DNA of 64,000 nt. It comes from Sinomonas sp. R1AF57. GTDB lineage: Bacteria > Actinomycetota > Actinomycetes > Actinomycetales > Micrococcaceae. Shown here piece after piece: positions 1-64,000 of this stretch (position 1 is the stretch's first letter; each line of letters opens with the position of its first letter). The notes below the pieces were generated by a model that was not told the DNA's origin, searched no databases, and worked only from the letters and a program-made list of their open reading frames with translations. A program made the translations under genes and the position numbers. The stretch covers positions 2,402,792 to 2,466,791 of the forward strand of contig NZ_CP022463.1 of assembly GCF_002224485.1 (NCBI RefSeq), read 5' to 3'.

Positions 1-299
1 CCGGGGACTTCAACGGCGACGGCAAGAGCGACGTCCTCGCCCGCGACGCCAACGGCGCCCTCTGGCTCTACCCCGGCACCGGCACCGGAGGCTTCGGCAC
101 CCGCACCCAGGTCGGCTCCGGCTGGGGCGTCATGAACGCCATCCTCGGCATCGGCGACTTCAACGGCGACGGCAAGAACGACATCCTCGCCCGCGACACC
201 GCCTCCGGAGGCCTCTACCTCTACCCCGGCAACGGCACCGGCGGCTGGCTCACCCGCACCCAGGTCGGCTGGGGCTGGAACGGCCTCACCCTCCCCTGA
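1..299 (+). CDS. FG-GAP/VCBS repeat secreted protein, C-terminal fragment
   Basis: Open from the window edge and read in the frame that starts at base 3; TGA at 297-299. The roughly 98 visible residues hold two FG-GAP-type repeats with Ca-binding loops (GDFNGDGKSDVLARD and GDFNGDGKNDILARD), each followed by LWLYPGTG or LYLYPGNG and a VGWGWNGL-like strand. These repeats fold as beta-propeller blades in extracellular proteins. The wording closely matches the four FG-GAP proteins at 41-48 kb, so this is a further family member about 40 kb away. It ends in NGLTLP rather than the GGFTAVF ending of the others. The N-terminus lies outside the window. Confidence 0.85.
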   Translation, partial: GDFNGDGKSDVLARDANGALWLYPGTGTGGFGTRTQVGSGWGVMNAILGIGDFNGDGKNDILARDTASGGLYLYPGNGTGGWLTRTQVGWGWNGLTLP

Positions 300-320
300 C
301 GGCCCCACCCGACCAGGCCC

Positions 321-368
321 ACGCACGACGGCGCCCCCTCCCACCCAGGAGGGGGCGCCGTCGTGCGT
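321..368. terminator. Strong hairpin terminator between convergent genes
   Basis: Perfect 21-bp inverted repeat (321-341 with 348-368) and a 6-nt loop. It lies between the FG-GAP gene (+) and guaB (-), so it can end both transcripts. The arm contains GCACGACGGCG, which recurs in other hairpins of this window. Confidence 0.85.
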
Positions 369-377
369 CTGGTGCGG

Positions 378-1955
<1,578 letters not shown>

Positions 1956-2061
1956 TTACGGGTCTGGTCTGCTGCGGGTAGCTTCTATCCTAAACTTCCG
2001 CCGGGCCCCGAGGTATTCCGTCCCGGCGTCCCGGTGACCAAGCCCACACCGGTCGCGGCCG

Positions 2062-4161
2062 TCACCATCCGGTGGCTTCGAGCAGCCGCTGCTCGAGCAT
2101 GGGCGACATGGACGCCGTGTACGTGTTCGTCAGGTGGTTGTCGTCCAGGTACACGAAGACGTTCCCGATCGCGCCGCGGCAGTCGCCGCCGGGGCAGATG
2201 TAGTCGGTCATGTCGATCGGGAAGAAGCCCTCCTGGAACATCTGGGCGAACGGCACGAGCGGGTCCTGCTCGGCGAGCACCGCCGAGGCGAGTGGCCGGC
2301 AGGCGAGGGCGTCCGCGCCGTGCTGGGAGACGCAGTCGGCCATGTTGAACGTGAAGCGCGGGTTGTCCCGCATCGCGACGACCTGGATGCCGCGGGCGAG
2401 GAAGCCCTCGACGAGCCGCTCGAGGCCGGGGGTGAGCGTCTCCTCCGGCGACGACGGCGCCGCCACCGTGCCGACCAGCACCACCGCGTCAGGCGGGTTT
2501 GCCGCGAGGTGCTCGGCGACGACCTTGTTGTAGTCGTTGCACTCGTCCCACTCCACGACGGCCTCCGGATCGTAGAAGCAGCCGCCCTTGGCCAGCTGGT
2601 AGAGCCGCCAGCTGTGCTGTACCGCGATGGGCTCGAACGCCGCGAGCCACTGCTGGGAGTGGGAGTTCCCCAGCACCAGCACGTTCTTGGTGATCGCCGC
2701 CGGATCGGCGGGGCTCGACTGCGTGCACACGTCCGCGAGCTCGGACGGCAGGCCGAGGTCGGCAGAGCACGGCTCGGGCAGGTGCGCCCAGTCCTGGCTC
2801 ACCGTCGAGGCCAGCGGCAGCAGGCTCGCCGACGGGTCCGGGCGCCCCGCGTAGCCTGGCACGAGCGCGGCCGCACCCGGGTTGTCCCGGGAGGCGTTCG
2901 CGAGCGCCTTGTAGTTGGCCGCCTGGAGGGACACCTGGACGCTCGCCACGGGGAGCGCGACGACGGCGGCGCACGCCGCGACCGCGACCAGTCCCCGCCG
3001 GCGGCTCGACTCGGGCCACGACCAGGCGCGCCAGGGGCGGTCCACGAACCGCGTGGTGAGGTAGCCGAGCACGGCCGCCGCGAGCACCACCGCGCTGCCC
3101 GACAGCCAGCCCATGCGGTCCTTGCCCGACACCGCCAGGGCCATGACCAGCAGTGGCCAGTGCCACAGGTACAGCCCATAGGAGATGTCGCCGAGCCGCT
3201 GCAGCGGGCGCAGCGTGAGGATCCGGTGGACGCCGGCGGGGCCGCCGTCGACCCCCGCGAGAATGACCGCGCCCGCGGCGAGCGTTGGCCACAGCGCCGC
3301 GAAGCCGGGGAACGCGCCGTCGACCTGCAGGACGAGCCCGCACGCCACGATCGACGCGAGGCCCGCCCAGCCGGCGACGGCGGCCGCGCGCCGCGGGAGG
3401 GTGATCCGGCGGGACACGAGGGCCAGGAGCGCGCCGAGGGCGAACTCCCACAACCGCGCGAGGGTGTCGAAGTAGGCCTCGGACTGGGAGACGGCGGTGA
3501 AGTACACCGAGTAGCCCAGGGAGACGAGGAAGACCGCGGCGAAGAGCCAGAAGAGGACGCGCTCGTAGTGGAGGCGGAGGCGCCGGCACACTGCGGCCAT
3601 CCCCACGAAGAGGAGCGGGAACAGCAGGAAGACCTGGCCCTGGATGGACAGGGACCAGAAGTGCTGGAAGGGACTCGCGGCAGCGTGGTTGCCGGCGTAG
3701 TAGTCCACGGCGTCGCGCTGGAGGACGAAGTTCTCCACGTAGGCGAGCGACGCCCACGCCTGCTCGAGGACCGACGCCCAGCGCGTCCCGGGGAGGAACA
3801 CGAGCGCGGCGAACACCGTGCCGGCGATCGTGACGGCCGCGGCGGGGAGGAGCCGGCGGAAGGTGTGGATCCAGTGCCGGCCCAGGTGGACCCGGACGCC
3901 GCGGCGGTAGCGGTCCGCGAACTGGCCGGTCATGAGGAAGGCCGAGATGAGGAGGAAGACGTCGACGCCGCCCGAGACCCGGCCGAGCCACACGTGGTAG
4001 GCGACCACGAGGCCGAGGGCCACGGCCCGCAGGCCCTGGATCTCGGGGCGGAACTTCCTCTGCGCGGGCCCTTGGGCAGAACCGTGCGCGGGTCCCCCGG
4101 GGGCCGCCATGTGCCGGGGCTGGTACGTGGCGGTGACGGACTCAGGACGCGCGGACATCAC
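2062..4161 (-). CDS. Membrane acyltransferase 3 fused to SGNH hydrolase domain
   Basis: OafA/OatA-type O-acyltransferase: an integral membrane acyltransferase domain moves acyl groups across the membrane and a C-terminal SGNH domain transfers them to cell-envelope glycans. Near the N-terminus FRPEIQGLRAVAL and VVAYHVW carry the family's essential His; about ten hydrophobic segments follow. The C-terminal part has a GNSHSQQW nucleophile block and a late DDNHLT (Asp-x-x-His) block. I chose GTG at 4161 because GAGGAGG (rc of 4171-4177) lies 9 nt upstream; the frame stays open to 4248 without a good ribosome site. The acceptor glycan cannot be told from sequence. Confidence 0.88.
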   Translation of the reverse strand: MMSARPESVTATYQPRHMAAPGGPAHGSAQGPAQRKFRPEIQGLRAVALGLVVAYHVWLGRVSGGVDVFLLISAFLMTGQFADRYRRGVRVHLGRHWIHTFRRLLPAAAVTIAGTVFAALVFLPGTRWASVLEQAWASLAYVENFVLQRDAVDYYAGNHAAASPFQHFWSLSIQGQVFLLFPLLFVGMAAVCRRLRLHYERVLFWLFAAVFLVSLGYSVYFTAVSQSEAYFDTLARLWEFALGALLALVSRRITLPRRAAAVAGWAGLASIVACGLVLQVDGAFPGFAALWPTLAAGAVILAGVDGGPAGVHRILTLRPLQRLGDISYGLYLWHWPLLVMALAVSGKDRMGWLSGSAVVLAAAVLGYLTTRFVDRPWRAWSWPESSRRRGLVAVAACAAVVALPVASVQVSLQAANYKALANASRDNPGAAALVPGYAGRPDPSASLLPLASTVSQDWAHLPEPCSADLGLPSELADVCTQSSPADPAAITKNVLVLGNSHSQQWLAAFEPIAVQHSWRLYQLAKGGCFYDPEAVVEWDECNDYNKVVAEHLAANPPDAVVLVGTVAAPSSPEETLTPGLERLVEGFLARGIQVVAMRDNPRFTFNMADCVSQHGADALACRPLASAVLAEQDPLVPFAQMFQEGFFPIDMTDYICPGGDCRGAIGNVFVYLDDNHLTNTYTASMSPMLEQRLLEATGW

Positions 4162-4328
4162 GGTCGAGGGCCTCCTCGGAGCTTTGGGCAGAACGTTCAT
4201 GCTATCGCGGCCGGAGAGCAGCTCCTGCCGCTTCCAGCGTCCATTCATTCCGGGGAAGCTGTGTGTACGTTGTGAAGGTCATTGCTCCCCGTTGGGAGGG
4301 CTGTCCGCTGGCGGGAAGGGTCTCGGCC

Positions 4329-5312
4329 ATGATGATGATCCGGGTGCAGGTCCCCTCGGGGATGACGGAGGCCGTGGTCGGCGTCGCCCGGGACCACCGC
4401 GGCGTGGCGGAGGTCGTCGTGGTCTCGGAGGCGTCCCTCGAGCCGCCCGGCGACCTGATCGAGCTCCAGGTCGCCCGGGAGTCGGTCGAGCAGCTCCTCG
4501 AGGGCTTCGACGCCCTCGGGGTCCGCGACGCCGGCTCCGTGGCCCTGTTCACCCCCGACGCCGTCCTCGGCACCCGCGCCGACGAGGCGGTCGCGGAGGC
4601 CCCCGGCGAGGGGTCGGACGCCGTGATCTGGGAGGAGCTCAAGCAGCGCACCGGCTCGGACTCGCGGCTCACGTGGCAGTTCCTCGTGTTCCTCGTCGCC
4701 GCGACGAACCTCGCGGGGATCGGCATCGTGACCGACTCCACGATCGCGATCGTCGGGGCGATGGTGGTCGGGCCCGAGTTCGGCCCCCTCGCCGCGGTGG
4801 CGGTGGCCCTGGTCGAGCGGCGGTGGGTGCTCGCGCGGCAGGCCGCGCTCGCGCTCCTGGTCGGATTCCCGGCAGCGATGCTGACGGTGGCCGCCGCGGC
4901 GGCCGTCTCGGTCCCGCTCCGGCTCTTCGACCCGGCGATCGTGGCCGCTCCCGACTCCGCCGTCGAGTTCATCTACAAGCCTGGCCCGTACTCATTCATC
5001 GTCGCCGTCATCGCGGGGGCGGTGGGCATGGTCTCCCTCGTCGGGAACAAGTCCTCGGCGCTGGTGGGCGTGTTCATCTCGGTCACCACCGTCCCCGCCG
5101 CCGGGTACGTCGCCGTCGCGCTTGTCCTGGGCCAGCCGGAGAAGGCCCTGGGCTCGGCGCTCCAGCTCGCGCTGAATCTGACCGGGATCGTGGTCGCCGC
5201 CGTCGTCGTCCTCGTCGTCTACCGCACACTGACCCCGGAGATGCCCCCGCAGGCGCTGGCGCGGCTGAGGGACCGTACGCACTGGTCGGCCGGCAGGCGC
5301 CGCCGCCGGTAG
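4329..5312 (+). CDS. DUF389 family membrane protein
   Basis: About 327 residues. The N-terminal 110 residues are soluble and ferredoxin-like in composition (IRVQVPSGMTEAVVGV, then acidic stretches). Several hydrophobic helices follow, with the DUF389 signature GIGIVTDSTIAIVGAMVVGP and a GPYSFIVAVIAGAVGMVSL helix. Function of the family is unknown. Start set at the first of three ATG codons at 4329, preceded by GGGAAGGG; the frame extends to 4263 but that part looks non-coding. It is divergent from the acyltransferase and ends at a large hairpin. Confidence 0.85.
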   Translation: MMMIRVQVPSGMTEAVVGVARDHRGVAEVVVVSEASLEPPGDLIELQVARESVEQLLEGFDALGVRDAGSVALFTPDAVLGTRADEAVAEAPGEGSDAVIWEELKQRTGSDSRLTWQFLVFLVAATNLAGIGIVTDSTIAIVGAMVVGPEFGPLAAVAVALVERRWVLARQAALALLVGFPAAMLTVAAAAAVSVPLRLFDPAIVAAPDSAVEFIYKPGPYSFIVAVIAGAVGMVSLVGNKSSALVGVFISVTTVPAAGYVAVALVLGQPEKALGSALQLALNLTGIVVAAVVVLVVYRTLTPEMPPQALARLRDRTHWSAGRRRRR

Positions 5313-5316
5313 GCCC

Positions 5317-5393
5317 GCATGCACGACGGCGGCGGGCCCCCTTCCGCTGGAAGGAGGCCCGCCGCCGTGGTCACCGCGCGCCGTCGTGCGTGC
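5317..5393. terminator. Nested hairpin terminator between DUF389 gene and groL
   Basis: An outer arm (GCATGCACGACGGC, 5317-5330) pairs with 5380-5393 at 13 of 14 positions. An alternative inner stem ACGGCGGCGGGCC (5326-5338) pairs perfectly with 5356-5368. It separates convergent genes and contains the recurring GCACGACGGC arm. Confidence 0.8.
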
Positions 5394-5407
5394 GGCGGGA
5401 ACGAGCG

Positions 5408-7099
<1,692 letters not shown>

Positions 7100-7396
7100 T
7101 TACTTGACGACGATCGCCAGGACGTCGCGGGCGGAGAGCACGAGGTACTCGGCGCCGCCGGTCTTGACCTCGGTGCCGCCGTACTTCGAGTAGAGGACGA
7201 CGTCGCCGACGGCGACATCGACGGGGACGCGGTTGCCGTTGTCGTCAACGCGGCCGGGGCCGACAGCGACGACCTCGCCCTCCTGCGGCTTCTCCTTGGC
7301 GGTGTCCGGGATGACAAGACCGGAAGCCGTGGTCTGCTCGGCCTCGAGCGGCTTGACGACGATGCGATCCTCGAGGGGCTTGATGGAGACCGACAC
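7100..7396 (-). CDS. groES: Co-chaperonin GroES
   Basis: 10-kDa lid of the GroEL chamber. 98 residues, the usual length, with the family start [18 protein letters not shown], a mobile-loop region ([16 protein letters not shown]) and the conserved [10 protein letters not shown]. The start is GTG at 7396 with an AAGGAGAG ribosome site just upstream (rc of 7401-7409). First gene of the groES-groL operon. Two CIRCE operators lie about 90-160 nt upstream. Confidence 0.97.
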
Positions 7397-7459
7397 GGAT
7401 CTCTCCTTTTCATGAACGGGTCACGGGTTGGGGAGCCGGGCAAGCAACCGTCGTCGCGG

Positions 7460-7480
7460 GTGCCGGGAGCGTGCCTGACA
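7460..7480. promoter_or_regulatory. Palindromic leader element shared with hsp20
   Basis: Imperfect palindrome GTGCCGGG-AGCGTG-CCTGACA, 3 nt downstream of the proximal CIRCE on the groES side. On the + strand it matches 19 of 21 bases of the element at 28501-28521 beside the hsp20 CIRCE. Function unknown. Confidence 0.5.
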
Positions 7481-7483
7481 TGG

Positions 7484-7510
7484 TTAGCACTCGACGCTGC
7501 CGAGTGCTAC
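7484..7510. promoter_or_regulatory. CIRCE operator 1 (HrcA site) of groESL
   Basis: TTAGCACTC-N9-GAGTGCTAC, one mismatch from the consensus TTAGCACTC-N9-GAGTGCTAA. CIRCE is the binding site of the heat-shock repressor HrcA. hrcA itself is not in the window. Confidence 0.93.
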
Positions 7511-7530
7511 CGCCGACTCTAGTGAGCTGG

Positions 7531-7557
7531 TTGGCACTCGGTCAAGGCGAGTGCCAG
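7531..7557. promoter_or_regulatory. CIRCE operator 2 (HrcA site) of groESL
   Basis: TTGGCACTC-N9-GAGTGCCAG, a second degenerate CIRCE 20 bp upstream of the first. A pair of CIRCE sites before groES suggests cooperative HrcA binding. Confidence 0.85.
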
Positions 7558-7606
7558 CGTGGCGTTCCGCCACCGCCGGCCCCGGCCAGGCCTGGCGGCG
7601 CCGGCC

Positions 7607-7993
7607 CTACTCCCCCGCGAGCTCGTCGAAGCTCAGGTCCTCGCCGTCGTCGCCGTTCTGCGGGCGCGAGAGGTACAGGACGACGAGCGAGCCGATCAGG
7701 AGGACGAGGCCCACAATGACCCCCACGATGGACGCGGCCTTCACCCCCGCGTACTGGTCCCGCAGGGCCTGCGCCTCCGCGGTGGCGTCGTTGATGTTCT
7801 TGTCCCCGCCCATGGAGTACACGGCGGCGTTGAAGGCGTCGAGGCCGAGGACGACGGCGAGCAGCACCCCGGCGACGAGGGCGACGGCGATGCCTGCGAT
7901 CAGGAGGGTGCGGGCCGCGGGACGGAGCCGCATGATGCTGCGCCCCCGATCCGGGCGCGCGGGCGACGGGTCAGCGGCTGGGGTGGACTCCAT
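7607..7993 (-). CDS. Small two-helix membrane protein, unknown function
   Basis: 128 residues. A short basic N-terminus is followed by a hydrophobic helix (about 29-50), an approximately 45-residue polar segment containing YSMGGDKNINDATAEAQALRD, a second helix (about 87-110) and an acidic tail GDDGEDLSFDELAGE. No recognised domain. ATG at 7993 has no ribosome site but has TAGGGT exactly 6 nt upstream, suggesting a leaderless mRNA. Divergent from the methyltransferase gene by 54 bp. Confidence 0.75.
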   Translation of the reverse strand: MESTPAADPSPARPDRGRSIMRLRPAARTLLIAGIAVALVAGVLLAVVLGLDAFNAAVYSMGGDKNINDATAEAQALRDQYAGVKAASIVGVIVGLVLLIGSLVVLYLSRPQNGDDGEDLSFDELAGE

Positions 7994-7999
7994 ACGTCA

Positions 8000-8005
8000 A
8001 CCCTA
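8000..8005 (-). promoter_or_regulatory. -10 box, leaderless start of the 7993 gene
   Basis: TAGGGT (reverse strand), 6 nt before ATG. Matches the TANNNT pattern seen before several genes here. Confidence 0.5.
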
Positions 8006-8035
8006 TCCAATGAGCACCTCCCTACGGCGCCCATT

Positions 8036-8041
8036 TAGGCT
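8036..8041 (+). promoter_or_regulatory. -10 box, leaderless start of the 8048 gene
   Basis: TAGGCT, 6 nt before ATG 8048. The bases between are GGAAGG, which could also act as a very close ribosome site. Confidence 0.45.
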
Positions 8042-8047
8042 GGAAGG

Positions 8048-9271
8048 ATGCCCCATGACAAGCACACCCCGGAGCAGCTGGCGCCCCTGCTGACGCCGGA
8101 GGGCTGGGCCCTCCTCAATTCCCTCGGCCCCTACCGGGAGGACGAGGCGCTCGCGCTGTCCTCCCGGCTGCGCAAGGAGGGTCACTCCCCCGAGCTCGTC
8201 TCGGCCGTCCTGTCCCAGGCACGGCTGCGCGCCAAGGCGCAGGCCAAGTTCGGCGAGTTCTCCGCCCACATGCTCTTCACGCGGGCCGGCCTCGAGCAGG
8301 CAACGCGACTGTCGGTGGCCGCCCGGCACGCGCGGCGGTTCGTCGACGCCGGCGTGTCGCACGTCGCGGACCTCGGCTGCGGGCTGGGCGCCGACGCGCT
8401 CGCGATGGCCTCGCTCGACCTGGAGGTGACCGCCGTCGAGCTCGACGAGACGACCGCCGCCTGCGCGACCATGAACCTCATGCCGTTCCCCAAGGCGCGC
8501 GTGGTGCACGCGGACGCCCAGTCCGTGCCGCTCGAGGCGTTCGACGGCGTGTGGCTGGACCCGGCGCGGCGCGAGACGTCGTCGTCGGGCACCACGCGGA
8601 TCTGGGACCCGGAGGAGTTCTCGCCGCCGCTGTCCTTCGTGGAGTCCCTCGCCGCGCGCGGCCTGCCCGTGGGCGTCAAGCTCGGCCCCGGGGTGCCGCA
8701 CGAGTCCATCCCGGACGGCTGTGAGGCGCAGTGGGTGTCGGTCGACGGCGACGTGGCCGAGGTGGCCCTGTACTTCAACGCCCTCCGGCGCCCGACCGTG
8801 CGGCGCGCCGCCCTCGTGCTCTCCGCGGCAGGCGCGTCCGAGCTCGTCGCCGAGACCGACTTCGACAAGGGCACCGAGCCGCACGTCGGGCCGCTCGAGG
8901 GCTACCTCTACGAGCCCGACGGCGCAGTCATCCGCGCGGGCCTCGTCGCGGAGCTGGCCGAACGGCTCGGCGGCCACCTCGTCGACGAGCACATCGCGTA
9001 CATCTGCGCGCCTGACCTCGTCGCGACCCCGTTCGCGCGCGCCTACCGCGTGCTCGAGGTGCGGCCGTACAGCGTCAAGGCCCTGCGCGCCTGGGTGCGC
9101 GAGGAAGGCATCGGCGTCCTGGACATCAAGAAGCGCGGCACCTCCGTGACGCCCGAGGAGCTGCGGAAGATGCTCCTGGTCGGGCAGAAGAAGGGCGCCT
9201 CGAAGAAGGCGACCTTGGTCCTGACGCGCATCGGCGAGGAGCGGGTCGCGGCGGTCGTCGAACCCGCCTGA
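8048..9271 (+). CDS. Class I SAM-dependent methyltransferase with THUMP-like domain
   Basis: 407 residues. The N-terminal helical region (TPEGWALLNSL...) precedes a Rossmann methyltransferase core with the SAM motif VADLGCGLGADALAMA at about residues 110-125, an acidic motif (VTAVELDE) and VWLDPARRE in the place of the catalytic motif. A C-terminal THUMP-like part (KGTEPHVGPLEGYLYEPDGAVIRAGLV) suggests a structured RNA substrate. The family is common in actinobacteria but its substrate is not established. It is convergent with the shikimate dehydrogenase-like gene across a long hairpin. Confidence 0.85.
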   Translation: MPHDKHTPEQLAPLLTPEGWALLNSLGPYREDEALALSSRLRKEGHSPELVSAVLSQARLRAKAQAKFGEFSAHMLFTRAGLEQATRLSVAARHARRFVDAGVSHVADLGCGLGADALAMASLDLEVTAVELDETTAACATMNLMPFPKARVVHADAQSVPLEAFDGVWLDPARRETSSSGTTRIWDPEEFSPPLSFVESLAARGLPVGVKLGPGVPHESIPDGCEAQWVSVDGDVAEVALYFNALRRPTVRRAALVLSAAGASELVAETDFDKGTEPHVGPLEGYLYEPDGAVIRAGLVAELAERLGGHLVDEHIAYICAPDLVATPFARAYRVLEVRPYSVKALRAWVREEGIGVLDIKKRGTSVTPEELRKMLLVGQKKGASKKATLVLTRIGEERVAAVVEPA

Positions 9272-9284
9272 GCTTCCCCCACCC

Positions 9285-9367
9285 GTTGCGGGGTCCCTGC
9301 CGACCCGTTGAGGGGTCATGTCCCTGCAAGGACATGACCCCTCAAGGGCAGGGACGGGACCCGCAAC
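9285..9367. terminator. Long bidirectional hairpin terminator
   Basis: The core is a perfect 16-bp stem (9308-9323 with 9330-9345, loop CTGCAA). It is extended by imperfectly paired arms starting GTTGCGGGGTCCCTGCC (9285-9301) and ending GGACCCGCAAC. It lies between convergent genes. Confidence 0.8.
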
Positions 9368-9397
9368 GTCACTGGGCCCGACGTCGCTGGGCCGACA

Positions 9398-10243
9398 TCA
9401 CTGGGCCCGCATGAACTCCTCGGCCGCGGCGACCTGCTCGGGCGTCGGCGTGATGCCCGTGTAGAGGACGAACTGCTCGAGGGCCTGGATCGTCATGACT
9501 TCCGCGCCGGAGATGACGGTCTTCCCCGCGGCGCGGCCCGCGCGGGTGAGCGGGGTCTCGGGCGGGAGCGCGACGACGTCGAACACCACCCGCGCGGCCT
9601 CCACGGCGTCCTGGGGGAACGCGAGCGAGTCCGCGTCGGGGCCGCCCGCCATGCCGATGGGCGTGACGTTGACGAGCACGTCCGCCGCGGCGGCGCCGGG
9701 GGCTGCGTCCTGGAGCGCCGCCTCGACCGAGGGCTTCCACCCGAAGCCGTAGAGGTCCGCGAGCGCGCGCCCGGCCTCTTCGTTGCGCGCCACGACCGTC
9801 ACGTTCCGGAATCCGGCGTCGCGGAACGCCGCGGCGGTGGCCTTGGCCATGCCGCCCGACCCGCGCAGCATGACACTCCACTCCGGAACGAGCGCGTTGC
9901 GCTCGATCAGCTGGGCGATCGCCGTGTAGTCGGTGTTGTAGGCGGTGAGGACGCCGGAGTCGTTGACGACCGTGTTCACGGAGTCGATCGCGGCCGCCGA
10001 GGCGTCCATCCGGTCCACGAGCGCGATCACGTCCTCCTTGTACGGCATCGACACGGCGCACCCGCGGATCCCGAGCCCGCGCACCCCGGCGATCGCCTGG
10101 GTGAGGTCCGTGGGCGCGAAGGCCTTGTAGATCCAGTTCAGGCCCAAGGCCTCGTAGAGGTAGTTGTGGAAGCGCGTCCCGTTGTTGCTCGGCCTGGCCG
10201 AGAGCGAGATGCACAGCGTCATGTCTTTGTTCAGGATCGGCAC
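9398..10243 (-). CDS. Shikimate 5-dehydrogenase-like protein
   Basis: 281 residues, AroE fold: substrate-binding N-terminal half and NADP-binding C-terminal half. Seen are CISLSARPSN (the Ser-x-Ser substrate motif), VSMPYKEDV with the catalytic Lys, NTDYTA, and a nucleotide-binding stretch LRGSGGMAKATAAAFRDAG with the ARNEEAG loop. Family role: reduction of 3-dehydroshikimate or a related quinate-type substrate. There are no aro neighbours and it belongs to the divergent NKDMTLCISLSARPS subgroup, so a role outside the main shikimate pathway is possible. GTG start with TAGCCT 6 nt upstream suggests a leaderless mRNA. Confidence 0.82.
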   Translation of the reverse strand: MPILNKDMTLCISLSARPSNNGTRFHNYLYEALGLNWIYKAFAPTDLTQAIAGVRGLGIRGCAVSMPYKEDVIALVDRMDASAAAIDSVNTVVNDSGVLTAYNTDYTAIAQLIERNALVPEWSVMLRGSGGMAKATAAAFRDAGFRNVTVVARNEEAGRALADLYGFGWKPSVEAALQDAAPGAAAADVLVNVTPIGMAGGPDADSLAFPQDAVEAARVVFDVVALPPETPLTRAGRAAGKTVISGAEVMTIQALEQFVLYTGITPTPEQVAAAEEFMRAQ

Positions 10244-10249
10244 GGCACA

Positions 10250-10255
10250 AGGCTA
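10250..10255 (-). promoter_or_regulatory. -10 box, leaderless start of shikimate dehydrogenase-like gene
   Basis: TAGCCT (reverse strand), 6 nt before GTG 10243. Confidence 0.5.
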
Positions 10256-10278
10256 GTGCCGCGCCGGTCCCGGTGTCG

Positions 10279-10401
10279 TCAGCCCTGGCGCGCCTTGACG
10301 CGGGGGTTCTTCTTGTTGATCACGAACGTCCTGCCGCGGCGGCGCACCACCTGCGCCCCCGGGATCTTCTTCAGCGCGTGGAGGGAGTTGCGGACCTTCA
10401 T
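10279..10401 (-). CDS. rpmJ: 50S ribosomal protein L36, zinc-free (C-) paralogue
   Basis: 40 residues, [20 protein letters not shown] to the end, rich in Lys and Arg. It lacks the Cys and His ligands of zinc-binding L36, so it is the C- (YkgO-like) type that replaces the zinc form when zinc is scarce. ATG 10399-10401 is preceded by AGGAACC-like bases. A perfect 15-bp palindrome resembling a Zur box lies 53 nt upstream. The shikimate gene follows only about 35 bp downstream but appears to have its own promoter. Confidence 0.93.
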
Positions 10402-10454
10402 CGTGGTTCCTTTCGTCGGTCTGTGAGGTTCGTGGGCCTCGCACCCCTCAACAG

Positions 10455-10469
10455 TGAGAACTGTTCTCA
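10455..10469. promoter_or_regulatory. Zur-box-like palindrome
   Basis: TGAGAAC-T-GTTCTCA, a perfect 7-1-7 palindrome resembling the actinobacterial Zur consensus TGAAAAT-N-ATTTTCA. It lies between divergent zinc-free L36 and AidB-like genes. Zinc repression of the former is the expected logic; binding is inferred. Confidence 0.6.
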
Positions 10470-10517
10470 TATTCCGCGTCTCTGGTCCCCGCAGGGGCCC
10501 GGGTGTGCAATGGGACC

Positions 10518-12242
10518 ATGGAGCCCACTCCCGCGAGCGCCAACCAGCCGCCGCCGCGCACGGACGTCGACGAGTTCTCCTCCAACGCCGCGCTCGTGGA
10601 CGCGGTCCGCCGCCACGGCGCCGGGTGGGCCTCCGCCGAGCTCGCGGGGATCGGCCGGCTGGTCGGCTCCGCGGAGTTCGCCGAGCATGCGCGCCTCGCC
10701 AACGTCCACCCGCCCACGCTCCGGTCCCTGGACCGCTACGGCGAGCGCACGGACGAGGTGGACTACCACCCGGCCTACCACCACGTGCTCGGCGCAGCGG
10801 TCGCCCACGGCGCGCACACGTCGTCGTGGGCGGATCCGCGCCCTGGCGCCCACGCGGCGAGGGCGGCGGCGTTCATGCTCTTTGCCCAGGCCGAGCCCGG
10901 GCACGCGTGCCCCGTCTCCATGACGCACGCCGCGGTGCCCGCGGTGGTGGGCGAACCCGCCGTCGCGCGCGAGTGGCTCCCCGGGCTCCTCGGCGACGTC
11001 TACGACCCCCGGCTGGTCCGGCCCGCGGCGAAGCCCGGGGTGCTCATGGGCATGGCGATGACGGAGCGGCAGGGCGGCTCGGACGTGCGGGCCAACACCA
11101 CTCGCGCGGCCGACGCCGGCGACGGCACCGCCCGCATCACGGGCGCCAAGTGGTTCTGCTCGGCGCCCATGAGCGACGCGTTCCTGGTCCTCGCCCAGGA
11201 GTCCGCCGGGCTCTCGTGCTTCCTGGTGCCGCGCGTGCTCGAGGACGGGTCGAGGAACCCGTTCCGGCTCGTGCGGCTCAAGGACAAGCTGGGGAACCGC
11301 TCGAACGCCTCAGCGGAGGTCGAGTTCGAGGACACCCTCGGGTGGCGGCTCGGCGAGCCGGGCCGGGGCGTGCGGGCGATCATCCCGATGGTCCACGAGA
11401 CCCGTCTGGACTGCGTCCTCGGGACCGCCGCGGGCATGCGGCAGGCCGTCGCGGAGGCGGTGTGGCACGCCCGGCACCGGCGCGCGTTCGGGCGGCTCCT
11501 CGCCGACCAGCCGGCCATGGCAGCCGTGCTCGCCGACCTCGCGCTCGAGTACGAGGGCGCGGTGGCGCTCGGCATGCGGCTCGCCGCCGCGGACGACGCC
11601 GTGTGGCCGCGTCCAGGGGGTGACCTCGGCGCCGCAGGGGGTGACCTCGGCATCACAGGGGGTGACCTCGGCGCCACACGGGGTGACCTCGGCGCGGGGG
11701 CCGGTCGGGAGAGGGCCTTCGCGCGGATCGCCACCGCGGTCGCCAAGTACTGGGTGTGCAAGCGCGGTCCGGGCCACGCGGCCGACGCGCTCGAGTGTCT
11801 CGGCGGCAACGGGTACACCGAGGATTTCCCGCTCGCGCTGCGCTATCGGGAACAGCCCGTCATGGCCATCTGGGAGGGGTCGGGGAACGTCGTGGCGCTC
11901 GACGTCCTGCGGGCGCTCGCCCGTGAGCCCGAAGCCGCCGAAGCCCTCGCCGAGGAGCTCGAACGGCCGCGCGGGGCAGACCCGGAGCTCGACGCCCACC
12001 TCGAACGCGCCCTCGCACTCATGGCGGACGCGGCACGCGAGCCCGAGGAGGCCCAGCGGTGGGCGCGGGCCCTGGCCGAGACCCTCGCCCTGGCTCTGGA
12101 GGCCGTCCTGCTCGTGGAGGGCGCGCCGTCGTGCGTCGCCGAGGCATTCATCGCCTCCCGGCTGGGGCGCGAGCGCCGCCTCGGCTATAGCTGCCTCTCC
12201 GATACGGCGCGCGCCGAGGAGATCCTGGCCCGTGTGATGTGA
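10518..12242 (+). CDS. AidB-like acyl-CoA dehydrogenase with in-frame repeat insertion
   Basis: 574 residues, FAD flavoprotein of the acyl-CoA dehydrogenase superfamily, AidB subgroup (linked to alkylation response in E. coli). Hallmarks are [38 protein letters not shown], and near the C-terminus [21 protein letters not shown] and [20 protein letters not shown]. Between two helices four 21-bp units encode repeated GGDLGAx heptads (11614-11697) that the family does not need. Start uncertain: GTG 10503 is in frame, but ATG 10518 has a weak -10-like TGCAAT 6 nt upstream. Physiological substrate unknown. Confidence 0.88.
11614..11697. repeat. Four tandem 21-bp units inside the AidB-like gene
   Basis: Units CAGGGGGTGACCTCGGCGCC and variants, starting at 11614, 11635, 11656 and 11677. 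The 21-bp period keeps the reading frame (heptad [28 protein letters not shown]). The same core recurs at 17045-17107 and, inverted, at 20230-20292. Confidence 0.92.
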
Positions 12243-12336
12243 CGCAGCGACGCCGGCCGGTGCGCGCCCGACCCGTAGACTGGGGGGACTTGTACGGCCC
12301 GCCGGCGGACCGCCGGCATGACCCGGGGGTAGACAC

Positions 12337-13485
12337 CTGAAGATCGACTTCGCGCAGTCCGAGCAGTCCACCATCGGGCTGGAATGGGAGCTCGCCCTCG
12401 TCGACAAGCACGGCGGCGAGCTCGTCTCGGTCGCCCCGCAGGTCCTCGACCGCCTGGGCCACGAGCACGCCGAGCTGTTCTCCGACGACTGCCCCCGCAT
12501 CCACCAGGAGCTGCTGCTCAACACGGTGGAGGTCGTCACGGGCGTCCACCACACCGTCGCCGACGCCACAGCGGACCTCGCCGAGTCCATCGCCGCGGTG
12601 CGGACGGTGACGGACCGCATCGGCGTCGAGCTCTTCTCCGCCGGAAGCCATCCCTTCAGCCCCCCGCGCCTCCAGCCGGTGACCGACAAGGAGCGGTACG
12701 CCAAGCTCATCGACCGGACGCAGTGGTGGGGCCGCCAGATGGTCATCTACGGGGTGCACGTCCATGTGGGCCTGGACCGGCGGGACAAGGCCATGCCCGT
12801 GCTCGACGCGCTTGTGAACTACTTCCCCCACTTCCAGGCCCTCTCGGCCTCGAGCCCCTTCTGGGGCGGCGAGGACACGGGCTACGCGTCCCAGCGCGCG
12901 CTCATGTTCCAGCAGCTGCCCACCGCCGGCCTGCCCTTCCAGTTCACCGACTGGGCCGGGTTCGAGGGCTATGTCCAGGACATGCTCGCCACCGGGGTCA
13001 TCGACACGATCAGCGAGATCCGCTGGGACATCCGTCCCGTCCCCCGGCTGGGCACCATCGAGATGCGGGTCTGCGACGGGCTCTCGACGCTCGAGGAAGT
13101 CGGCGCGATCGCAGCGCTGACCCAATGCCTCGTGGAGGAGGCCTCGCGGACCCTCGACGCCGGCGGAACCATCCCCACGATGCCGCCTTGGCACGTGCAG
13201 GAGAACAAGTGGCGCGCCGCCCGCTACGGGATGGACGCCATCATCATCCTCGACGCCGCCGGCAACGAGAAGCTCGTCACCGAGCACCTCACCGAGACCA
13301 TGGACCGGCTGGCCCCCATTGCGCAGGATCTCGGGTGCGAGGCCGAGCTGCGCGACATCGAGGGGATCATCCGGCGCGGCGCCGGGTACCAGCGCCAGCG
13401 CCGGGTCGCCGCGGACCACGGGGGTGACCTGCGGGCGGTCGTGCTCGAGGAGGCTCGGCTCATGCGCGAGGGCTACGAGGGGTGA
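12337..13485 (+). CDS. Glutamate-cysteine ligase (YbdK/EgtA-type carboxylate-amine ligase)
   Basis: ATP-dependent carboxylate-amine ligase of the GCS2 family. Seen are STIGLEWELALVD with the family Glu-x-Glu at the N-terminus, QWWGRQMVIYGVHVHVG in the middle and ENKWRAARYGMDAII. The first ATG, GTG or TTG in frame is GTG at 12526, which would delete 63 conserved residues. A stop at 12319 bounds the frame, leaving CTG at 12337 as the only reasonable start, giving 382 residues, normal for the family. GGGGGT lies upstream. TAGACT at 12276 is a possible -10. Which thiol precursor it makes is uncertain; mycothiol itself does not need it. Confidence 0.85.
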   Translation: MKIDFAQSEQSTIGLEWELALVDKHGGELVSVAPQVLDRLGHEHAELFSDDCPRIHQELLLNTVEVVTGVHHTVADATADLAESIAAVRTVTDRIGVELFSAGSHPFSPPRLQPVTDKERYAKLIDRTQWWGRQMVIYGVHVHVGLDRRDKAMPVLDALVNYFPHFQALSASSPFWGGEDTGYASQRALMFQQLPTAGLPFQFTDWAGFEGYVQDMLATGVIDTISEIRWDIRPVPRLGTIEMRVCDGLSTLEEVGAIAALTQCLVEEASRTLDAGGTIPTMPPWHVQENKWRAARYGMDAIIILDAAGNEKLVTEHLTETMDRLAPIAQDLGCEAELRDIEGIIRRGAGYQRQRRVAADHGGDLRAVVLEEARLMREGYEG

Positions 13486-13670
13486 ACCCCCCCAGCAGGG
13501 GCGGCCGGAGTGGCCGCCGCCGCTCGCCCCTGCGGATCGTGCTGGTGCTCGCGCTGGCAGCCCTCGTGCTCGCCCTGACGTCCCACCCGCAGCCTGCCCT
13601 CTGGGTCGCTGCCGCCGCTGGCGTCTATGCGGTGGTGGAGGGTGTGCTGAGGTGGCGCCGACGGGCGTGA
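13482..13670 (+). CDS. Small two-helix membrane protein
   Basis: 62 residues: basic N-terminus, hydrophobic helix (about 17-35), a short turn with SHPQP, a second hydrophobic segment (about 38-55) and a basic end RWRRRA. Its GTG overlaps the stop of the ligase gene by 4 nt (GTGA), implying translational coupling. No recognised family. Confidence 0.6.
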   Translation: MNPPSRGGRSGRRRSPLRIVLVLALAALVLALTSHPQPALWVAAAAGVYAVVEGVLRWRRRA

Positions 13671-13671
13671 A

Positions 13672-13747
13672 GTCCGAAACTGCACAAGTCAGGCCGCAGA
13701 AGGCACGGTCTCGCCTGCCTTGTACTCCGACTTGTGCAGTTTCAGAC
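13672..13747. repeat. Inverted repeat at 3' end of DUF559 gene
   Basis: Left arm GTCCGAAACTGCACAAGTC (13672-13690) pairs with 13729-13747 at 18 of 19 positions, loop 38 nt. The right arm and loop encode the C-terminus of the DUF559 protein. The same GAAACTGCACAA arm occurs in the hairpin at the other end of the gene. Confidence 0.85.
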
Positions 13748-14597
13748 GCCTGTCGACTGCTGATACGACCTCGCCGATCCATGCCCGCTCGAACATCACG
13801 TGCTCCCAGCTGAAACGCAGAACGGTGCAGCCTTCACGGACGAGCTCGTTGTAGCGCGTGCAGTCCCGGTGCAGGGTTTCACGTCCGCCGTGCCATTCGA
13901 AGCTGTCTGCTTCGGCGACGAGCAGCTTCAGTTTGGCGAGGTCCACCCGATACTCGCCGCCTTCCGTTCCGATCTTCACCTGAGGTTCCATCACCACGCC
14001 TGCTTCGAGGCACGCGGCCCGGAGCCCCGACTCGAAGGCGTTCGCCGCCCGTCCGTCCATCGCAGCGAGGACCATCCGCTGAGCCCTCCGGTTCCTGCCC
14101 ACCCAGTCGCGTGCTGCATCCCGCAGCTGGCTCGGTGTGGCTCTGCCCAGACGAAGGGCGGAATCGGCGATGGCGAGTCCTTCGGCGAATGGGAGGCCTG
14201 CAGCGCAGTCGAGCACGGTACGGACAACGGATGTGGCCTGGACAGCACCCCTCGTGACCAGGTCACGCGGCGGCAGTAGCCGAGTGACGACCCTTGTGCC
14301 TGGGACCGCCCGGGCCCGGCGTCCCCGAGGAACCGCCACCTCGACGAGCTCAGGTCGATGCAGGACTCCGAGCCCGTGGGCGAGCGCGGCCGACCTGCCG
14401 AAGAGAACGGCCCTGGCCTTAAGAGCCAACTGCTCTGCCACTGCAACGGAAGCGAGCGCATAGAGCCCTTGCCCTACCCGGAGGACGTCTCCGGTCCCGA
14501 CGGCCGCAGCCACACTGCGTGCAGGGAAATGCTGCAGCAGCTGGCCCGCCCGGGCACTCCCGCCGACAGCAGCCAGATATTCAGCGACATGTTCCAC
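13689..14597 (-). CDS. AbiEi-like N-terminus with DUF559 endonuclease-like domain
   Basis: 302 residues. The N-terminal part (EHVAEYLAAVGGSARAGQLL, VLRVGQGLYALAS) looks like the winged-helix of AbiEi-type transcription regulators. The C-terminal part (GGEYRVDLAKLKLLVAEADS, FEWHG, YNELVREGCTVLRFSWEHVM) is a DUF559 domain of the Vsr/PD-(D/E)XK type. Such solo proteins are frequent in actinobacteria; function unknown. I chose GTG 14597 because GGAGG (rc of 14606-14610) lies 8 nt upstream; the frame extends to 14750. No AbiEii toxin partner is present, so it is not a complete AbiE system. Confidence 0.75.
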   Translation of the reverse strand: MEHVAEYLAAVGGSARAGQLLQHFPARSVAAAVGTGDVLRVGQGLYALASVAVAEQLALKARAVLFGRSAALAHGLGVLHRPELVEVAVPRGRRARAVPGTRVVTRLLPPRDLVTRGAVQATSVVRTVLDCAAGLPFAEGLAIADSALRLGRATPSQLRDAARDWVGRNRRAQRMVLAAMDGRAANAFESGLRAACLEAGVVMEPQVKIGTEGGEYRVDLAKLKLLVAEADSFEWHGGRETLHRDCTRYNELVREGCTVLRFSWEHVMFERAWIGEVVSAVDRRLKLHKSEYKAGETVPSAA

Positions 14598-14672
14598 GCC
14601 CACATCCTCCCCGTGATCCAAGGCGGGAGCAGGCCCCGTTGGCCATGTGTGGACAACTCGGGAGGGGTCAAG

Positions 14673-14748
14673 GTCAGAAACTGCACAACTCGGACGGCTA
14701 TGAGGCCTCTGAAGCTTCACGGTGCTCACGAGTTGTGCACTTTGGAAC
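14673..14748. repeat. Inverted repeat upstream of DUF559 gene
   Basis: Left arm GTCAGAAACTGCACAACTCG (14673-14692) pairs with 14729-14748 at 16 of 20 positions, loop 36 nt. Nearly the same arm and loop size as the hairpin at 13672-13747. It may also end the tsaD transcript arriving on the other side. Confidence 0.8.
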
Positions 14749-14769
14749 ACGGGCCCTGAGCGCCGCCCC

Positions 14770-15849
14770 CTACACGGTCACGGAGGTCACCGGCAGGGAA
14801 GACTCGGGCGCGAAATCGAGGTCGCTCGGCTGGCCGCCGTCCATGATGACCCGCGCCGCGAGGGCAGCCACCATCGCGCCGTTGTCGGTGCACAGGGAGA
14901 ATTCGGGGACCGCCAGGGAGATCCCCGCTGCCGCGCACCGCTCGGCCGTGAGCTCCCGCAGCCGTGTGTTGGCCGCCACGCCACCGCCGAGCAGCAGGTT
15001 CTCGATGCCCTGCTCGCGGCACGCGAGGACGGCCTTGGAGGTGATGACGTCCACGACCGCCTCCTGGAAGGACGCCGCGATGTCCGCGACCGGCACGGGC
15101 TCCCCCGCCGCCTCGAACTGCTCGACGCACCGCGCCACCGCGGTCTTCAGGCCGGAGAAGGACCAGTCGTAGCGGTGCGCCGCGGGGTCCTCGGCGGTCC
15201 CCATGTACTTGGGCTGCGTGAGCCCGCGAGGGAACCGGATGGCCTTGGGGTTGCCCTCTCGGGCGATCCTGTCGATCGCCGGCCCGCCGGGGTAGCCGAG
15301 CCCGAGCAGTCGGGCCACCTTGTCGTAGGCCTCGCCGGCGGCGTCGTCGATCGTCGAGCCGAGCAGCTCCACGTCCCCCGCGATGTTCCGCACCCGCAGC
15401 ACCTCGGTGTGACCGCCGGAGACCAGCAGCGCGCCGAGGTCCGGCGGCAGTTCGCCCCCATACACGCCACCGTCCAGCAGGCCCACACCCACGTGCGCCA
15501 CGAGGTGGTTGACGGCGAAGAGCGGCTTGCCGGTCGCCACAGCCAGGGCCTTCGCCCCGCACACGCCCACCATGAGCGCGCCCGCGAGCCCGGGTCCCGA
15601 CGTCACGGCCAAGGCATCGATCTCGTCGAGCGTGACGCCGGCGGTCCCTAGCGCCTCGCGCAGCGTCGGCACGAGCGCGTCGAGGTGCGCGCGGGATGCG
15701 ATCTCAGGGATCACGCCGCCGAAGCGCACGTGCTCGTCCATCGAGGAGGAGACGGTGTTGGCCAGCAGGCGCGTCCCCCGCACAATGCCCACGCCGGTCT
15801 CGTCGCACGAGGACTCGATGCCGAGGACCAGCGGCTCGTCGCGGTTCAT
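14770..15849 (-). CDS. tsaD: tRNA N6-threonylcarbamoyladenosine transferase TsaD
   Basis: Transfers threonylcarbamoyl from TC-AMP to A37 of ANN-decoding tRNAs (t6A). 359 residues, ASKHA fold: starts [20 protein letters not shown]; the metal-binding His pair is in [30 protein letters not shown] and [11 protein letters not shown] are ATP-site motifs; [15 protein letters not shown] and [15 protein letters not shown] follow. ATG at 15849 overlaps the rimI stop by 4 nt (ATGA). Last gene of the alr-tsaE-tsaB-rimI-tsaD operon. Confidence 0.97.
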
Positions 15850-16346
15850 TCGCGTTCCCCTTCCGGCCCGCCCGTCGCGAGGGCCAGCTGCATGATGAGT
15901 GCGTCGACGCCGTCGCGGTAGTACCGCCGGCGCACGTGGATCTGCCGGAAGCCGAAGCGCCGGTACAGCGCCTGGGCCCGCGGGTTGTCGGCTCGGACCT
16001 CGAGCAGGACGTCGGCGGCGCCCCGCCGTCGTGCCTCGGCGATGAGCTCGGTCAGGAGTGCAGACCCGATCCCCCGCCCCTCGAACTCGGGCACGACGGC
16101 GATCGTCTGCACGTCCGCGATGGGCTCGACGCACATGAGCCCCGCATAGGCCACGATCTCTCCCGCCGGCCCCTGCGCCACGTAGTACCGCCGCGTCTCG
16201 GGCTGGGCGAGCTCGTCGCGGAACATCTGCTTGGGCCACGCGTCGATGGGGAACAGCGCGGTCTCGAGGGCATGGACGGCTGGCACGTCGGCGTCGGTCA
16301 TCTCGCGGAGCACGACGCCGGCGGGCAGCTCGCGCGCGCCGCTCAC
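15846..16346 (-). CDS. rimI: Ribosomal-protein-alanine N-acetyltransferase RimI (GNAT)
   Basis: 166-residue GNAT acetyltransferase. Acetyl-CoA-binding motif A is [49 protein letters not shown] is the conserved C-terminal part. The model enzyme acetylates the N-terminus of ribosomal protein S18. GTG 16346 overlaps the tsaB stop (GTGA). Position between tsaB and tsaD is typical for this gene and supports the assignment. Confidence 0.92.
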
Positions 16347-17026
16347 AGGGCGCGCTTCCGGGGGCCGGGCACCTGCGCGTCGGACTCGCGGAGGTACAGG
16401 GGTGTCGTGTCGGCCAGCGGGCTGCCTGCCGCGAGCCGGGCCACGGCGACGAGGCCGAGCGACGCGGCGGTCGGCTGCGCGGCGTCGAACGCTGCCACGG
16501 GCCGTGCGCCTGCGGAGGCGAGCTGCTCCGGGTAGATCCCGGCCCCGGCCCCGTAGACGGGAAGTGCCGGCAGCTCGCCGGGCGAGGTCACGTGAGGGCC
16601 GTCGAGGAGCGTGCCGTCCGCGGCGTAGCGGGCCCAGTAGAGCTCCTTGCGGCGCGCGTCGGTCGCCACGAGGAACTCGCTCGACGGCGCACCCTCCGCC
16701 ACGGCGTCCCACGCGAGGGCGTCGAGGCTCATGAGGCCCTCGAGCGGCGTGTCCCAGGCGAAGGCGAGGGCTCTGGCGGTGGCGATCCCGGAGCGGAGGC
16801 CGGTGAAGGGGCCGGGCCCGACGCCGACGACGATCCGGGCGATGTCCGCCCCGCCCACGGACTGCTCGTCGAGGAGGGCGCGGATGCCGGGCGCGAGGAC
16901 CTCGGCGTGGGACTTGGTGTCCTCGGTGGCGAACGATGCGAGGACGGCCGCGTCGCTGAAGGACTCGTGGCAGCGGATGAGCGCCGCCGATGCGATGGCT
17001 GAGGTGTCGATGGCGAGGACGATCAT
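16343..17026 (-). CDS. tsaB: t6A biosynthesis protein TsaB
   Basis: 227 residues, non-catalytic TsaD paralogue that scaffolds the TsaB-TsaD-TsaE complex. Starts [17 protein letters not shown]; the central motif is [20 protein letters not shown]. It lacks the TsaD metal-binding His pair. ATG 17026 overlaps the tsaE stop (ATGA). Confidence 0.95.
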
Positions 17027-17685
17027 CGGCCTGCCTCCCGCTCGGACGGGGTGACCTCGGCGCCACCAGGGGTGACCTCGGCGTCACCAGGGGTGACCTC
17101 GGCGGAGGCGGGGCGGTCGACGGCGGGCCACGGCACCTGCGGGTGCTCGGCCCACCGCGGGCCGAAGGCGCGGATCCTCAGCAGGCGCGGCTCGTCGTCG
17201 TCCTCGGTGTCGAAGTCGAGCACGGGCGCGGCGTGGTCGGCCCCGGGCGCCGGCGCCCCCGCCCGGACCAGCTCGATGTCCAGCCATGAGTCGACGAGGT
17301 GCTCGACGCGCCCGCGGCCCCACTCGACGACCGTGACGGCGGTGTCGGCCCAGTTCTCGAGGTCGAGGTCGTCGATTTCGCCCTCCCCCTCGAGGCGGTA
17401 CGCGTCGACATGGACGAGGTCCGGGCCGCCGGGGCGGGGCCCGTCGGGCAGGTTGGGGTGGATCCGCACGAGCACGAACGTCGGCGAGATGATGCCGGGT
17501 CGCACCCCGAGACCTTCGCCGAGTCCCTGGGTGAACGTGGTCTTGCCGGCGCCGAGCTCGCCCGTGAGGACGATGAGGTCACCGGGTGCGAGCGCGCCGG
17601 CGAGCGCCGCGCCGAGCGCCTGCGTCTCCTCGGCGGAGGCGGGCGCGAAGGCGAGCTCCCATGCCGGGGCGCCGGCAGCGCTCAC
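17023..17685 (-). CDS. tsaE: t6A complex ATPase TsaE with repeat-derived C-terminal tail
   Basis: 220 residues. P-loop ATPase needed for turnover of the t6A complex: Walker A GELGAGKTTF near residues 42-51, then ISPTFVLVRIH, LVHVDAYRLEGEGEIDDLDL and VTVVEWGRG, all TsaE signatures. The family core ends by about residue 190. The last residues are three heptads (AEVTPGD, AEVTPGG, AEVTPSE) encoded by three 21-bp units of a dispersed repeat. GTG 17685 overlaps the alr stop (GTGA). Confidence 0.94.
   Translation of the reverse strand: MSAAGAPAWELAFAPASAEETQALGAALAGALAPGDLIVLTGELGAGKTTFTQGLGEGLGVRPGIISPTFVLVRIHPNLPDGPRPGGPDLVHVDAYRLEGEGEIDDLDLENWADTAVTVVEWGRGRVEHLVDSWLDIELVRAGAPAPGADHAAPVLDFDTEDDDEPRLLRIRAFGPRWAEHPQVPWPAVDRPASAEVTPGDAEVTPGGAEVTPSEREAGR
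17045..17107. repeat. Three tandem 21-bp units at the 3' end of tsaE
   Basis: Units starting at 17045, 17066 and 17087, core GGGGTGACCTCGGCG, the same family as 11614-11697. Here tsaE reads the opposite strand, so the peptide is AEVTPG(D/G) rather than GGDLGA. Confidence 0.92.
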
Positions 17686-18860
17686 GCGCCCTCCCCGACG
17701 TAGACGCGCGGCACGCGCGGGCTGATGCGCGTGACGATCTCGTAGTTGATGGTGCCGGCAGCCCTGGCCCAGTCGTCGGCGGTGGGGCCGCCGTTGTCGC
17801 CGGTGCCGAACAGCACGGCCTCGGCGCCGGCGAGCGAGGCGGGTTCGGGGTCCGGGCCGAGGTCGACCACGACCTGGTCCATGGCGACCCGCCCGGCGAC
17901 GCGGTGCGTCTCCCCCGCGATCTGCACGGGGCCGCCGGAGGAGGTCCGGGGCACGCCGTCGGCGTAGCCGAGCGGGACGAGGGCGAGCGTCGCGGCGTCC
18001 CGCGTGTGGTAGAGCAGGCCGTAGGAGACGCCCTGGTCGGCACGCACGCGCTTGGCCTGGGAGAGGGTCGCGCGGAGGGTCATGGCCGGGCGGAGGCCGA
18101 GGTCCGCGGAGCTCTGGTCCGGGAACGGCGAGAGCCCGTACACGGAGATCCCCACGCGGACCAGGTCGAAGTGGGCGTCCGGGCGGGAGAACACGGCCGG
18201 GGAGTTCGCGATGTGGCGGACCTCGAGGTCGCAGCCGGCGTCCTCGGCCACGGCGACGGCCTCGCGGAACGCGTCGAGCTGGGTGTCGGTCTCGGGACGG
18301 TGGGGCTCGTCGGCCACGGCCAGGTGGCTGAACACGCCGACGACGCGCAGGAGCCCCTCGTCCTGGTACTCGACGGCCTCGCCGACGAGGGAGTCCCAGC
18401 GCTCGGCGGTGGCTCCGTTGCGGCCGAGCCCCGTGTCGATCTTGAGGTGCACCCGCGCGGGGCGCTGCTGCTCGCGGGCCGCCGCGACGATCCGGTCGAG
18501 CTCCCAGCCGGAGCAGCCGAGGTCGATCCCGGCGGCGACGGCGGCGGAGAAGTTCGAGTCGGGCGTATGCAGCCAGGCGAGGATGGGCGCGTCGATGCCG
18601 GCGGCGCGGAGGGCGAGGGCCTCGGAGATGTGGGCGACGCCGAGCCACGCCGCCCCGGCCGCGAGCGCGGCGCGCGCCACCTGGACGGCGCCGTGCCCGT
18701 AGGCGTCCGCCTTCACGACCGCCATGACCCGGGCCGGGTCGGCCACCTGCCGCAGGACGCCGACGTTGTGGCGGATCGCGTCGAGGTCGACGACGGCGGC
18801 GCGCTCGGGCAGGCGGGCGGTGGGCAGGCTGGAGGGGGCTGGGGTGGGCTCGGAAGTCAC
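17682..18860 (-). CDS. alr: Alanine racemase
   Basis: 392 residues, PLP enzyme that makes D-alanine for peptidoglycan. The PLP lysine lies in VMAVVKADAYGHG near residue 49. HLKIDTGLGRNG, GVFSHLAVADEP and the catalytic Tyr region VSYGLLYHTRD follow, with PLGYADGVPR downstream. GTG 18860 has no ribosome site but has TAGACT exactly 6 nt upstream, indicating a leaderless first gene of the alr-tsaE-tsaB-rimI-tsaD operon. Divergent from mshA. Confidence 0.96.
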   Translation of the reverse strand: MTSEPTPAPSSLPTARLPERAAVVDLDAIRHNVGVLRQVADPARVMAVVKADAYGHGAVQVARAALAAGAAWLGVAHISEALALRAAGIDAPILAWLHTPDSNFSAAVAAGIDLGCSGWELDRIVAAAREQQRPARVHLKIDTGLGRNGATAERWDSLVGEAVEYQDEGLLRVVGVFSHLAVADEPHRPETDTQLDAFREAVAVAEDAGCDLEVRHIANSPAVFSRPDAHFDLVRVGISVYGLSPFPDQSSADLGLRPAMTLRATLSQAKRVRADQGVSYGLLYHTRDAATLALVPLGYADGVPRTSSGGPVQIAGETHRVAGRVAMDQVVVDLGPDPEPASLAGAEAVLFGTGDNGGPTADDWARAAGTINYEIVTRISPRVPRVYVGEGA

Positions 18861-18866
18861 GCCAGC

Positions 18867-18872
18867 AGTCTA
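18867..18872 (-). promoter_or_regulatory. -10 box, leaderless start of alr operon
   Basis: TAGACT (reverse strand), 6 nt before GTG 18860. Confidence 0.6.
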
Positions 18873-18946
18873 CTCGGGGCTCAGAACACGCCGTTTCCGT
18901 GCACCAAGGGACGCACGACGCCGCCGGGCCGGCTTCCGCGGCAACG

Positions 18947-18952
18947 TAGCCT
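18947..18952 (+). promoter_or_regulatory. -10 box, leaderless start of mshA
   Basis: TAGCCT, 7 nt before GTG 18960. This decides the mshA start, because no ribosome site fits the later GTG or ATG. Confidence 0.55.
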
Positions 18953-18959
18953 TGGGAGC

Positions 18960-20228
18960 GTGCAGCACCTCCACCGCGTGGCGATGATCTCCCTCCACAC
19001 GTCTCCGCTCGAGCAGCCGGGCGCCGGGGACGCCGGCGGCATGAACGTCTACGTCTCGCACCTGGCCCGCGCCCTCGCTGCAGCGGGCCTGGCCGTGGAC
19101 ATCTACACGCGCGCCACCGATCCGGCCCAGCCGGACGTCGTGGCGCTGGAGGAGGGCGCGCTGGTCCACCACATCGAGGCCGGCCCCCGCCGCCGGCTCG
19201 CGAAGGAACAGATGCCCCCGCTCGCCGAGGAGTTCGCGGCCGGGGTCCTGCGCCGCATGCGCGCGGGCCTCGCAGCGGGAGGCGAGCGGACCGGCGTCGT
19301 GCATTCGCACTACTGGGTGTCCGGGATCGCGGGGCTGCGGGTCTCGGACGAGCTGGGCATCCCGCTGGTCCACACGATGCACACCATGGCGCGGGTGAAG
19401 AACCTGCACCTCGCCGCGGGCGACACGCCCGAGCCGAGCAACCGCGAGCGCGGCGAGCAGAGGATCGCCGACACCGCGGCCCGGCTGACGGCGAACACGC
19501 CGGCCGAGCGGGACGAGCTCGAGCGGCACTACGGGGTGGACGAGGACCGGATCGACGTGGTCTCCCCCGGTGTGGACCTCTCCGTGTTCCGGCCGGCGTT
19601 CCGCACGGGCTCCCGCGCCGGGCGAGGGATCGCGCCCGGGACGTTCCATGTGCTGTTCGCGGGTCGGATCCAGCGGCTGAAGGGGCCGCCGGTGCTCGTG
19701 GCCGCGGCGGGGGTGCTTCGGAGGCGGCGCCCGGACATCCCGCTGCGCGTGTCGATCGTGGGGGCGCCGAGCGGCTCGGCCGGGCTGGACCTCGACGTGC
19801 TCGTGGGCGAGGAGGGGCTCGACGGCGTCGTGCGCCGCCTCCCGCCCGCGCCGGCGGCGGAGCTCGCGGACTGGTTCCGCTCCGCCGACGTCGTGGCGAT
19901 GCCGAGCTTCTCGGAGTCGTTCGGGCTCGTGGCGCTCGAGGCGCAGGCGTGCGGGACCCCCGTGGTGGCGGCCCGGGTCGGCGGCCTCACGCGCGCGGTG
20001 TGCGACGGGCGCACCGGATTCCTCGTCGACGGGCACGACCCCGAGGCGTGGGCCGCCGTGCTCGAGCAGCTCCACGACGACCCGGAGACGCGCACCGACC
20101 TGGGGCGCGCGGCGTCGATCTATGCCGAGCGGTTCGGCTGGGAGCAGACGGCCGAGGCCACCCGGCAGGCCTACCGCGCGGCGCTGCGCGAGCGCGCGCT
20201 GGCGGCGGAGCACGCCGTCGTCCCCTGA
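18960..20228 (+). CDS. mshA: D-inositol-3-phosphate glycosyltransferase MshA
   Basis: First committed step of mycothiol synthesis: transfers GlcNAc from UDP-GlcNAc to inositol 3-phosphate. 422 residues, GT4/GT-B fold. The N-terminal signature ISLHTSPLEQPGAGDAGGMN is diagnostic. HSHYWVSGIAGLRV, VVSPGVDLSVFRP and the donor-site block MPSFSESFGLVALEAQACGT are present. GTG 18960 is chosen from the upstream -10 box. ino1, which makes the acceptor, lies 5 kb downstream on the other strand. The stop is followed directly by the 21-bp repeat array. Confidence 0.95.
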   Translation: MQHLHRVAMISLHTSPLEQPGAGDAGGMNVYVSHLARALAAAGLAVDIYTRATDPAQPDVVALEEGALVHHIEAGPRRRLAKEQMPPLAEEFAAGVLRRMRAGLAAGGERTGVVHSHYWVSGIAGLRVSDELGIPLVHTMHTMARVKNLHLAAGDTPEPSNRERGEQRIADTAARLTANTPAERDELERHYGVDEDRIDVVSPGVDLSVFRPAFRTGSRAGRGIAPGTFHVLFAGRIQRLKGPPVLVAAAGVLRRRRPDIPLRVSIVGAPSGSAGLDLDVLVGEEGLDGVVRRLPPAPAAELADWFRSADVVAMPSFSESFGLVALEAQACGTPVVAARVGGLTRAVCDGRTGFLVDGHDPEAWAAVLEQLHDDPETRTDLGRAASIYAERFGWEQTAEATRQAYRAALRERALAAEHAVVP

Positions 20229-20229
20229 C

Positions 20230-20330
20230 CCGCCGAGGTCACCCCCTCTGCCGCCGAGGTCACCCCCTCTGACCCCGAGATCACCCCCAACACAGCACGT
20301 GACCCCCAGAAGGTGACCCCCAGAAGGTTC
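20230..20330. repeat. Repeat array between mshA and fhs
   Basis: Three 21-bp units (20230, 20251, 20272; CCGCCGAGGTCACCCCCTCT type) are the reverse complement of the GGGGTGACCTCGGCG repeat found inside the AidB-like gene and tsaE. They are followed by shorter GTGACCCCCAGAAG units with a period of about 14 bp. Confidence 0.88.
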
Positions 20331-20354
20331 GCGCTGAACGGGCAGGGCGCGGGG

Positions 20355-20360
20355 TAGGGT
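20355..20360 (+). promoter_or_regulatory. -10 box, leaderless start of fhs
   Basis: TAGGGT, 6 nt before ATG 20367; no ribosome site between. Confidence 0.55.
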
Positions 20361-20366
20361 GACGCC

Positions 20367-22094
20367 ATGACCGCCTTGGCATCGTCGCCGGGCGCCCGGG
20401 ATTCCGGGAGCTCCGCGTCCACCGCAGCCCCCACAGACCTCGAGATCGCACGCGCGGCAACCCTCCGCCCCATCGAGGAGATCGCCGAGCGGGCTGGGAT
20501 CCCCGCCGACGCGCTCGAGCTGTACGGGCGGTACAAGGCGAAGATCGACGTCGCGCGCCTGCCCCTGCAGGACCGGCGCGGCCACGTCGTGCTCGTCTCG
20601 GCGATCTCCCCGACCCCGGCCGGGGAGGGCAAGTCCACGCTCACCGTCGGGCTCGCCGACGCCCTGTCCCGCGCCGGGAAGAGGACCATGATCGCGATCC
20701 GCGAGCCGAGCCTCGGCCCGATCCTGGGCATGAAGGGCGGCGCGACCGGGGGCGGCCGGTCCCAGGTGCTGCCGATGGAGGACATCAACCTCCACTTCAC
20801 GGGGGACTTCCACGCCATCACGGCAGCGAACAACGCCCTCTGCGCCCTGATCGACAACCACGTCTTCCAGGGCAACGCCCTGCAGATCGACCCGCGGCGC
20901 GTGACCTTCAAGCGGGTCATGGACATGAACGACCGCTCCCTCCGCGACATCGTCATCGGCCTCGGCGGCCCCACCCAGGGCGTCCCGCGCGAGGCCGGCT
21001 TCGACATCACGGTGGCCTCGGAGGTCATGGCGGTGTTCTGCCTCGCGTCCTCGGTCGAGGACCTCAAGGAGCGCCTGGGCCGCATCACGTTCGGCTACAC
21101 CTACGACCGCAGGCCGCTCACCGTCGCGGACCTCGGCGCTGCCGGCGTCATGGCGATGCTCCTGAAGGACGCGATCAAGCCGAACCTCGTCCAGACCATC
21201 GCCGGCACGCCCGCGCTCGTGCACGGCGGACCGTTCGCGAACATCGCGCACGGCTGCAACTCGGCCCTGGCCACGACGACGGCGCGGCGCCTCGCCGACA
21301 TCGTGGTCACCGAGGCGGGGTTCGGCGCGGACCTGGGCGCCGAGAAGTTCATGGACATCAAGGCCCGGTACGCGGACGTGGCGCCCTCCGCCGTCGTGCT
21401 CGTGGCCACCGTCCGCGCGCTGAAGATGCACGGCGGTGTGCCCAAGGACGCGCTCGCCGTGCCGGACGCGGCCGCGGTCGAGCGCGGCTTCGCCAACCTC
21501 GCCCGGCATCTGGAGAACGTGCGCAAGTTCGGGCTCGAGCCGGTGGTCGCCGTCAACAGGTTCGGCACCGACACGCCCGAGGAGCTCGACGCCGTCGTGC
21601 GCCTGTGCGGCGCGGCGAGCGCCCGCGTCGCAGTGGCGGACGTGTGGGGCCGCGGTGGCGGGGGCGACGGCGGCGACGACCTCGCGCGCGAGGTGCTCGC
21701 GGCGCTCGAGGAGCCGGGGACGTGCCAGCCCCTGTACCCGCTCGAGATGAGCGTGGAGGAGAAGATCGCGACGGTAGTGCGGGAGGTCTACCACGGTGCC
21801 GGCGTCGAATTCTCGGAGCAGGCGCGGCGGACCCTGGTGCAGATCCACGAGAACGGCTGGGACGGGCTGCCGGTGTGCATGGCGAAGACGCAGTACTCGT
21901 TCTCGGACAATCCGGCGCTGCTCGGTGCCCCCGAGGGCTTCACGGTGCACGTGCGGGAGCTGTGGCCGCGCACGGGCGCGGGGTTCATCGTGGCGGTGAC
22001 CGGGACCCTCATGACGATGCCCGGCCTGCCGAAGGTGCCAGCCGCGATGCGCATGGACCTCGACGACGACGGCGAGGTCGTCGGACTGTTCTGA
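20367..22094 (+). CDS. fhs: Formate-tetrahydrofolate ligase
   Basis: Makes 10-formyl-THF from formate, THF and ATP in one-carbon metabolism. 575 residues, typical. P-loop [18 protein letters not shown] near residue 86; [35 protein letters not shown] and [13 protein letters not shown] are family signatures; [18 protein letters not shown] lies in the middle. The extra N-terminal 25 residues are low-complexity. The gene stands alone. Confidence 0.97.
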
Positions 22095-22217
22095 CGCAAG
22101 TGTGACGCGCGCCGCTTCTTGACGCGCGCCGGCGAAGCACCTAGCCGAGGGAGCGCCCCCCAGATCGGCCCATCAACGCTCCCTCGGCGTCCGCGCGGAC
22201 GCAAGATCCAAGATAGT

Positions 22218-22252
22218 GTTGCTATCCACAGAGGCGCCATAGGGATAGCACC
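22218..22252. promoter_or_regulatory. Inverted repeat upstream of merR gene
   Basis: GTTGCTATCC (22218-22227) pairs with GGATAGCACC (22243-22252) at 9 of 10 positions, spacer 15 bp. A third CTATCC follows at about 22264. Candidate autoregulatory operator. Confidence 0.45.
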
Positions 22253-22325
22253 ATGCGCCGTCACTATCCAATGCGGGTGGCTCCTCCATCGACTCATCGG
22301 CACCGAGGGAGCCGCCGGAGGGACA

Positions 22326-22880
22326 GTGAAGCTCAGCGAACTCAGCGACCGGTCGGGGACGCCCGTCGCCACCATCAAGTTCTACCTGCGGGAGGGACTC
22401 CTGCGCCCCGGCCAACCCGTCACCGCCACCCTGGCGGACTACGGCCCGGCCCACCTCACGCGGCTGGGCACGATCAGCACCCTGCGCAGGGCCGTCGGCC
22501 TCAGCGTTGCCCAGGTGCGCGCCGTCGTGGGCCTGATCGACGAGGGCGCGGACCGCATCGAGGTGATGAAGGCGCTCCAGGCCGTGATCCAGCGCCTCGA
22601 CGCGCCCCGGCCCGGGCGCACCGCCGCGGGGAACCAGGTCGTGGCGGCCGTGGGGTGGCCGGACGTCCCAACCGGGGCCCGCGCCGCGCTGGATGCGCAC
22701 CTCGAGGCGATGGCGGCGCTCGGGGTCATGCCCACCGACGCCCAGCTCGCCGCGTACGCGCGCGCCGTCGTGGGCGGCTGTCAGGCCGGTGCCGGCTCCG
22801 TCGGCGCCGGCTCCGCGCCTTCGCTCGCGTGCGCGGGCTTGATGTTCTGGTTGACGTGGAAGAAGTTGTCCGGGTCGTAG
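22326..22880 (+). CDS. MerR family transcriptional regulator
   Basis: 184 residues. The N-terminal MerR helix-turn-helix is clear: VKLSELSDRSGTPVATIKFY, LREGLLRP and HLTRLGTISTLRRAVGLSVAQVRAVV. The effector half is short, without the paired cysteines of metal sensors. GTG 22326 follows GGAGGG after a short gap; the open frame upstream to 22119 looks non-coding. The last 33 codons overlap the end of the convergent FAD oxidase gene by 100 bp, and the C-terminal tail (GAGSVGAGSAPS) appears to be antisense of that gene. Confidence 0.8.
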   Translation: MKLSELSDRSGTPVATIKFYLREGLLRPGQPVTATLADYGPAHLTRLGTISTLRRAVGLSVAQVRAVVGLIDEGADRIEVMKALQAVIQRLDAPRPGRTAAGNQVVAAVGWPDVPTGARAALDAHLEAMAALGVMPTDAQLAAYARAVVGGCQAGAGSVGAGSAPSLACAGLMFWLTWKKLSGS

Positions 22881-24202
22881 ACGGACTTGACCTGCGCCAG
22901 CCGGGCGAAGCTCGGGCCGTAGTTCGTCTCGATGCGCGCCTGGTCGTCTGCGTCCTGGAAGTTGATGTACCCGGCGGGCTCGGTGAACTCGTGCAGGGCG
23001 CTCCAGTAGCGGCGCACCCAGTCGATGTTGGCCTCGTTGTCCGCCGGGTCCTCCCACGCCCCCGCGATGACGGGCGCGAAGTTCACGTCCCGGTACGGGA
23101 ACGCGGTGGCGCCGGCCGGCACGCGCTGCACCGCGCCGTCGATCGGGTAGAAGTGGTTGGCGGTCGAGAGGCTCGGCACCGTCGATCCGAACTGCTGCGC
23201 CACGCGCAGGATGTCGTCGCTGAGCTCGCGGGCGAAGTCCGCCTTCCAGTAGCCCTGCAGGCCGGGAGGGTTCGCGGAGTCGAATGCGGCGTTGAGGAAC
23301 GGGTACGGCATCGGGGCCACGAGGGACCCGACCGTTCGCGCCGCCTTGAGCACAGGGGCCCACCGCGCCTCCCCCTCGGCGAGGTCTCCGGTCCACATTC
23401 CCACGATCAGCGCCACCTGCCGGCCGTGCCACTCCTCGGGGATGAACGGGACGGGCGGGGCCTGGTGGTACGCGAAGAACGCGCCGAACTCCTCGGGCTG
23501 GGACGCAATCCAGTCGCGGTAGAACTCCCCGACGGCGATGCCCTCCGCCGCCGGGAACGCGACGATGCCCACGTGGACGGTGTCGACGTCGTGCAGCGCG
23601 AACTCGAACGAGGTCACCACGCCGAAGTTGCCGCCGCCGCCGCGCAGGGCCCAGAACAGGTCCGGCTCGGATTCGGCGCTGGCCCGGACGAGCCGGCCGT
23701 CGGCGAGGACCACGTCCGCGGAGAGGAGGTTGTCGCACGCGAGCCCGTGCTTGCGGGCCAGGTAGCCGATCCCGCCGCCGAGCGTGAGCCCGGCGACCCC
23801 GGTGGTGCTGAGGATGCCGCCGGTGCTCGCGAGGCCGAAGGCGTGGGTGGCGTGGTTGTAGTCGCCCCATGTCGCGCCGGCCTCTGCCCGGGCGCGCTTC
23901 TCACGCGGGTCGACCCAGACGCCGCGGTGCGCGGAGAAGTCCAGGACGAGTCCGTCGTCGACCGTTCCGAAGCCGGGCGCGCTGTGGCCGCCGCCCCGGA
24001 TCGCGAGGTCGAGCCCCGCGTCGCGCGCGAACCGCACCGCGGTGATCACGTCCGCAGTCTGGGCGACGCGCAGCACCGCGGCGGGATGTTTGTCGACCAT
24101 GCCGTTGTAGACCCGCCGGGCGGCCTCGTAGCCCTCGTCGTCGGGCTCGATCACGGTACCGCGGACGCTCTCGCGGAGCGCGTTGAAGGCTGGGGTGGAC
24201 AT
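22781..24202 (-). CDS. FAD-binding oxidoreductase, berberine-bridge (BBE) type
   Basis: 473 residues. The FAD_binding_4 half has LAIRGGGHSAPGFGTVDDG, whose His is the usual covalent 8-alpha-histidyl FAD anchor, and LTLGGGIGYLARKHGLACDN. WALRGGGGNFGVVTSFEF follows, and the C-terminus has the BBE motif DNFFHVNQNIKPA. Family members oxidise sugars, alkaloids or other alcohols. No signal peptide. Substrate unknown. ATG 24202 with AGGAGGATTCC upstream. Confidence 0.9.
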   Translation of the reverse strand: MSTPAFNALRESVRGTVIEPDDEGYEAARRVYNGMVDKHPAAVLRVAQTADVITAVRFARDAGLDLAIRGGGHSAPGFGTVDDGLVLDFSAHRGVWVDPREKRARAEAGATWGDYNHATHAFGLASTGGILSTTGVAGLTLGGGIGYLARKHGLACDNLLSADVVLADGRLVRASAESEPDLFWALRGGGGNFGVVTSFEFALHDVDTVHVGIVAFPAAEGIAVGEFYRDWIASQPEEFGAFFAYHQAPPVPFIPEEWHGRQVALIVGMWTGDLAEGEARWAPVLKAARTVGSLVAPMPYPFLNAAFDSANPPGLQGYWKADFARELSDDILRVAQQFGSTVPSLSTANHFYPIDGAVQRVPAGATAFPYRDVNFAPVIAGAWEDPADNEANIDWVRRYWSALHEFTEPAGYINFQDADDQARIETNYGPSFARLAQVKSVYDPDNFFHVNQNIKPAHASEGAEPAPTEPAPA

Positions 24203-24362
24203 GGAATCCTCCTGATGAGGATCTCGCGAGACTCACTCTCCGACGCGCACCGCGCCTCGCACGCCCCCAGATCGGCCGCGCCGCTGACACCTCCGGTCTA
24301 CGCCGGCGGTCAGCGGCGCGGCGACGGCAGGACTGCCCATCCGGCGGATTGGGCAGAAGTGC

Positions 24363-25448
24363 CTAGCGCTCGAGCTCGCCCCGGATGAAGGCCTCGACGT
24401 CGGCGCGGGCCGCGTCGTCGTTCTTCTGCACGGGCGGGGACTTCATGAAGTACGCGCTCGGGGACGTGAGCGGCCCGCCGATCCCGCGGTCGAGGCCGAT
24501 TTTGGCCGCACGGACCGCGTCGATGATGACGCCGGCGGAGTTGGGCGAGTCCCAGACCTCGAGCTTGTACTCGAGCGAGACGGGCGCGTCGCCGAAGTTG
24601 CGGCCCTCAAGGCGCACGAACGCCCACTTGCGGTCGTCGAGCCACTGGACGTAGTCCGAGGGGCCGATGTGCACGTCGCGGGCAGCGAGCTCGGCCTCGA
24701 CGTTGGAGGTCACGGCCTGGGTCTTGGAGACCTTCTTCGACTCGAGGCGGTCGCGCTCGAGCATGTTCTTGAAGTCCATGTTGCCGCCGACGTTCAGCTG
24801 GTACGTGCGGTCCACGGTCACGCCGCGGTCCTCGAAGAGCTTCGCGAGGACGCGGTGGGTGATGGTCGCGCCGATCTGGCTCTTGATGTCGTCGCCCACG
24901 ATCGGCACCCCGGCCGCGCGGAACTTCTCGGCCCACTCCGGCGTGCCGGCGATGAACACCGGCAGCGCGTTGACGAACGCGACGTGCGCGTCGATGGCGC
25001 ACTGCGCGTAGAACTTCGCGGCCTGCTCGGAGCCGACCGGCAGGTAGCAGACCATGACGTCCACGCGGGCCTCGCGCAGGGCCGCGACGACGTCGACCGG
25101 CTCCTCCGCGGACTCCTCGATGGTCTCGCGGTAGTAGCGGCCCAGTCCGTCGAGGGTGTGGCCGCGCTGGACGGTGACGCCCGTGGGGGGAACGTCCGCG
25201 ATCTTGATCGTGTTGTTCTCGCTCGAGACGATCGCGTCGGCCAGGTCGAAGCCGACCTTCTTGCCGTCCACGTCGAACGCGACGACGAACTCGAGGTCGC
25301 CCACGTGGTAGTCGCCGAATTCGACGTGCATGAGGCCGGGGACGGTGCCCGCGGGATCGGCGTCCCGGTAGTAGTGCACGCCCTGCACGAGGGAGGCGGC
25401 GCAGTTCCCCACGCCCACGATGGCAACACGGATCTTCTTCTCTGACAC
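24363..25448 (-). CDS. ino1: Inositol-3-phosphate synthase
   Basis: Converts glucose 6-phosphate to inositol 3-phosphate with NAD+, feeding mycothiol and phosphatidylinositol. 361 residues, actinobacterial length. [22 protein letters not shown] is the NAD motif; [36 protein letters not shown] and [20 protein letters not shown] are Inos-1-P synthase signatures. GTG 25448 with AAGGAG upstream. The same pathway as mshA, 4-6 kb away. Confidence 0.95.
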
Positions 25449-25549
25449 GTCACTCCTTGCGTTCACTGGGCCCAGCGGCGCTGCTGCGACGCCAGAGCAC
25501 AGCCATCCTAACGGCGCGGCGCCCTTCCCCAGCCCCTGTGTCACCTGCC

Positions 25550-25555
25550 TACACT
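25550..25555 (+). promoter_or_regulatory. -10 box, leaderless start of the 25562 gene
   Basis: TACACT, 6 nt before ATG 25562. Confidence 0.5.
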
Positions 25556-25561
25556 GGCGGC

Positions 25562-25873
25562 ATGGCACGCAAGAAGAAGTGGAGTGAGCTTTCCGGCGGA
25601 CAGCGCTTCGGGGTGGTGGTCGGCGCGGTTGTCCAGATCGCGCTCCAGGCCGCAGCCCTGCGGGACCTCAAGAAGCGCCCGGCGGACCAGGTCAACGGGC
25701 CCAAGGTCGCGTGGGTTCTCGGGTCCTTCGTGAACACGCTCGGCCCGATCGCGTACTTCCTGTTCGGGCGGAAGTACGGCCAGTCGGCTGCGTCGCGCGG
25801 CACGGGGGACAGCGCGTCCTCGGCCGGGCTCAAGACGTCGTTGGGCGTCAACCTCGGCAAGCGCATCGGCTGA
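25562..25873 (+). CDS. PLDc_N domain small membrane protein
   Basis: 103 residues. A basic start [17 protein letters not shown] precedes two hydrophobic helices ([19 protein letters not shown] and [21 protein letters not shown]). The latter, followed by RKYG, is the phospholipase D N-terminal membrane domain motif. No catalytic HKD motif, so it is not a phospholipase. Function unknown. Confidence 0.8.
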
Positions 25874-25904
25874 GCCCGCTTCAGGCTCAGCCCGGCACAG
25901 CGAC

Positions 25905-25952
25905 GGGGAGGGGCGCACGACGGCGAGTGGTCGCCGTCGTGCGCCCCTCCCC
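25905..25952. terminator. Perfect 22-bp hairpin terminator
   Basis: Arms 25905-25926 and 25931-25952 pair perfectly with loop GTGG. It lies between convergent genes and again contains GCGCACGACGGCG. Confidence 0.88.
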
Positions 25953-25979
25953 CTTCCGTCTGGGAGTCACCTCCGGAGG

Positions 25980-26990
25980 TCAGCCCGCCAGGATCGCGTC
26001 GATGCGCTCCAGCTCCTCGGTGCTGAACGAGAGGGTGCGCAGGGCCCCGAGGCTGTCCTCAAGCTGCTGGACGGACGATGCGCCGATCAGTGCCGACGTG
26101 ACCGGCGGCGCGCCGTTGGGCCGCGGCCGCAGGACCCACGAGATGGCCATCTGCGCGAGCGTCTGCCCGCGCTCGGAAGCGAGGTCGTTGAGCTTCCGGG
26201 CGGTGTCGAGGCTCTCCTCGGTCTGGGCCGTCGTCAGGAAGTGCTCCTGCGAGGCGCGGGATCCCTCGGGGATGCCCGCGAAGTAGCGGTCGGTGAGCCG
26301 GCCCTGAGCGAGCGGGCTGTACACGATGGACCCCGCGCCTGCCTGCTCGAGCGCCTGGTACAGGTCGGGGCTCCCCTGCTCGGTCCAGCGGTCCAGCATC
26401 GAGTAGCGCGGCTGGTGGATGAGCAGGGGCGTGCCGAGGTCCTTCAGGATCGCCGCAGCCTCGAGGGTCTTCTCCGGCGAGTAGGAGGAGATGCCGGCGT
26501 ACAGGGCCCGCCCCGAGCGCACGGCGTAGTCGAGGGCGCCCATCGTCTCCTCGAGGGGCGTCTCCGGGTCGAAGCGGTGGCTGTAGAAGATGTCCACGTA
26601 CTCCAGGCCCATCCGGGCGAGCGACGCGTCGAGGCTCGAGATGAGGTACTTGCGCGAGCCCCACTCGCCGTAGGGACCGTCCCACATGAGGTACCCGGCC
26701 TTGGTCGAGATGACGAGCTCGTCCCGGTACGGCCGGAAGTCCTCGCGGAGGTGCCGGCCGAAGTTCCGCTCAGCGCTTCCCGGGGGCGGCCCGTAGTTGT
26801 TGGCGAGGTCGAAGTGGGTCACGCCGAGGTCGAAGGCCCGCCGGAGGATGTCCCGCTGCACCTCGAAGGGCTTGTCGTCCCCGAAGTTGTGCCAGAGGCC
26901 CAGGGAGATGGCCGGGAGCTTGAGGCCGCTGCGGCCCACGCGCCGGTACTGCATGGAAGGGTAGCGGTCAGCCGCTGCGATGTAGGTCAC
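25980..26990 (-). CDS. Aldo/keto reductase, L-glyceraldehyde 3-phosphate reductase type
   Basis: 336 residues, NADPH-dependent TIM barrel of the YghZ group. Catalytic tetrad visible: Asp and Tyr in FDLANNYGPP, Lys in VISTKAGYLMWDGPYG, His in DIFYSHRFDPETP. The ANNYGPPPGSAERNFG stretch marks the subgroup. Likely detoxifies reactive aldehydes. GTG 26990 with TAGGAT 8 nt upstream. Confidence 0.92.
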   Translation of the reverse strand: MTYIAAADRYPSMQYRRVGRSGLKLPAISLGLWHNFGDDKPFEVQRDILRRAFDLGVTHFDLANNYGPPPGSAERNFGRHLREDFRPYRDELVISTKAGYLMWDGPYGEWGSRKYLISSLDASLARMGLEYVDIFYSHRFDPETPLEETMGALDYAVRSGRALYAGISSYSPEKTLEAAAILKDLGTPLLIHQPRYSMLDRWTEQGSPDLYQALEQAGAGSIVYSPLAQGRLTDRYFAGIPEGSRASQEHFLTTAQTEESLDTARKLNDLASERGQTLAQMAISWVLRPRPNGAPPVTSALIGASSVQQLEDSLGALRTLSFSTEELERIDAILAG

Positions 26991-26998
26991 AGTCCACG

Positions 26999-27004
26999 AT
27001 CCTA
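26999..27004 (-). promoter_or_regulatory. -10 box, leaderless start of aldo/keto reductase
   Basis: TAGGAT (reverse strand), 8 nt before GTG 26990. Confidence 0.45.
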
Positions 27005-27026
27005 GCCGCAGCGGCCGGCGCGCGTC

Positions 27027-27923
27027 CTAGGCCGGAATCCGCATCGTGAGCGCCCGGGGGTCCACCCGCACGGCGAGCGTCTTCCCGGTGCCCAGGTGGT
27101 CGCCGTCGAGCTGGATGTCGTGGGGACGGGACGCGGCGACGTGGATGATCTTGCCGGTGTAGTGCCCGAGGTCAGGGGGCGTGTGGCGCCGCCAGCGGGA
27201 CAGGAGCGAGCTGGCCACCCGGAACCAGCCGACCACTCCGCTCGGCGCGACGGCGAGGACGTCGAGGATCCCGTCGTCCACCGTGGCCCCGGGGAAGACC
27301 TCGACATCGCCTTGGATCCTCCCGCAGTTGCCGATCATGACGCCGCGCTGGCGCCGCTGTAGCTTGAGCTTCCCGTCAACGTAGACCTTGATGAGGTACG
27401 AGTCCCCCACGATCGTCTGCGCCGCCGCGACGATGTAGGCGAACCAGCCCGCCTTGGCCTTCAGGTCGTCGTTCGTGTTCGCCATGATGGTCGCGTCGAG
27501 GCCCATCCCGGCCATCACCGCGAAGGCGAGCTCGTCGCCGTCGTCCACCCGCGCCCAGGCCACGTCCACGTCCCGGGTGGCCGTCCCGAAGGCGGCGTCG
27601 AGCGCCGTGCTCCGGTCGTCCACGGGGATCCCGAGGTTTCGGCAGAGCAGGTTGCCGGTCCCCAGGGGCACGACGGCGAGCGGGACACCGCTGCCGGCGA
27701 GCTCGCCGGCCGCCGCGCGCACCGTCCCGTCCCCGCCGCCCACGACGACGAGCCCCGCCCCGCGCTCGAGCGCCTCCCGGGCCATGCCCCCGCCCGGGTC
27801 CTCGACCGTCGTCTCGAGGACGAGCGCCTCGTAGCCCTCGGCCTCGCACCGGCGGCGGAAGTCCGCCGTGAGCGGCTCCGCCCCGGCCTTGCTCGGGTTC
27901 ACGATGAGTGCGCAGCGTTCCAC
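27027..27923 (-). CDS. Diacylglycerol kinase family lipid kinase
   Basis: 298 residues, DAGK catalytic domain. MERCALIVNPSKAG starts the fold, VVVGGGDGTVRAAAGEL is the ATP motif, and VVPLGTGNLLCRNLGIP is the second nucleotide motif; DGDHLGTGKTLAVRVDPRAL closes it. Phosphorylates diacylglycerol or a related lipid at the membrane. GTG 27923 with GGGAGGGGAAG upstream. Confidence 0.88.
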   Translation of the reverse strand: MERCALIVNPSKAGAEPLTADFRRRCEAEGYEALVLETTVEDPGGGMAREALERGAGLVVVGGGDGTVRAAAGELAGSGVPLAVVPLGTGNLLCRNLGIPVDDRSTALDAAFGTATRDVDVAWARVDDGDELAFAVMAGMGLDATIMANTNDDLKAKAGWFAYIVAAAQTIVGDSYLIKVYVDGKLKLQRRQRGVMIGNCGRIQGDVEVFPGATVDDGILDVLAVAPSGVVGWFRVASSLLSRWRRHTPPDLGHYTGKIIHVAASRPHDIQLDGDHLGTGKTLAVRVDPRALTMRIPA

Positions 27924-28100
27924 GCGGTCTTCCCCTCCCGGTCGGCGCCAATGACCGCTACGTTACCGAACCGAAGCCGGGTAAAGATGTGGTGACGGCG
28001 CGCTCCCGGGTCGTGACGGCGTCCTGCATCGGTGTTAGTAATGAGGAAGCTTGGGCACCACGCAAGCACCGGACATGATCGCACCACACAAGGAGTTGAC

Positions 28101-28364
28101 ATGAGCTTCATCGGTTTCCTCATCCTCGGCCTCATCGCCGGCGCTATCGCCAAGGCGATCCTGCCGGGCAAGCAGGGCGGCGGCTGGCTTGCCACCCTCC
28201 TCCTCGGAGTCGTCGGAGCGCTGCTCGGCGGCTGGATCGGCGGCATGATCTTCAAGCAGGACCTCATGAACTCCTTCTGGAGCCTGAGCGCCTGGATCAC
28301 CGCGATCATCGGTTCCCTCGTGGTCCTGCTCATCTGGGGCCTCGTCACCCGGCGCCGCGCCTAG
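28101..28364 (+). CDS. GlsB/YeaQ/YmgE family stress membrane protein
   Basis: 87 residues, three hydrophobic helices: FIGFLILGLIAGAIAKAILPG, GGGWLATLLLGVVGALLGGWIGG and the C-terminal ITAIIGSLVVLLIWGLV, ending RRRA. Transglycosylase-associated/YeaQ signature. Role in envelope stress assumed. ATG 28101 with AAGGAG upstream. The gap upstream holds GGGTAA (about 27979), loosely like a general-stress -10. Confidence 0.88.
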   Translation: MSFIGFLILGLIAGAIAKAILPGKQGGGWLATLLLGVVGALLGGWIGGMIFKQDLMNSFWSLSAWITAIIGSLVVLLIWGLVTRRRA

Positions 28365-28380
28365 TCCCCCATCCCGACGA

Positions 28381-28411
28381 GAGGGGCCGCACCCGCCGGG
28401 TGCGGTCCCTC
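28381..28411 (+). terminator. Hairpin terminator after the YeaQ-like gene
   Basis: GAGGGGCCGCACCC pairs with GGGTGCGGTCCCTC at 13 of 14 positions (the exception is a G-U pair), loop GCC. Confidence 0.75.
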
Positions 28412-28465
28412 TTCGCGTGCCCGCGCGTCGGCCGCCCGGACCGGAAAAACGCGGCCTGAAAGGTC

Positions 28466-28492
28466 TTGGCACTCGCCGGCGGAGAGTGCTAA
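28466..28492. promoter_or_regulatory. CIRCE operator (HrcA site) of hsp20
   Basis: TTGGCACTC-N9-GAGTGCTAA; only one base differs from the consensus. Places hsp20 in the HrcA regulon with groESL. Confidence 0.92.
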
Positions 28493-28500
28493 TTAAGTGT

Positions 28501-28522
28501 GTGTCGGGAGCGTGCCCGACAC
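28501..28522. promoter_or_regulatory. Palindromic leader element shared with groES
   Basis: GTGTCGGG-AGCGTG-CCCGACAC, a perfect 8-bp stem, 8 nt downstream of the hsp20 CIRCE. Nearly identical to 7460-7480. Confidence 0.55.
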
Positions 28523-28577
28523 CCGAAGACAAGGAGAGACAACACGCCCGTTGGGGCAGACCTGAGGAGTGATTCCC

Positions 28578-29087
28578 ATGGCTGACTTCGACCCGATCCG
28601 CGAGCTCGACCGCTTCGCCACCGCCCTGCTCGGCCAGCGCAGCGGCATGAGGCTCATGCCGATCGACCTCTTCCGCGAGGGCGACCACTACATCGTCCAC
28701 GCCGACCTCCCCGGCATCGACCCGGGGTCCGTCGACATCGACGTCGACGGCCAGCTCCTCACGATCCGCGCGGAACGGACAGTCCGCGGACGCGAGGGCG
28801 TGGCCTGGATCGCGCGGGAACGCGAGGGCGGCACTTTTTTGCGCCAGCTGACCCTCGGCCAGGGCATCGACACGGAGAACATCACCGCGAACTACAGCAA
28901 CGGCGTCCTCGCCGTGACCATCCCCGTCTCCGAACGAGCCCGACCGCGCCGTATCCCCGTCGCGACCGACCAGGGCGGCGACATGAAGGTGGTGGGCCAC
29001 CGGAGTGGCGACGCCGCCCCGCAGGACCTCGGCGAGCGCCACGGGGACCAGGGCGCAGCCGGCGGTCAGAAGTCGGTCTCGGCCTGA
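28578..29087 (+). CDS. Hsp20/alpha-crystallin small heat-shock protein
   Basis: 169 residues, ATP-independent holdase. The alpha-crystallin domain runs from about residue 35 to 130: DLFREGDHYIVHADLPGIDP, SVDIDVDGQLLTIRAERTV and YSNGVLAVTIPVSERARPRR, with the C-terminal I-P-V anchor motif in RRIPVATDQ. ATG 28578 with GGAG upstream; GTG 28569 is an alternative. The CIRCE about 85 bp upstream predicts HrcA control. Confidence 0.95.
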   Translation: MADFDPIRELDRFATALLGQRSGMRLMPIDLFREGDHYIVHADLPGIDPGSVDIDVDGQLLTIRAERTVRGREGVAWIAREREGGTFLRQLTLGQGIDTENITANYSNGVLAVTIPVSERARPRRIPVATDQGGDMKVVGHRSGDAAPQDLGERHGDQGAAGGQKSVSA

Positions 29088-29097
29088 TCCGGACCCG

Positions 29098-29152
29098 CAG
29101 GAGGTGACCTCCAGGAGGTGACCTTCAGGAGCTGACCTTCAGGAAGTGACCC
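29098..29152. repeat. Short tandem repeat between hsp20 and treZ
   Basis: Four units of 14-15 bp of the form CAGGAGGTGACCTT. The GGTGACC core relates it to the 21-bp family and to the short units at 20296-20330. It fills the gap between convergent genes. Confidence 0.75.
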
Positions 29153-31099
29153 CTAGACGGAAGGAGGGAGGGCGAGCACGACGGCGGCGAGGCCGGCCAA
29201 GCGGACGGCCGCGCCGCCGTCGTGCGTCGCCTCGACGGAGCAGTCCTCGCTGGTCGCGACGGCGATCCGGGCCCGCGTGCCCGCGGGCAGCGGGACCTCG
29301 ACCGGCCCCGGCCCGAAGCCGACGCACACCATGGCGCCCGGACGCCGCCACGCGACCCACCGTGCCCCGGCGTCCACGTCGCCTGCGCCGGCCTCTCCCC
29401 CGCCGGAGGTCACCTCGGTCTCGTCGAGCCGCCCCTGCCACAGCCCGGGCAGCTCCGCGCGGGCCGCGATGAGCCGCCGGTAGAGGTCCAGCATGCGGGC
29501 CCCGTCGGGGGTCTCGGCCTCGGACCAGTCCAGGACGGACCGCTCCCGCGTGGCGGGGTCCTGCGGGTCGGGCACGAGCGCCGGGTCCCAGCCCATGCGC
29601 GCGAATTCCTCGATGCGGCCCTTGCGGGTGGCCTCGGCGAGCTCGGGCTCGGGGTGGGAGGTGAAGAACTGCCACGGGGTCGTGGCCCCGTACTCCTCGC
29701 CCATGAACAGCATGGGCGTGAACGGCGAGGCGAGCGTCAGCACGGCCGCGACGGCGAGCCCGTCGCGGGACAGGGTCGCGCTGGGGCGGTCGCCGGTGGC
29801 GCGGTTGCCCACCTGGTCGTGGTTCTGGCTGCAGACCACGAGCTGCGCGGCGTCCACGAGCGAGTGGTCGACGGGGCGCCCGTGCACCCTGCCGCGGAAG
29901 CTGGAGTAGGTCCCGTCGTGGTAGAAGCCGCCCCGCAGCACCTTCGGCAGCGCCTCAAGGTCGGCGAAGTCCTCGTAGTAGCCGGACGTCTCGCCCGTGA
30001 GCGCGACGTGGAGGGCGTGGTGGTAGTCGTCGCTCCACTGGGCGCCGAGCCCGTAGCCCGCGGGCCGGGACTCGAGGAGGCGCGGGTTGTTCATGTCGGA
30101 CTCGGCGATGAGCACCTTGCGGCGCCCGGTCCCCGCCTCGATGTCCTCGGCCAGCAGCTGCAGCTCCTCGAGCAGCGTCAGGGCGCGCCGGTCCACGAAC
30201 GCGTGGACCGCGTCGAGCCTGAGGGCGTCCACCCGGTAGTCCTCGAGCCACATCCGGGCGTTGCCCAGGATGAAGGCGCGGACCTCGTCGGAGGCGGCCG
30301 AGTCCAGGTTCACCGCGTCGCCCCACCCGGTCGCCGCACCGGGGACGAGGTAGGGCCCGTACTGGGGCAGGTAGTTCCCGCTCGGGCCGAGGTGGTTGTA
30401 CACCACGTCCTGCACGACGGCGATCCCCGCCGCGTGCGCCGCGTCGACGAACCGCTGGTAGGCCGCTGGGCCCCCGTAGCCCTCGTGGACCGTGTACCAG
30501 AGGACCCCGTCGTAGCCCCAGTTGTAGGGGCCGTTGAACCCGTTCACCGGCAGGAGCTCCACGAAGCCGACGCCGAGCTCGGCGAGGTACGGCAGCCGGG
30601 CTGCCGCGGCGTCGAGCGTGCCCTCGGGGGTGAAGGTGCCCACGTGCAGCTCGTACACGACCGAGCCGGCGAGCTCGCGGCCGGCCCAGCCCTCGTCGGC
30701 CCACTCGTGCGCGCCCGGGTCGAAGCCCGCGGAGAGGGCGTGGACGCCCTCGGGCTGGCGCCGCGAGCGGGGGTCGGGGAAGGGTCCGGCCCCGTCGACG
30801 ATGTAGCCGTACCGCTCCCCTGCCGCGAGGGCCGCGGCCACACGGTCCCGGTCCGCGGCCGGCGGCGCCCACCAGCCGGAGCCGGGTCCGCCCGTGGGGT
30901 CGGATTCCTTGGCGGGGCCGGTAGGAACGGGCTCGAGCTCGATCCGCTCGTCGCCGAGCACGAGCTCGAGGTCCTCCGGGACCGGGGCCCAGACGCTGCC
31001 AAGCGGAGGTTTCGACTCCGCTGCGCTCCGCTCAACCACCGTCGACTCCGCTGCGCTCCGCTCAACCACCGTCGACTCCGCTGCGCTCCGCTCAGTCAT
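29153..31099 (-). CDS. treZ: Malto-oligosyltrehalose trehalohydrolase
   Basis: GH13 enzyme that releases trehalose from maltooligosyl-trehalose. 648 residues. Catalytic Asp in [12 protein letters not shown], Glu in [13 protein letters not shown], and NHDQVGN. Normal family proteins start at about the [19 protein letters not shown] segment. Here about 34 extra residues (three ERSAAEST/K repeats) precede it, encoded by a 30-bp tandem repeat that also contains the ATG. The treY stop lies within the same repeat (8-nt overlap). A 14-bp hairpin with the GCACGACGGCG arm sits within the 3' end (29176-29225). Confidence 0.94.
29176..29225. repeat. Hairpin inside the 3' end of treZ
   Basis: GCACGACGGCGGCG (29176-29189) pairs perfectly with 29212-29225. 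Same arm core as the hairpins at 321, 5317 and 25905, but within coding sequence. Confidence 0.7.
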
Positions 31100-31100
31100 G
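31008..31100. repeat. Three 30-bp repeat units over the treY-treZ junction
   Basis: Units with core TCGACTCCGCTGCGCTCCGCTC at 31008-31037, about 31041-31067 and 31071-31094. Same family as the four copies inside treY. On the gene strand they read [10 protein letters not shown]. Confidence 0.9.
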
Positions 31101-33659
31101 GTGGGCCTCCTCGGGGACGAGCAGCGCGACCGGGAGCGCGCGCAGGATGTCTGCGACCGGCACCTCGCCGGCCTCGAAGAGCTCGCCGGTGAACGCGCAC
31201 CGCGCGTCCCGGGCGAGCCGCACCGTCGTCGTGCCCCAGCCGCCCGCAGCGGCGAGCCCGGCGGGCAGGCGCGTGGCGAGGGCGACGACGCCGCGCTCCC
31301 CCCGCCTGAAGCCCAACAGGTGCGCTGCGGCGGGGCCGGACGCCTCGACGGGCGCGTAGCCGGAGAAGAGCTCGGGCCGGTCGCGGCGCAGCCGCAGGGT
31401 CCGGGACACCACGAGGAGCTTGGCCTCCTCGGCCAGCGGCGAGATCACGGGCGCGCCGGCGTCGAGCGCGGCGAGGGCCTCGGCGCGGGCGGCGAAGTCG
31501 ACCTCGCGGCGGTTGTCCGGGTCGCACAGGGACCGGTCCCAGAACTCGGTGCCCTGGTAGACGTCGGGGACCCCGGGCATGGCGAGCTGGACGAGCTTGG
31601 CGGAGAGCCCGTTGGAGGCCCCGAACAGGGCGATCCGGTCCGCGAACTCCGCGAGGAGCGTGTGCGCCTCGCCGGGCTCGGTCGCGGCGTCGACGAGCGC
31701 GCGCAGGCCGTCCTCGAACTCCTGGTTCGGGTCGGTCCAGAGCGTGTGCACCCCGGCCTCGCGCGCGGCCTTCTCGGCGTACTGCAGGAGCCGTTCTCGG
31801 TCCGCCGGCCACGCGCCGAGGACCGCCTGCCACAGCAGGTTCGCGAGGGGGCCGTCCAGGACGGCGGCGTCCGGGGTCGCCGCGATGAGCCGCGGCAGCA
31901 GCGCGGCCCACTCGTCGGCGAGCTCGGCCAGGACCGTGATGCGGGCGCGGGTGTCCTCGCTGCGCTTCGTGTCGTGGGTCGTGAGGGTGGTCATGGAGTG
32001 CGGCTGGCGGCGCTCGCGCTCGGCGGCGGCCGCGTGGAACTCCGCTGGCGGGAGGGCGAACCGGGTCGGGTCCCCGCCCACCTCGGTGAGCGTGCCGAGA
32101 CGGGAGTACCGGTAGAACGCGGTGTCCTCGACGGCCTTGGCCATGATCATGCCGGTGGTCTGCTGGAAGCGCCGGCACAGCTCCTCGCCCGGGTCGGCGA
32201 GCCGCGGCGCGAGCCCCTCGACCGTCGCAGCGAGGTCGGGGCGCACGACGGCGGCCTGCTCGCACGCGCGTGCCAGCACGGCGGCGTCGTGCTCGCCTCC
32301 GTCCCCGGCGCCGGTGCGCCCGGGGGCCAGGTAGGTCCGGTAGACGGGGAACTGGGCGGCGATCTCGGCGAGCGCGTCGGCGAGGGTGTCGATGCCGAGG
32401 GGTTTCGACTCCGCTTCGCTGCGCTCAACCGCCGCCGCCGGGACGTCGGCGAGGGTGTCGATGCCCTGGGGTTTCGACTCCGCCTCGCTGCGCTCAACCG
32501 CCGCCGCCGTGTCGATGCCGAGGGGTTTCGACTCCGCTTCGCTGCGCTCAACCACCGTCGCCGTGTCGATGCCGAGGGGTTTCGACTCCGCTTCGCTGCG
32601 CTCAACCGCCGCGGCCGGGACCGCGGCGAGCCGCGCGAGCCGGCGGATCTCGGCGTTGAGGAGGCCGTCCGCCATCCACCGCTTGGTCCCATGGGTCATG
32701 GCGGGGTAGTCGGCGGGCTCGCCGCGGAGCTTGGTGTCGAGGTCGGTCAGCGGCGCCTCCCCCGCCGGGTCCACGAAGACCCGGTCGATGAGGCCGAGGG
32801 CGTCGTAGCCGGTGGTGCCCTCGCACTCGAAGTCCTCGGGCAGCTCCTCGCCGTCCTCGAGGATCTTCTCCACGAGGGTATACGCCCCGCCGGAGAGCTC
32901 CCGCAGGCGGACGAGGTACTCGGCGGGGTCGAAGAGCCCGTCTGGGTGGTCGATCCGCAGCCCGTCGACGAGCCCCTCCTCGATCCAGCGCCGCACCTCG
33001 GCGTGGCTCTGCTCGAACACCCACGGAACCTCGACCCGCACCCCGGCGAGGCTGTTCACCGCAAAGAAGCGCCGGTAGTTCAGCTTCGTGTCCGCCTCGC
33101 GCCACGGGATGAGCCGGTAGTGCTGGCGCTCGTGCACCTCCTGCGCGGAGTCGCCCTCGGTCCACGAGCCCGGCGCGAGCGGGTACAGGTGCTCGTAGTA
33201 GCGCAGCCTGTTGCCCTCGATCGCGAGCAGCTCCACGTCCTCGGCGCTGCCCAGCACGGGCAGGAGCACCTTCCCGCCCCCGGCGTCCCAGTCGACGTCG
33301 AACGCGTCCGCGTAACGCGAGGAGCGCCCCTCCCTCAGGAGCGACCACCACCACGGGTTCTCCTCGGGAGACGCGACGCCGAAGTGGTTCGGCACGATGT
33401 CCACGAGGACGCCCAGGCCGGCGTCGTGCGCCGCCGCGGCGGCGGCCGCGAGGCCCTCGCGCCCGCCGCGTTCCCGGTCCACCCGGTAGGGGCCGGAGAC
33501 GTCGTAGCCGTGCTCCGAGGAGCCCACGGACTCCAGCAGCGGGGACAGGTAGAGCCAGTCCACGCCGAGGGAGTGGAGGTAGGGCACCAGGTCCGCGGCA
33601 TCGGTGAGCGTGAAGCCGGGGCGGATCTGGAGGCGGTAGGTCGAGGCGGGGGTCTTCAT
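31092..33659 (-). CDS. treY: Malto-oligosyltrehalose synthase with repeat insertion
   Basis: GH13 isomerase that turns the reducing-end alpha-1,4 bond of maltodextrin into alpha,alpha-1,1 trehalose. 855 residues, longer than most. Starts [20 protein letters not shown]; catalytic Asp in [13 protein letters not shown], Glu in [30 protein letters not shown] follows. Between [12 protein letters not shown] and [16 protein letters not shown] four [14 protein letters not shown] repeats are inserted, encoded by a dispersed DNA repeat. ATG 33659 with AAGGAG upstream; 19 nt after glgX, so co-transcribed. Confidence 0.95.
32401..32607. repeat. Four dispersed-repeat copies inside treY
   Basis: Near-identical 30-mers starting GGTTTCGACTCCGC at 32401, 32470, 32524 and 32578. 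They are separated by 24-39 bp that also repeat (GCCGCCGCCGTGTCGATGCC type). All four are read in the same frame as [10 protein letters not shown]. Confidence 0.95.
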
Positions 33660-33678
33660 GGCGCTCCTTGTCCCCGCC

Positions 33679-35889
<2,211 letters not shown>

Positions 35890-35960
35890 GAATCAGCTCC
35901 TTGCTGTGCGGCCGAGAGTGGCCGTGTGGGCATCTTAGCGAGTCTATGTGACCGCTCTGC

Positions 35961-36206
35961 TCACGCTGCGGAGGCTGCCAGCAGGTCGGTTTGACCGGTG
36001 AACGGAAGGGGAATCATCCCTGCGTCCATGCGCAGCCCGCAGGCGCAGCGCCACTCGAGCAGGCCCTTCCCGAGGGCCGATCCGGGCGCCATGGGTTCCG
36101 AGACGAGCCGCATCGGAGCCTGGCAGTGGAAGGGTGCACCGCTCCCCGCAGTGATCCCGAACGGGGTCGCGAGGACATGGACGGTGGCGTCGGACTCAAG
36201 CATCAT
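35961..36206 (-). CDS. Small cysteine-containing hypothetical protein
   Basis: 81 residues starting MMLESDATVHVLATPFGITAG, with three Cys (FHCQAPM and WRCACGLRM) but no complete zinc-finger pattern. GAGGG lies upstream of the ATG pair at 36206. It sits between glgX and the marR promoter. No recognised family; the ORF could be spurious. Confidence 0.45.
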   Translation of the reverse strand: MMLESDATVHVLATPFGITAGSGAPFHCQAPMRLVSEPMAPGSALGKGLLEWRCACGLRMDAGMIPLPFTGQTDLLAASAA

Positions 36207-36234
36207 CAGGATCCCTCGCTAGTTAGATTATTTA

Positions 36235-36341
36235 GTAGCGTGTCGAGCTACTTACTTATATCCGACTCTCCGATGGTTGTCTAACCGCTCCGGACGGCGG
36301 CGCGCCGAAGGCCGCATATGATTAGCTAGTTCTTCTAGCTA
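36235..36341. promoter_or_regulatory. AT-rich promoter/operator region of marR
   Basis: Conspicuously AT-rich compared with the surroundings. It contains TAGCTAG-TTCTT-CTAGCTA (36323-36341, perfect 7-bp arms) and GTAGC-N7-GCTAC (about 36235-36251). MarR proteins bind such palindromes, so autoregulation is likely. The TAGCTAG element ends 15 nt before the ATG. Confidence 0.65.
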
Positions 36342-36356
36342 TCCGAAGGGAGCCGG

Positions 36357-36863
36357 ATGGAGACGCCTCACACCGGGGGCTACTGGTACGAGCAGGACCC
36401 GCCGCGCGGATCACTCCCCGTCGCGGTGCTCAACGCCCTGCGCGACTACCGGGCCTCAGAGTCTGCGATGCGGCGGCGCACCCGCGAGGCCATGTCGATG
36501 GGCGAGACGGACCTGCTGGCGCTGCGGTACCTGCTGGAGGCAGAGGCCCGTGGCGTCTCGGTCAGCCCGAAGGACCTGCGGGGTCGCCTCGGCATTACCT
36601 CGGCGTCGATGACCAGCCTCGTGGACCGCCTCGTCCGCAGCGGCCACGTGACCCGCGAGCCGCACCCGACGGACCGCCGCGCGCTCATCCTGAGGCCCAC
36701 CCCGGGCTCGGACCACGAGGTCCGCCAGACCCTGGGGAGCATGCACGAGCGCATGATCGAGGTGGCCCGGTCCCTCAGCGAGGACGAGGCCAAGACCGTC
36801 CTGGCCTTCCTCACCCGCATGCGCGAGGCCGTCGACACGATCGACCCCGCAGCCCACCCATAG
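36357..36863 (+). CDS. MarR family transcriptional regulator
   Basis: 168 residues, winged helix: GETDLLALRYLLEAEARGVSVSP, then RGRLGITSASMTSLVDRLVR (recognition helix) and GHVTREPHPTDRRALILRPT (wing with the family DRR motif). ATG 36357 with GGGAG upstream. It lies between the two glgX genes, but whether it controls them is unknown. Confidence 0.93.
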   Translation: METPHTGGYWYEQDPPRGSLPVAVLNALRDYRASESAMRRRTREAMSMGETDLLALRYLLEAEARGVSVSPKDLRGRLGITSASMTSLVDRLVRSGHVTREPHPTDRRALILRPTPGSDHEVRQTLGSMHERMIEVARSLSEDEAKTVLAFLTRMREAVDTIDPAAHP

Positions 36864-36885
36864 CGGCCTCCCGCAGGGGCCGCCC

Positions 36886-39036
<2,151 letters not shown>

Positions 39037-39043
39037 GGGTAGG

Positions 39044-39049
39044 ACGATA
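39044..39049 (-). promoter_or_regulatory. -10 box, leaderless start of second glgX
   Basis: TATCGT (reverse strand), 7 nt before ATG 39036. Confidence 0.4.
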
Positions 39050-39163
39050 ATGGACGGCATCGACAGTTCAGGGTGAACAGGTCCAGGTTCAGTGATGGGC
39101 TTGGACTGTCCCGGTCTCCGCCGGTCCGCAGCGTGAGGCGTCACAGGAGGGAAAGGCTCTGAC

Positions 39164-39877
39164 ATGGCCACAGCAGTCGATTTCGATTTCGAGTTCGAGG
39201 AGGTCGACGCTCCGGCGCCCGTGCGCCTGGGTCTCTGGCTGGGCGTCGTGGGGGTGGCCGCGCTGCTGCTGGTCCTCTTCGTCCTCGCTCCGAAGATCGC
39301 CTTCGCCTCCGGGCTCGTGGTGCTGGCGGCGGTTCCGCTGGCCGTGCTGGCAGGCGACGAACGCACCCGGCGCCCCCTCGTCGTCGCAGCCGCCGTGGCG
39401 CTCATGACACTGGGCGCCTCCGCCGCCTCGCTCGCCGCGCAGGCCCAGGGAGCCTACATGGCCGCCGCGGCGCACAAGGTCTCGGACCGTGCGGTGGGCG
39501 AGCTCTCCGCGAATCCCGCGCCGGTCGCGGCGGCAGCCTCCCCCGCCCGGCCGCTCCCCGCCGCGGCCGACATCAAGCCGGCCCCGCCGGAGGCATCTCC
39601 CGCCCCTGCCGAGCCTGCCCCCGAGGTGGTCGCAGCGGCGGCTGTCCAGCCAGCCGTCCCGGCGCCCGAACCGGCACCGGCGCCCGCCCCGGTCGCCGCG
39701 CCCGTCCCCGAACCCGAGCCCGCACCTGTCGCCGTCCCGGACCCCGCACCCGCGCCGATCGAGCAGAGCGTCGTGCAGAACGTCGGGTGGGGGAAGCTTC
39801 CCGCCGAGGCGAAGGAGAAGTTCTGCGAGGCGGCCGAGGAGTCCGGCGCCCGGGCTCCGAAGGGCGTCTGCCACTAA
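39164..39877 (+). CDS. Membrane protein with long Pro/Ala-rich domain, unknown function
   Basis: 237 residues. Acidic N-terminus (MATAVDFDFEFEEVD), three hydrophobic segments between about residues 24 and 95, then about 100 residues of Ala-Pro-Glu repeats (APEPAPAPAPVAAPVPEPEP) that would form an extended linker. A compact C-terminus KLPAEAKEKFCEAAEESGARAPKGVCH has two Cys that could pair. ATG with GGAGG upstream. No known family. Confidence 0.75.
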   Translation: MATAVDFDFEFEEVDAPAPVRLGLWLGVVGVAALLLVLFVLAPKIAFASGLVVLAAVPLAVLAGDERTRRPLVVAAAVALMTLGASAASLAAQAQGAYMAAAAHKVSDRAVGELSANPAPVAAAASPARPLPAAADIKPAPPEASPAPAEPAPEVVAAAAVQPAVPAPEPAPAPAPVAAPVPEPEPAPVAVPDPAPAPIEQSVVQNVGWGKLPAEAKEKFCEAAEESGARAPKGVCH

Positions 39878-39988
39878 CGCCAATGGTGATTTGCGTCACA
39901 TTTCGCGTGTGCCGCGAAACATAGGCGCGGCGCGAGTGTAAGCGCTTACGCTTGATCGGCACGCACTCGTTCCAGCAGGAGGACGACG

Positions 39989-40342
39989 ATGGACTTCCGT
40001 GTCCTCTCCCTCGGGGACAAGGTGGTGTTCCACGACGCCGGCCCCGAGCCCTTCAACGTCCGAGCGGTCTCGCCGGACCACCGGATCGTGATCCTGAGCC
40101 GTCCGCTCCAGGGCGGCACCTCCGCCGAGTACACGATGATCGACTGGGACAAGGAGCGCCGCGGTTCGGACGGCACGCAAGGGCGCGGCTTCGTGGTCGG
40201 CTCGAGCGTCCACGGCCACCTGCACCGCTTCTTCCACGGCCACCGTCAGGACGCCGGCGCGGAGCACCTCGCGACCCAGTCCGTCATGACGTTCGGCAAC
40301 TGGACCATGGTCTCCATCGCCACGGTCAACGGCCAGCCGTAG
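39989..40342 (+). CDS. Hypothetical protein, 117 aa
   Basis: Soluble, mixed alpha/beta by composition: MDFRVLSLGDKVVFHDAGPE then VRAVSPDHRIVILSRPL and a His-rich stretch GHLHRFFHGHRQ. ATG 39989 preceded by GGAGGA. Not recognised. Confidence 0.65.
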   Translation: MDFRVLSLGDKVVFHDAGPEPFNVRAVSPDHRIVILSRPLQGGTSAEYTMIDWDKERRGSDGTQGRGFVVGSSVHGHLHRFFHGHRQDAGAEHLATQSVMTFGNWTMVSIATVNGQP

Positions 40343-40347
40343 CGCCC

Positions 40348-41097
40348 TCAGCCCGGCCCGAGCCCACGCCCCTCCGCCCCGGCGCCGGCACGGCGTTCCC
40401 GTTGCCTCCGGGTGCTCGCCCGCGAGGTGCACTTCGCGGAGCAGTAGCGCCGGCGGGCGGAATGGGTGCGGTCCAGGAACAGCGTCCCGCATTCGAGGTC
40501 CGCGCACGTGCGCATCCGTTCACGGCGTTCCGCCGTGGCGAGCAGCATGGCCGCCGGGATGAGCACGGCGGCGAGGCATGAGACCACGTCGTGCCTCGTG
40601 GGCAGGACACGGGGCCGGCCCTCGTCGTCGACCGCCGGAAAGAGTCCGTACTGCTGGCTCATCCCGTTGAGCATCTCCGCCCGCCGCGCGCCGTCGGGTT
40701 CCGCGAGTGCCGCCGCGAGGCCGTCGCGGAGGTCTGCGACCGGCTCCACGTCGGCCTCGACGGGCGAGGGGCAGAGCATCCCCCACTGTGCGGCGGCGGC
40801 GCCCTCGCGCTCCCCCTCTCCCGCGGCGTCCCCGGCATCTCCTGACTCCCCAGCGTCCGACGCCCCCTCGGTGTCCCCGGTGTCCGCGCCGTACAGCCGC
40901 TTCCGGAGGTCGGCGAGGTAGGCGTCGAGGTCGTACTCGGGCTCGATCGGGAGGCCCGCGAGGTCGGCAATCCGCCGCAGCTGGCGCGGGTAGTGGAGCC
41001 CTTCGGGGATGCCGGGGATGCTCGTGCTGAGGAGCGCGAAGAGCGCGGCCAGGCCGGGGTCGTGCTCGGCGGGCGAATCGGCGGTCACGGACAGCAC
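40348..41097 (-). CDS. CGNR zinc-finger protein (ABATE-type regulator)
   Basis: 249 residues. The C-terminal CGNR zinc finger is clear: RMRTCADLECGTLFLDRT and RRRYCSAKCTSRASTRRQRE supply four Cys. The N-terminal part is helical with an Asp/Gly/Glu-rich linker (DTGDTEGASDAGESGDAG). Members are probable stress-type transcription regulators. GTG 41097 with AGGAGG just upstream; ends 5 bp from the convergent 39989 gene. Confidence 0.8.
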   Translation of the reverse strand: MLSVTADSPAEHDPGLAALFALLSTSIPGIPEGLHYPRQLRRIADLAGLPIEPEYDLDAYLADLRKRLYGADTGDTEGASDAGESGDAGDAAGEGEREGAAAAQWGMLCPSPVEADVEPVADLRDGLAAALAEPDGARRAEMLNGMSQQYGLFPAVDDEGRPRVLPTRHDVVSCLAAVLIPAAMLLATAERRERMRTCADLECGTLFLDRTHSARRRYCSAKCTSRASTRRQRERRAGAGAEGRGLGPG

Positions 41098-41111
41098 CCT
41101 TCCTCCTGCGC

Positions 41112-41144
41112 GGTGACGGGTCAAACCGCGTCTGACCCGTCACC
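41112..41144. terminator. Hairpin between CGNR and FG-GAP genes
   Basis: GGTGACGGGTCA pairs perfectly with TGACCCGTCACC, spacer 9. A near copy lies at 42913-42949. Confidence 0.75.
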
Positions 41145-41235
41145 CCGAGAAGTGGAACCCGTCCCGGCGCCGGCACCACTCCGTCGTCCGCCAACCCCTG
41201 CGGCAAGCGGCCCGTCAGAAGAGCGAGCTGCCCCC

Positions 41236-42765
41236 TCAGAAGACCGCGGTCATCCCGCCCCAGCCCCAGCCGATCGTCGCCTGGCCTTTGAAACGGCCGG
41301 CCGCGTCGTAGCGCGCCATGTCGGTGCCGGCGCCCCAATACATGGTCAGCTGGCCGGCGGAATCGATGGCGAAGAGGTCCACGTCGCCGTCGCCGTTGAA
41401 GTCGCCTGGCGCACCGACGGCCTTCAGGTCCCACCATCCCCAGCCGACCGTGGCCGGAGCCGCGGTGCGGAAGCCGCCGTCGCCGGCCCCGAGGTAGAGC
41501 CGCAGGGGGCCCTGGCCGCTGAGGTAGTCGACGCCGAAGACGTCCGGGGCATGGTCGCCGCTGAAGTCGTCGGCGGAGGTGACGTGGTGCAGGGCCTGCC
41601 ATCCGAGGCCCACCACGGAGGGCTCGAGCCAGCCCCCGCGGCCGTTGCCGGGGTAGAGCCAGAGGGCGCCGTCGGGGTCGCGGGCGAGGAGGTCGTTGGT
41701 GCCGTCGCCGTTGAAGTCCCCGGGGGCGATGATGGCGGTGAAGCCCTGCCACCCCTGCCCGACCTGCACGGCGTTCTTCCATCCGCCGCTGCCGTTGCCC
41801 TGGTACAGGAACAGGCGGCCCTGGTCGTCGCGGCCCATTACGTCGGTGAACCCGTCGCCGTCGAAGTCCCCAGGCGCCAGGAGGAGGTTGAAGCCGCCCC
41901 AGCCCCAGCCGATGGTCTGCGGCGCGAGCCAGCCGCCGCGCCCGTTCCCGGGGTACAGGAGGAGGTCGCCGGCGGCGTTGCGGGCGAACACGTCCGCCGT
42001 GCCGTCGGCGTTGAACCCGGCGGCCCGGCGCGTGGCGGGGACGAGGACGTCCGCGGTCGCCGCGGCGGAGGAGCCGTAGGTGCTGACGGTGACGGTGACC
42101 TGGAGGCGGTGGCCCCGGTCCTCGGGCTTGACCGTGTAGACGGCCGCCGTCGCATCGGGGATCGCGGCGCCGTCGCGCGTCCACGCGTAGGCGTAGGTGA
42201 GCTGCAGCGGCGGGGTCGTCGCGGGCACTGCGGTGGGGGTCGGCTGCGGGTTCCCAGGGAACTCCGGCCAGAGCTTGGAGCCCGCGTCGGGCTGGCCGAT
42301 CACCGCCAGGCGCGGGACGGTGATCCTGGTGGCCAGCGGCCCTACCTGGGCGGACGCGCCGTGCTCGGTGCCGGTGTCGGTGGCCTCGTCGGCGGTGACG
42401 CTGAGGAGCTTGCCGGAGTCGTTCTTCGGGTCCCGCCAGTAGCAGCGGTTGTCGAGGTCCGCGATGGGCGCGCCGTCGAGCGACCACGTGTAGTGCGCGC
42501 GCCCGGCGGTGGCCCAGGGCACGACGGCGCAGAGGTACGGGTCCGCGGTCGTGTCGCCGGTGATGGTGATCACGGACGCGGGCGCCAAGGCGCTCGGCGT
42601 CGGTGTCGGTGTCGGTGTGGGAGTGGGCGTCGTCGTCGCCGCGGCCGGCCCGGCGGGGAGCATGAGGCTCGCGCCCACCACGGCGGCGAGGACGACGGCG
42701 GCCGCCCGCCTGAGCCTCGCAGCCGCGGCTGAGGCGGATGCAGCTGGGCGCGGTACAAGGTTCAT
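41236..42765 (-). CDS. Secreted FG-GAP repeat protein 1 (subfamily A)
   Basis: 509 residues. A signal peptide (RLRRAAAVVLAAVVGASLM, cut near PAAA) is followed by a (TP)n linker, two Ig-like domains (ITGDTTADPYLCAVVPWA; YAWTRDGAAIPDATAAVYTV) and five FG-GAP repeats with Ca-binding DxDGDGxxD loops (e.g. GDFDGDGFTDVMGRD), ending GWGWGGMTAVF. Probably a surface or matrix propeller. No LPXTG-type sorting signal. ATG 42765 with GGGGGG upstream. A hexamer-like repeat (42597-42642) encodes the TP linker. Confidence 0.88.
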   Translation of the reverse strand: MNLVPRPAASASAAAARLRRAAAVVLAAVVGASLMLPAGPAAATTTPTPTPTPTPTPSALAPASVITITGDTTADPYLCAVVPWATAGRAHYTWSLDGAPIADLDNRCYWRDPKNDSGKLLSVTADEATDTGTEHGASAQVGPLATRITVPRLAVIGQPDAGSKLWPEFPGNPQPTPTAVPATTPPLQLTYAYAWTRDGAAIPDATAAVYTVKPEDRGHRLQVTVTVSTYGSSAAATADVLVPATRRAAGFNADGTADVFARNAAGDLLLYPGNGRGGWLAPQTIGWGWGGFNLLLAPGDFDGDGFTDVMGRDDQGRLFLYQGNGSGGWKNAVQVGQGWQGFTAIIAPGDFNGDGTNDLLARDPDGALWLYPGNGRGGWLEPSVVGLGWQALHHVTSADDFSGDHAPDVFGVDYLSGQGPLRLYLGAGDGGFRTAAPATVGWGWWDLKAVGAPGDFNGDGDVDLFAIDSAGQLTMYWGAGTDMARYDAAGRFKGQATIGWGWGGMTAVF

Positions 42766-42912
42766 GCGAAGCCCCCCACTAGGCAGCCGGCCGAGACGGC
42801 TCTCGGACCGGGACGTCCCTGTCGCGCCGACCGTATCCCACCGGGGGCCTCGGAGGGATGGGACTTTGGGCCCTGACGTCCCCGCGGCTCCGGGGAACAT
42901 GTGTCCTCCTGC

Positions 42913-42949
42913 GGGGTGACGGGTCAAACCCCGGTTGACCCGTCACCCC
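42913..42949. terminator. Hairpin between FG-GAP genes 1 and 2
   Basis: Perfect 15-bp arms GGGGTGACGGGTCAA and its complement, spacer 7. Copy of the hairpin at 41112-41144. Confidence 0.8.
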
Positions 42950-42995
42950 ACAGGCGGGAACCCCTCCCGGCGGCCGCCGGTCAGAAGACGGCCGC

Positions 42996-44885
42996 TCAGA
43001 AGACGGCCGTGAACCCGCCCCAGCCCCACCCGATGGTTGCGGCGCCCTTCCAGCCGGAGGCGCCGTTGCCGTAGTACATGGTGAGCCGGCCCGCGTCGTC
43101 GATCCCGAAGACGTCCGGCTTGCCGTCCGCGTCGAAGTCGCCGGCGGTGCCAATGCGCTTCATGCCGCTCCAGCCCCAGCCGATGGCTGTCCCGGTGCCC
43201 GGGGCGAAACCGCCTTTGCCGTCGCCGGCGTACAGGCGCAGCGTGCCGGACGCGTCACGCGCGAGGACGTCATTGGCGCCGTCGCCGTTCACGTCACCGG
43301 GTGCGAGGATCTGGTCGAGGCCCCGCCATCCCCACCCCACGGTGCGCGGAGGCAGGAAGCCGACTCCGTCGTCGCCCGGGTACAGCACCAGGTCACCGGC
43401 ACGGGTGCGGGCCAGGAGGTCGTTGGTGCCGTCACCATTGAAGTCGCCAGCGGGCACGATTGTGTCGAAGATGTCCCAGCCCTGGCCGATCTGGGTGTTC
43501 ACGCGGCCGTCGCCGTTGAAGTAGGGCATCTCCCAGCCGCCCCGCCCGTTGCCGGCGTACAGGAGGAGCCGGCCCGCGGCGTCGCGCGCGATGACGTCCC
43601 CACTGCTGGAGTTGTCGAACGAGCCAGGGGCGAGCACGGCGTCGAAGGCGTTCCACCCCGTGCCGATCACGCGCGGGGCAAGCCACCCGCCCCGGCCATC
43701 GCCGGGGTAGAGCATGAGCTCGCCCGCGGCGGTGCGGGCGAACACGTCGGCGTTCCCGTCGAGGTCGAACCCCTGGGAGCGGTGGACGGCCGGGACCACC
43801 CGCTGCGCGGACCTGGTCGTCGAGGCGCTGGGGCCGAAGGAGATGGTGACCTCAACAGACAGCGTGTGCAGCCTGTCCTCGGGAGCCACGGTGTACCGGG
43901 CGGTGGCCGCTCCGGGCACAACCACGCCGTCCCGCTTCCAGATGTAGCTGTAGACGGCTTCCCCGCCGGCCGGTGTGACGGTGACGGGTTCCTGGCTGGC
44001 GAAATCGGGGTACAGGTCCTTACCCGCCGCAGGGGTCCCCGCGATGCGGATCTGCGGCGCCGAAACAGGCCGCGGCATGGGGCCGAAGCCTGCGGAGGTG
44101 ACCACGACTTCGCGGTAGCCCGGGGTCCGCGCGGTGACCTGCACGCTGATCATGGCCCCAGCATCCCGGGAGGGCTCGAACGCATACGTGTTCCCGCTGC
44201 GGCTCTCGATCGGCACGCCGTCCCGCAGCCACGTGTAGTTGAACAGCGTGTAGGGCGGCCAGGCGCCCATCTCGGCCTTGAGATAGGGGAAGTGCGGCTC
44301 GTACTGGTTGACCAGGGTCGGGGTGGGCGGGGACACGTGGTCGGCGAGGATCCTGTCTGGGTTGTCGACCGAGTAGTCGCCAGGCTCGAGCACGATCGGG
44401 GCCACCTCGGTCACGCCGGGGACGCCGAAGACGTCAGTCTCACCGTTGCGATAGATCCACACGGTGGCCTGCCCGTCACGGAATTCGATGATGACGCTGT
44501 GCAGCGTGTAGGCGCCGCTCCAGTGGTGGTCCTGGACGGTGCCGCTGGCCACGGCCTCCAATGCGCCGGAACCGGTTGGGGTTCCCGTCCATTCGAGCGA
44601 ATACCCGGCGTTGCCCTCCTCGTTGGCGTACACGAACCGCACCCTCTGGGCGGGCGCCGAGAGGGTGAAGCGTGTCTGCGCGATCTCGCCGGGCTTGAGG
44701 GTTGCTGCCGGGCCGACCACGGACGTGAGTGCCGGGACTGCCGTCCCGTCGGCGGCGGCTGGCCCAACGGGCAGCGCGACGAGGCTCGCCGCAAGCAGCA
44801 GTGCCGCGGTGAACGCTGAGCGCACGACGGCGCTGAGCCGCCTCGCGCGCGATGGCGCGCCGGAGCGCGGGTCGACAGTGACCAA
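42996..44885 (-). CDS. Secreted FG-GAP repeat protein 2 (subfamily B)
   Basis: 629 residues. Signal peptide (FTAALLLAASLVALPVGPAAA), a subfamily-B N-terminal domain (FVYANEEGNAGYSLEWTGTP; WIYRNGETDVFGVPG), two Ig-like domains (YTWLRDGVPIESRSGNTYAF; YIWKRDGVVVPGAATARYTV) and five FG-GAP repeats, the second degenerate (FDNSSSGDVIARD). Ends GWGWGGFTAVF. TTG 44885 chosen because GGGGGA precedes it and the same TTG is conserved in proteins 3 and 4; an upstream TTG (44897) is in frame. Confidence 0.87.
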   Translation of the reverse strand: MVTVDPRSGAPSRARRLSAVVRSAFTAALLLAASLVALPVGPAAADGTAVPALTSVVGPAATLKPGEIAQTRFTLSAPAQRVRFVYANEEGNAGYSLEWTGTPTGSGALEAVASGTVQDHHWSGAYTLHSVIIEFRDGQATVWIYRNGETDVFGVPGVTEVAPIVLEPGDYSVDNPDRILADHVSPPTPTLVNQYEPHFPYLKAEMGAWPPYTLFNYTWLRDGVPIESRSGNTYAFEPSRDAGAMISVQVTARTPGYREVVVTSAGFGPMPRPVSAPQIRIAGTPAAGKDLYPDFASQEPVTVTPAGGEAVYSYIWKRDGVVVPGAATARYTVAPEDRLHTLSVEVTISFGPSASTTRSAQRVVPAVHRSQGFDLDGNADVFARTAAGELMLYPGDGRGGWLAPRVIGTGWNAFDAVLAPGSFDNSSSGDVIARDAAGRLLLYAGNGRGGWEMPYFNGDGRVNTQIGQGWDIFDTIVPAGDFNGDGTNDLLARTRAGDLVLYPGDDGVGFLPPRTVGWGWRGLDQILAPGDVNGDGANDVLARDASGTLRLYAGDGKGGFAPGTGTAIGWGWSGMKRIGTAGDFDADGKPDVFGIDDAGRLTMYYGNGASGWKGAATIGWGWGGFTAVF

Positions 44886-44949
44886 GGAGTCCCCCAACAG
44901 GTGAGCGGCGGGGCGGTGCGGTGCCCGGCCGGAACGGTGCGATGAGGGC

Positions 44950-44955
44950 ACTCTA
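44950..44955 (-). promoter_or_regulatory. Conserved -10-like box of FG-GAP gene 2
   Basis: TAGAGT (reverse strand) within GATAGAGTGCCCT, shared with genes 3 and 4. Confidence 0.4.
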
Positions 44956-44998
44956 TCGCTTCGCCCGGACCGGGCCTGGCGGCCGCAGCGCCTCCAGC

Positions 44999-46813
44999 TC
45001 AGAAGACGGCCGTGAACCCGCCCCAGCCCCAGCCGACCTTCGAGGCGCCCTTCCAGTAGCCCTCCGCCAGGCTGCGGCCCTTGGCCGTCGCGTTGGTGAG
45101 GTACATCGAGAGGCTCCCGCCGCCGTCGACCGCGAACACGTCCGGGTCGCCGTCGCCGGTGAAGTCGCCCACGGTGCCGATGCGCGCGAAGGTCCAGCCC
45201 GTGCCGATCGTCTGCGCGCTGACGTTCATGAACCCGCCGGCGCCGTCGCCGCGGAAGAGCCGCAGGCTGCCCTGCTGGTCGCGGGCCACGAGGTCCGTCT
45301 TGAAGTCGCCGTCCATGTCCACGGCGGTGAGCTGGTCCAGGCCGTCCCAGCCCCAGCCGACGGTGGCCGGTGCGAGCCAGCTGCCGCGCCCGTCCCCCGG
45401 GTACACGACGATGGTGTTCTGCGCGGTGCGGGCGAGGACGTCGTTGAAGCCGTCGCCGGTGAAGTCCCCGGCGCCGACGATGTCCTTCATGCCCTGCCAG
45501 CCCGCGCCGACCTGGCGGCTGCCCTTCCAGCCGCCCGCGCCGTTGCCGGAGTAGAGGAAGAGCCGCCCGGCGGCGTCGCGCGCGAGGACGTCGGGGGCGC
45601 CGTCGCCGTCGAAGTCGCCGGGGGCGAGGAGCTTGTCGAAGCCGCCCCAGCCCCAGCCGACCGCGTGGGCGGGGAGCCAGCCGCCGGCGCCGTTGCCCGG
45701 GTAGAGCATGAGCGTGCCGTCGGCGGTGCGGGCGAAGACGTCGGCCCGCCCGTCGGCGTCGAAGCCGCTCGTCTGCGCCGCGGCCCTGGCCCGGACGGCG
45801 GGCGTCGTGACGGTCTTGCTGGAGAGGCCGCCGTCGTAGGAGAGGGTGAAGTCGACGCTGAGGAGGTGGGCCACGTCGTCGGCCGTCACCGTGTACTGGG
45901 GCTGGACCGCCCCCGGGATGGGCACGCCGTCGCGCTTCCAGAGGTAGGTGTAGGTGGGGGTGCCGCCGTCGGGGATGACGGACGGAGGAACCGGCGAGCC
46001 AAACTCGGGGCGGATGCTCCCGCCGACGGCGGCGTTGCCCGCCATGACGACCCGCGGGACCAGGACCGTGCGGGCAGCGGGGCCGTAGGGGGCGCTGGTG
46101 AACTGCGCCGGCCGGTAGCTGGGCGCTGTGGCTGAGATGGTGAGGGTGATCGTCGTGCCGGCCTCGGAGAGCCCGAGTCCGTAGTCCGGGTTGGTGGCGC
46201 CGGGGATCGGCTGGCCGTCGCTGAACCACTGGTAGGAGATCTCCGCGCCGGCAGGCCACACGGTGACGGGATTCGCGATCGAGAGCCGCAGCCCGGGGAC
46301 GCGCTCCTCCTTGATCACCGGCGTGTACGCGGGGAAGTCGGCCAGGGTCGGATTCGGGTTGTCGATTTGGAGGTCACCGGAGCTCAGGGGCGCGCTGCCC
46401 GCGGGCTCTTCGCCGCGGTGGACGAACCGGGCCAGGCCGCCGCCGGCCACGTAGACGTCGGTCAGCTGGTGCGTGCCGCTGAGGGAGATCGTCTTGGCGG
46501 TGATCGGGGCGACCGAGGCCGTCGTGGTGCCGGGCCCCGTCCATTCGGCGCGGACCGTTTCCCGGGTGTAGGCATCCCTGAAGTGGAAGACCACGAAGGT
46601 GACCGGCGCGGACGCCGTGAACGTCACAGCTGCCGGCTGTCCCGGGACAACGGCCTCCGCGGGCGGCTGGATGAGCGTCAGGACGGGCGCCTCGGGATCC
46701 GCGGCGTGGGCGGCGGGTGCCAGGAGCACCGCGGCGAGGATGGCAGAGAGCACGACGGCGGCGAGTCGCCGCAGGCGTGCGGGCGCGCAGGAGCGCGGGT
46801 CGGCAGTGACCAA
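44999..46813 (-). CDS. Secreted FG-GAP repeat protein 3 (subfamily B)
   Basis: 604 residues. Signal peptide (LAAVVLSAILAAVLLAPAAHA), N-terminal domain like protein 2 (VVFHFRDAYTRETVRAEWTG), Ig-like domains (ISYQWFSDGQPIPGATNPDY; YLWKRDGVPIPGAVQPQYTV), five FG-GAP repeats (one degenerate, DMDGDFKTDLVARD) and the ending GWGWGGFTAVF. TTG 46813 conserved with its neighbours. The leader is a near copy of the one before gene 2. Confidence 0.87.
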   Translation of the reverse strand: MVTADPRSCAPARLRRLAAVVLSAILAAVLLAPAAHAADPEAPVLTLIQPPAEAVVPGQPAAVTFTASAPVTFVVFHFRDAYTRETVRAEWTGPGTTTASVAPITAKTISLSGTHQLTDVYVAGGGLARFVHRGEEPAGSAPLSSGDLQIDNPNPTLADFPAYTPVIKEERVPGLRLSIANPVTVWPAGAEISYQWFSDGQPIPGATNPDYGLGLSEAGTTITLTISATAPSYRPAQFTSAPYGPAARTVLVPRVVMAGNAAVGGSIRPEFGSPVPPSVIPDGGTPTYTYLWKRDGVPIPGAVQPQYTVTADDVAHLLSVDFTLSYDGGLSSKTVTTPAVRARAAAQTSGFDADGRADVFARTADGTLMLYPGNGAGGWLPAHAVGWGWGGFDKLLAPGDFDGDGAPDVLARDAAGRLFLYSGNGAGGWKGSRQVGAGWQGMKDIVGAGDFTGDGFNDVLARTAQNTIVVYPGDGRGSWLAPATVGWGWDGLDQLTAVDMDGDFKTDLVARDQQGSLRLFRGDGAGGFMNVSAQTIGTGWTFARIGTVGDFTGDGDPDVFAVDGGGSLSMYLTNATAKGRSLAEGYWKGASKVGWGWGGFTAVF

Positions 46814-46879
46814 GGAGTCCCCCAAGGACGTGAGCGGCGGGGCGGTGCGGTGCCCGGCCGGATCGGATGCGATGAAGGA

Positions 46880-46885
46880 ACTCTA
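46880..46885 (-). promoter_or_regulatory. Conserved -10-like box of FG-GAP gene 3
   Basis: TAGAGT (reverse strand) within GATAGAGTTCCTT. Confidence 0.4.
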
Positions 46886-46937
46886 TCGCCTCGCCCGGGC
46901 CGGGCCCGCCGCACGGGCCGCCACCCGCCGTCGGCCC

Positions 46938-48398
46938 CTAGAAGACGGCGGTGAAGCCGCCCCAGCCCCAGCCGGCCACGCTCGAGGAGGGGTTCCGCCA
47001 GTCGCCGCCGGCGTCGCCGTACCGGGCGTGCATGCTGCCGATCCCCCAGTACATGGTGAGGTCGCCGGCGGCGTTGACGGAGAAGACGTCGGCGTCGCCG
47101 TCGCCGTTGAAGTCGCCGGGGCCGCCGACGAACCGCAGGCCCCACCAGCCGTCGCCGATGTAGCTGCCCTGGCGGGCGCCGAAGCCGCCGGCGCCGCTGC
47201 CGCCGTACAGCTTCAGGTGGCCGAACCCGTAGTCGTAGGCGATGCCGAGGACGTCGGGGGCGAAGTCGCCGTCGAAGTCGCCGGGCGAGGTGAGGCCCGA
47301 GAGGCTCCCCCAGCCCGTGCCGATCACGCGGGCCCCGAGCCAGCCGCCGCGGCCGTTGCCGGGGTAGAGCCAGAGCTGGCCGGCGGTGTCGCGGGCGATG
47401 AGGTCGTTGGTGCCGTCCCCGTTGAAGTCGCCGGGCGCGACGAGGGCGTTGAAGCCGCCCCAGCCCTGGCCGATCTGCCAGGCGCCCTTCCAGCCGCCCT
47501 GGCCGTTGCCCTGGTAGAGGAAGAGGCGGCCGGCGGCGTCCCGGGCGATCACGTCGGCGGCGCCGTCGCCGTCGAAGTCGCCGGGGGCGAGGAGCGTGTC
47601 GAAGCCGCCCCAGCCGCGGCCGATGGTCTGCGGCGCGAGCCAGCCGCCGCGGCCGTCGCCCGGGTAGAGGACGAGGTCCCCGGCGGCAGTACGGGCGAAC
47701 AGGTCCGCGGTGCCGTCGCCGTTGAACCCGGCGGCGCGGCGCGTCGCGGGGACGAGGATGGAGGCGGTCACGGGCGCGGAGGAGCCCACCGTGCCCATCG
47801 TGACGATGACGCCGAGCCGGCGCCCGCGGTCCGCGGCCTGCACGGTGTACCTGGCCTCGGTCGCGCCCGGGATGGGCGCGCCGTCGCGGGTCCAGGCGTA
47901 CGTGTACGAGATGGGCAGTGCGGTGGGCTTCGTGGTGGGCCGGTTGTAGCCGAGGAACTCGGGCCAGAGCTCGTGGCCGGCGTCGGGCTGGCCGACCAGC
48001 ACCACCGGCACCGTTTCGACGCGGGTCCCGAGCGGGCCGAACGCGGCCGAGCTGCCGGCGTGGTACCCGAAGTTCCGGCTCGTCTCCTCCGCCTGGACGC
48101 TGAGGGCCTTGCCGGTGTCGTTGAGCGGGTCGCGGGTGTAGCACCGGCCGGTGGCTGCCGTGGGCTGGCCGTCGAGGAGCCAGCGGTACTGGGACAGGCC
48201 GTCGGTGGGCCAGGAGACGGTGGCGCAGAGCTGGACCGAGGTGACGGGGTCGCCGCTGATGGTGACGATCTCGGTGCCGAATGCGGCCGCCGGCCGCGCG
48301 GGCAGGGCCACGAGCGCCGTGATGAAGGTGAGAAGCACGACGGCGGTGGCGAACCACCTGCGTGCGGGCGCGCCGAAGCGCGGAGACAGGACGTCCAA
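46938..48398 (-). CDS. Secreted FG-GAP repeat protein 4 (subfamily A)
   Basis: 486 residues. Signal peptide (RWFATAVVLLTFITALVALP), two Ig-like domains matching protein 1 (VTISGDPVTSVQLCATVSWP; YAWTRDGAPIPGATEARYTV) and five FG-GAP repeats, with the ending GWGWGGFTAVF. TTG 48398 chosen: it matches the start of genes 2 and 3 and follows GGGGGCCCC. 114 bp from the divergent sortase gene. Confidence 0.87.
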   Translation of the reverse strand: MDVLSPRFGAPARRWFATAVVLLTFITALVALPARPAAAFGTEIVTISGDPVTSVQLCATVSWPTDGLSQYRWLLDGQPTAATGRCYTRDPLNDTGKALSVQAEETSRNFGYHAGSSAAFGPLGTRVETVPVVLVGQPDAGHELWPEFLGYNRPTTKPTALPISYTYAWTRDGAPIPGATEARYTVQAADRGRRLGVIVTMGTVGSSAPVTASILVPATRRAAGFNGDGTADLFARTAAGDLVLYPGDGRGGWLAPQTIGRGWGGFDTLLAPGDFDGDGAADVIARDAAGRLFLYQGNGQGGWKGAWQIGQGWGGFNALVAPGDFNGDGTNDLIARDTAGQLWLYPGNGRGGWLGARVIGTGWGSLSGLTSPGDFDGDFAPDVLGIAYDYGFGHLKLYGGSGAGGFGARQGSYIGDGWWGLRFVGGPGDFNGDGDADVFSVNAAGDLTMYWGIGSMHARYGDAGGDWRNPSSSVAGWGWGGFTAVF

Positions 48399-48459
48399 GG
48401 GGCCCCCAAGGGTGAGCAGCCGGGGATGCGAGGCCCGGCGCGGATGATGTGACCAGGGC

Positions 48460-48465
48460 ACTCTA
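48460..48465 (-). promoter_or_regulatory. Conserved -10-like box of FG-GAP gene 4
   Basis: TAGAGT (reverse strand) within GATAGAGTGCCCT. Lies in the gap shared with the sortase gene. Confidence 0.4.
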
Positions 48466-48512
48466 TCCCGGGTTGGTATTCTGCTTCAGACCGGCGAACG
48501 AAGGGGGATCCG

Positions 48513-49340
48513 TTGCCAGCCGCGCGCACGGAGACAGACGCGAGTACTGACTCCGAGTCATCTGGAACTGCGCTCCGACGGCGCCGCCGTGCCCCGCGCC
48601 CTCGCGCCCGCGGGGGGCTCTTCGCCCTGCAGGTGGTCGGGGAGCTGGTCTGCACGGTCGGGGCGATCATCGTGCTCTTCGTGGTGTGGCAGCTGTGGTG
48701 GACGAACGTCGAGGCCGACGCCCGCCAGGGCGCCGTGGTCCGCGAGTTCGTCCAGGACGCGGCCACGCCGGACCCCGCCCCCTCCCCCACCGCCACCGCC
48801 GCGCCGAAGCCCGGCGACGGACCGGCGCCCGTGCCCCCGCAGCCGGGCAACCTGAGCGTCATCGGCGTCATGTACATCCCGCGATTCGGGGAGGCGTACG
48901 CGCGGCCGGTGCTCGAGGGCACGGGCCGGGACGTCCTGGACACGCTGGGGCTGGGCCACTACGGGTCCACGTCGATGCCGGGTGCGCCGGGGAACTTCGC
49001 CCTCGCCGGCCACCGCCAGACGCACGGCGCGGTGCTGGACAACATCGACCTGCTCGAGCCCGGCGACAAGATCTACCTGCAGACCAAGGACGCGTACTAC
49101 ACGTACGTGTTCCGCAGCAGCGAGATCGTGCTCCCGGACGCCCTCGACGTCCTGCTGCCCGTGCCGCACAAGCCGGGAGCGAAGCCGACGGAGAGCCTCC
49201 TGACCCTGACCACCTGCCACCCGCGCTACGGCTCCACGGAGCGGTTCATCGCCTACTCGACGCTCGACTCCTGGCGCCCGACGTCGGCAGGCCCTCCGCC
49301 CGAGATCGCCGCCACCGTGGCCGCCGCCCAGAAAGGCTGA
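48513..49340 (+). CDS. Class E sortase
   Basis: 275 residues, membrane-anchored transpeptidase. Basic cytosolic N-terminus, one helix (ELVCTVGAIIVLFVVWQLWW, about residues 48-68), a Pro-rich linker, then the sortase barrel with His in NFALAGHRQTHG, catalytic Cys in LLTLTTCHPRYGSTERFIAY and Arg three residues later in ERF. Class E enzymes recognise LAXTG-type signals. TTG 48513 with AAGGGGGA upstream. Divergent from the FG-GAP array; none of those proteins carries a visible sorting signal. Confidence 0.92.
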   Translation: MPAARTETDASTDSESSGTALRRRRRAPRPRARGGLFALQVVGELVCTVGAIIVLFVVWQLWWTNVEADARQGAVVREFVQDAATPDPAPSPTATAAPKPGDGPAPVPPQPGNLSVIGVMYIPRFGEAYARPVLEGTGRDVLDTLGLGHYGSTSMPGAPGNFALAGHRQTHGAVLDNIDLLEPGDKIYLQTKDAYYTYVFRSSEIVLPDALDVLLPVPHKPGAKPTESLLTLTTCHPRYGSTERFIAYSTLDSWRPTSAGPPPEIAATVAAAQKG

Positions 49341-49342
49341 CG

Positions 49343-49510
49343 ATGTACGCCTGGATCTTCCGGAACCTCCCCGGCCCGCTGTGGCTGCGCATCCTGACCA
49401 GCCTGCTCCTCGTGGCAGCGGCGCTGTCCCTCATGGTGCGGTTCCTGTTCCCCTGGCTCGCTGAGGTGACGCATGCGAGCGACAATACTGTGGGGATGCT
49501 GCTGTTCTGA
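49343..49510 (+). CDS. Small membrane protein downstream of sortase
   Basis: 55 residues, MYAWIFRNLPGPLWLRILTS then one hydrophobic helix, ending HASDNTVGMLLF. ATG is 2 nt after the sortase stop, so the two are co-translated. A short hydrophobic partner of this type commonly follows class E sortases. Ends at a hairpin. Confidence 0.78.
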   Translation: MYAWIFRNLPGPLWLRILTSLLLVAAALSLMVRFLFPWLAEVTHASDNTVGMLLF

Positions 49511-49513
49511 ACA

Positions 49514-49541
49514 CGTGGGGCCAGCGCATGCTGGCCCCACG
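49514..49541. terminator. Rho-independent terminator after sortase operon
   Basis: CGTGGGGCCAGC (49514-49525), loop GCAT, perfect complement 49530-49541, followed by AGTTTT. Also serves the convergent rmlCD gene. Confidence 0.88.
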
Positions 49542-49546
49542 AGTTT

Positions 49547-51016
49547 TCAGCGACTCTGAGTGATGCGGCCCTGATCATCGGCACCAAGGTAGGTGCGGAG
49601 TCGGTCTTCCCAGCGCTGGGGTGTGAAGCCGGTGGATTCGATCCGGTGCAGGTCCAGGGTGGAGTTCAGCGGGCGTGGGGCAGTGTGGGGCCGGTCGGCG
49701 AAGTAGGCGGCTGTGGTGGTGCGCTGGATGTCGCCGGGGTGGCGTCCGGCGACGGCGAACACCTCCGCGGCGACGTCGGCCCAGCTCGCGGTCTCCCCCG
49801 AGCAGCTGAGGTTGTAGGTCCCGTACGGGGCCTGCGTGTCCAGCAGGTGCCGGATGCCGGCGGCGAGGTCCTGCGTGAAGGTGGGCCGGCCCATCTGGTC
49901 ATCGACGACGGCCGGGCTCACCCCCTGGGCGGCCAGGCGCGCCATGGTGCGCACGAAGTTGTTCCCGTCCCCGATCACCCACGAGGTGCGCACGGTGTAG
50001 TGCCGCGGGACGGCGGCCACGGCGGCGTCCCCGGCGGCCTTGGACTGCCCGTACACCCCCAGCGGGGAGAACGGCTCGTCCTCGGAGTGCACGGCGATGG
50101 TGCCGTCGAAGACGTAGTCGCTGGAGACGTTGACCAGGGTGATCCGGTGCTCGGCCGCGACCCGGGCCAGCTTCGCCACCGCGCCGGCGTTGACCGCCCA
50201 CGCCTCCCGGCGCCCCTCGGGCGTCTCTGCCTTGTCGACGGCCGTGTAGGCGGCGGCGTTGACGACCGCCCCGTACTGCGACCAGTCCCGCGAGGCGTAC
50301 GCGCCCGGATCGGCGAGGTCGAACTCGGAGCGCGTGGCGAACTCGACAGCGGCAGGTGAGTCATCGGCGCCGTACGCGTCCCGCAGGGCCCTGCCGAGCT
50401 GGCCGTTGGCCCCCAGCACGAGGACCGTCCTGGGCCGCATCGGGGCGACCTGGGCCAGGCGGGGGTGGGCGCGGTCCTTCTCCGACAGCTCCGCGTCTGC
50501 CAGCGGGATCGGCCACGGGATGGCCACGGTCTCGTCGGCCAGGTTCAGGAACGTGTACTCGCCCTGGACCTCGGCGGACCAGTGGTCGTTGACCAGGTAC
50601 GTGTAGGCCGTGCCGTCCTGGAGGGTCTGGAACGCGTTGCCCACCCCGCGCGGGACGAACACCGCCCTGGAGGGATCCAGCTCGGCCGTGACCACCGCCC
50701 CGAACGTGGGGCCCTCGCGCAGGTCCACCCACGCACCGAAGATCCGGCCCGTGGCGACCGAGACGTACTTGTCCCACGGCTCCGCGTGGATCCCCCGGGT
50801 CGTCCCGGCGGTCGCGTTGAAGGAGATGTTGTTCTGCACCGGTCCGAAGTCCGGCAGCCCCAGGCCGGTCATCTTCTGACGCTGCCAGTTCTCCTTGAAC
50901 CAGCCCCGGCCGTCCCCGTGCACCGGCAGGTCCAGCAGCAGCAGCCCCGGGATCGCCGTCCCCTGCACCGTCAGGGGCTTGGAGAACTCGATACCGGACC
51001 CTTCTCTTAGACTCAC
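49547..51016 (-). CDS. Bifunctional dTDP-4-dehydrorhamnose epimerase/reductase (RmlC-RmlD fusion)
   Basis: 489 residues. Residues 1 to about 185 are RmlC: DGRGWFKENWQ, NISFNATAGTTRGIHAEPWD (catalytic His and nearby Lys), VFVPRGVGNAFQTL. From about 193 RmlD begins: VLVLGANGQLGRALRDAYG (NADPH motif), NAAAYTAVDKAETPEG, SSDYVFDG, and GVYGQSKAAGD (Tyr-x-x-x-Lys). It performs the last two steps to dTDP-L-rhamnose; this fusion is known in actinobacteria. ATG 51016 overlaps the glycosyltransferase stop by 4 nt. Confidence 0.95.
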   Translation of the reverse strand: MSLREGSGIEFSKPLTVQGTAIPGLLLLDLPVHGDGRGWFKENWQRQKMTGLGLPDFGPVQNNISFNATAGTTRGIHAEPWDKYVSVATGRIFGAWVDLREGPTFGAVVTAELDPSRAVFVPRGVGNAFQTLQDGTAYTYLVNDHWSAEVQGEYTFLNLADETVAIPWPIPLADAELSEKDRAHPRLAQVAPMRPRTVLVLGANGQLGRALRDAYGADDSPAAVEFATRSEFDLADPGAYASRDWSQYGAVVNAAAYTAVDKAETPEGRREAWAVNAGAVAKLARVAAEHRITLVNVSSDYVFDGTIAVHSEDEPFSPLGVYGQSKAAGDAAVAAVPRHYTVRTSWVIGDGNNFVRTMARLAAQGVSPAVVDDQMGRPTFTQDLAAGIRHLLDTQAPYGTYNLSCSGETASWADVAAEVFAVAGRHPGDIQRTTTAAYFADRPHTAPRPLNSTLDLHRIESTGFTPQRWEDRLRTYLGADDQGRITQSR

Positions 51017-52317
51017 CTGCGGTCGCCTCTCGCCGGCGCAACATTCTCTTCCTGAGAATCTTCATCCGACACGGCAAGATTGCTTTCGACCGTCGTGCCG
51101 AACTCGGCCTCGAACTCTTCCATTTCGCCATTTGAAGAACTGGTTGAGGTCTCGGATTCCAGGTCCTCGTGCGGGTTTGCAGTGAGGATATCGTTCGGTG
51201 CAGGGGTACCGGTCCGCGAATCCTTCTCGCCGATATGGTCCAACAGAGCCTTTTCGTAACCGTCACAGACACCGGTCCAGGAGTAGTGCTCCTCGGCGCG
51301 CGCGACGATCGCCGTGGTGTCGATGGAAGATGCCCTCGCCATCGCTTCGTCGAGGCCCTCAATGATGGCCTCAGCAGTTGGCTCAACGAAGAAGCCGGTA
51401 TCACCGAGAACCTCTCGGTTGTATACGGTGTCGCGGGCGACGGTCGGCGCACCACAAGCCATGGCCTGAACAAGGGCCGGATTCGTACCTCCCACGCTGT
51501 GCCCGTGGAAGTATGCTCCCGCGTGCTGCCAGAGCGAGTGGAGTCTCCGGTCATCACTGAGGTGGCCGAGCCAGCGAACGTTGCTGTGGGCCTTTGCTAG
51601 CGCTCCCGCCTGCTCGTCGAACTCCCCCCCATACCCTGAGGAGCCGACGATGACTACAGGATGTCGGGTGGCGAGTGCTTCTGAAGCCCTGAAGAATTCC
51701 GCGACAGTATTCTCGGGGACGAAACGAGCCACCATGAGAATGTATCCACGGTGCGTCAGTCCTTCCTCGATGGGGAGCTCAGCCGGTACATCCCCGCCGT
51801 ATGGGACAAACCGGGCTGTGCGCCCGAATTCTCGTCGCCAGCGTTCCGCGATTGCATGTGCGTCGGCGATGAGTTCAGTGGCGAACTTCGCCGTCAGAAG
51901 AGCGCCGAGCCGAAACGCCCTCTTGGCGACGCGACCCCATTTGGCACGCTCCCACTCAATACCATCAACATTGACGACCGTCGGAATGCCACGGAGCTTA
52001 AGCAGGGGCAGCCAGAAACCATTCGCCACATTCATCACGAGAGCGACGTCCGGGCGGTATTTCATAGCATGGAGTACTGATGTTAGCCCGAACGAAAGAG
52101 TGCTCAGCGACGTGGATTCCACACCATGCGTTATGACGGATCTAACGCGTTCGTCAGATTGGGGATCGTCCGGCCGCGTTGCCCCTGGCCGCCCGTAAAC
52201 CACAACATCCCAACCGTTTTCGGCAAGGTACGGTGAAAGTCTCCGCACCGCCGTTTCAAATCCGCCGTAGTAACTTGGATACCCTCGCGTCCCGATAATC
52301 GCGACAGACTTACTCAA
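51013..52317 (-). CDS. Rhamnosyltransferase-like glycosyltransferase (DUF1972 + GT1) with acidic tail
   Basis: 434 residues. DUF1972 N-terminus: SVAIIGTRGYPSYYGGFETAVRRLSPYL, diagnostic of the WchF/Cps rhamnosyltransferase group. The GT-B C-terminal half has HGHSVGGTNPALVQAMACGA. The last 65 residues (DLESETSTSSSNGEMEEFEA...) are acidic and low-complexity, beyond the family. TTG 52317 with GAGGGGG upstream. Coupling to rmlCD supports use of dTDP-rhamnose. Confidence 0.87.
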   Translation of the reverse strand: MSKSVAIIGTRGYPSYYGGFETAVRRLSPYLAENGWDVVVYGRPGATRPDDPQSDERVRSVITHGVESTSLSTLSFGLTSVLHAMKYRPDVALVMNVANGFWLPLLKLRGIPTVVNVDGIEWERAKWGRVAKRAFRLGALLTAKFATELIADAHAIAERWRREFGRTARFVPYGGDVPAELPIEEGLTHRGYILMVARFVPENTVAEFFRASEALATRHPVVIVGSSGYGGEFDEQAGALAKAHSNVRWLGHLSDDRRLHSLWQHAGAYFHGHSVGGTNPALVQAMACGAPTVARDTVYNREVLGDTGFFVEPTAEAIIEGLDEAMARASSIDTTAIVARAEEHYSWTGVCDGYEKALLDHIGEKDSRTGTPAPNDILTANPHEDLESETSTSSSNGEMEEFEAEFGTTVESNLAVSDEDSQEENVAPARGDRR

Positions 52318-52486
52318 AGTTCCCCCTCACTCATAGCGCGCGCCCCCGCCATCTTACTGCATTGGCTCCATCACCCCGACCTTGGGCGCTGGGCACGGGT
52401 CCTCGGATAGACCACTGACGACCGAGGCGCCGCATTTCCCTGCGGATTGATTTCTAAAACGCCTTACAGGGAGCCCGTGCGTCTAT

Positions 52487-54983
<2,497 letters not shown>

Positions 54984-55973
54984 TCAGCCGCGCAGGCGGA
55001 GGGCAAGAGCTTCACCCGCGAGGTCATCATCAAGCTCCATCGCGGCAAATCCTAGCTTCTCTGCCTGTTGCGTCACCTTGGGGTCGTAGGAAAGCCCAAT
55101 TGGTCTCACTCCGTGTAGATAAGCAATCAGCAAGAAGTGTAATCGCATGCCAAGTGCAGACGATGATGAAGCGATCACCCGCTCAACAGTCTCGACCGGA
55201 ACGCCCGCGAAGACTTCAATGTCACCGTCTAATAAACGCACCAATCTATTAAGAATCACTGAATCTTGGTCTCCCCTCAATTCGGACATTGAGACGAGCG
55301 CTATGCGAGCACCCCTTCCGTGGACCCGCCTAACTGCATAAGCTACAACGTCCAAAATCCGCTCAATGCTGGCGCCATCATAGGATGGCATGGAACTCCC
55401 TTCGCTTGCCCAGCAGCGCAAGTTTATGCAAATGTCAAACCTCGGCCGGGTCGTCGTTACCGACCGCTTCCGCCAAAGAGCGGGGTCGTCAACCACTTCC
55501 ACGGCTCCGCGGAAGCCTATCCCAGCAAGTCGCTGAGCAGATGCATGATCTCGAACACTTACAGCGCTCGCACCTTTGAGCGCCTTCAAGTAATTACTTC
55601 CCGTGCTAGGACGCCTAACCGGACCTACGCCAATACCGAGGAATCTATAAGGCGTTCCGACGAGAGCACTCCATTGCGCAATACGAGTAAACGGGCGATA
55701 AAAATCAGGCAACCGATCATCTAAGAGGCCTCCGCCGCCTATGATCACTTCCCTTGCACGCGCGATCTCGTACAAAAGACGCAATCGCTCTCGCAGCTTT
55801 CCCGACAAAGAAACTCGACGTACAAACTGGATATCAGCCTTCAAAGAAAGACCGCCACCAACAAGAACAACCGCTCCGCGGTCTTCAGGCGGCAATGCGT
55901 GAACAATCTCCCGGGCGATTAAATCGTCACCCAGATTCCCCCACCCAGACCCCCCGACGAGAACCACACTCAC
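54984..55973 (-). CDS. Polysaccharide pyruvyl transferase family protein
   Basis: 329 residues. SVVLVGGSGWGNLGDDLI is the family N-terminal motif, REVIIGGGGLLDDRLPDFYR and the late ASSSSALGMRLHFLLIAYLHG with Arg-Leu-His complete the CsaB/PssM-type fold. Adds ketal pyruvate to sugars. GTG 55973 with GGGGGGA at good spacing; TTG 55988 is also in frame. Confidence 0.87.
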   Translation of the reverse strand: MSVVLVGGSGWGNLGDDLIAREIVHALPPEDRGAVVLVGGGLSLKADIQFVRRVSLSGKLRERLRLLYEIARAREVIIGGGGLLDDRLPDFYRPFTRIAQWSALVGTPYRFLGIGVGPVRRPSTGSNYLKALKGASAVSVRDHASAQRLAGIGFRGAVEVVDDPALWRKRSVTTTRPRFDICINLRCWASEGSSMPSYDGASIERILDVVAYAVRRVHGRGARIALVSMSELRGDQDSVILNRLVRLLDGDIEVFAGVPVETVERVIASSSSALGMRLHFLLIAYLHGVRPIGLSYDPKVTQQAEKLGFAAMELDDDLAGEALALRLRG

Positions 55974-56009
55974 AGAAAATCCCCCCAAAGATGAAGCCGA
56001 ACAAGATGC

Positions 56010-57215
56010 CTACGCCCTGTGGCGCGCGGAGTATACCCAGAGCAGCCGAGCGAATATCAGGAGCAAGACAAGCGCAATCTCACTCACAACAATTGAAAAA
56101 ACATACAACTCCGCGCCGCGCGCGGCTAAGGCCCAGCAAGCAGCTAGCTGCACTAGAAGGCCAATCAATTGTATTCCGGAGGAAAGCCAGTAGCGACCTT
56201 TCGACAGCAAATAGGCCAGCAGAACAGAGCTCGCCATCGAGAATGGAACCTGCCAGGAGATCGCTTGTACTGCGGCAACACTGCCCATACTCGACTCTCC
56301 AAATAACAGTGGGACATAGGTTGGGGCCGCAAAGTACGAGCAGAAAGCAATCAACAGCCCGACGAGAAATGGAGCCCCCAAGATTAGGGACAGTTTAGAC
56401 TTTGCGCTACCCACAAGCCGTGGAAGAACAATACCACCCAATATTTGTGAGGGAATTACGAGAAGCAGCAGTACTCGCGTCGCCACTGATGCCTGCACTA
56501 ATAGCTCAGGAGTCGGTCCATACTGAGCAAAAACGATCAAGAGTGACGAGTAAGCATGTACAAGCACAGTGAACAGTGCAAGTCCCAAGTTTTTTCGTAG
56601 AAGGCCCACCATTGCGCCGAGTCTAAATCCAGCAGTGATGCTCGACAAATTGAAACGCGACGCTGCATTCACCGCGATAGTCGTCACAATTGCGCCGAAA
56701 CTATAACTCAATCCGATTGCCCAAAGCGGACCCCCGAGAGCCGCCACAAGTACTCCACTGAGGCCAGTCGCGAGGTTGCCGCCGACCCGAGCCTTCGCCG
56801 CAGCCACGGCATGTAGACGTCCTTGGAGCACATACGACGTTCTCATCGCCGTCGCAACGGGTACGAGCGCCAAAGACAGCGCTAGGTCCCAAGAAGATGC
56901 TTGAGCTGTTACCGGAATCAGCACAAGTAAGGCAGCGAACGTGAGCCCAGTCTGGAGAAGAAATGTGTCCCTGATGACCGGGCTATCGTCTTGTCGCGAC
57001 GCTATTACACGGACGGCATTTGTACCCAGGCCAGCGTCGCCTGCGACCGTCGCATATGCCAACAGTGATTGTACAAGCGCAAGTGTTCCGAGTGCTTCCA
57101 GGCCAGCATGACGAGCGACAACGAAAGACACACCGAAAACAATGACGCGAGAAATACCCTCAGCGCCGAGCAAAGCTGCGCCATCCCTCACGAACGCCTT
57201 ACGTGATGATGACAC
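56010..57215 (-). CDS. Oligosaccharide flippase (Wzx/MATE-like)
   Basis: About 401 residues with roughly 12 hydrophobic helices and few charged residues. AALLGAEGISRVIVFGVSFV at the start and the run of helices suggest the polysaccharide flippase superfamily that moves lipid-linked repeat units outward. GTG 57215 follows GGGAG after 4 nt; ATG 57236 is an alternative. Overlaps the polymerase gene's 3' end in either case. Lower GC than the 5' part of the window. Confidence 0.82.
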   Translation of the reverse strand: MSSSRKAFVRDGAALLGAEGISRVIVFGVSFVVARHAGLEALGTLALVQSLLAYATVAGDAGLGTNAVRVIASRQDDSPVIRDTFLLQTGLTFAALLVLIPVTAQASSWDLALSLALVPVATAMRTSYVLQGRLHAVAAAKARVGGNLATGLSGVLVAALGGPLWAIGLSYSFGAIVTTIAVNAASRFNLSSITAGFRLGAMVGLLRKNLGLALFTVLVHAYSSLLIVFAQYGPTPELLVQASVATRVLLLLVIPSQILGGIVLPRLVGSAKSKLSLILGAPFLVGLLIAFCSYFAAPTYVPLLFGESSMGSVAAVQAISWQVPFSMASSVLLAYLLSKGRYWLSSGIQLIGLLVQLAACWALAARGAELYVFSIVVSEIALVLLLIFARLLWVYSARHRA

Positions 57216-58491
57216 GGCGCTCCCTGAAGGATCCATGGATCGTGCATGTCGGCAAGGGCTGCAGTGAGGCCCAACCGAGCCCCACAAAATACCATGTTTG
57301 TAAGAGCCACAAAGTACTTGTTGATATAGAGAAGAGAAGGTAGGCGGAGCCAAGCACAAGAAAGGTCCTGCCCCCGCCCTTCTTCATCAGGCCATACGAC
57401 ACCGCTACGACGGAAATGCCAACTATCACGATCGCGACTAGGCCACCGTCGTATGCCAGCTGGAGCGGCAGATTCCCAAGATAGCCAGGCAAGTTCTTCC
57501 CTGGTTGAGTCTCATCAAGATGGCGCTGCCCGAAAGAATTCAATCCGAGACCAGTGAGCATATAGTCGGAACCGAACAACTCAACTAAAGCTGAAGCGTT
57601 GACATCGTACCGAAGTGCCCCGGTTCCTGTTTCGAGGTTGAGCGGCTGCGAGAACTTAGCGAAGCCGACGTCCGGAGAAATCGCAAACAGAAAGCCCACC
57701 CCAGCAGCGGACAGAGCCATGACAGCGAGCACCCGCCGAGTCACTTGCGGCTTCATCAGCAGCGTCAAGACAAGCCCAACAAGATAAGAAACTAATGCTG
57801 CCCTAGTATGGCTACAAAGTATCGCAACCGGGGCGAGGATTGGCAACAACCGCTGAGCAAGCGGACTAATCGCGTTTGCCGGATTGCATATTGCAAGAAG
57901 ACCGAGCAGACACATGATGTTTCCGAGCACGTTCGCCTCAAGGGACAGCCCGTATGCGGCAAATCCTCCATACGCCGGATCCGCCTGTACGCCGTATATC
58001 TCGGCCGAAGTGACCGTAGCGGCAAGATAGCAGATAACAGCAATCCCGCCGGCTACCAGCCCGACGTCCGCCACCCAGCGAATTAGCGTTCTCCACATGC
58101 TCGGCGTGACTGCGATCCATATTGCGCAGCAAATATTCAATACTAGCCAAATTAGGACATTCAGCGAACTGCCTGGATTTGGGGAAACGAATATTGATGA
58201 TAAGCTCAGAAGAATGGCCCAAAAGAAGATCAGAAGCGCGGACCAAGCAAAGTATCTGCTCACCTTAAAGCGTTTCAAGGATGATCGAATCAAAAGAGAC
58301 AAAACACACACGAGGCCCACAATAATTTCCAAGCGGACGTTAGTGTTACCGATCGAGAGATAAGGACGATTTATGAAGACGGCCGCAACAAGTAGGGCCC
58401 CCACAGCCTTCGGCTTCGAGGCAATCCATATCGCCAAGCAGGCCCCTACAACCGACAATACTAAATAGACTAGGAACTCCACAGCAGTCAC
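57199..58491 (-). CDS. O-antigen ligase/polymerase-like membrane protein (Wzy/WaaL type)
   Basis: 430 residues, about 11 helices. The large extracellular loop (LNLETGTGALRYDVNASALV, GLGLNSFGQRHLDETQPGKN) with GLGLNSFG resembles the Wzy_C signature. Polymerises repeat units at the outer membrane face. GTG 58491 overlaps the next gene's stop by 4 nt (GTGA). Confidence 0.82.
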   Translation of the reverse strand: MTAVEFLVYLVLSVVGACLAIWIASKPKAVGALLVAAVFINRPYLSIGNTNVRLEIIVGLVCVLSLLIRSSLKRFKVSRYFAWSALLIFFWAILLSLSSIFVSPNPGSSLNVLIWLVLNICCAIWIAVTPSMWRTLIRWVADVGLVAGGIAVICYLAATVTSAEIYGVQADPAYGGFAAYGLSLEANVLGNIMCLLGLLAICNPANAISPLAQRLLPILAPVAILCSHTRAALVSYLVGLVLTLLMKPQVTRRVLAVMALSAAGVGFLFAISPDVGFAKFSQPLNLETGTGALRYDVNASALVELFGSDYMLTGLGLNSFGQRHLDETQPGKNLPGYLGNLPLQLAYDGGLVAIVIVGISVVAVSYGLMKKGGGRTFLVLGSAYLLFSISTSTLWLLQTWYFVGLGWASLQPLPTCTIHGSFRERRVIIT

Positions 58492-59660
58492 CTAATCTCC
58501 GGTTCCGCCGACGAACGCTCACCATCTTGCAAGCTAAAGAGACCGTGTATCTGTCGGGCCCTTGAGCCGACAGACCAAAGTGTCATGTCCGGGGCTGGGT
58601 CCACGTTTTCCGCACCGAAAAGACCAAGAATATCGTTCCAATCGTCTGCACCGCGAGCTAACCGGACAAGGCTAGGAAAGCGCGCTTGCCAAGCTCTCGT
58701 AGACGGGATTTCTGCCGCTGCGACGCGCAAACCAGTAGCGAGATAATCTGCCGCTTTGAGTAAGTCGCTTGAATCCGTATATGTGGTGGCCTTGAAAGGG
58801 ATCAAACCAACCGACGCGCCGAACATTACATCTAAGGCGGCATCGTATGAAATGTCACCCAAAATTTCGACATTACTATAGGAAGCAAATTGCCGAACTT
58901 CGCCGCTACCGCCAAAAACGAATTTCCAGTCCTCATGAGTGGCTAAGAGCCAATGAACGAGTTCGAAATCAACCCTTTCGTTCCACCCGCCAATATACAC
59001 CGCCGTCTTAGGTCGGCGCTTTCGACCCATATTTCGAACCTTCGCAGCGTCAATACGTGCCAGATCAACACCGTTTGGCACAACAGTAACATCGCCGTCG
59101 CACATGAGATCAACAGCTAAACCGGCCGAGACACAGATGGTGAAGTCCGCCGCCCTGGCGCTTGCGCTCACCAAATCCCGGTGCTTTGCAGGTTGGCCAC
59201 CGGAGCGAAGGTAGGAGTATCCCCAATGCCTGTCGATGACATCAAATCCCGTGGCCGACCACGCCTCATCCGAGATTACTTCCGGATAAGCCCACCAATA
59301 CGCTAACAAATGCGGCTGCTCGAGCTTCAGCTTCTTCACAGCCCACTTGGCTCGACTCATGATCAGCTTTGAGGAAATTTTCCTCAAAATGGATGGTCCC
59401 GCCGAAGGCAGTAGCTCAAAGACCCACGGCAAGACCAAAACATGCGCCTTGGTGCCGACAGGGTGAAGCCCTGATCGAACCGGGACTCCTTTTCGCTGCG
59501 CGTCAAATATCGAGAGCAGCTTTCTGACCCCTTGCACCCTGCGCGTGATATACAGGGTGGGCCGGCTCTTTGAGAACTCAGCGAACATCTGAAGGGAAGT
59601 TTGATTAGCTGACGGTTGATAAGGCGGGCCGCCTAATACTACTAGAGCACGCTCGTCCAT
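58488..59660 (-). CDS. Glycosyltransferase (GT4-like)
   Basis: 390 residues. Start MDERALVVLGGPPYQPSANQ; ADFTICVSAGLAVDLM then VVPNGVDLARID, and the late IPFKATTYTDSSDLLKAADY with Pro-Phe and small residues is typical of GT-B donor sites. ATG 59660 with GGAGA 7 nt upstream, 19 nt after the preceding gene. Sugar specificity unknown. Confidence 0.83.
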   Translation of the reverse strand: MDERALVVLGGPPYQPSANQTSLQMFAEFSKSRPTLYITRRVQGVRKLLSIFDAQRKGVPVRSGLHPVGTKAHVLVLPWVFELLPSAGPSILRKISSKLIMSRAKWAVKKLKLEQPHLLAYWWAYPEVISDEAWSATGFDVIDRHWGYSYLRSGGQPAKHRDLVSASARAADFTICVSAGLAVDLMCDGDVTVVPNGVDLARIDAAKVRNMGRKRRPKTAVYIGGWNERVDFELVHWLLATHEDWKFVFGGSGEVRQFASYSNVEILGDISYDAALDVMFGASVGLIPFKATTYTDSSDLLKAADYLATGLRVAAAEIPSTRAWQARFPSLVRLARGADDWNDILGLFGAENVDPAPDMTLWSVGSRARQIHGLFSLQDGERSSAEPEIR

Positions 59661-59679
59661 AGATGTCTCCAATTCCGCT

Positions 59680-60768
59680 CTATTCAATCCTAGGAAGCCC
59701 AGCCGCCTCGAGCATCTCCCTAGTGTTCTGCTTGCGGCGTTCTCTTGAAAAATGGGGTAGGACATGCTGTTCCGTGGCTGGAACTCCACGACCGCAGGAC
59801 AGCTCTTCTAGCGCACAAGAAATCGAAACCAAACGCGCTTCGGCGTCTTGAGGACGCTCACAATCAAGGCCTCCCACAATCCTCAGCACCTCAGCAGCTC
59901 CGCCCCAACGCCAACCGACGCTTCTCAAACCGTGGAACCAGCCTTCAAGAGGAACAAGGCCGAAGGATTCCGGCTTTTGCGGAAAGCTCGCCACCGCATC
60001 AACCTCTTGGGCGATCTCACCAAACGGCCGCTCGCCTCGGTATCTTATTCTGGAATCGTCCTTGATCTCTTCGAGGAGCTCGTCCAATTCCTTCCTTTGA
60101 CTCACGTATGGCGAGCCATAAAGGCTCAAGCGCCATTGTTGCTTGTGGGCCAAGTAGGTACGGAAGGCTCGGGCGACTTCTGAGTGGCCTTTTGTACCGT
60201 TCACACGGCCGACGACGGCGATATTTAGACTCTCGGCGCACAATGGTCGAGGAGAAACAGGTTGACCCTCGATCACGGGATATGCGACGAAGATCCGTTC
60301 CGCGCCGACTCCAGCTCCCACGAGCCATGCTTTGACGGCGTAGCTCGCTGCCTGGACCGGGAAAGAAAACGGCGCAACGAAAAAGCGCACTAAATAGTTA
60401 CCAAGATTGTTGTCAAGCAGTTCATGAACCGAAAGCACGATCTTGCGTTGTGCTGCGAGCAGCTGTGGGACGTGTATTACGAGGGCTAGCGTCCAGAGTA
60501 TTACGAGATCTGATCCGAAAGTCGCTTTGGGCGTTGGGGTGAGAGAACAAAGATCGCTCAGCTTGCTCCGCCTCAGGACCGCCATTCTGGGTCTAATGTC
60601 AAGACGCGGGTGCAAATTGGCCGCAAGAAAAAGCCGCCGAAGAGGACCGTCGGAGGGCAAGATTACGCCTACATCGCACCCAAGCGACTCAAGCGCTGCG
60701 ACCTGGTCCACAAGCACCCTACTTGCTCCGTAGGCGTCGTTGCTGCCGTGGAGAATCACTACTTTCAA
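59680..60768 (-). CDS. Glycosyltransferase (GT4-like)
   Basis: 362 residues. [22 protein letters not shown] (glycine-rich N-domain), NIAVVGRVNGTKGHSEVARAF and FPQKPESFGLVPLEGWFHGL, the last being the GT4 Glu-x7-Glu-like block. TTG 60768 overlaps the preceding stop (TTGA), which fixes the start. Confidence 0.82.
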   Translation of the reverse strand: MKVVILHGSNDAYGASRVLVDQVAALESLGCDVGVILPSDGPLRRLFLAANLHPRLDIRPRMAVLRRSKLSDLCSLTPTPKATFGSDLVILWTLALVIHVPQLLAAQRKIVLSVHELLDNNLGNYLVRFFVAPFSFPVQAASYAVKAWLVGAGVGAERIFVAYPVIEGQPVSPRPLCAESLNIAVVGRVNGTKGHSEVARAFRTYLAHKQQWRLSLYGSPYVSQRKELDELLEEIKDDSRIRYRGERPFGEIAQEVDAVASFPQKPESFGLVPLEGWFHGLRSVGWRWGGAAEVLRIVGGLDCERPQDAEARLVSISCALEELSCGRGVPATEQHVLPHFSRERRKQNTREMLEAAGLPRIE

Positions 60769-61811
60769 CGCAGTGTACTTTCGACGAGCCGATTCCACTC
60801 TTCTACAAATGTCGTCTGGGATCGGGCAGTGGCAGCCGACTGCACGGAGACGCTTTGCGCGGTCCACGTCAACGGGCTGAGAACTGCTTTGAGCCGGCGG
60901 GCAAGGAGATCCGCGTCGTCTTCACCTTCGCGGCGGCCGCCGTCACCGATTGGAACTACCTCTGGCAGGGCGCCTCTATCTGCATGTACGACGGGAGTTC
61001 CATGTCTTGCGGCCTCAATGGCTGGGAGACAATAGCCTTCGTCCAGAGAAGGGACCATTAGGCAATACGAGTCACGGTATAGAGATTCGAGCTCATCTTG
61101 TTCCAGGTTCTCATGCACCTTGATCCAGTGCGATTCCGGGTCAGCGGCATTCACAGTCTCCTGAAAGTCGCGCATGCCGTTACCGGCTCTCACCACGAAA
61201 TGAAGATCGATCTTGATTCCCGATTCCCGCACCTGTGAAAGCACCTCGACTGCCAATGGCAGTCGCTTGTGGCGATCCGCAGAGGCCACAACCAAGACTT
61301 GGGCCTGCCGCTCTTTTAGCGGATGAGCGGTGACTTCGCCCGGGCACGGCCAAGGTATGACCTGTACATCGGCGAACGGCCAGTACTTCTTGATTCGCGA
61401 CTTGCTGTGGTTGGACGGGGTGACGATTCGATGGGCTTGACGCACGGCGTGTCCAAATTGTAGGCGCGCATACGCAGCGTAGCCGAGGTCGAAGTCGCGC
61501 CAGTGGTCAAGCACCATTGTGTCGTGCATCAAGACAATGGACTGAACGCCGGCTACGCGACCGCCGGTGTTCGCTAGGTGCACGACTGCAGCGGCTCCCG
61601 CGTCTCGTGCTTTCTTAGCTGCTCTTCGCCTATCCCAAAGAACTAGATCGGAGAGCCGCGAAAGGCGAGTTCGAGCGATGCGATCTGGAGTCAGCGTCAC
61701 AACGTCAAATTGGCCCTCGAGCGCAGCTCGGATCAGATGTGCTCCCCGACTTGAACCGCTTATGCCTCTTGTGGACACGAAGTCGTTGAGCGCTACAATC
61801 CCCTTCATCAC
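60765..61811 (-). CDS. Glycosyltransferase family 4
   Basis: 348 residues. [40 protein letters not shown] and [20 protein letters not shown] (Glu-x7-Glu) are GT4 hallmarks. GTG 61811 overlaps the preceding stop by 4 nt; ATG 61808 follows. Confidence 0.87.
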
Positions 61812-62908
61812 GATTCATCAGCCGTTTCATAAGCCCGAGATAGGCCTGCTCTGAAGGCTTCCCACGTCAGCGCCCTCGCTCTTTCACGTCCACGATCACG
61901 AATTTCGCGAAGCGCGCCCCCGTCATGCACGATAGAAACGATCTTGGAAGTGACTTCGGCTGCTGATGCGGCAGGCAGAGGCTCGTCAAATACCTGAGTC
62001 TCCCAAGGTGCAGGATCTTCGAGTAGGAATCCGCCATCACCGACCATCTCAGTTATAGACGAATTTGCAAATGCAAACACTGGACAACCTGTGGCCATTG
62101 CCTCTAGCGGTGGAAGCCCTTGGCCCTCGTAGGCTGAAGGGTAGAAAAATGCGACAGCCCCTGCATATAGGGCGGCTAACTGCGCGTCATTTTTTGGGCC
62201 GATAACTTCACAATAGGGGAACTGTTCAGCCGAGAGGCCTCTTCCCGTCACCACGGTAGATATGCCCGCGGAACGCAGCCACTTCGCAAGATCGTCGATC
62301 CACTTATAGCGCTTGCGAGGATCTGGGGTTCTCATGTCCGCCAAGCCCACCACATACGGCCGTGAACGCGGTTCTGGATGTTCTACTCTTTGGCTGACGT
62401 CTTCCCTGAAGAAGACCGAACTCACGGGGAGCGAGCCGATTGCGATCCGGTCACTGGGAATGCCCATACGCTCTTCGATTCGCTGCGCGGTGTACTGAGA
62501 ATTCGCAAAAATGGCGTCCGCCCGCTTTGCGTTGTTATAGGCCAGGCGCGTGCGTATCCCCATCCGTTGATATGCTTTTAGATCTAACGGGATAGTGTCT
62601 TGTATGGAAGAAACCCACGGCAACTGCTTTCGCAAGGGCAGATGAAAAGGAGTGGTGGAGTGATAAACTATTTTCCCGCTTTCACTCAGTTCTCTAAGTC
62701 GCGCGCCGAGTCGGCGGTAACCTGGCGCGTCGCCCCGGGCAAGTTCTACAACATTCCAGTCGGGTAGCCCTGCAGCGGCTTCTCGCAGTTGCCGGGCGTA
62801 ACGCCCTAGGCCGCGGTCGGCGCCTGGGAGACCCAGCCCCCACTGATCGAGGACGACAGTTCTCCTCATGCCCTTTTGGATATCGGTCGTTCCGCTCACT
62901 TCATTCAT
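61808..62908 (-). CDS. Glycosyltransferase family 4
   Basis: 366 residues. Start [78 protein letters not shown] (Glu-x7-Glu block). ATG 62908 with AAGGAA upstream. First gene of the coupled operon running down to 54984. A perfect 10-bp inverted repeat lies 15 nt upstream. Confidence 0.87.
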
Positions 62909-62922
62909 TGCGTTCCTTCGTC

Positions 62923-62961
62923 TTCTTGAACATGCATGCTTGGCAACTAGTTGTTCAAGAA
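62923..62961. promoter_or_regulatory. Inverted repeat in leader of glycosyltransferase operon
   Basis: TTCTTGAACA (62923-62932) and TGTTCAAGAA (62952-62961), perfect 10-bp arms, spacer 19 nt. Either an operator or a leader hairpin next to the ribosome site. Confidence 0.6.
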
Positions 62962-63157
62962 CGTTGGAACTGCAAGCCCTCGCCAGAGTCGAAACTTCTG
63001 ATGCATGAGAAATGATCCCCCCAAATTATGCGTACAGACAAGCGTCCTAATGCTACCCTTCTGGGTATCGTTGCCGAAATCCGATGGCGACGGTAGCACG
63101 CGGCTCCCGAAGACACTGCCAGCAACGATGCTGTGGCTCAGCCTAGCCGCCGACGCT

Positions 63158-63188
63158 TTGACCGATCGCGCGTGAACACCGGTAGAGT
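63158..63188 (+). promoter_or_regulatory. Putative promoter of priming sugar transferase
   Basis: TTGACC (63158-63163) and TAGAGT (63183-63188), spacer 19 bp, slightly long. About 110 bp before the ATG. Confidence 0.45.
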
Positions 63189-63298
63189 TGGTTACAAGTG
63201 GGGGAAGGGGCCTGCTGTGATCAACACCACTCTTGAGGATGAGTGCATCTTTGCTATCGGCCGCCGACCGGAGCCGGAAGTGGAGGAGTGGCAGGTAG

Positions 63299-64000
63299 AT
63301 GCTCAGCGCGATTGCTGCTCGGCTTAGCGGGACCGCTCGGCACCCAAAGGCCACCTCCCCGGGGACCACGGCGCTGGCGCTTATCGACTTGGTTTGCGTG
63401 GCCTGGTCCGCTGCAGGGGCGCAAGTGCTTCGGTTCGGGCCAACGGACCCCTCCAACGTCGCGCTGGCAGGAGAATGGGTCGCGCCCTACTGGCTCGTGA
63501 CGATCGTCCTGGCTGCGCTCTGGTGGGTGGTCCTCGGTGCCTGGGGCACAAGGGAGACGAGCATTCTGGGCTACGGGCCTGAGGAGTACAAGCGCGTCGT
63601 CACCGCGTCCCTGTGGCTCTTCGGCGCTATCGCGATCGTCTCCTACGTCTTCCAGCTCGACACTGCTCGCGGTTACGTGGCTGTGGCATTGCCGCTGGGC
63701 ATCGTGACTTTGCTCGGAGCTCGGTGGGTGATGCGTGCCGTCCTGGTGTCGGCTCGCAGCAACGGCAAACACCTACGGCGGGTTCTCGTCGTGGGCTCCC
63801 CCGCGGCTGCCGCCCACACCGGGCGTCAGCTTAGCGAGCACCTCGAGGCCGGCTATCTTCCGATCGCCGCATATCTGCCGGGTTACCCGGGTGCCGAGCT
63901 GCGCACGCCGGTGCGCGAGCTCCCCGTCCTGGGCTACGCCGAGGACCTCGACAGCATCGTGAGCATCGTCGAGCGGACGGGAGTCGACGCGGTCGCCATC
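63299..64000 (+). CDS. Polyprenyl glycosylphosphotransferase (priming sugar transferase), N-terminal part
   Basis: 234 codons to the window edge, no stop. An in-frame TAG directly before ATG 63299 fixes the start; GGAGG lies upstream. Four helices (ALALIDLVCVAWSAAGAQVL, YWLVTIVLAALWWVVLGAW, a third at about 90-108, GYVAVALPLGIVTLLGARWV) and then a nucleotide-binding-like domain beginning RRVLVVGSPAAAAHTGRQL. This is the architecture of WbaP/CpsE enzymes that load the first sugar phosphate on undecaprenyl phosphate. The catalytic C-terminal domain is outside the window. Confidence 0.85.
   Translation, partial: MLSAIAARLSGTARHPKATSPGTTALALIDLVCVAWSAAGAQVLRFGPTDPSNVALAGEWVAPYWLVTIVLAALWWVVLGAWGTRETSILGYGPEEYKRVVTASLWLFGAIAIVSYVFQLDTARGYVAVALPLGIVTLLGARWVMRAVLVSARSNGKHLRRVLVVGSPAAAAHTGRQLSEHLEAGYLPIAAYLPGYPGAELRTPVRELPVLGYAEDLDSIVSIVERTGVDAVAI

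Follow-up and report, generated by a model that had tools for sequence, protein, structure and literature searches.

Dispersed 21-bp tandem repeats lie behind genes and, in frame, within conserved proteins of Sinomonas

Introduction

How did four head-to-tail copies of a 21-bp DNA unit come to lie in the middle of an AidB-like acyl-CoA dehydrogenase gene, and do they belong to the protein or to the genome around it? The gene is found in a stretch of 64,000 nucleotides from Sinomonas sp. R1AF57 (the whole of which is referred to here as the window), whose genome, designated G000, is a single contig of 3,939,870 bases and was compared with 14 others of the genus (G001 to G014). A sequence-only reading of the window had taken the insert for a dispersed, non-coding repeat able to reside inside conserved proteins, and had likened it to the palindromic elements of Rickettsia. 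Below, the unit is followed through this genome and its relatives, the host protein is aligned among them, and the insert is placed on a structural model.

Results

The AidB-like gene (10518..12242, forward strand) was identified from the ORF list, Pfam and PDB relatives. Its ORF of 579 aa spans 10503-12242 (+), with a GTG start at 10503 in the ORF list and the first ATG at 10518. The protein matches the Pfam families AidB_N (2.9e-55), Acyl-CoA_dh_1 and Acyl-CoA_dh_M, is related to PDB entries 5ez3 and 3djl, and is 78% identical to its nearest named relative, from Sinomonas albida. The array, at 11614..11697 on the forward strand and sense to the gene, consists of four units of the kind here called type A, which read GGDLGAx at approximately residues 365-391. 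Sequence, ORF and TRF (period 21, 3.9 copies, 11614-11695, score 136) agree on the four tandem in-frame units originally described, and the reading frame stays open across all of them.

While aidB is present in all 15 Sinomonas genomes searched, the GGDLGAx heptads are confined to the gene of G000 (1/15), the same loop in the other 14 having unrelated sequence and mostly a different length. It is short in 20 further aligned AidB sequences, one of them that of S. albida and 19 belonging to other genera. PDB 5ez3 lacks the insert, with query residues 360 and 390 aligning to a single chain residue, and the best aligned stretch of 3djl stops at query residue 360. An AlphaFold model built from 21 sequences (mean pLDDT 86.9) contains only one internal segment with pLDDT below 50, residues 365-391, which falls between helices 332-362 and 393-426; in the model the insert is a floppy loop extension.

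The unit recurs elsewhere in the window. Thirteen matches to its 15-bp core were found at two or fewer mismatches, against a mean of 0.97 and a largest value of 4 in 100 dinucleotide shuffles; three are isolated, and the other 10 belong to three arrays, with four matches at 11617-11694 and three each at 17048-17104 and 20231-20287. The second array comprises three type-A units on the forward strand (17048..17104), antisense to tsaE (17023..17685, reverse strand; Pfam TsaE 6.7e-31, TIGR00150). It encodes AEVTPGDAEVTPGGAEVTP at the TsaE C terminus, immediately ahead of the tsaB start, a position empty of type-A units in the other 14 Sinomonas genomes. The third (20225..20287, reverse strand) also has three units, two with exact cores and one whose core has two mismatches, and lies directly 3' of a putative mshA (18960..20228, forward strand; the name is that of the sequence-only reading and the frame was checked), the stop codon of which it abuts with the unit 3' end facing the gene. 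The tsaE copy, and the inverted copy between mshA and fhs, are as the sequence-only reading had described them. Two 14-bp units of a second kind, type C (GGTGACCCCCAGAA), follow at 20296..20330 on the forward strand and, together with the type-A array at 20225..20287, make up a -/+ pair of divergent orientation; a further 14-bp type-C array (29098..29151, forward strand) fills the gap between two convergent genes, which end at 29087 and 29153. Both 14-bp arrays have the same GGTGACC heart as type A.

Other repeats in the window were recorded as separate observations. A 15-bp tandem array (9366-9409) sits in the gap between two convergent genes that end at 9271 and 9398, and 150-bp tandem repeats occur in two neighbouring regions (45497-45768 and 47265-47726). 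A second dispersed repeat, TTTCGACTCCGC..GCTCAACC, is found at 31012-31094 and 32375-32617. It forms a 30-bp array where a gene with an alpha-amylase domain (31092-33659, reverse strand) has its 3' end, and 54/69-bp arrays within that gene; copies number 32 in G000 and 12 in G005, four other genomes have 1-3, and nine have none, as does a reversed control.

In the whole of G000 the exact 15-bp core occurs 77 times (42 forward, 35 reverse), and the core pattern read backwards has no match. Two outcomes would have spoken against a dispersed repeat, namely a glycine-rich loop common to the relatives or a unit confined to this gene. Since the heptads are missing from the AidB of 14 relatives and the unit recurs dozens of times across the genome, what was found is repeat DNA and not a conserved loop. 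A strict scan, which required GTGAC, GCGAC or ATGAC in each unit and a spacing of 20-22 only, scored 61 type-A arrays with 245 units (2-9 per array) in the window and 40 array-centred stretches of G000, a biased sample picked around arrays. The perfect conservation of the GTGAC-type stretch follows from the scan criterion and is therefore not evidence. Unbiased samples were taken from G011, G005 and G013 (400 kb each) and from two other genera (200 kb each). By our gene calls, which came from a simple custom codon-model script instead of a standard caller so that some assignments to genes or to N termini may be inaccurate, 43 of the 61 arrays are intergenic and 18 lie within 15 genes. "Non-coding repeat" accordingly describes the 43, and fails for the 18 that are coding and in selected frames. 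Units are more alike inside an array (identity 0.88) than between arrays (0.80). As a separate observation, one fifth of the G000 chromosome (2.4-3.2 Mb) contains the starts of 31 of the 61 strict arrays, and the matches in G011 are likewise crowded, in the 2.4-3.7 Mb part of its genome.

Intergenic arrays keep to the downstream ends of genes. A 3' end is the nearest gene end for 36 of the 43 intergenic type-A arrays. The core [AG]GTGAC[CT][CT]C has a density in convergent gaps of 3.2 per kb in G011 and 3.8 in G005, in codirectional gaps of 1.0 and 0.4, in divergent gaps of 0.06 and 0.14 and in genes of 0.14 and 0.07, respectively, with 0-0.08 per kb in the reversed control for these two genomes. 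Type-A arrays are also polar. Gene 3' ends within 20 bp of a type-A unit lie on its 3' side in 22 cases vs 2 on its 5' side (p = 3.6e-5); a looser family scan, which also picks up a few chance matches in genes, gives 26 vs 5 in G000 and 9 vs 1 in G011, and a loose set, chance matches included, 28 vs 8, type-A counts varying because thresholds differ between scans. The corresponding figures are 10 vs 7 (G000), 4 vs 3 (G011) and 8 vs 1 (G005) for the 14-bp family, 2 vs 4, 0 vs 2 and 0 vs 2 for a 22-bp family, and 3 vs 3 and 2 vs 1 for a 19-bp family. A further 21-bp unit, type B, gives 3 vs 1 in G011 and 9 vs 5 among the 18 intergenic arrays of G008, a set which comprised these and one in-gene array after three rows of one array were merged. 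Neighbouring type-A arrays no more than 1.6 kb apart stand in minus-plus order in 16 of 18 cases in the strict set; by the family scan the order holds in 18/21 cases in G000, 11/13 in the unbiased G011 sample and 6/10 in G005. Within genes the orientation of type A is balanced, with 10 arrays sense and 8 antisense.

Several explanations at the level of transcription and translation were considered for the position behind stop codons and set aside. Distances from array to stop codon occur in all three phases (11, 11 and 8), which disposes of read-through into the arrays, and an informal comparison of the stops at arrays (24 TGA, 6 TAG) with those overall (256 TGA, 104 TAG, 15 TAA) did not lead us to adopt a preference for TGA. 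Across the junction of two units, unit A can fold (-8.7 kcal/mol) into a stem of 6 pairs closed by an 8-nt loop, a weak, imperfect palindrome; unit B reaches -11.4 kcal/mol on the other strand and unit C -0.7 to -3.2. Folded as RNA, the 61 arrays have a mean z of -1.45 on the unit strand and -0.33 on the other. An RNA hairpin terminator was rejected as a general explanation, single arrays in the mRNA sense having a mean z of -0.33, and at two gaps, judged by eye, the arrays sit beyond hairpins. Close -/+ pairs would form long RNA stems. Given these z scores, RNA folding does not explain the polarity of type A, and a simple polar terminator is further disfavoured by the loss of polarity inside genes. 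Type-B and many type-C units (e.g. window 29098-29151) carry on the unit strand GGAGGTGA, which resembles a full Shine-Dalgarno sequence. Selection against this sequence in mRNA could produce an orientation bias at gene ends; the polarity of the 14-bp family in G000 is only weak.

The genes of G000 that bear arrays are diverse. They include aidB, tsaE, tilS, dnaX, moeA, pabB and ligD, together with genes for a 2-oxoacid dehydrogenase E2, a phosphopantetheinyl transferase, a LUD protein, an XdhC-like protein, a DUF4194 protein, a StiP-phosphoribosyltransferase fusion, a TetR regulator and one protein without a Pfam match. An in-gene array adds seven residues per unit and causes no frameshift, the unit being 21 bp long. 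The encoded peptides, in 2-9 copies, are of the GDLGATR, VTSAPHG and AEVTPxG types, and the frames that yield them are not used at random: all 8 antisense arrays are in the AEVTP frame, out of three (7 are independent, two being pieces of one pabB array), and the 10 sense arrays divide into 6 in the GDL frame, 4 in the VTS frame and 0 in the TGA frame. In the E2 gene, as in pabB, a pair of arrays is present with the minus array ahead of the plus one, and G011 likewise has arrays in these two genes. The 22- and 19-bp units, which do not preserve the frame, had none of their 30 arrays in genes. Between 21-bp and 14-bp units the in-gene share differs in the pooled data (44/122 vs 12/80, p = 0.0012), but not significantly in G000 alone (18/61 vs 2/15, p = 0.33).

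A search of the relatives finds the unit dispersed in some Sinomonas and scarce or missing in others. Pairs of GGTGACC at period 21 number 149 in G008, 124 in G000, 86 in G011, 80 in G010 and 34 in G003; 12 in G009, 5 in G004, 3 in G005, 2 in G012 and 1 each in G002, G006 and G014; and none in G001, G007 and G013. In an even sample of 230 other genomes of the family, drawn from a larger group, the pattern never exceeds 5 per genome. A reversed control gives at most 2. The commonest unit of G008 among the matches listed, judged by eye, is GGTGACCCCGCATCGCAGGGA, which differs from type A outside the GGTGACC heart. G005 has 14- and 19-bp units, which share a TGAC core, and G011 additionally has the 22-bp unit. 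Overall, the unit families of the relatives (14, 19, 21, 22 and 31 bp) occupy similar kinds of location, including some of the same protein linkers. In G013 the convergent gaps contain no GGTGACC-type core; TRF nevertheless finds 13 tandem arrays in 43 such gaps, made of unrelated units, for example of 31 bp. The samples from two other genera had 1 and 0 tandem arrays in 14 and 11 convergent gaps.

Eight of the nine G000 sites whose flanks were recovered in the fetched G011 pieces carry units in G011 too. Among orthologous convergent gaps of G011 and G005, arrays are present in both species in 7, in one only in 6 and 3, and in neither in 16 (p = 0.049); for codirectional gaps the numbers are 4, 8 and 5, and 99 (p = 0.006). 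Such sharing exceeds chance, and may point to long-standing sites, to a preference for certain sites or to a function. Orthologous gaps that lack arrays have medians of 36-62 bp, and one convergent gap with arrays in G000, G011 and G005 measures minus 4 bp in G013 by the custom gene calls, which we count as a sign that the arrays are dispensable. At position 2705753 of G000 a gap keeps its -/+ pair in both species compared, with the copies on different sides. Inspection by eye of four gaps across three species, and of one more across two, showed no target duplication, and no insertion was caught in the act at the level of strains.

Inside proteins, species differ in which repeat occupies a given permissive site. 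The linker of TilS is short in five of the 15 genomes and contains intermediate stretches in seven; in the remainder it is made of heptads, AEVTPSG in G000 (type A), EVTPHRR in G008 (type B) and AEIGSGD in G005. The type-B array in tilS of G008 (G008:C3:336039-336129) is apparently an independent invasion of the permissive site that type A uses in G000. MoeA has a GDLG insert in G000 only (1/15), and exactly at the position of this 21-bp array the MoeA of G012 carries a long repeat of the GGAADGGAAH type. The tail of TsaE, which carries AEVTP in G000, bears MGSGD-type heptads in G008.

Discussion

These observations are probably best explained, at a likelihood we would put near 0.7, by viewing the AidB array as one copy of a dispersed, rapidly turning-over family of short tandem repeats, tolerated behind genes and, where the frame is preserved, in protein loops. 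By this account, single units or a few of them would spread to new sites in Sinomonas, and arrays would then grow and shrink locally by whole-unit duplication, presumably of a slippage type, as array-specific unit variants and between-species differences in copy number suggest; the closer identity of units within arrays than between them fits such growth. Surviving insertions lie mostly in weakly constrained DNA 3' of stop codons, chiefly in convergent gaps and rarely in divergent gaps, which contain promoters, while selection would purge those that enter promoters, shift frames, introduce stops or disrupt structured parts of proteins. In-gene arrays would persist where a peptide free of stops falls within a loop (the case of AidB), a linker or a tail, loop tolerance acting as the likely filter. 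One unit is common to G000, G003, G010 and G011, and others replace it in G008, G005 and G013, which leaves relatives with other repeats at similar or even the same sites. Of this account, the dispersion, the location, the polarity of type A, the filtering by frame, the presence or absence between genomes and the turnover are observed directly. The family may be selfish or neutral. A purely neutral repeat, however, does not predict the polarity of type A or the minus-plus order of arrays, and that polarity is the strongest hint of something beyond a passive repeat.

The palindromic elements of Rickettsia, to which the insert had been likened, are described as approximately 150 bp long, each with a conserved peptide (PMC10969869). 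The likeness holds for behaviour, in that 18 arrays form in-frame inserts in 15 unrelated conserved genes, and not for membership, since the Sinomonas repeats are 21-bp direct repeats, weakly palindromic, that encode three different peptides. Another parallel is provided by the heptamer arrays (GGGAATC / GGGGATT) of Xanthomonas and Nostoc, which are dispersed, head-to-tail and near stop codons with a strand preference, seldom lie between divergent genes, fall inside genes in 7-11% of cases in Xanthomonas, and form 70 and 75 close inverted pairs in two Xanthomonas (PMC4692102). Type A resembles these arrays in being a short tandem unit at many loci, found at 3' ends with a strand preference and inverted pairs, although the preference is not general in the other Sinomonas families. 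On the other hand, the heptamer unit of 7 bp is described there as quadruplex-forming and mostly between codirectional genes (PMC4692102), whereas the Sinomonas unit is 21 bp and enriched in convergent gaps; further features found in Sinomonas are the turnover of the unit from one relative to another and the heptads, in selected frames, that conserved enzymes have taken in. A G-quadruplex explanation was rejected, the pattern (G3+, loops 1-12) occurring in only 6 of 61 type-A arrays. Within the actinobacteria, the mycobacterial MIRU/VNTR loci are also dispersed tandem repeats near stop codons, with longer units.

REP elements of the GTAG and CGTC superfamilies lie between convergent or codirectional genes, most of the convergent ones less than 20 bp from 3' ends, form dimers of opposite orientation, occur as several families per organism, and are in some cases in genes, whose linkers and loops are argued to tolerate them (PMC3733652). 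The Sinomonas arrays share with them the position at gene 3' ends, the opposite-orientation pairs and some intragenic copies. REP units, however, are tagged stem-loops with stems of 5-13 bp, the GTAG type being accompanied by a RAYT, and the word Actinobacteria does not occur in the main text of that study (PMC3733652); the Sinomonas units differ in lacking a tag in five of six, in their direct tandem arrays, in having no RAYT and perhaps in their weak stem. A GTAG or CGTC tag was missing on either strand of units A, B and C, the 19-bp unit and the 31-bp unit of G013, and CGTC does occur in the 22-bp unit, as a candidate stem tag at most. A Y1/RAYT transposase (PF01797) was found in none of the 15 Sinomonas genomes, and in 5 of 14 control genomes.

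The parallel with REPs nonetheless invites a different account, in which the basic unit is a -/+ palindrome that moves as a REPIN- or MITE-like element and whose arms are later amplified or decay to singles. The predominance of -/+ pairs, the opposite-orientation dimers near 3' ends described for REPs (PMC3733652), and the retention of the last three core bases in 89-93% of outermost units vs 50-80% of inner ones (61 arrays) all speak for it. Yet the inner spacers of pairs, from 14 bp to 1.1 kb, share no sequence, the unit has no tag, PF01797 is found in none of the 15 genomes, and among 28 single arrays an inverted partner matching at least 11 of 15 positions was found as often on the expected side (11) as on the control side (11). 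Four single arrays do reach 13-15/15 on the expected side only, but the 11-of-15 level shows no excess, and decayed partners were rejected as an explanation of single arrays. We regard the inverted-pair origin as unlikely. A MITE proper was discarded, given the unshared inner sequences and the lack of target duplication by eye, and phage carriage likewise, the two-unit pattern having no exact match in viral contigs.

Functional readings have been weighed at both the DNA and the protein level. Arrays could be DNA boundaries, with a protein bound to phased sites acting as a polar roadblock behind stop codons and sparing the convergent neighbour from polymerase; 21 bp corresponds to two turns of B-DNA. 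The single polarity of type-A arrays that abut stop codons (22 vs 2), the enrichment in convergent and depletion in divergent gaps, the recurrence of a TGAC core in 14- and 19-bp units and the repeated use of the same orthologous gaps would all be expected of such an element. Against it, polarity is weak or absent in most other families (14-bp in G000 and G011, 22-bp, 19-bp and type B), type A is balanced in genes although one orientation should block transcription there, the convergent-gap arrays of G013 use unrelated units devoid of the core, arrays lie beyond hairpin terminators at two sites (by eye), and orthologous gaps that lack arrays have a median length of just 36-62 bp. The weakness of polarity outside type A and the circularity of core conservation lower our estimate of boundary readings in general, and we consider this one distinctly unlikely. 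An extended version, in which arrays mark the ends of Sinomonas transcription units, the motif is replaced in each lineage together with a putative reader protein as a fast co-evolving boundary system, and spill-over writes heptads into conserved enzymes, has a logic comparable to that of the tandem terminator boxes found downstream of rRNA genes in eukaryotes, and is very unlikely. That the AidB heptads are themselves functional, for instance as a glycine-rich surface binding DNA or a partner, could draw on the non-random reading frames of in-gene arrays, but the heptads are missing from the AidB of 14 other Sinomonas and from 20 other aligned sequences, the insert is disordered in the model, and unrelated proteins receive different heptads from the same DNA, which together make this reading extremely improbable.

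The dispersed, tolerated repeat family that we favour is not a new kind of system. Among dispersed short tandem repeats it is an unusually complete case that lends itself to testing: the unit preserves the reading frame, is restricted to the genus among the genomes searched, and gives way to other units in other lineages. In the mostly non-subscription literature on Sinomonas and on actinobacterial intergenic or convergent tandem repeats that our search covered, the matches listed included no Sinomonas repeat of this type and, apart from one unrelated paper, only the related systems cited above. For annotators, the practical implication is that heptad inserts in AidB, TilS, DnaX, MoeA, LigD and other proteins of Sinomonas represent repeat DNA, not domains. 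The polarity of type A, with neither a known transposase nor a clear RNA structure behind it, is a testable puzzle. More broadly, the genus offers a clean natural experiment on the spread of short repeats through a bacterial genome and their tolerance there: because sister species fill some of the same gaps and linkers differently, as in TilS, MoeA and the TsaE tail, insertion bias, selection on reading frame and tolerance in loops can be separated from one another.
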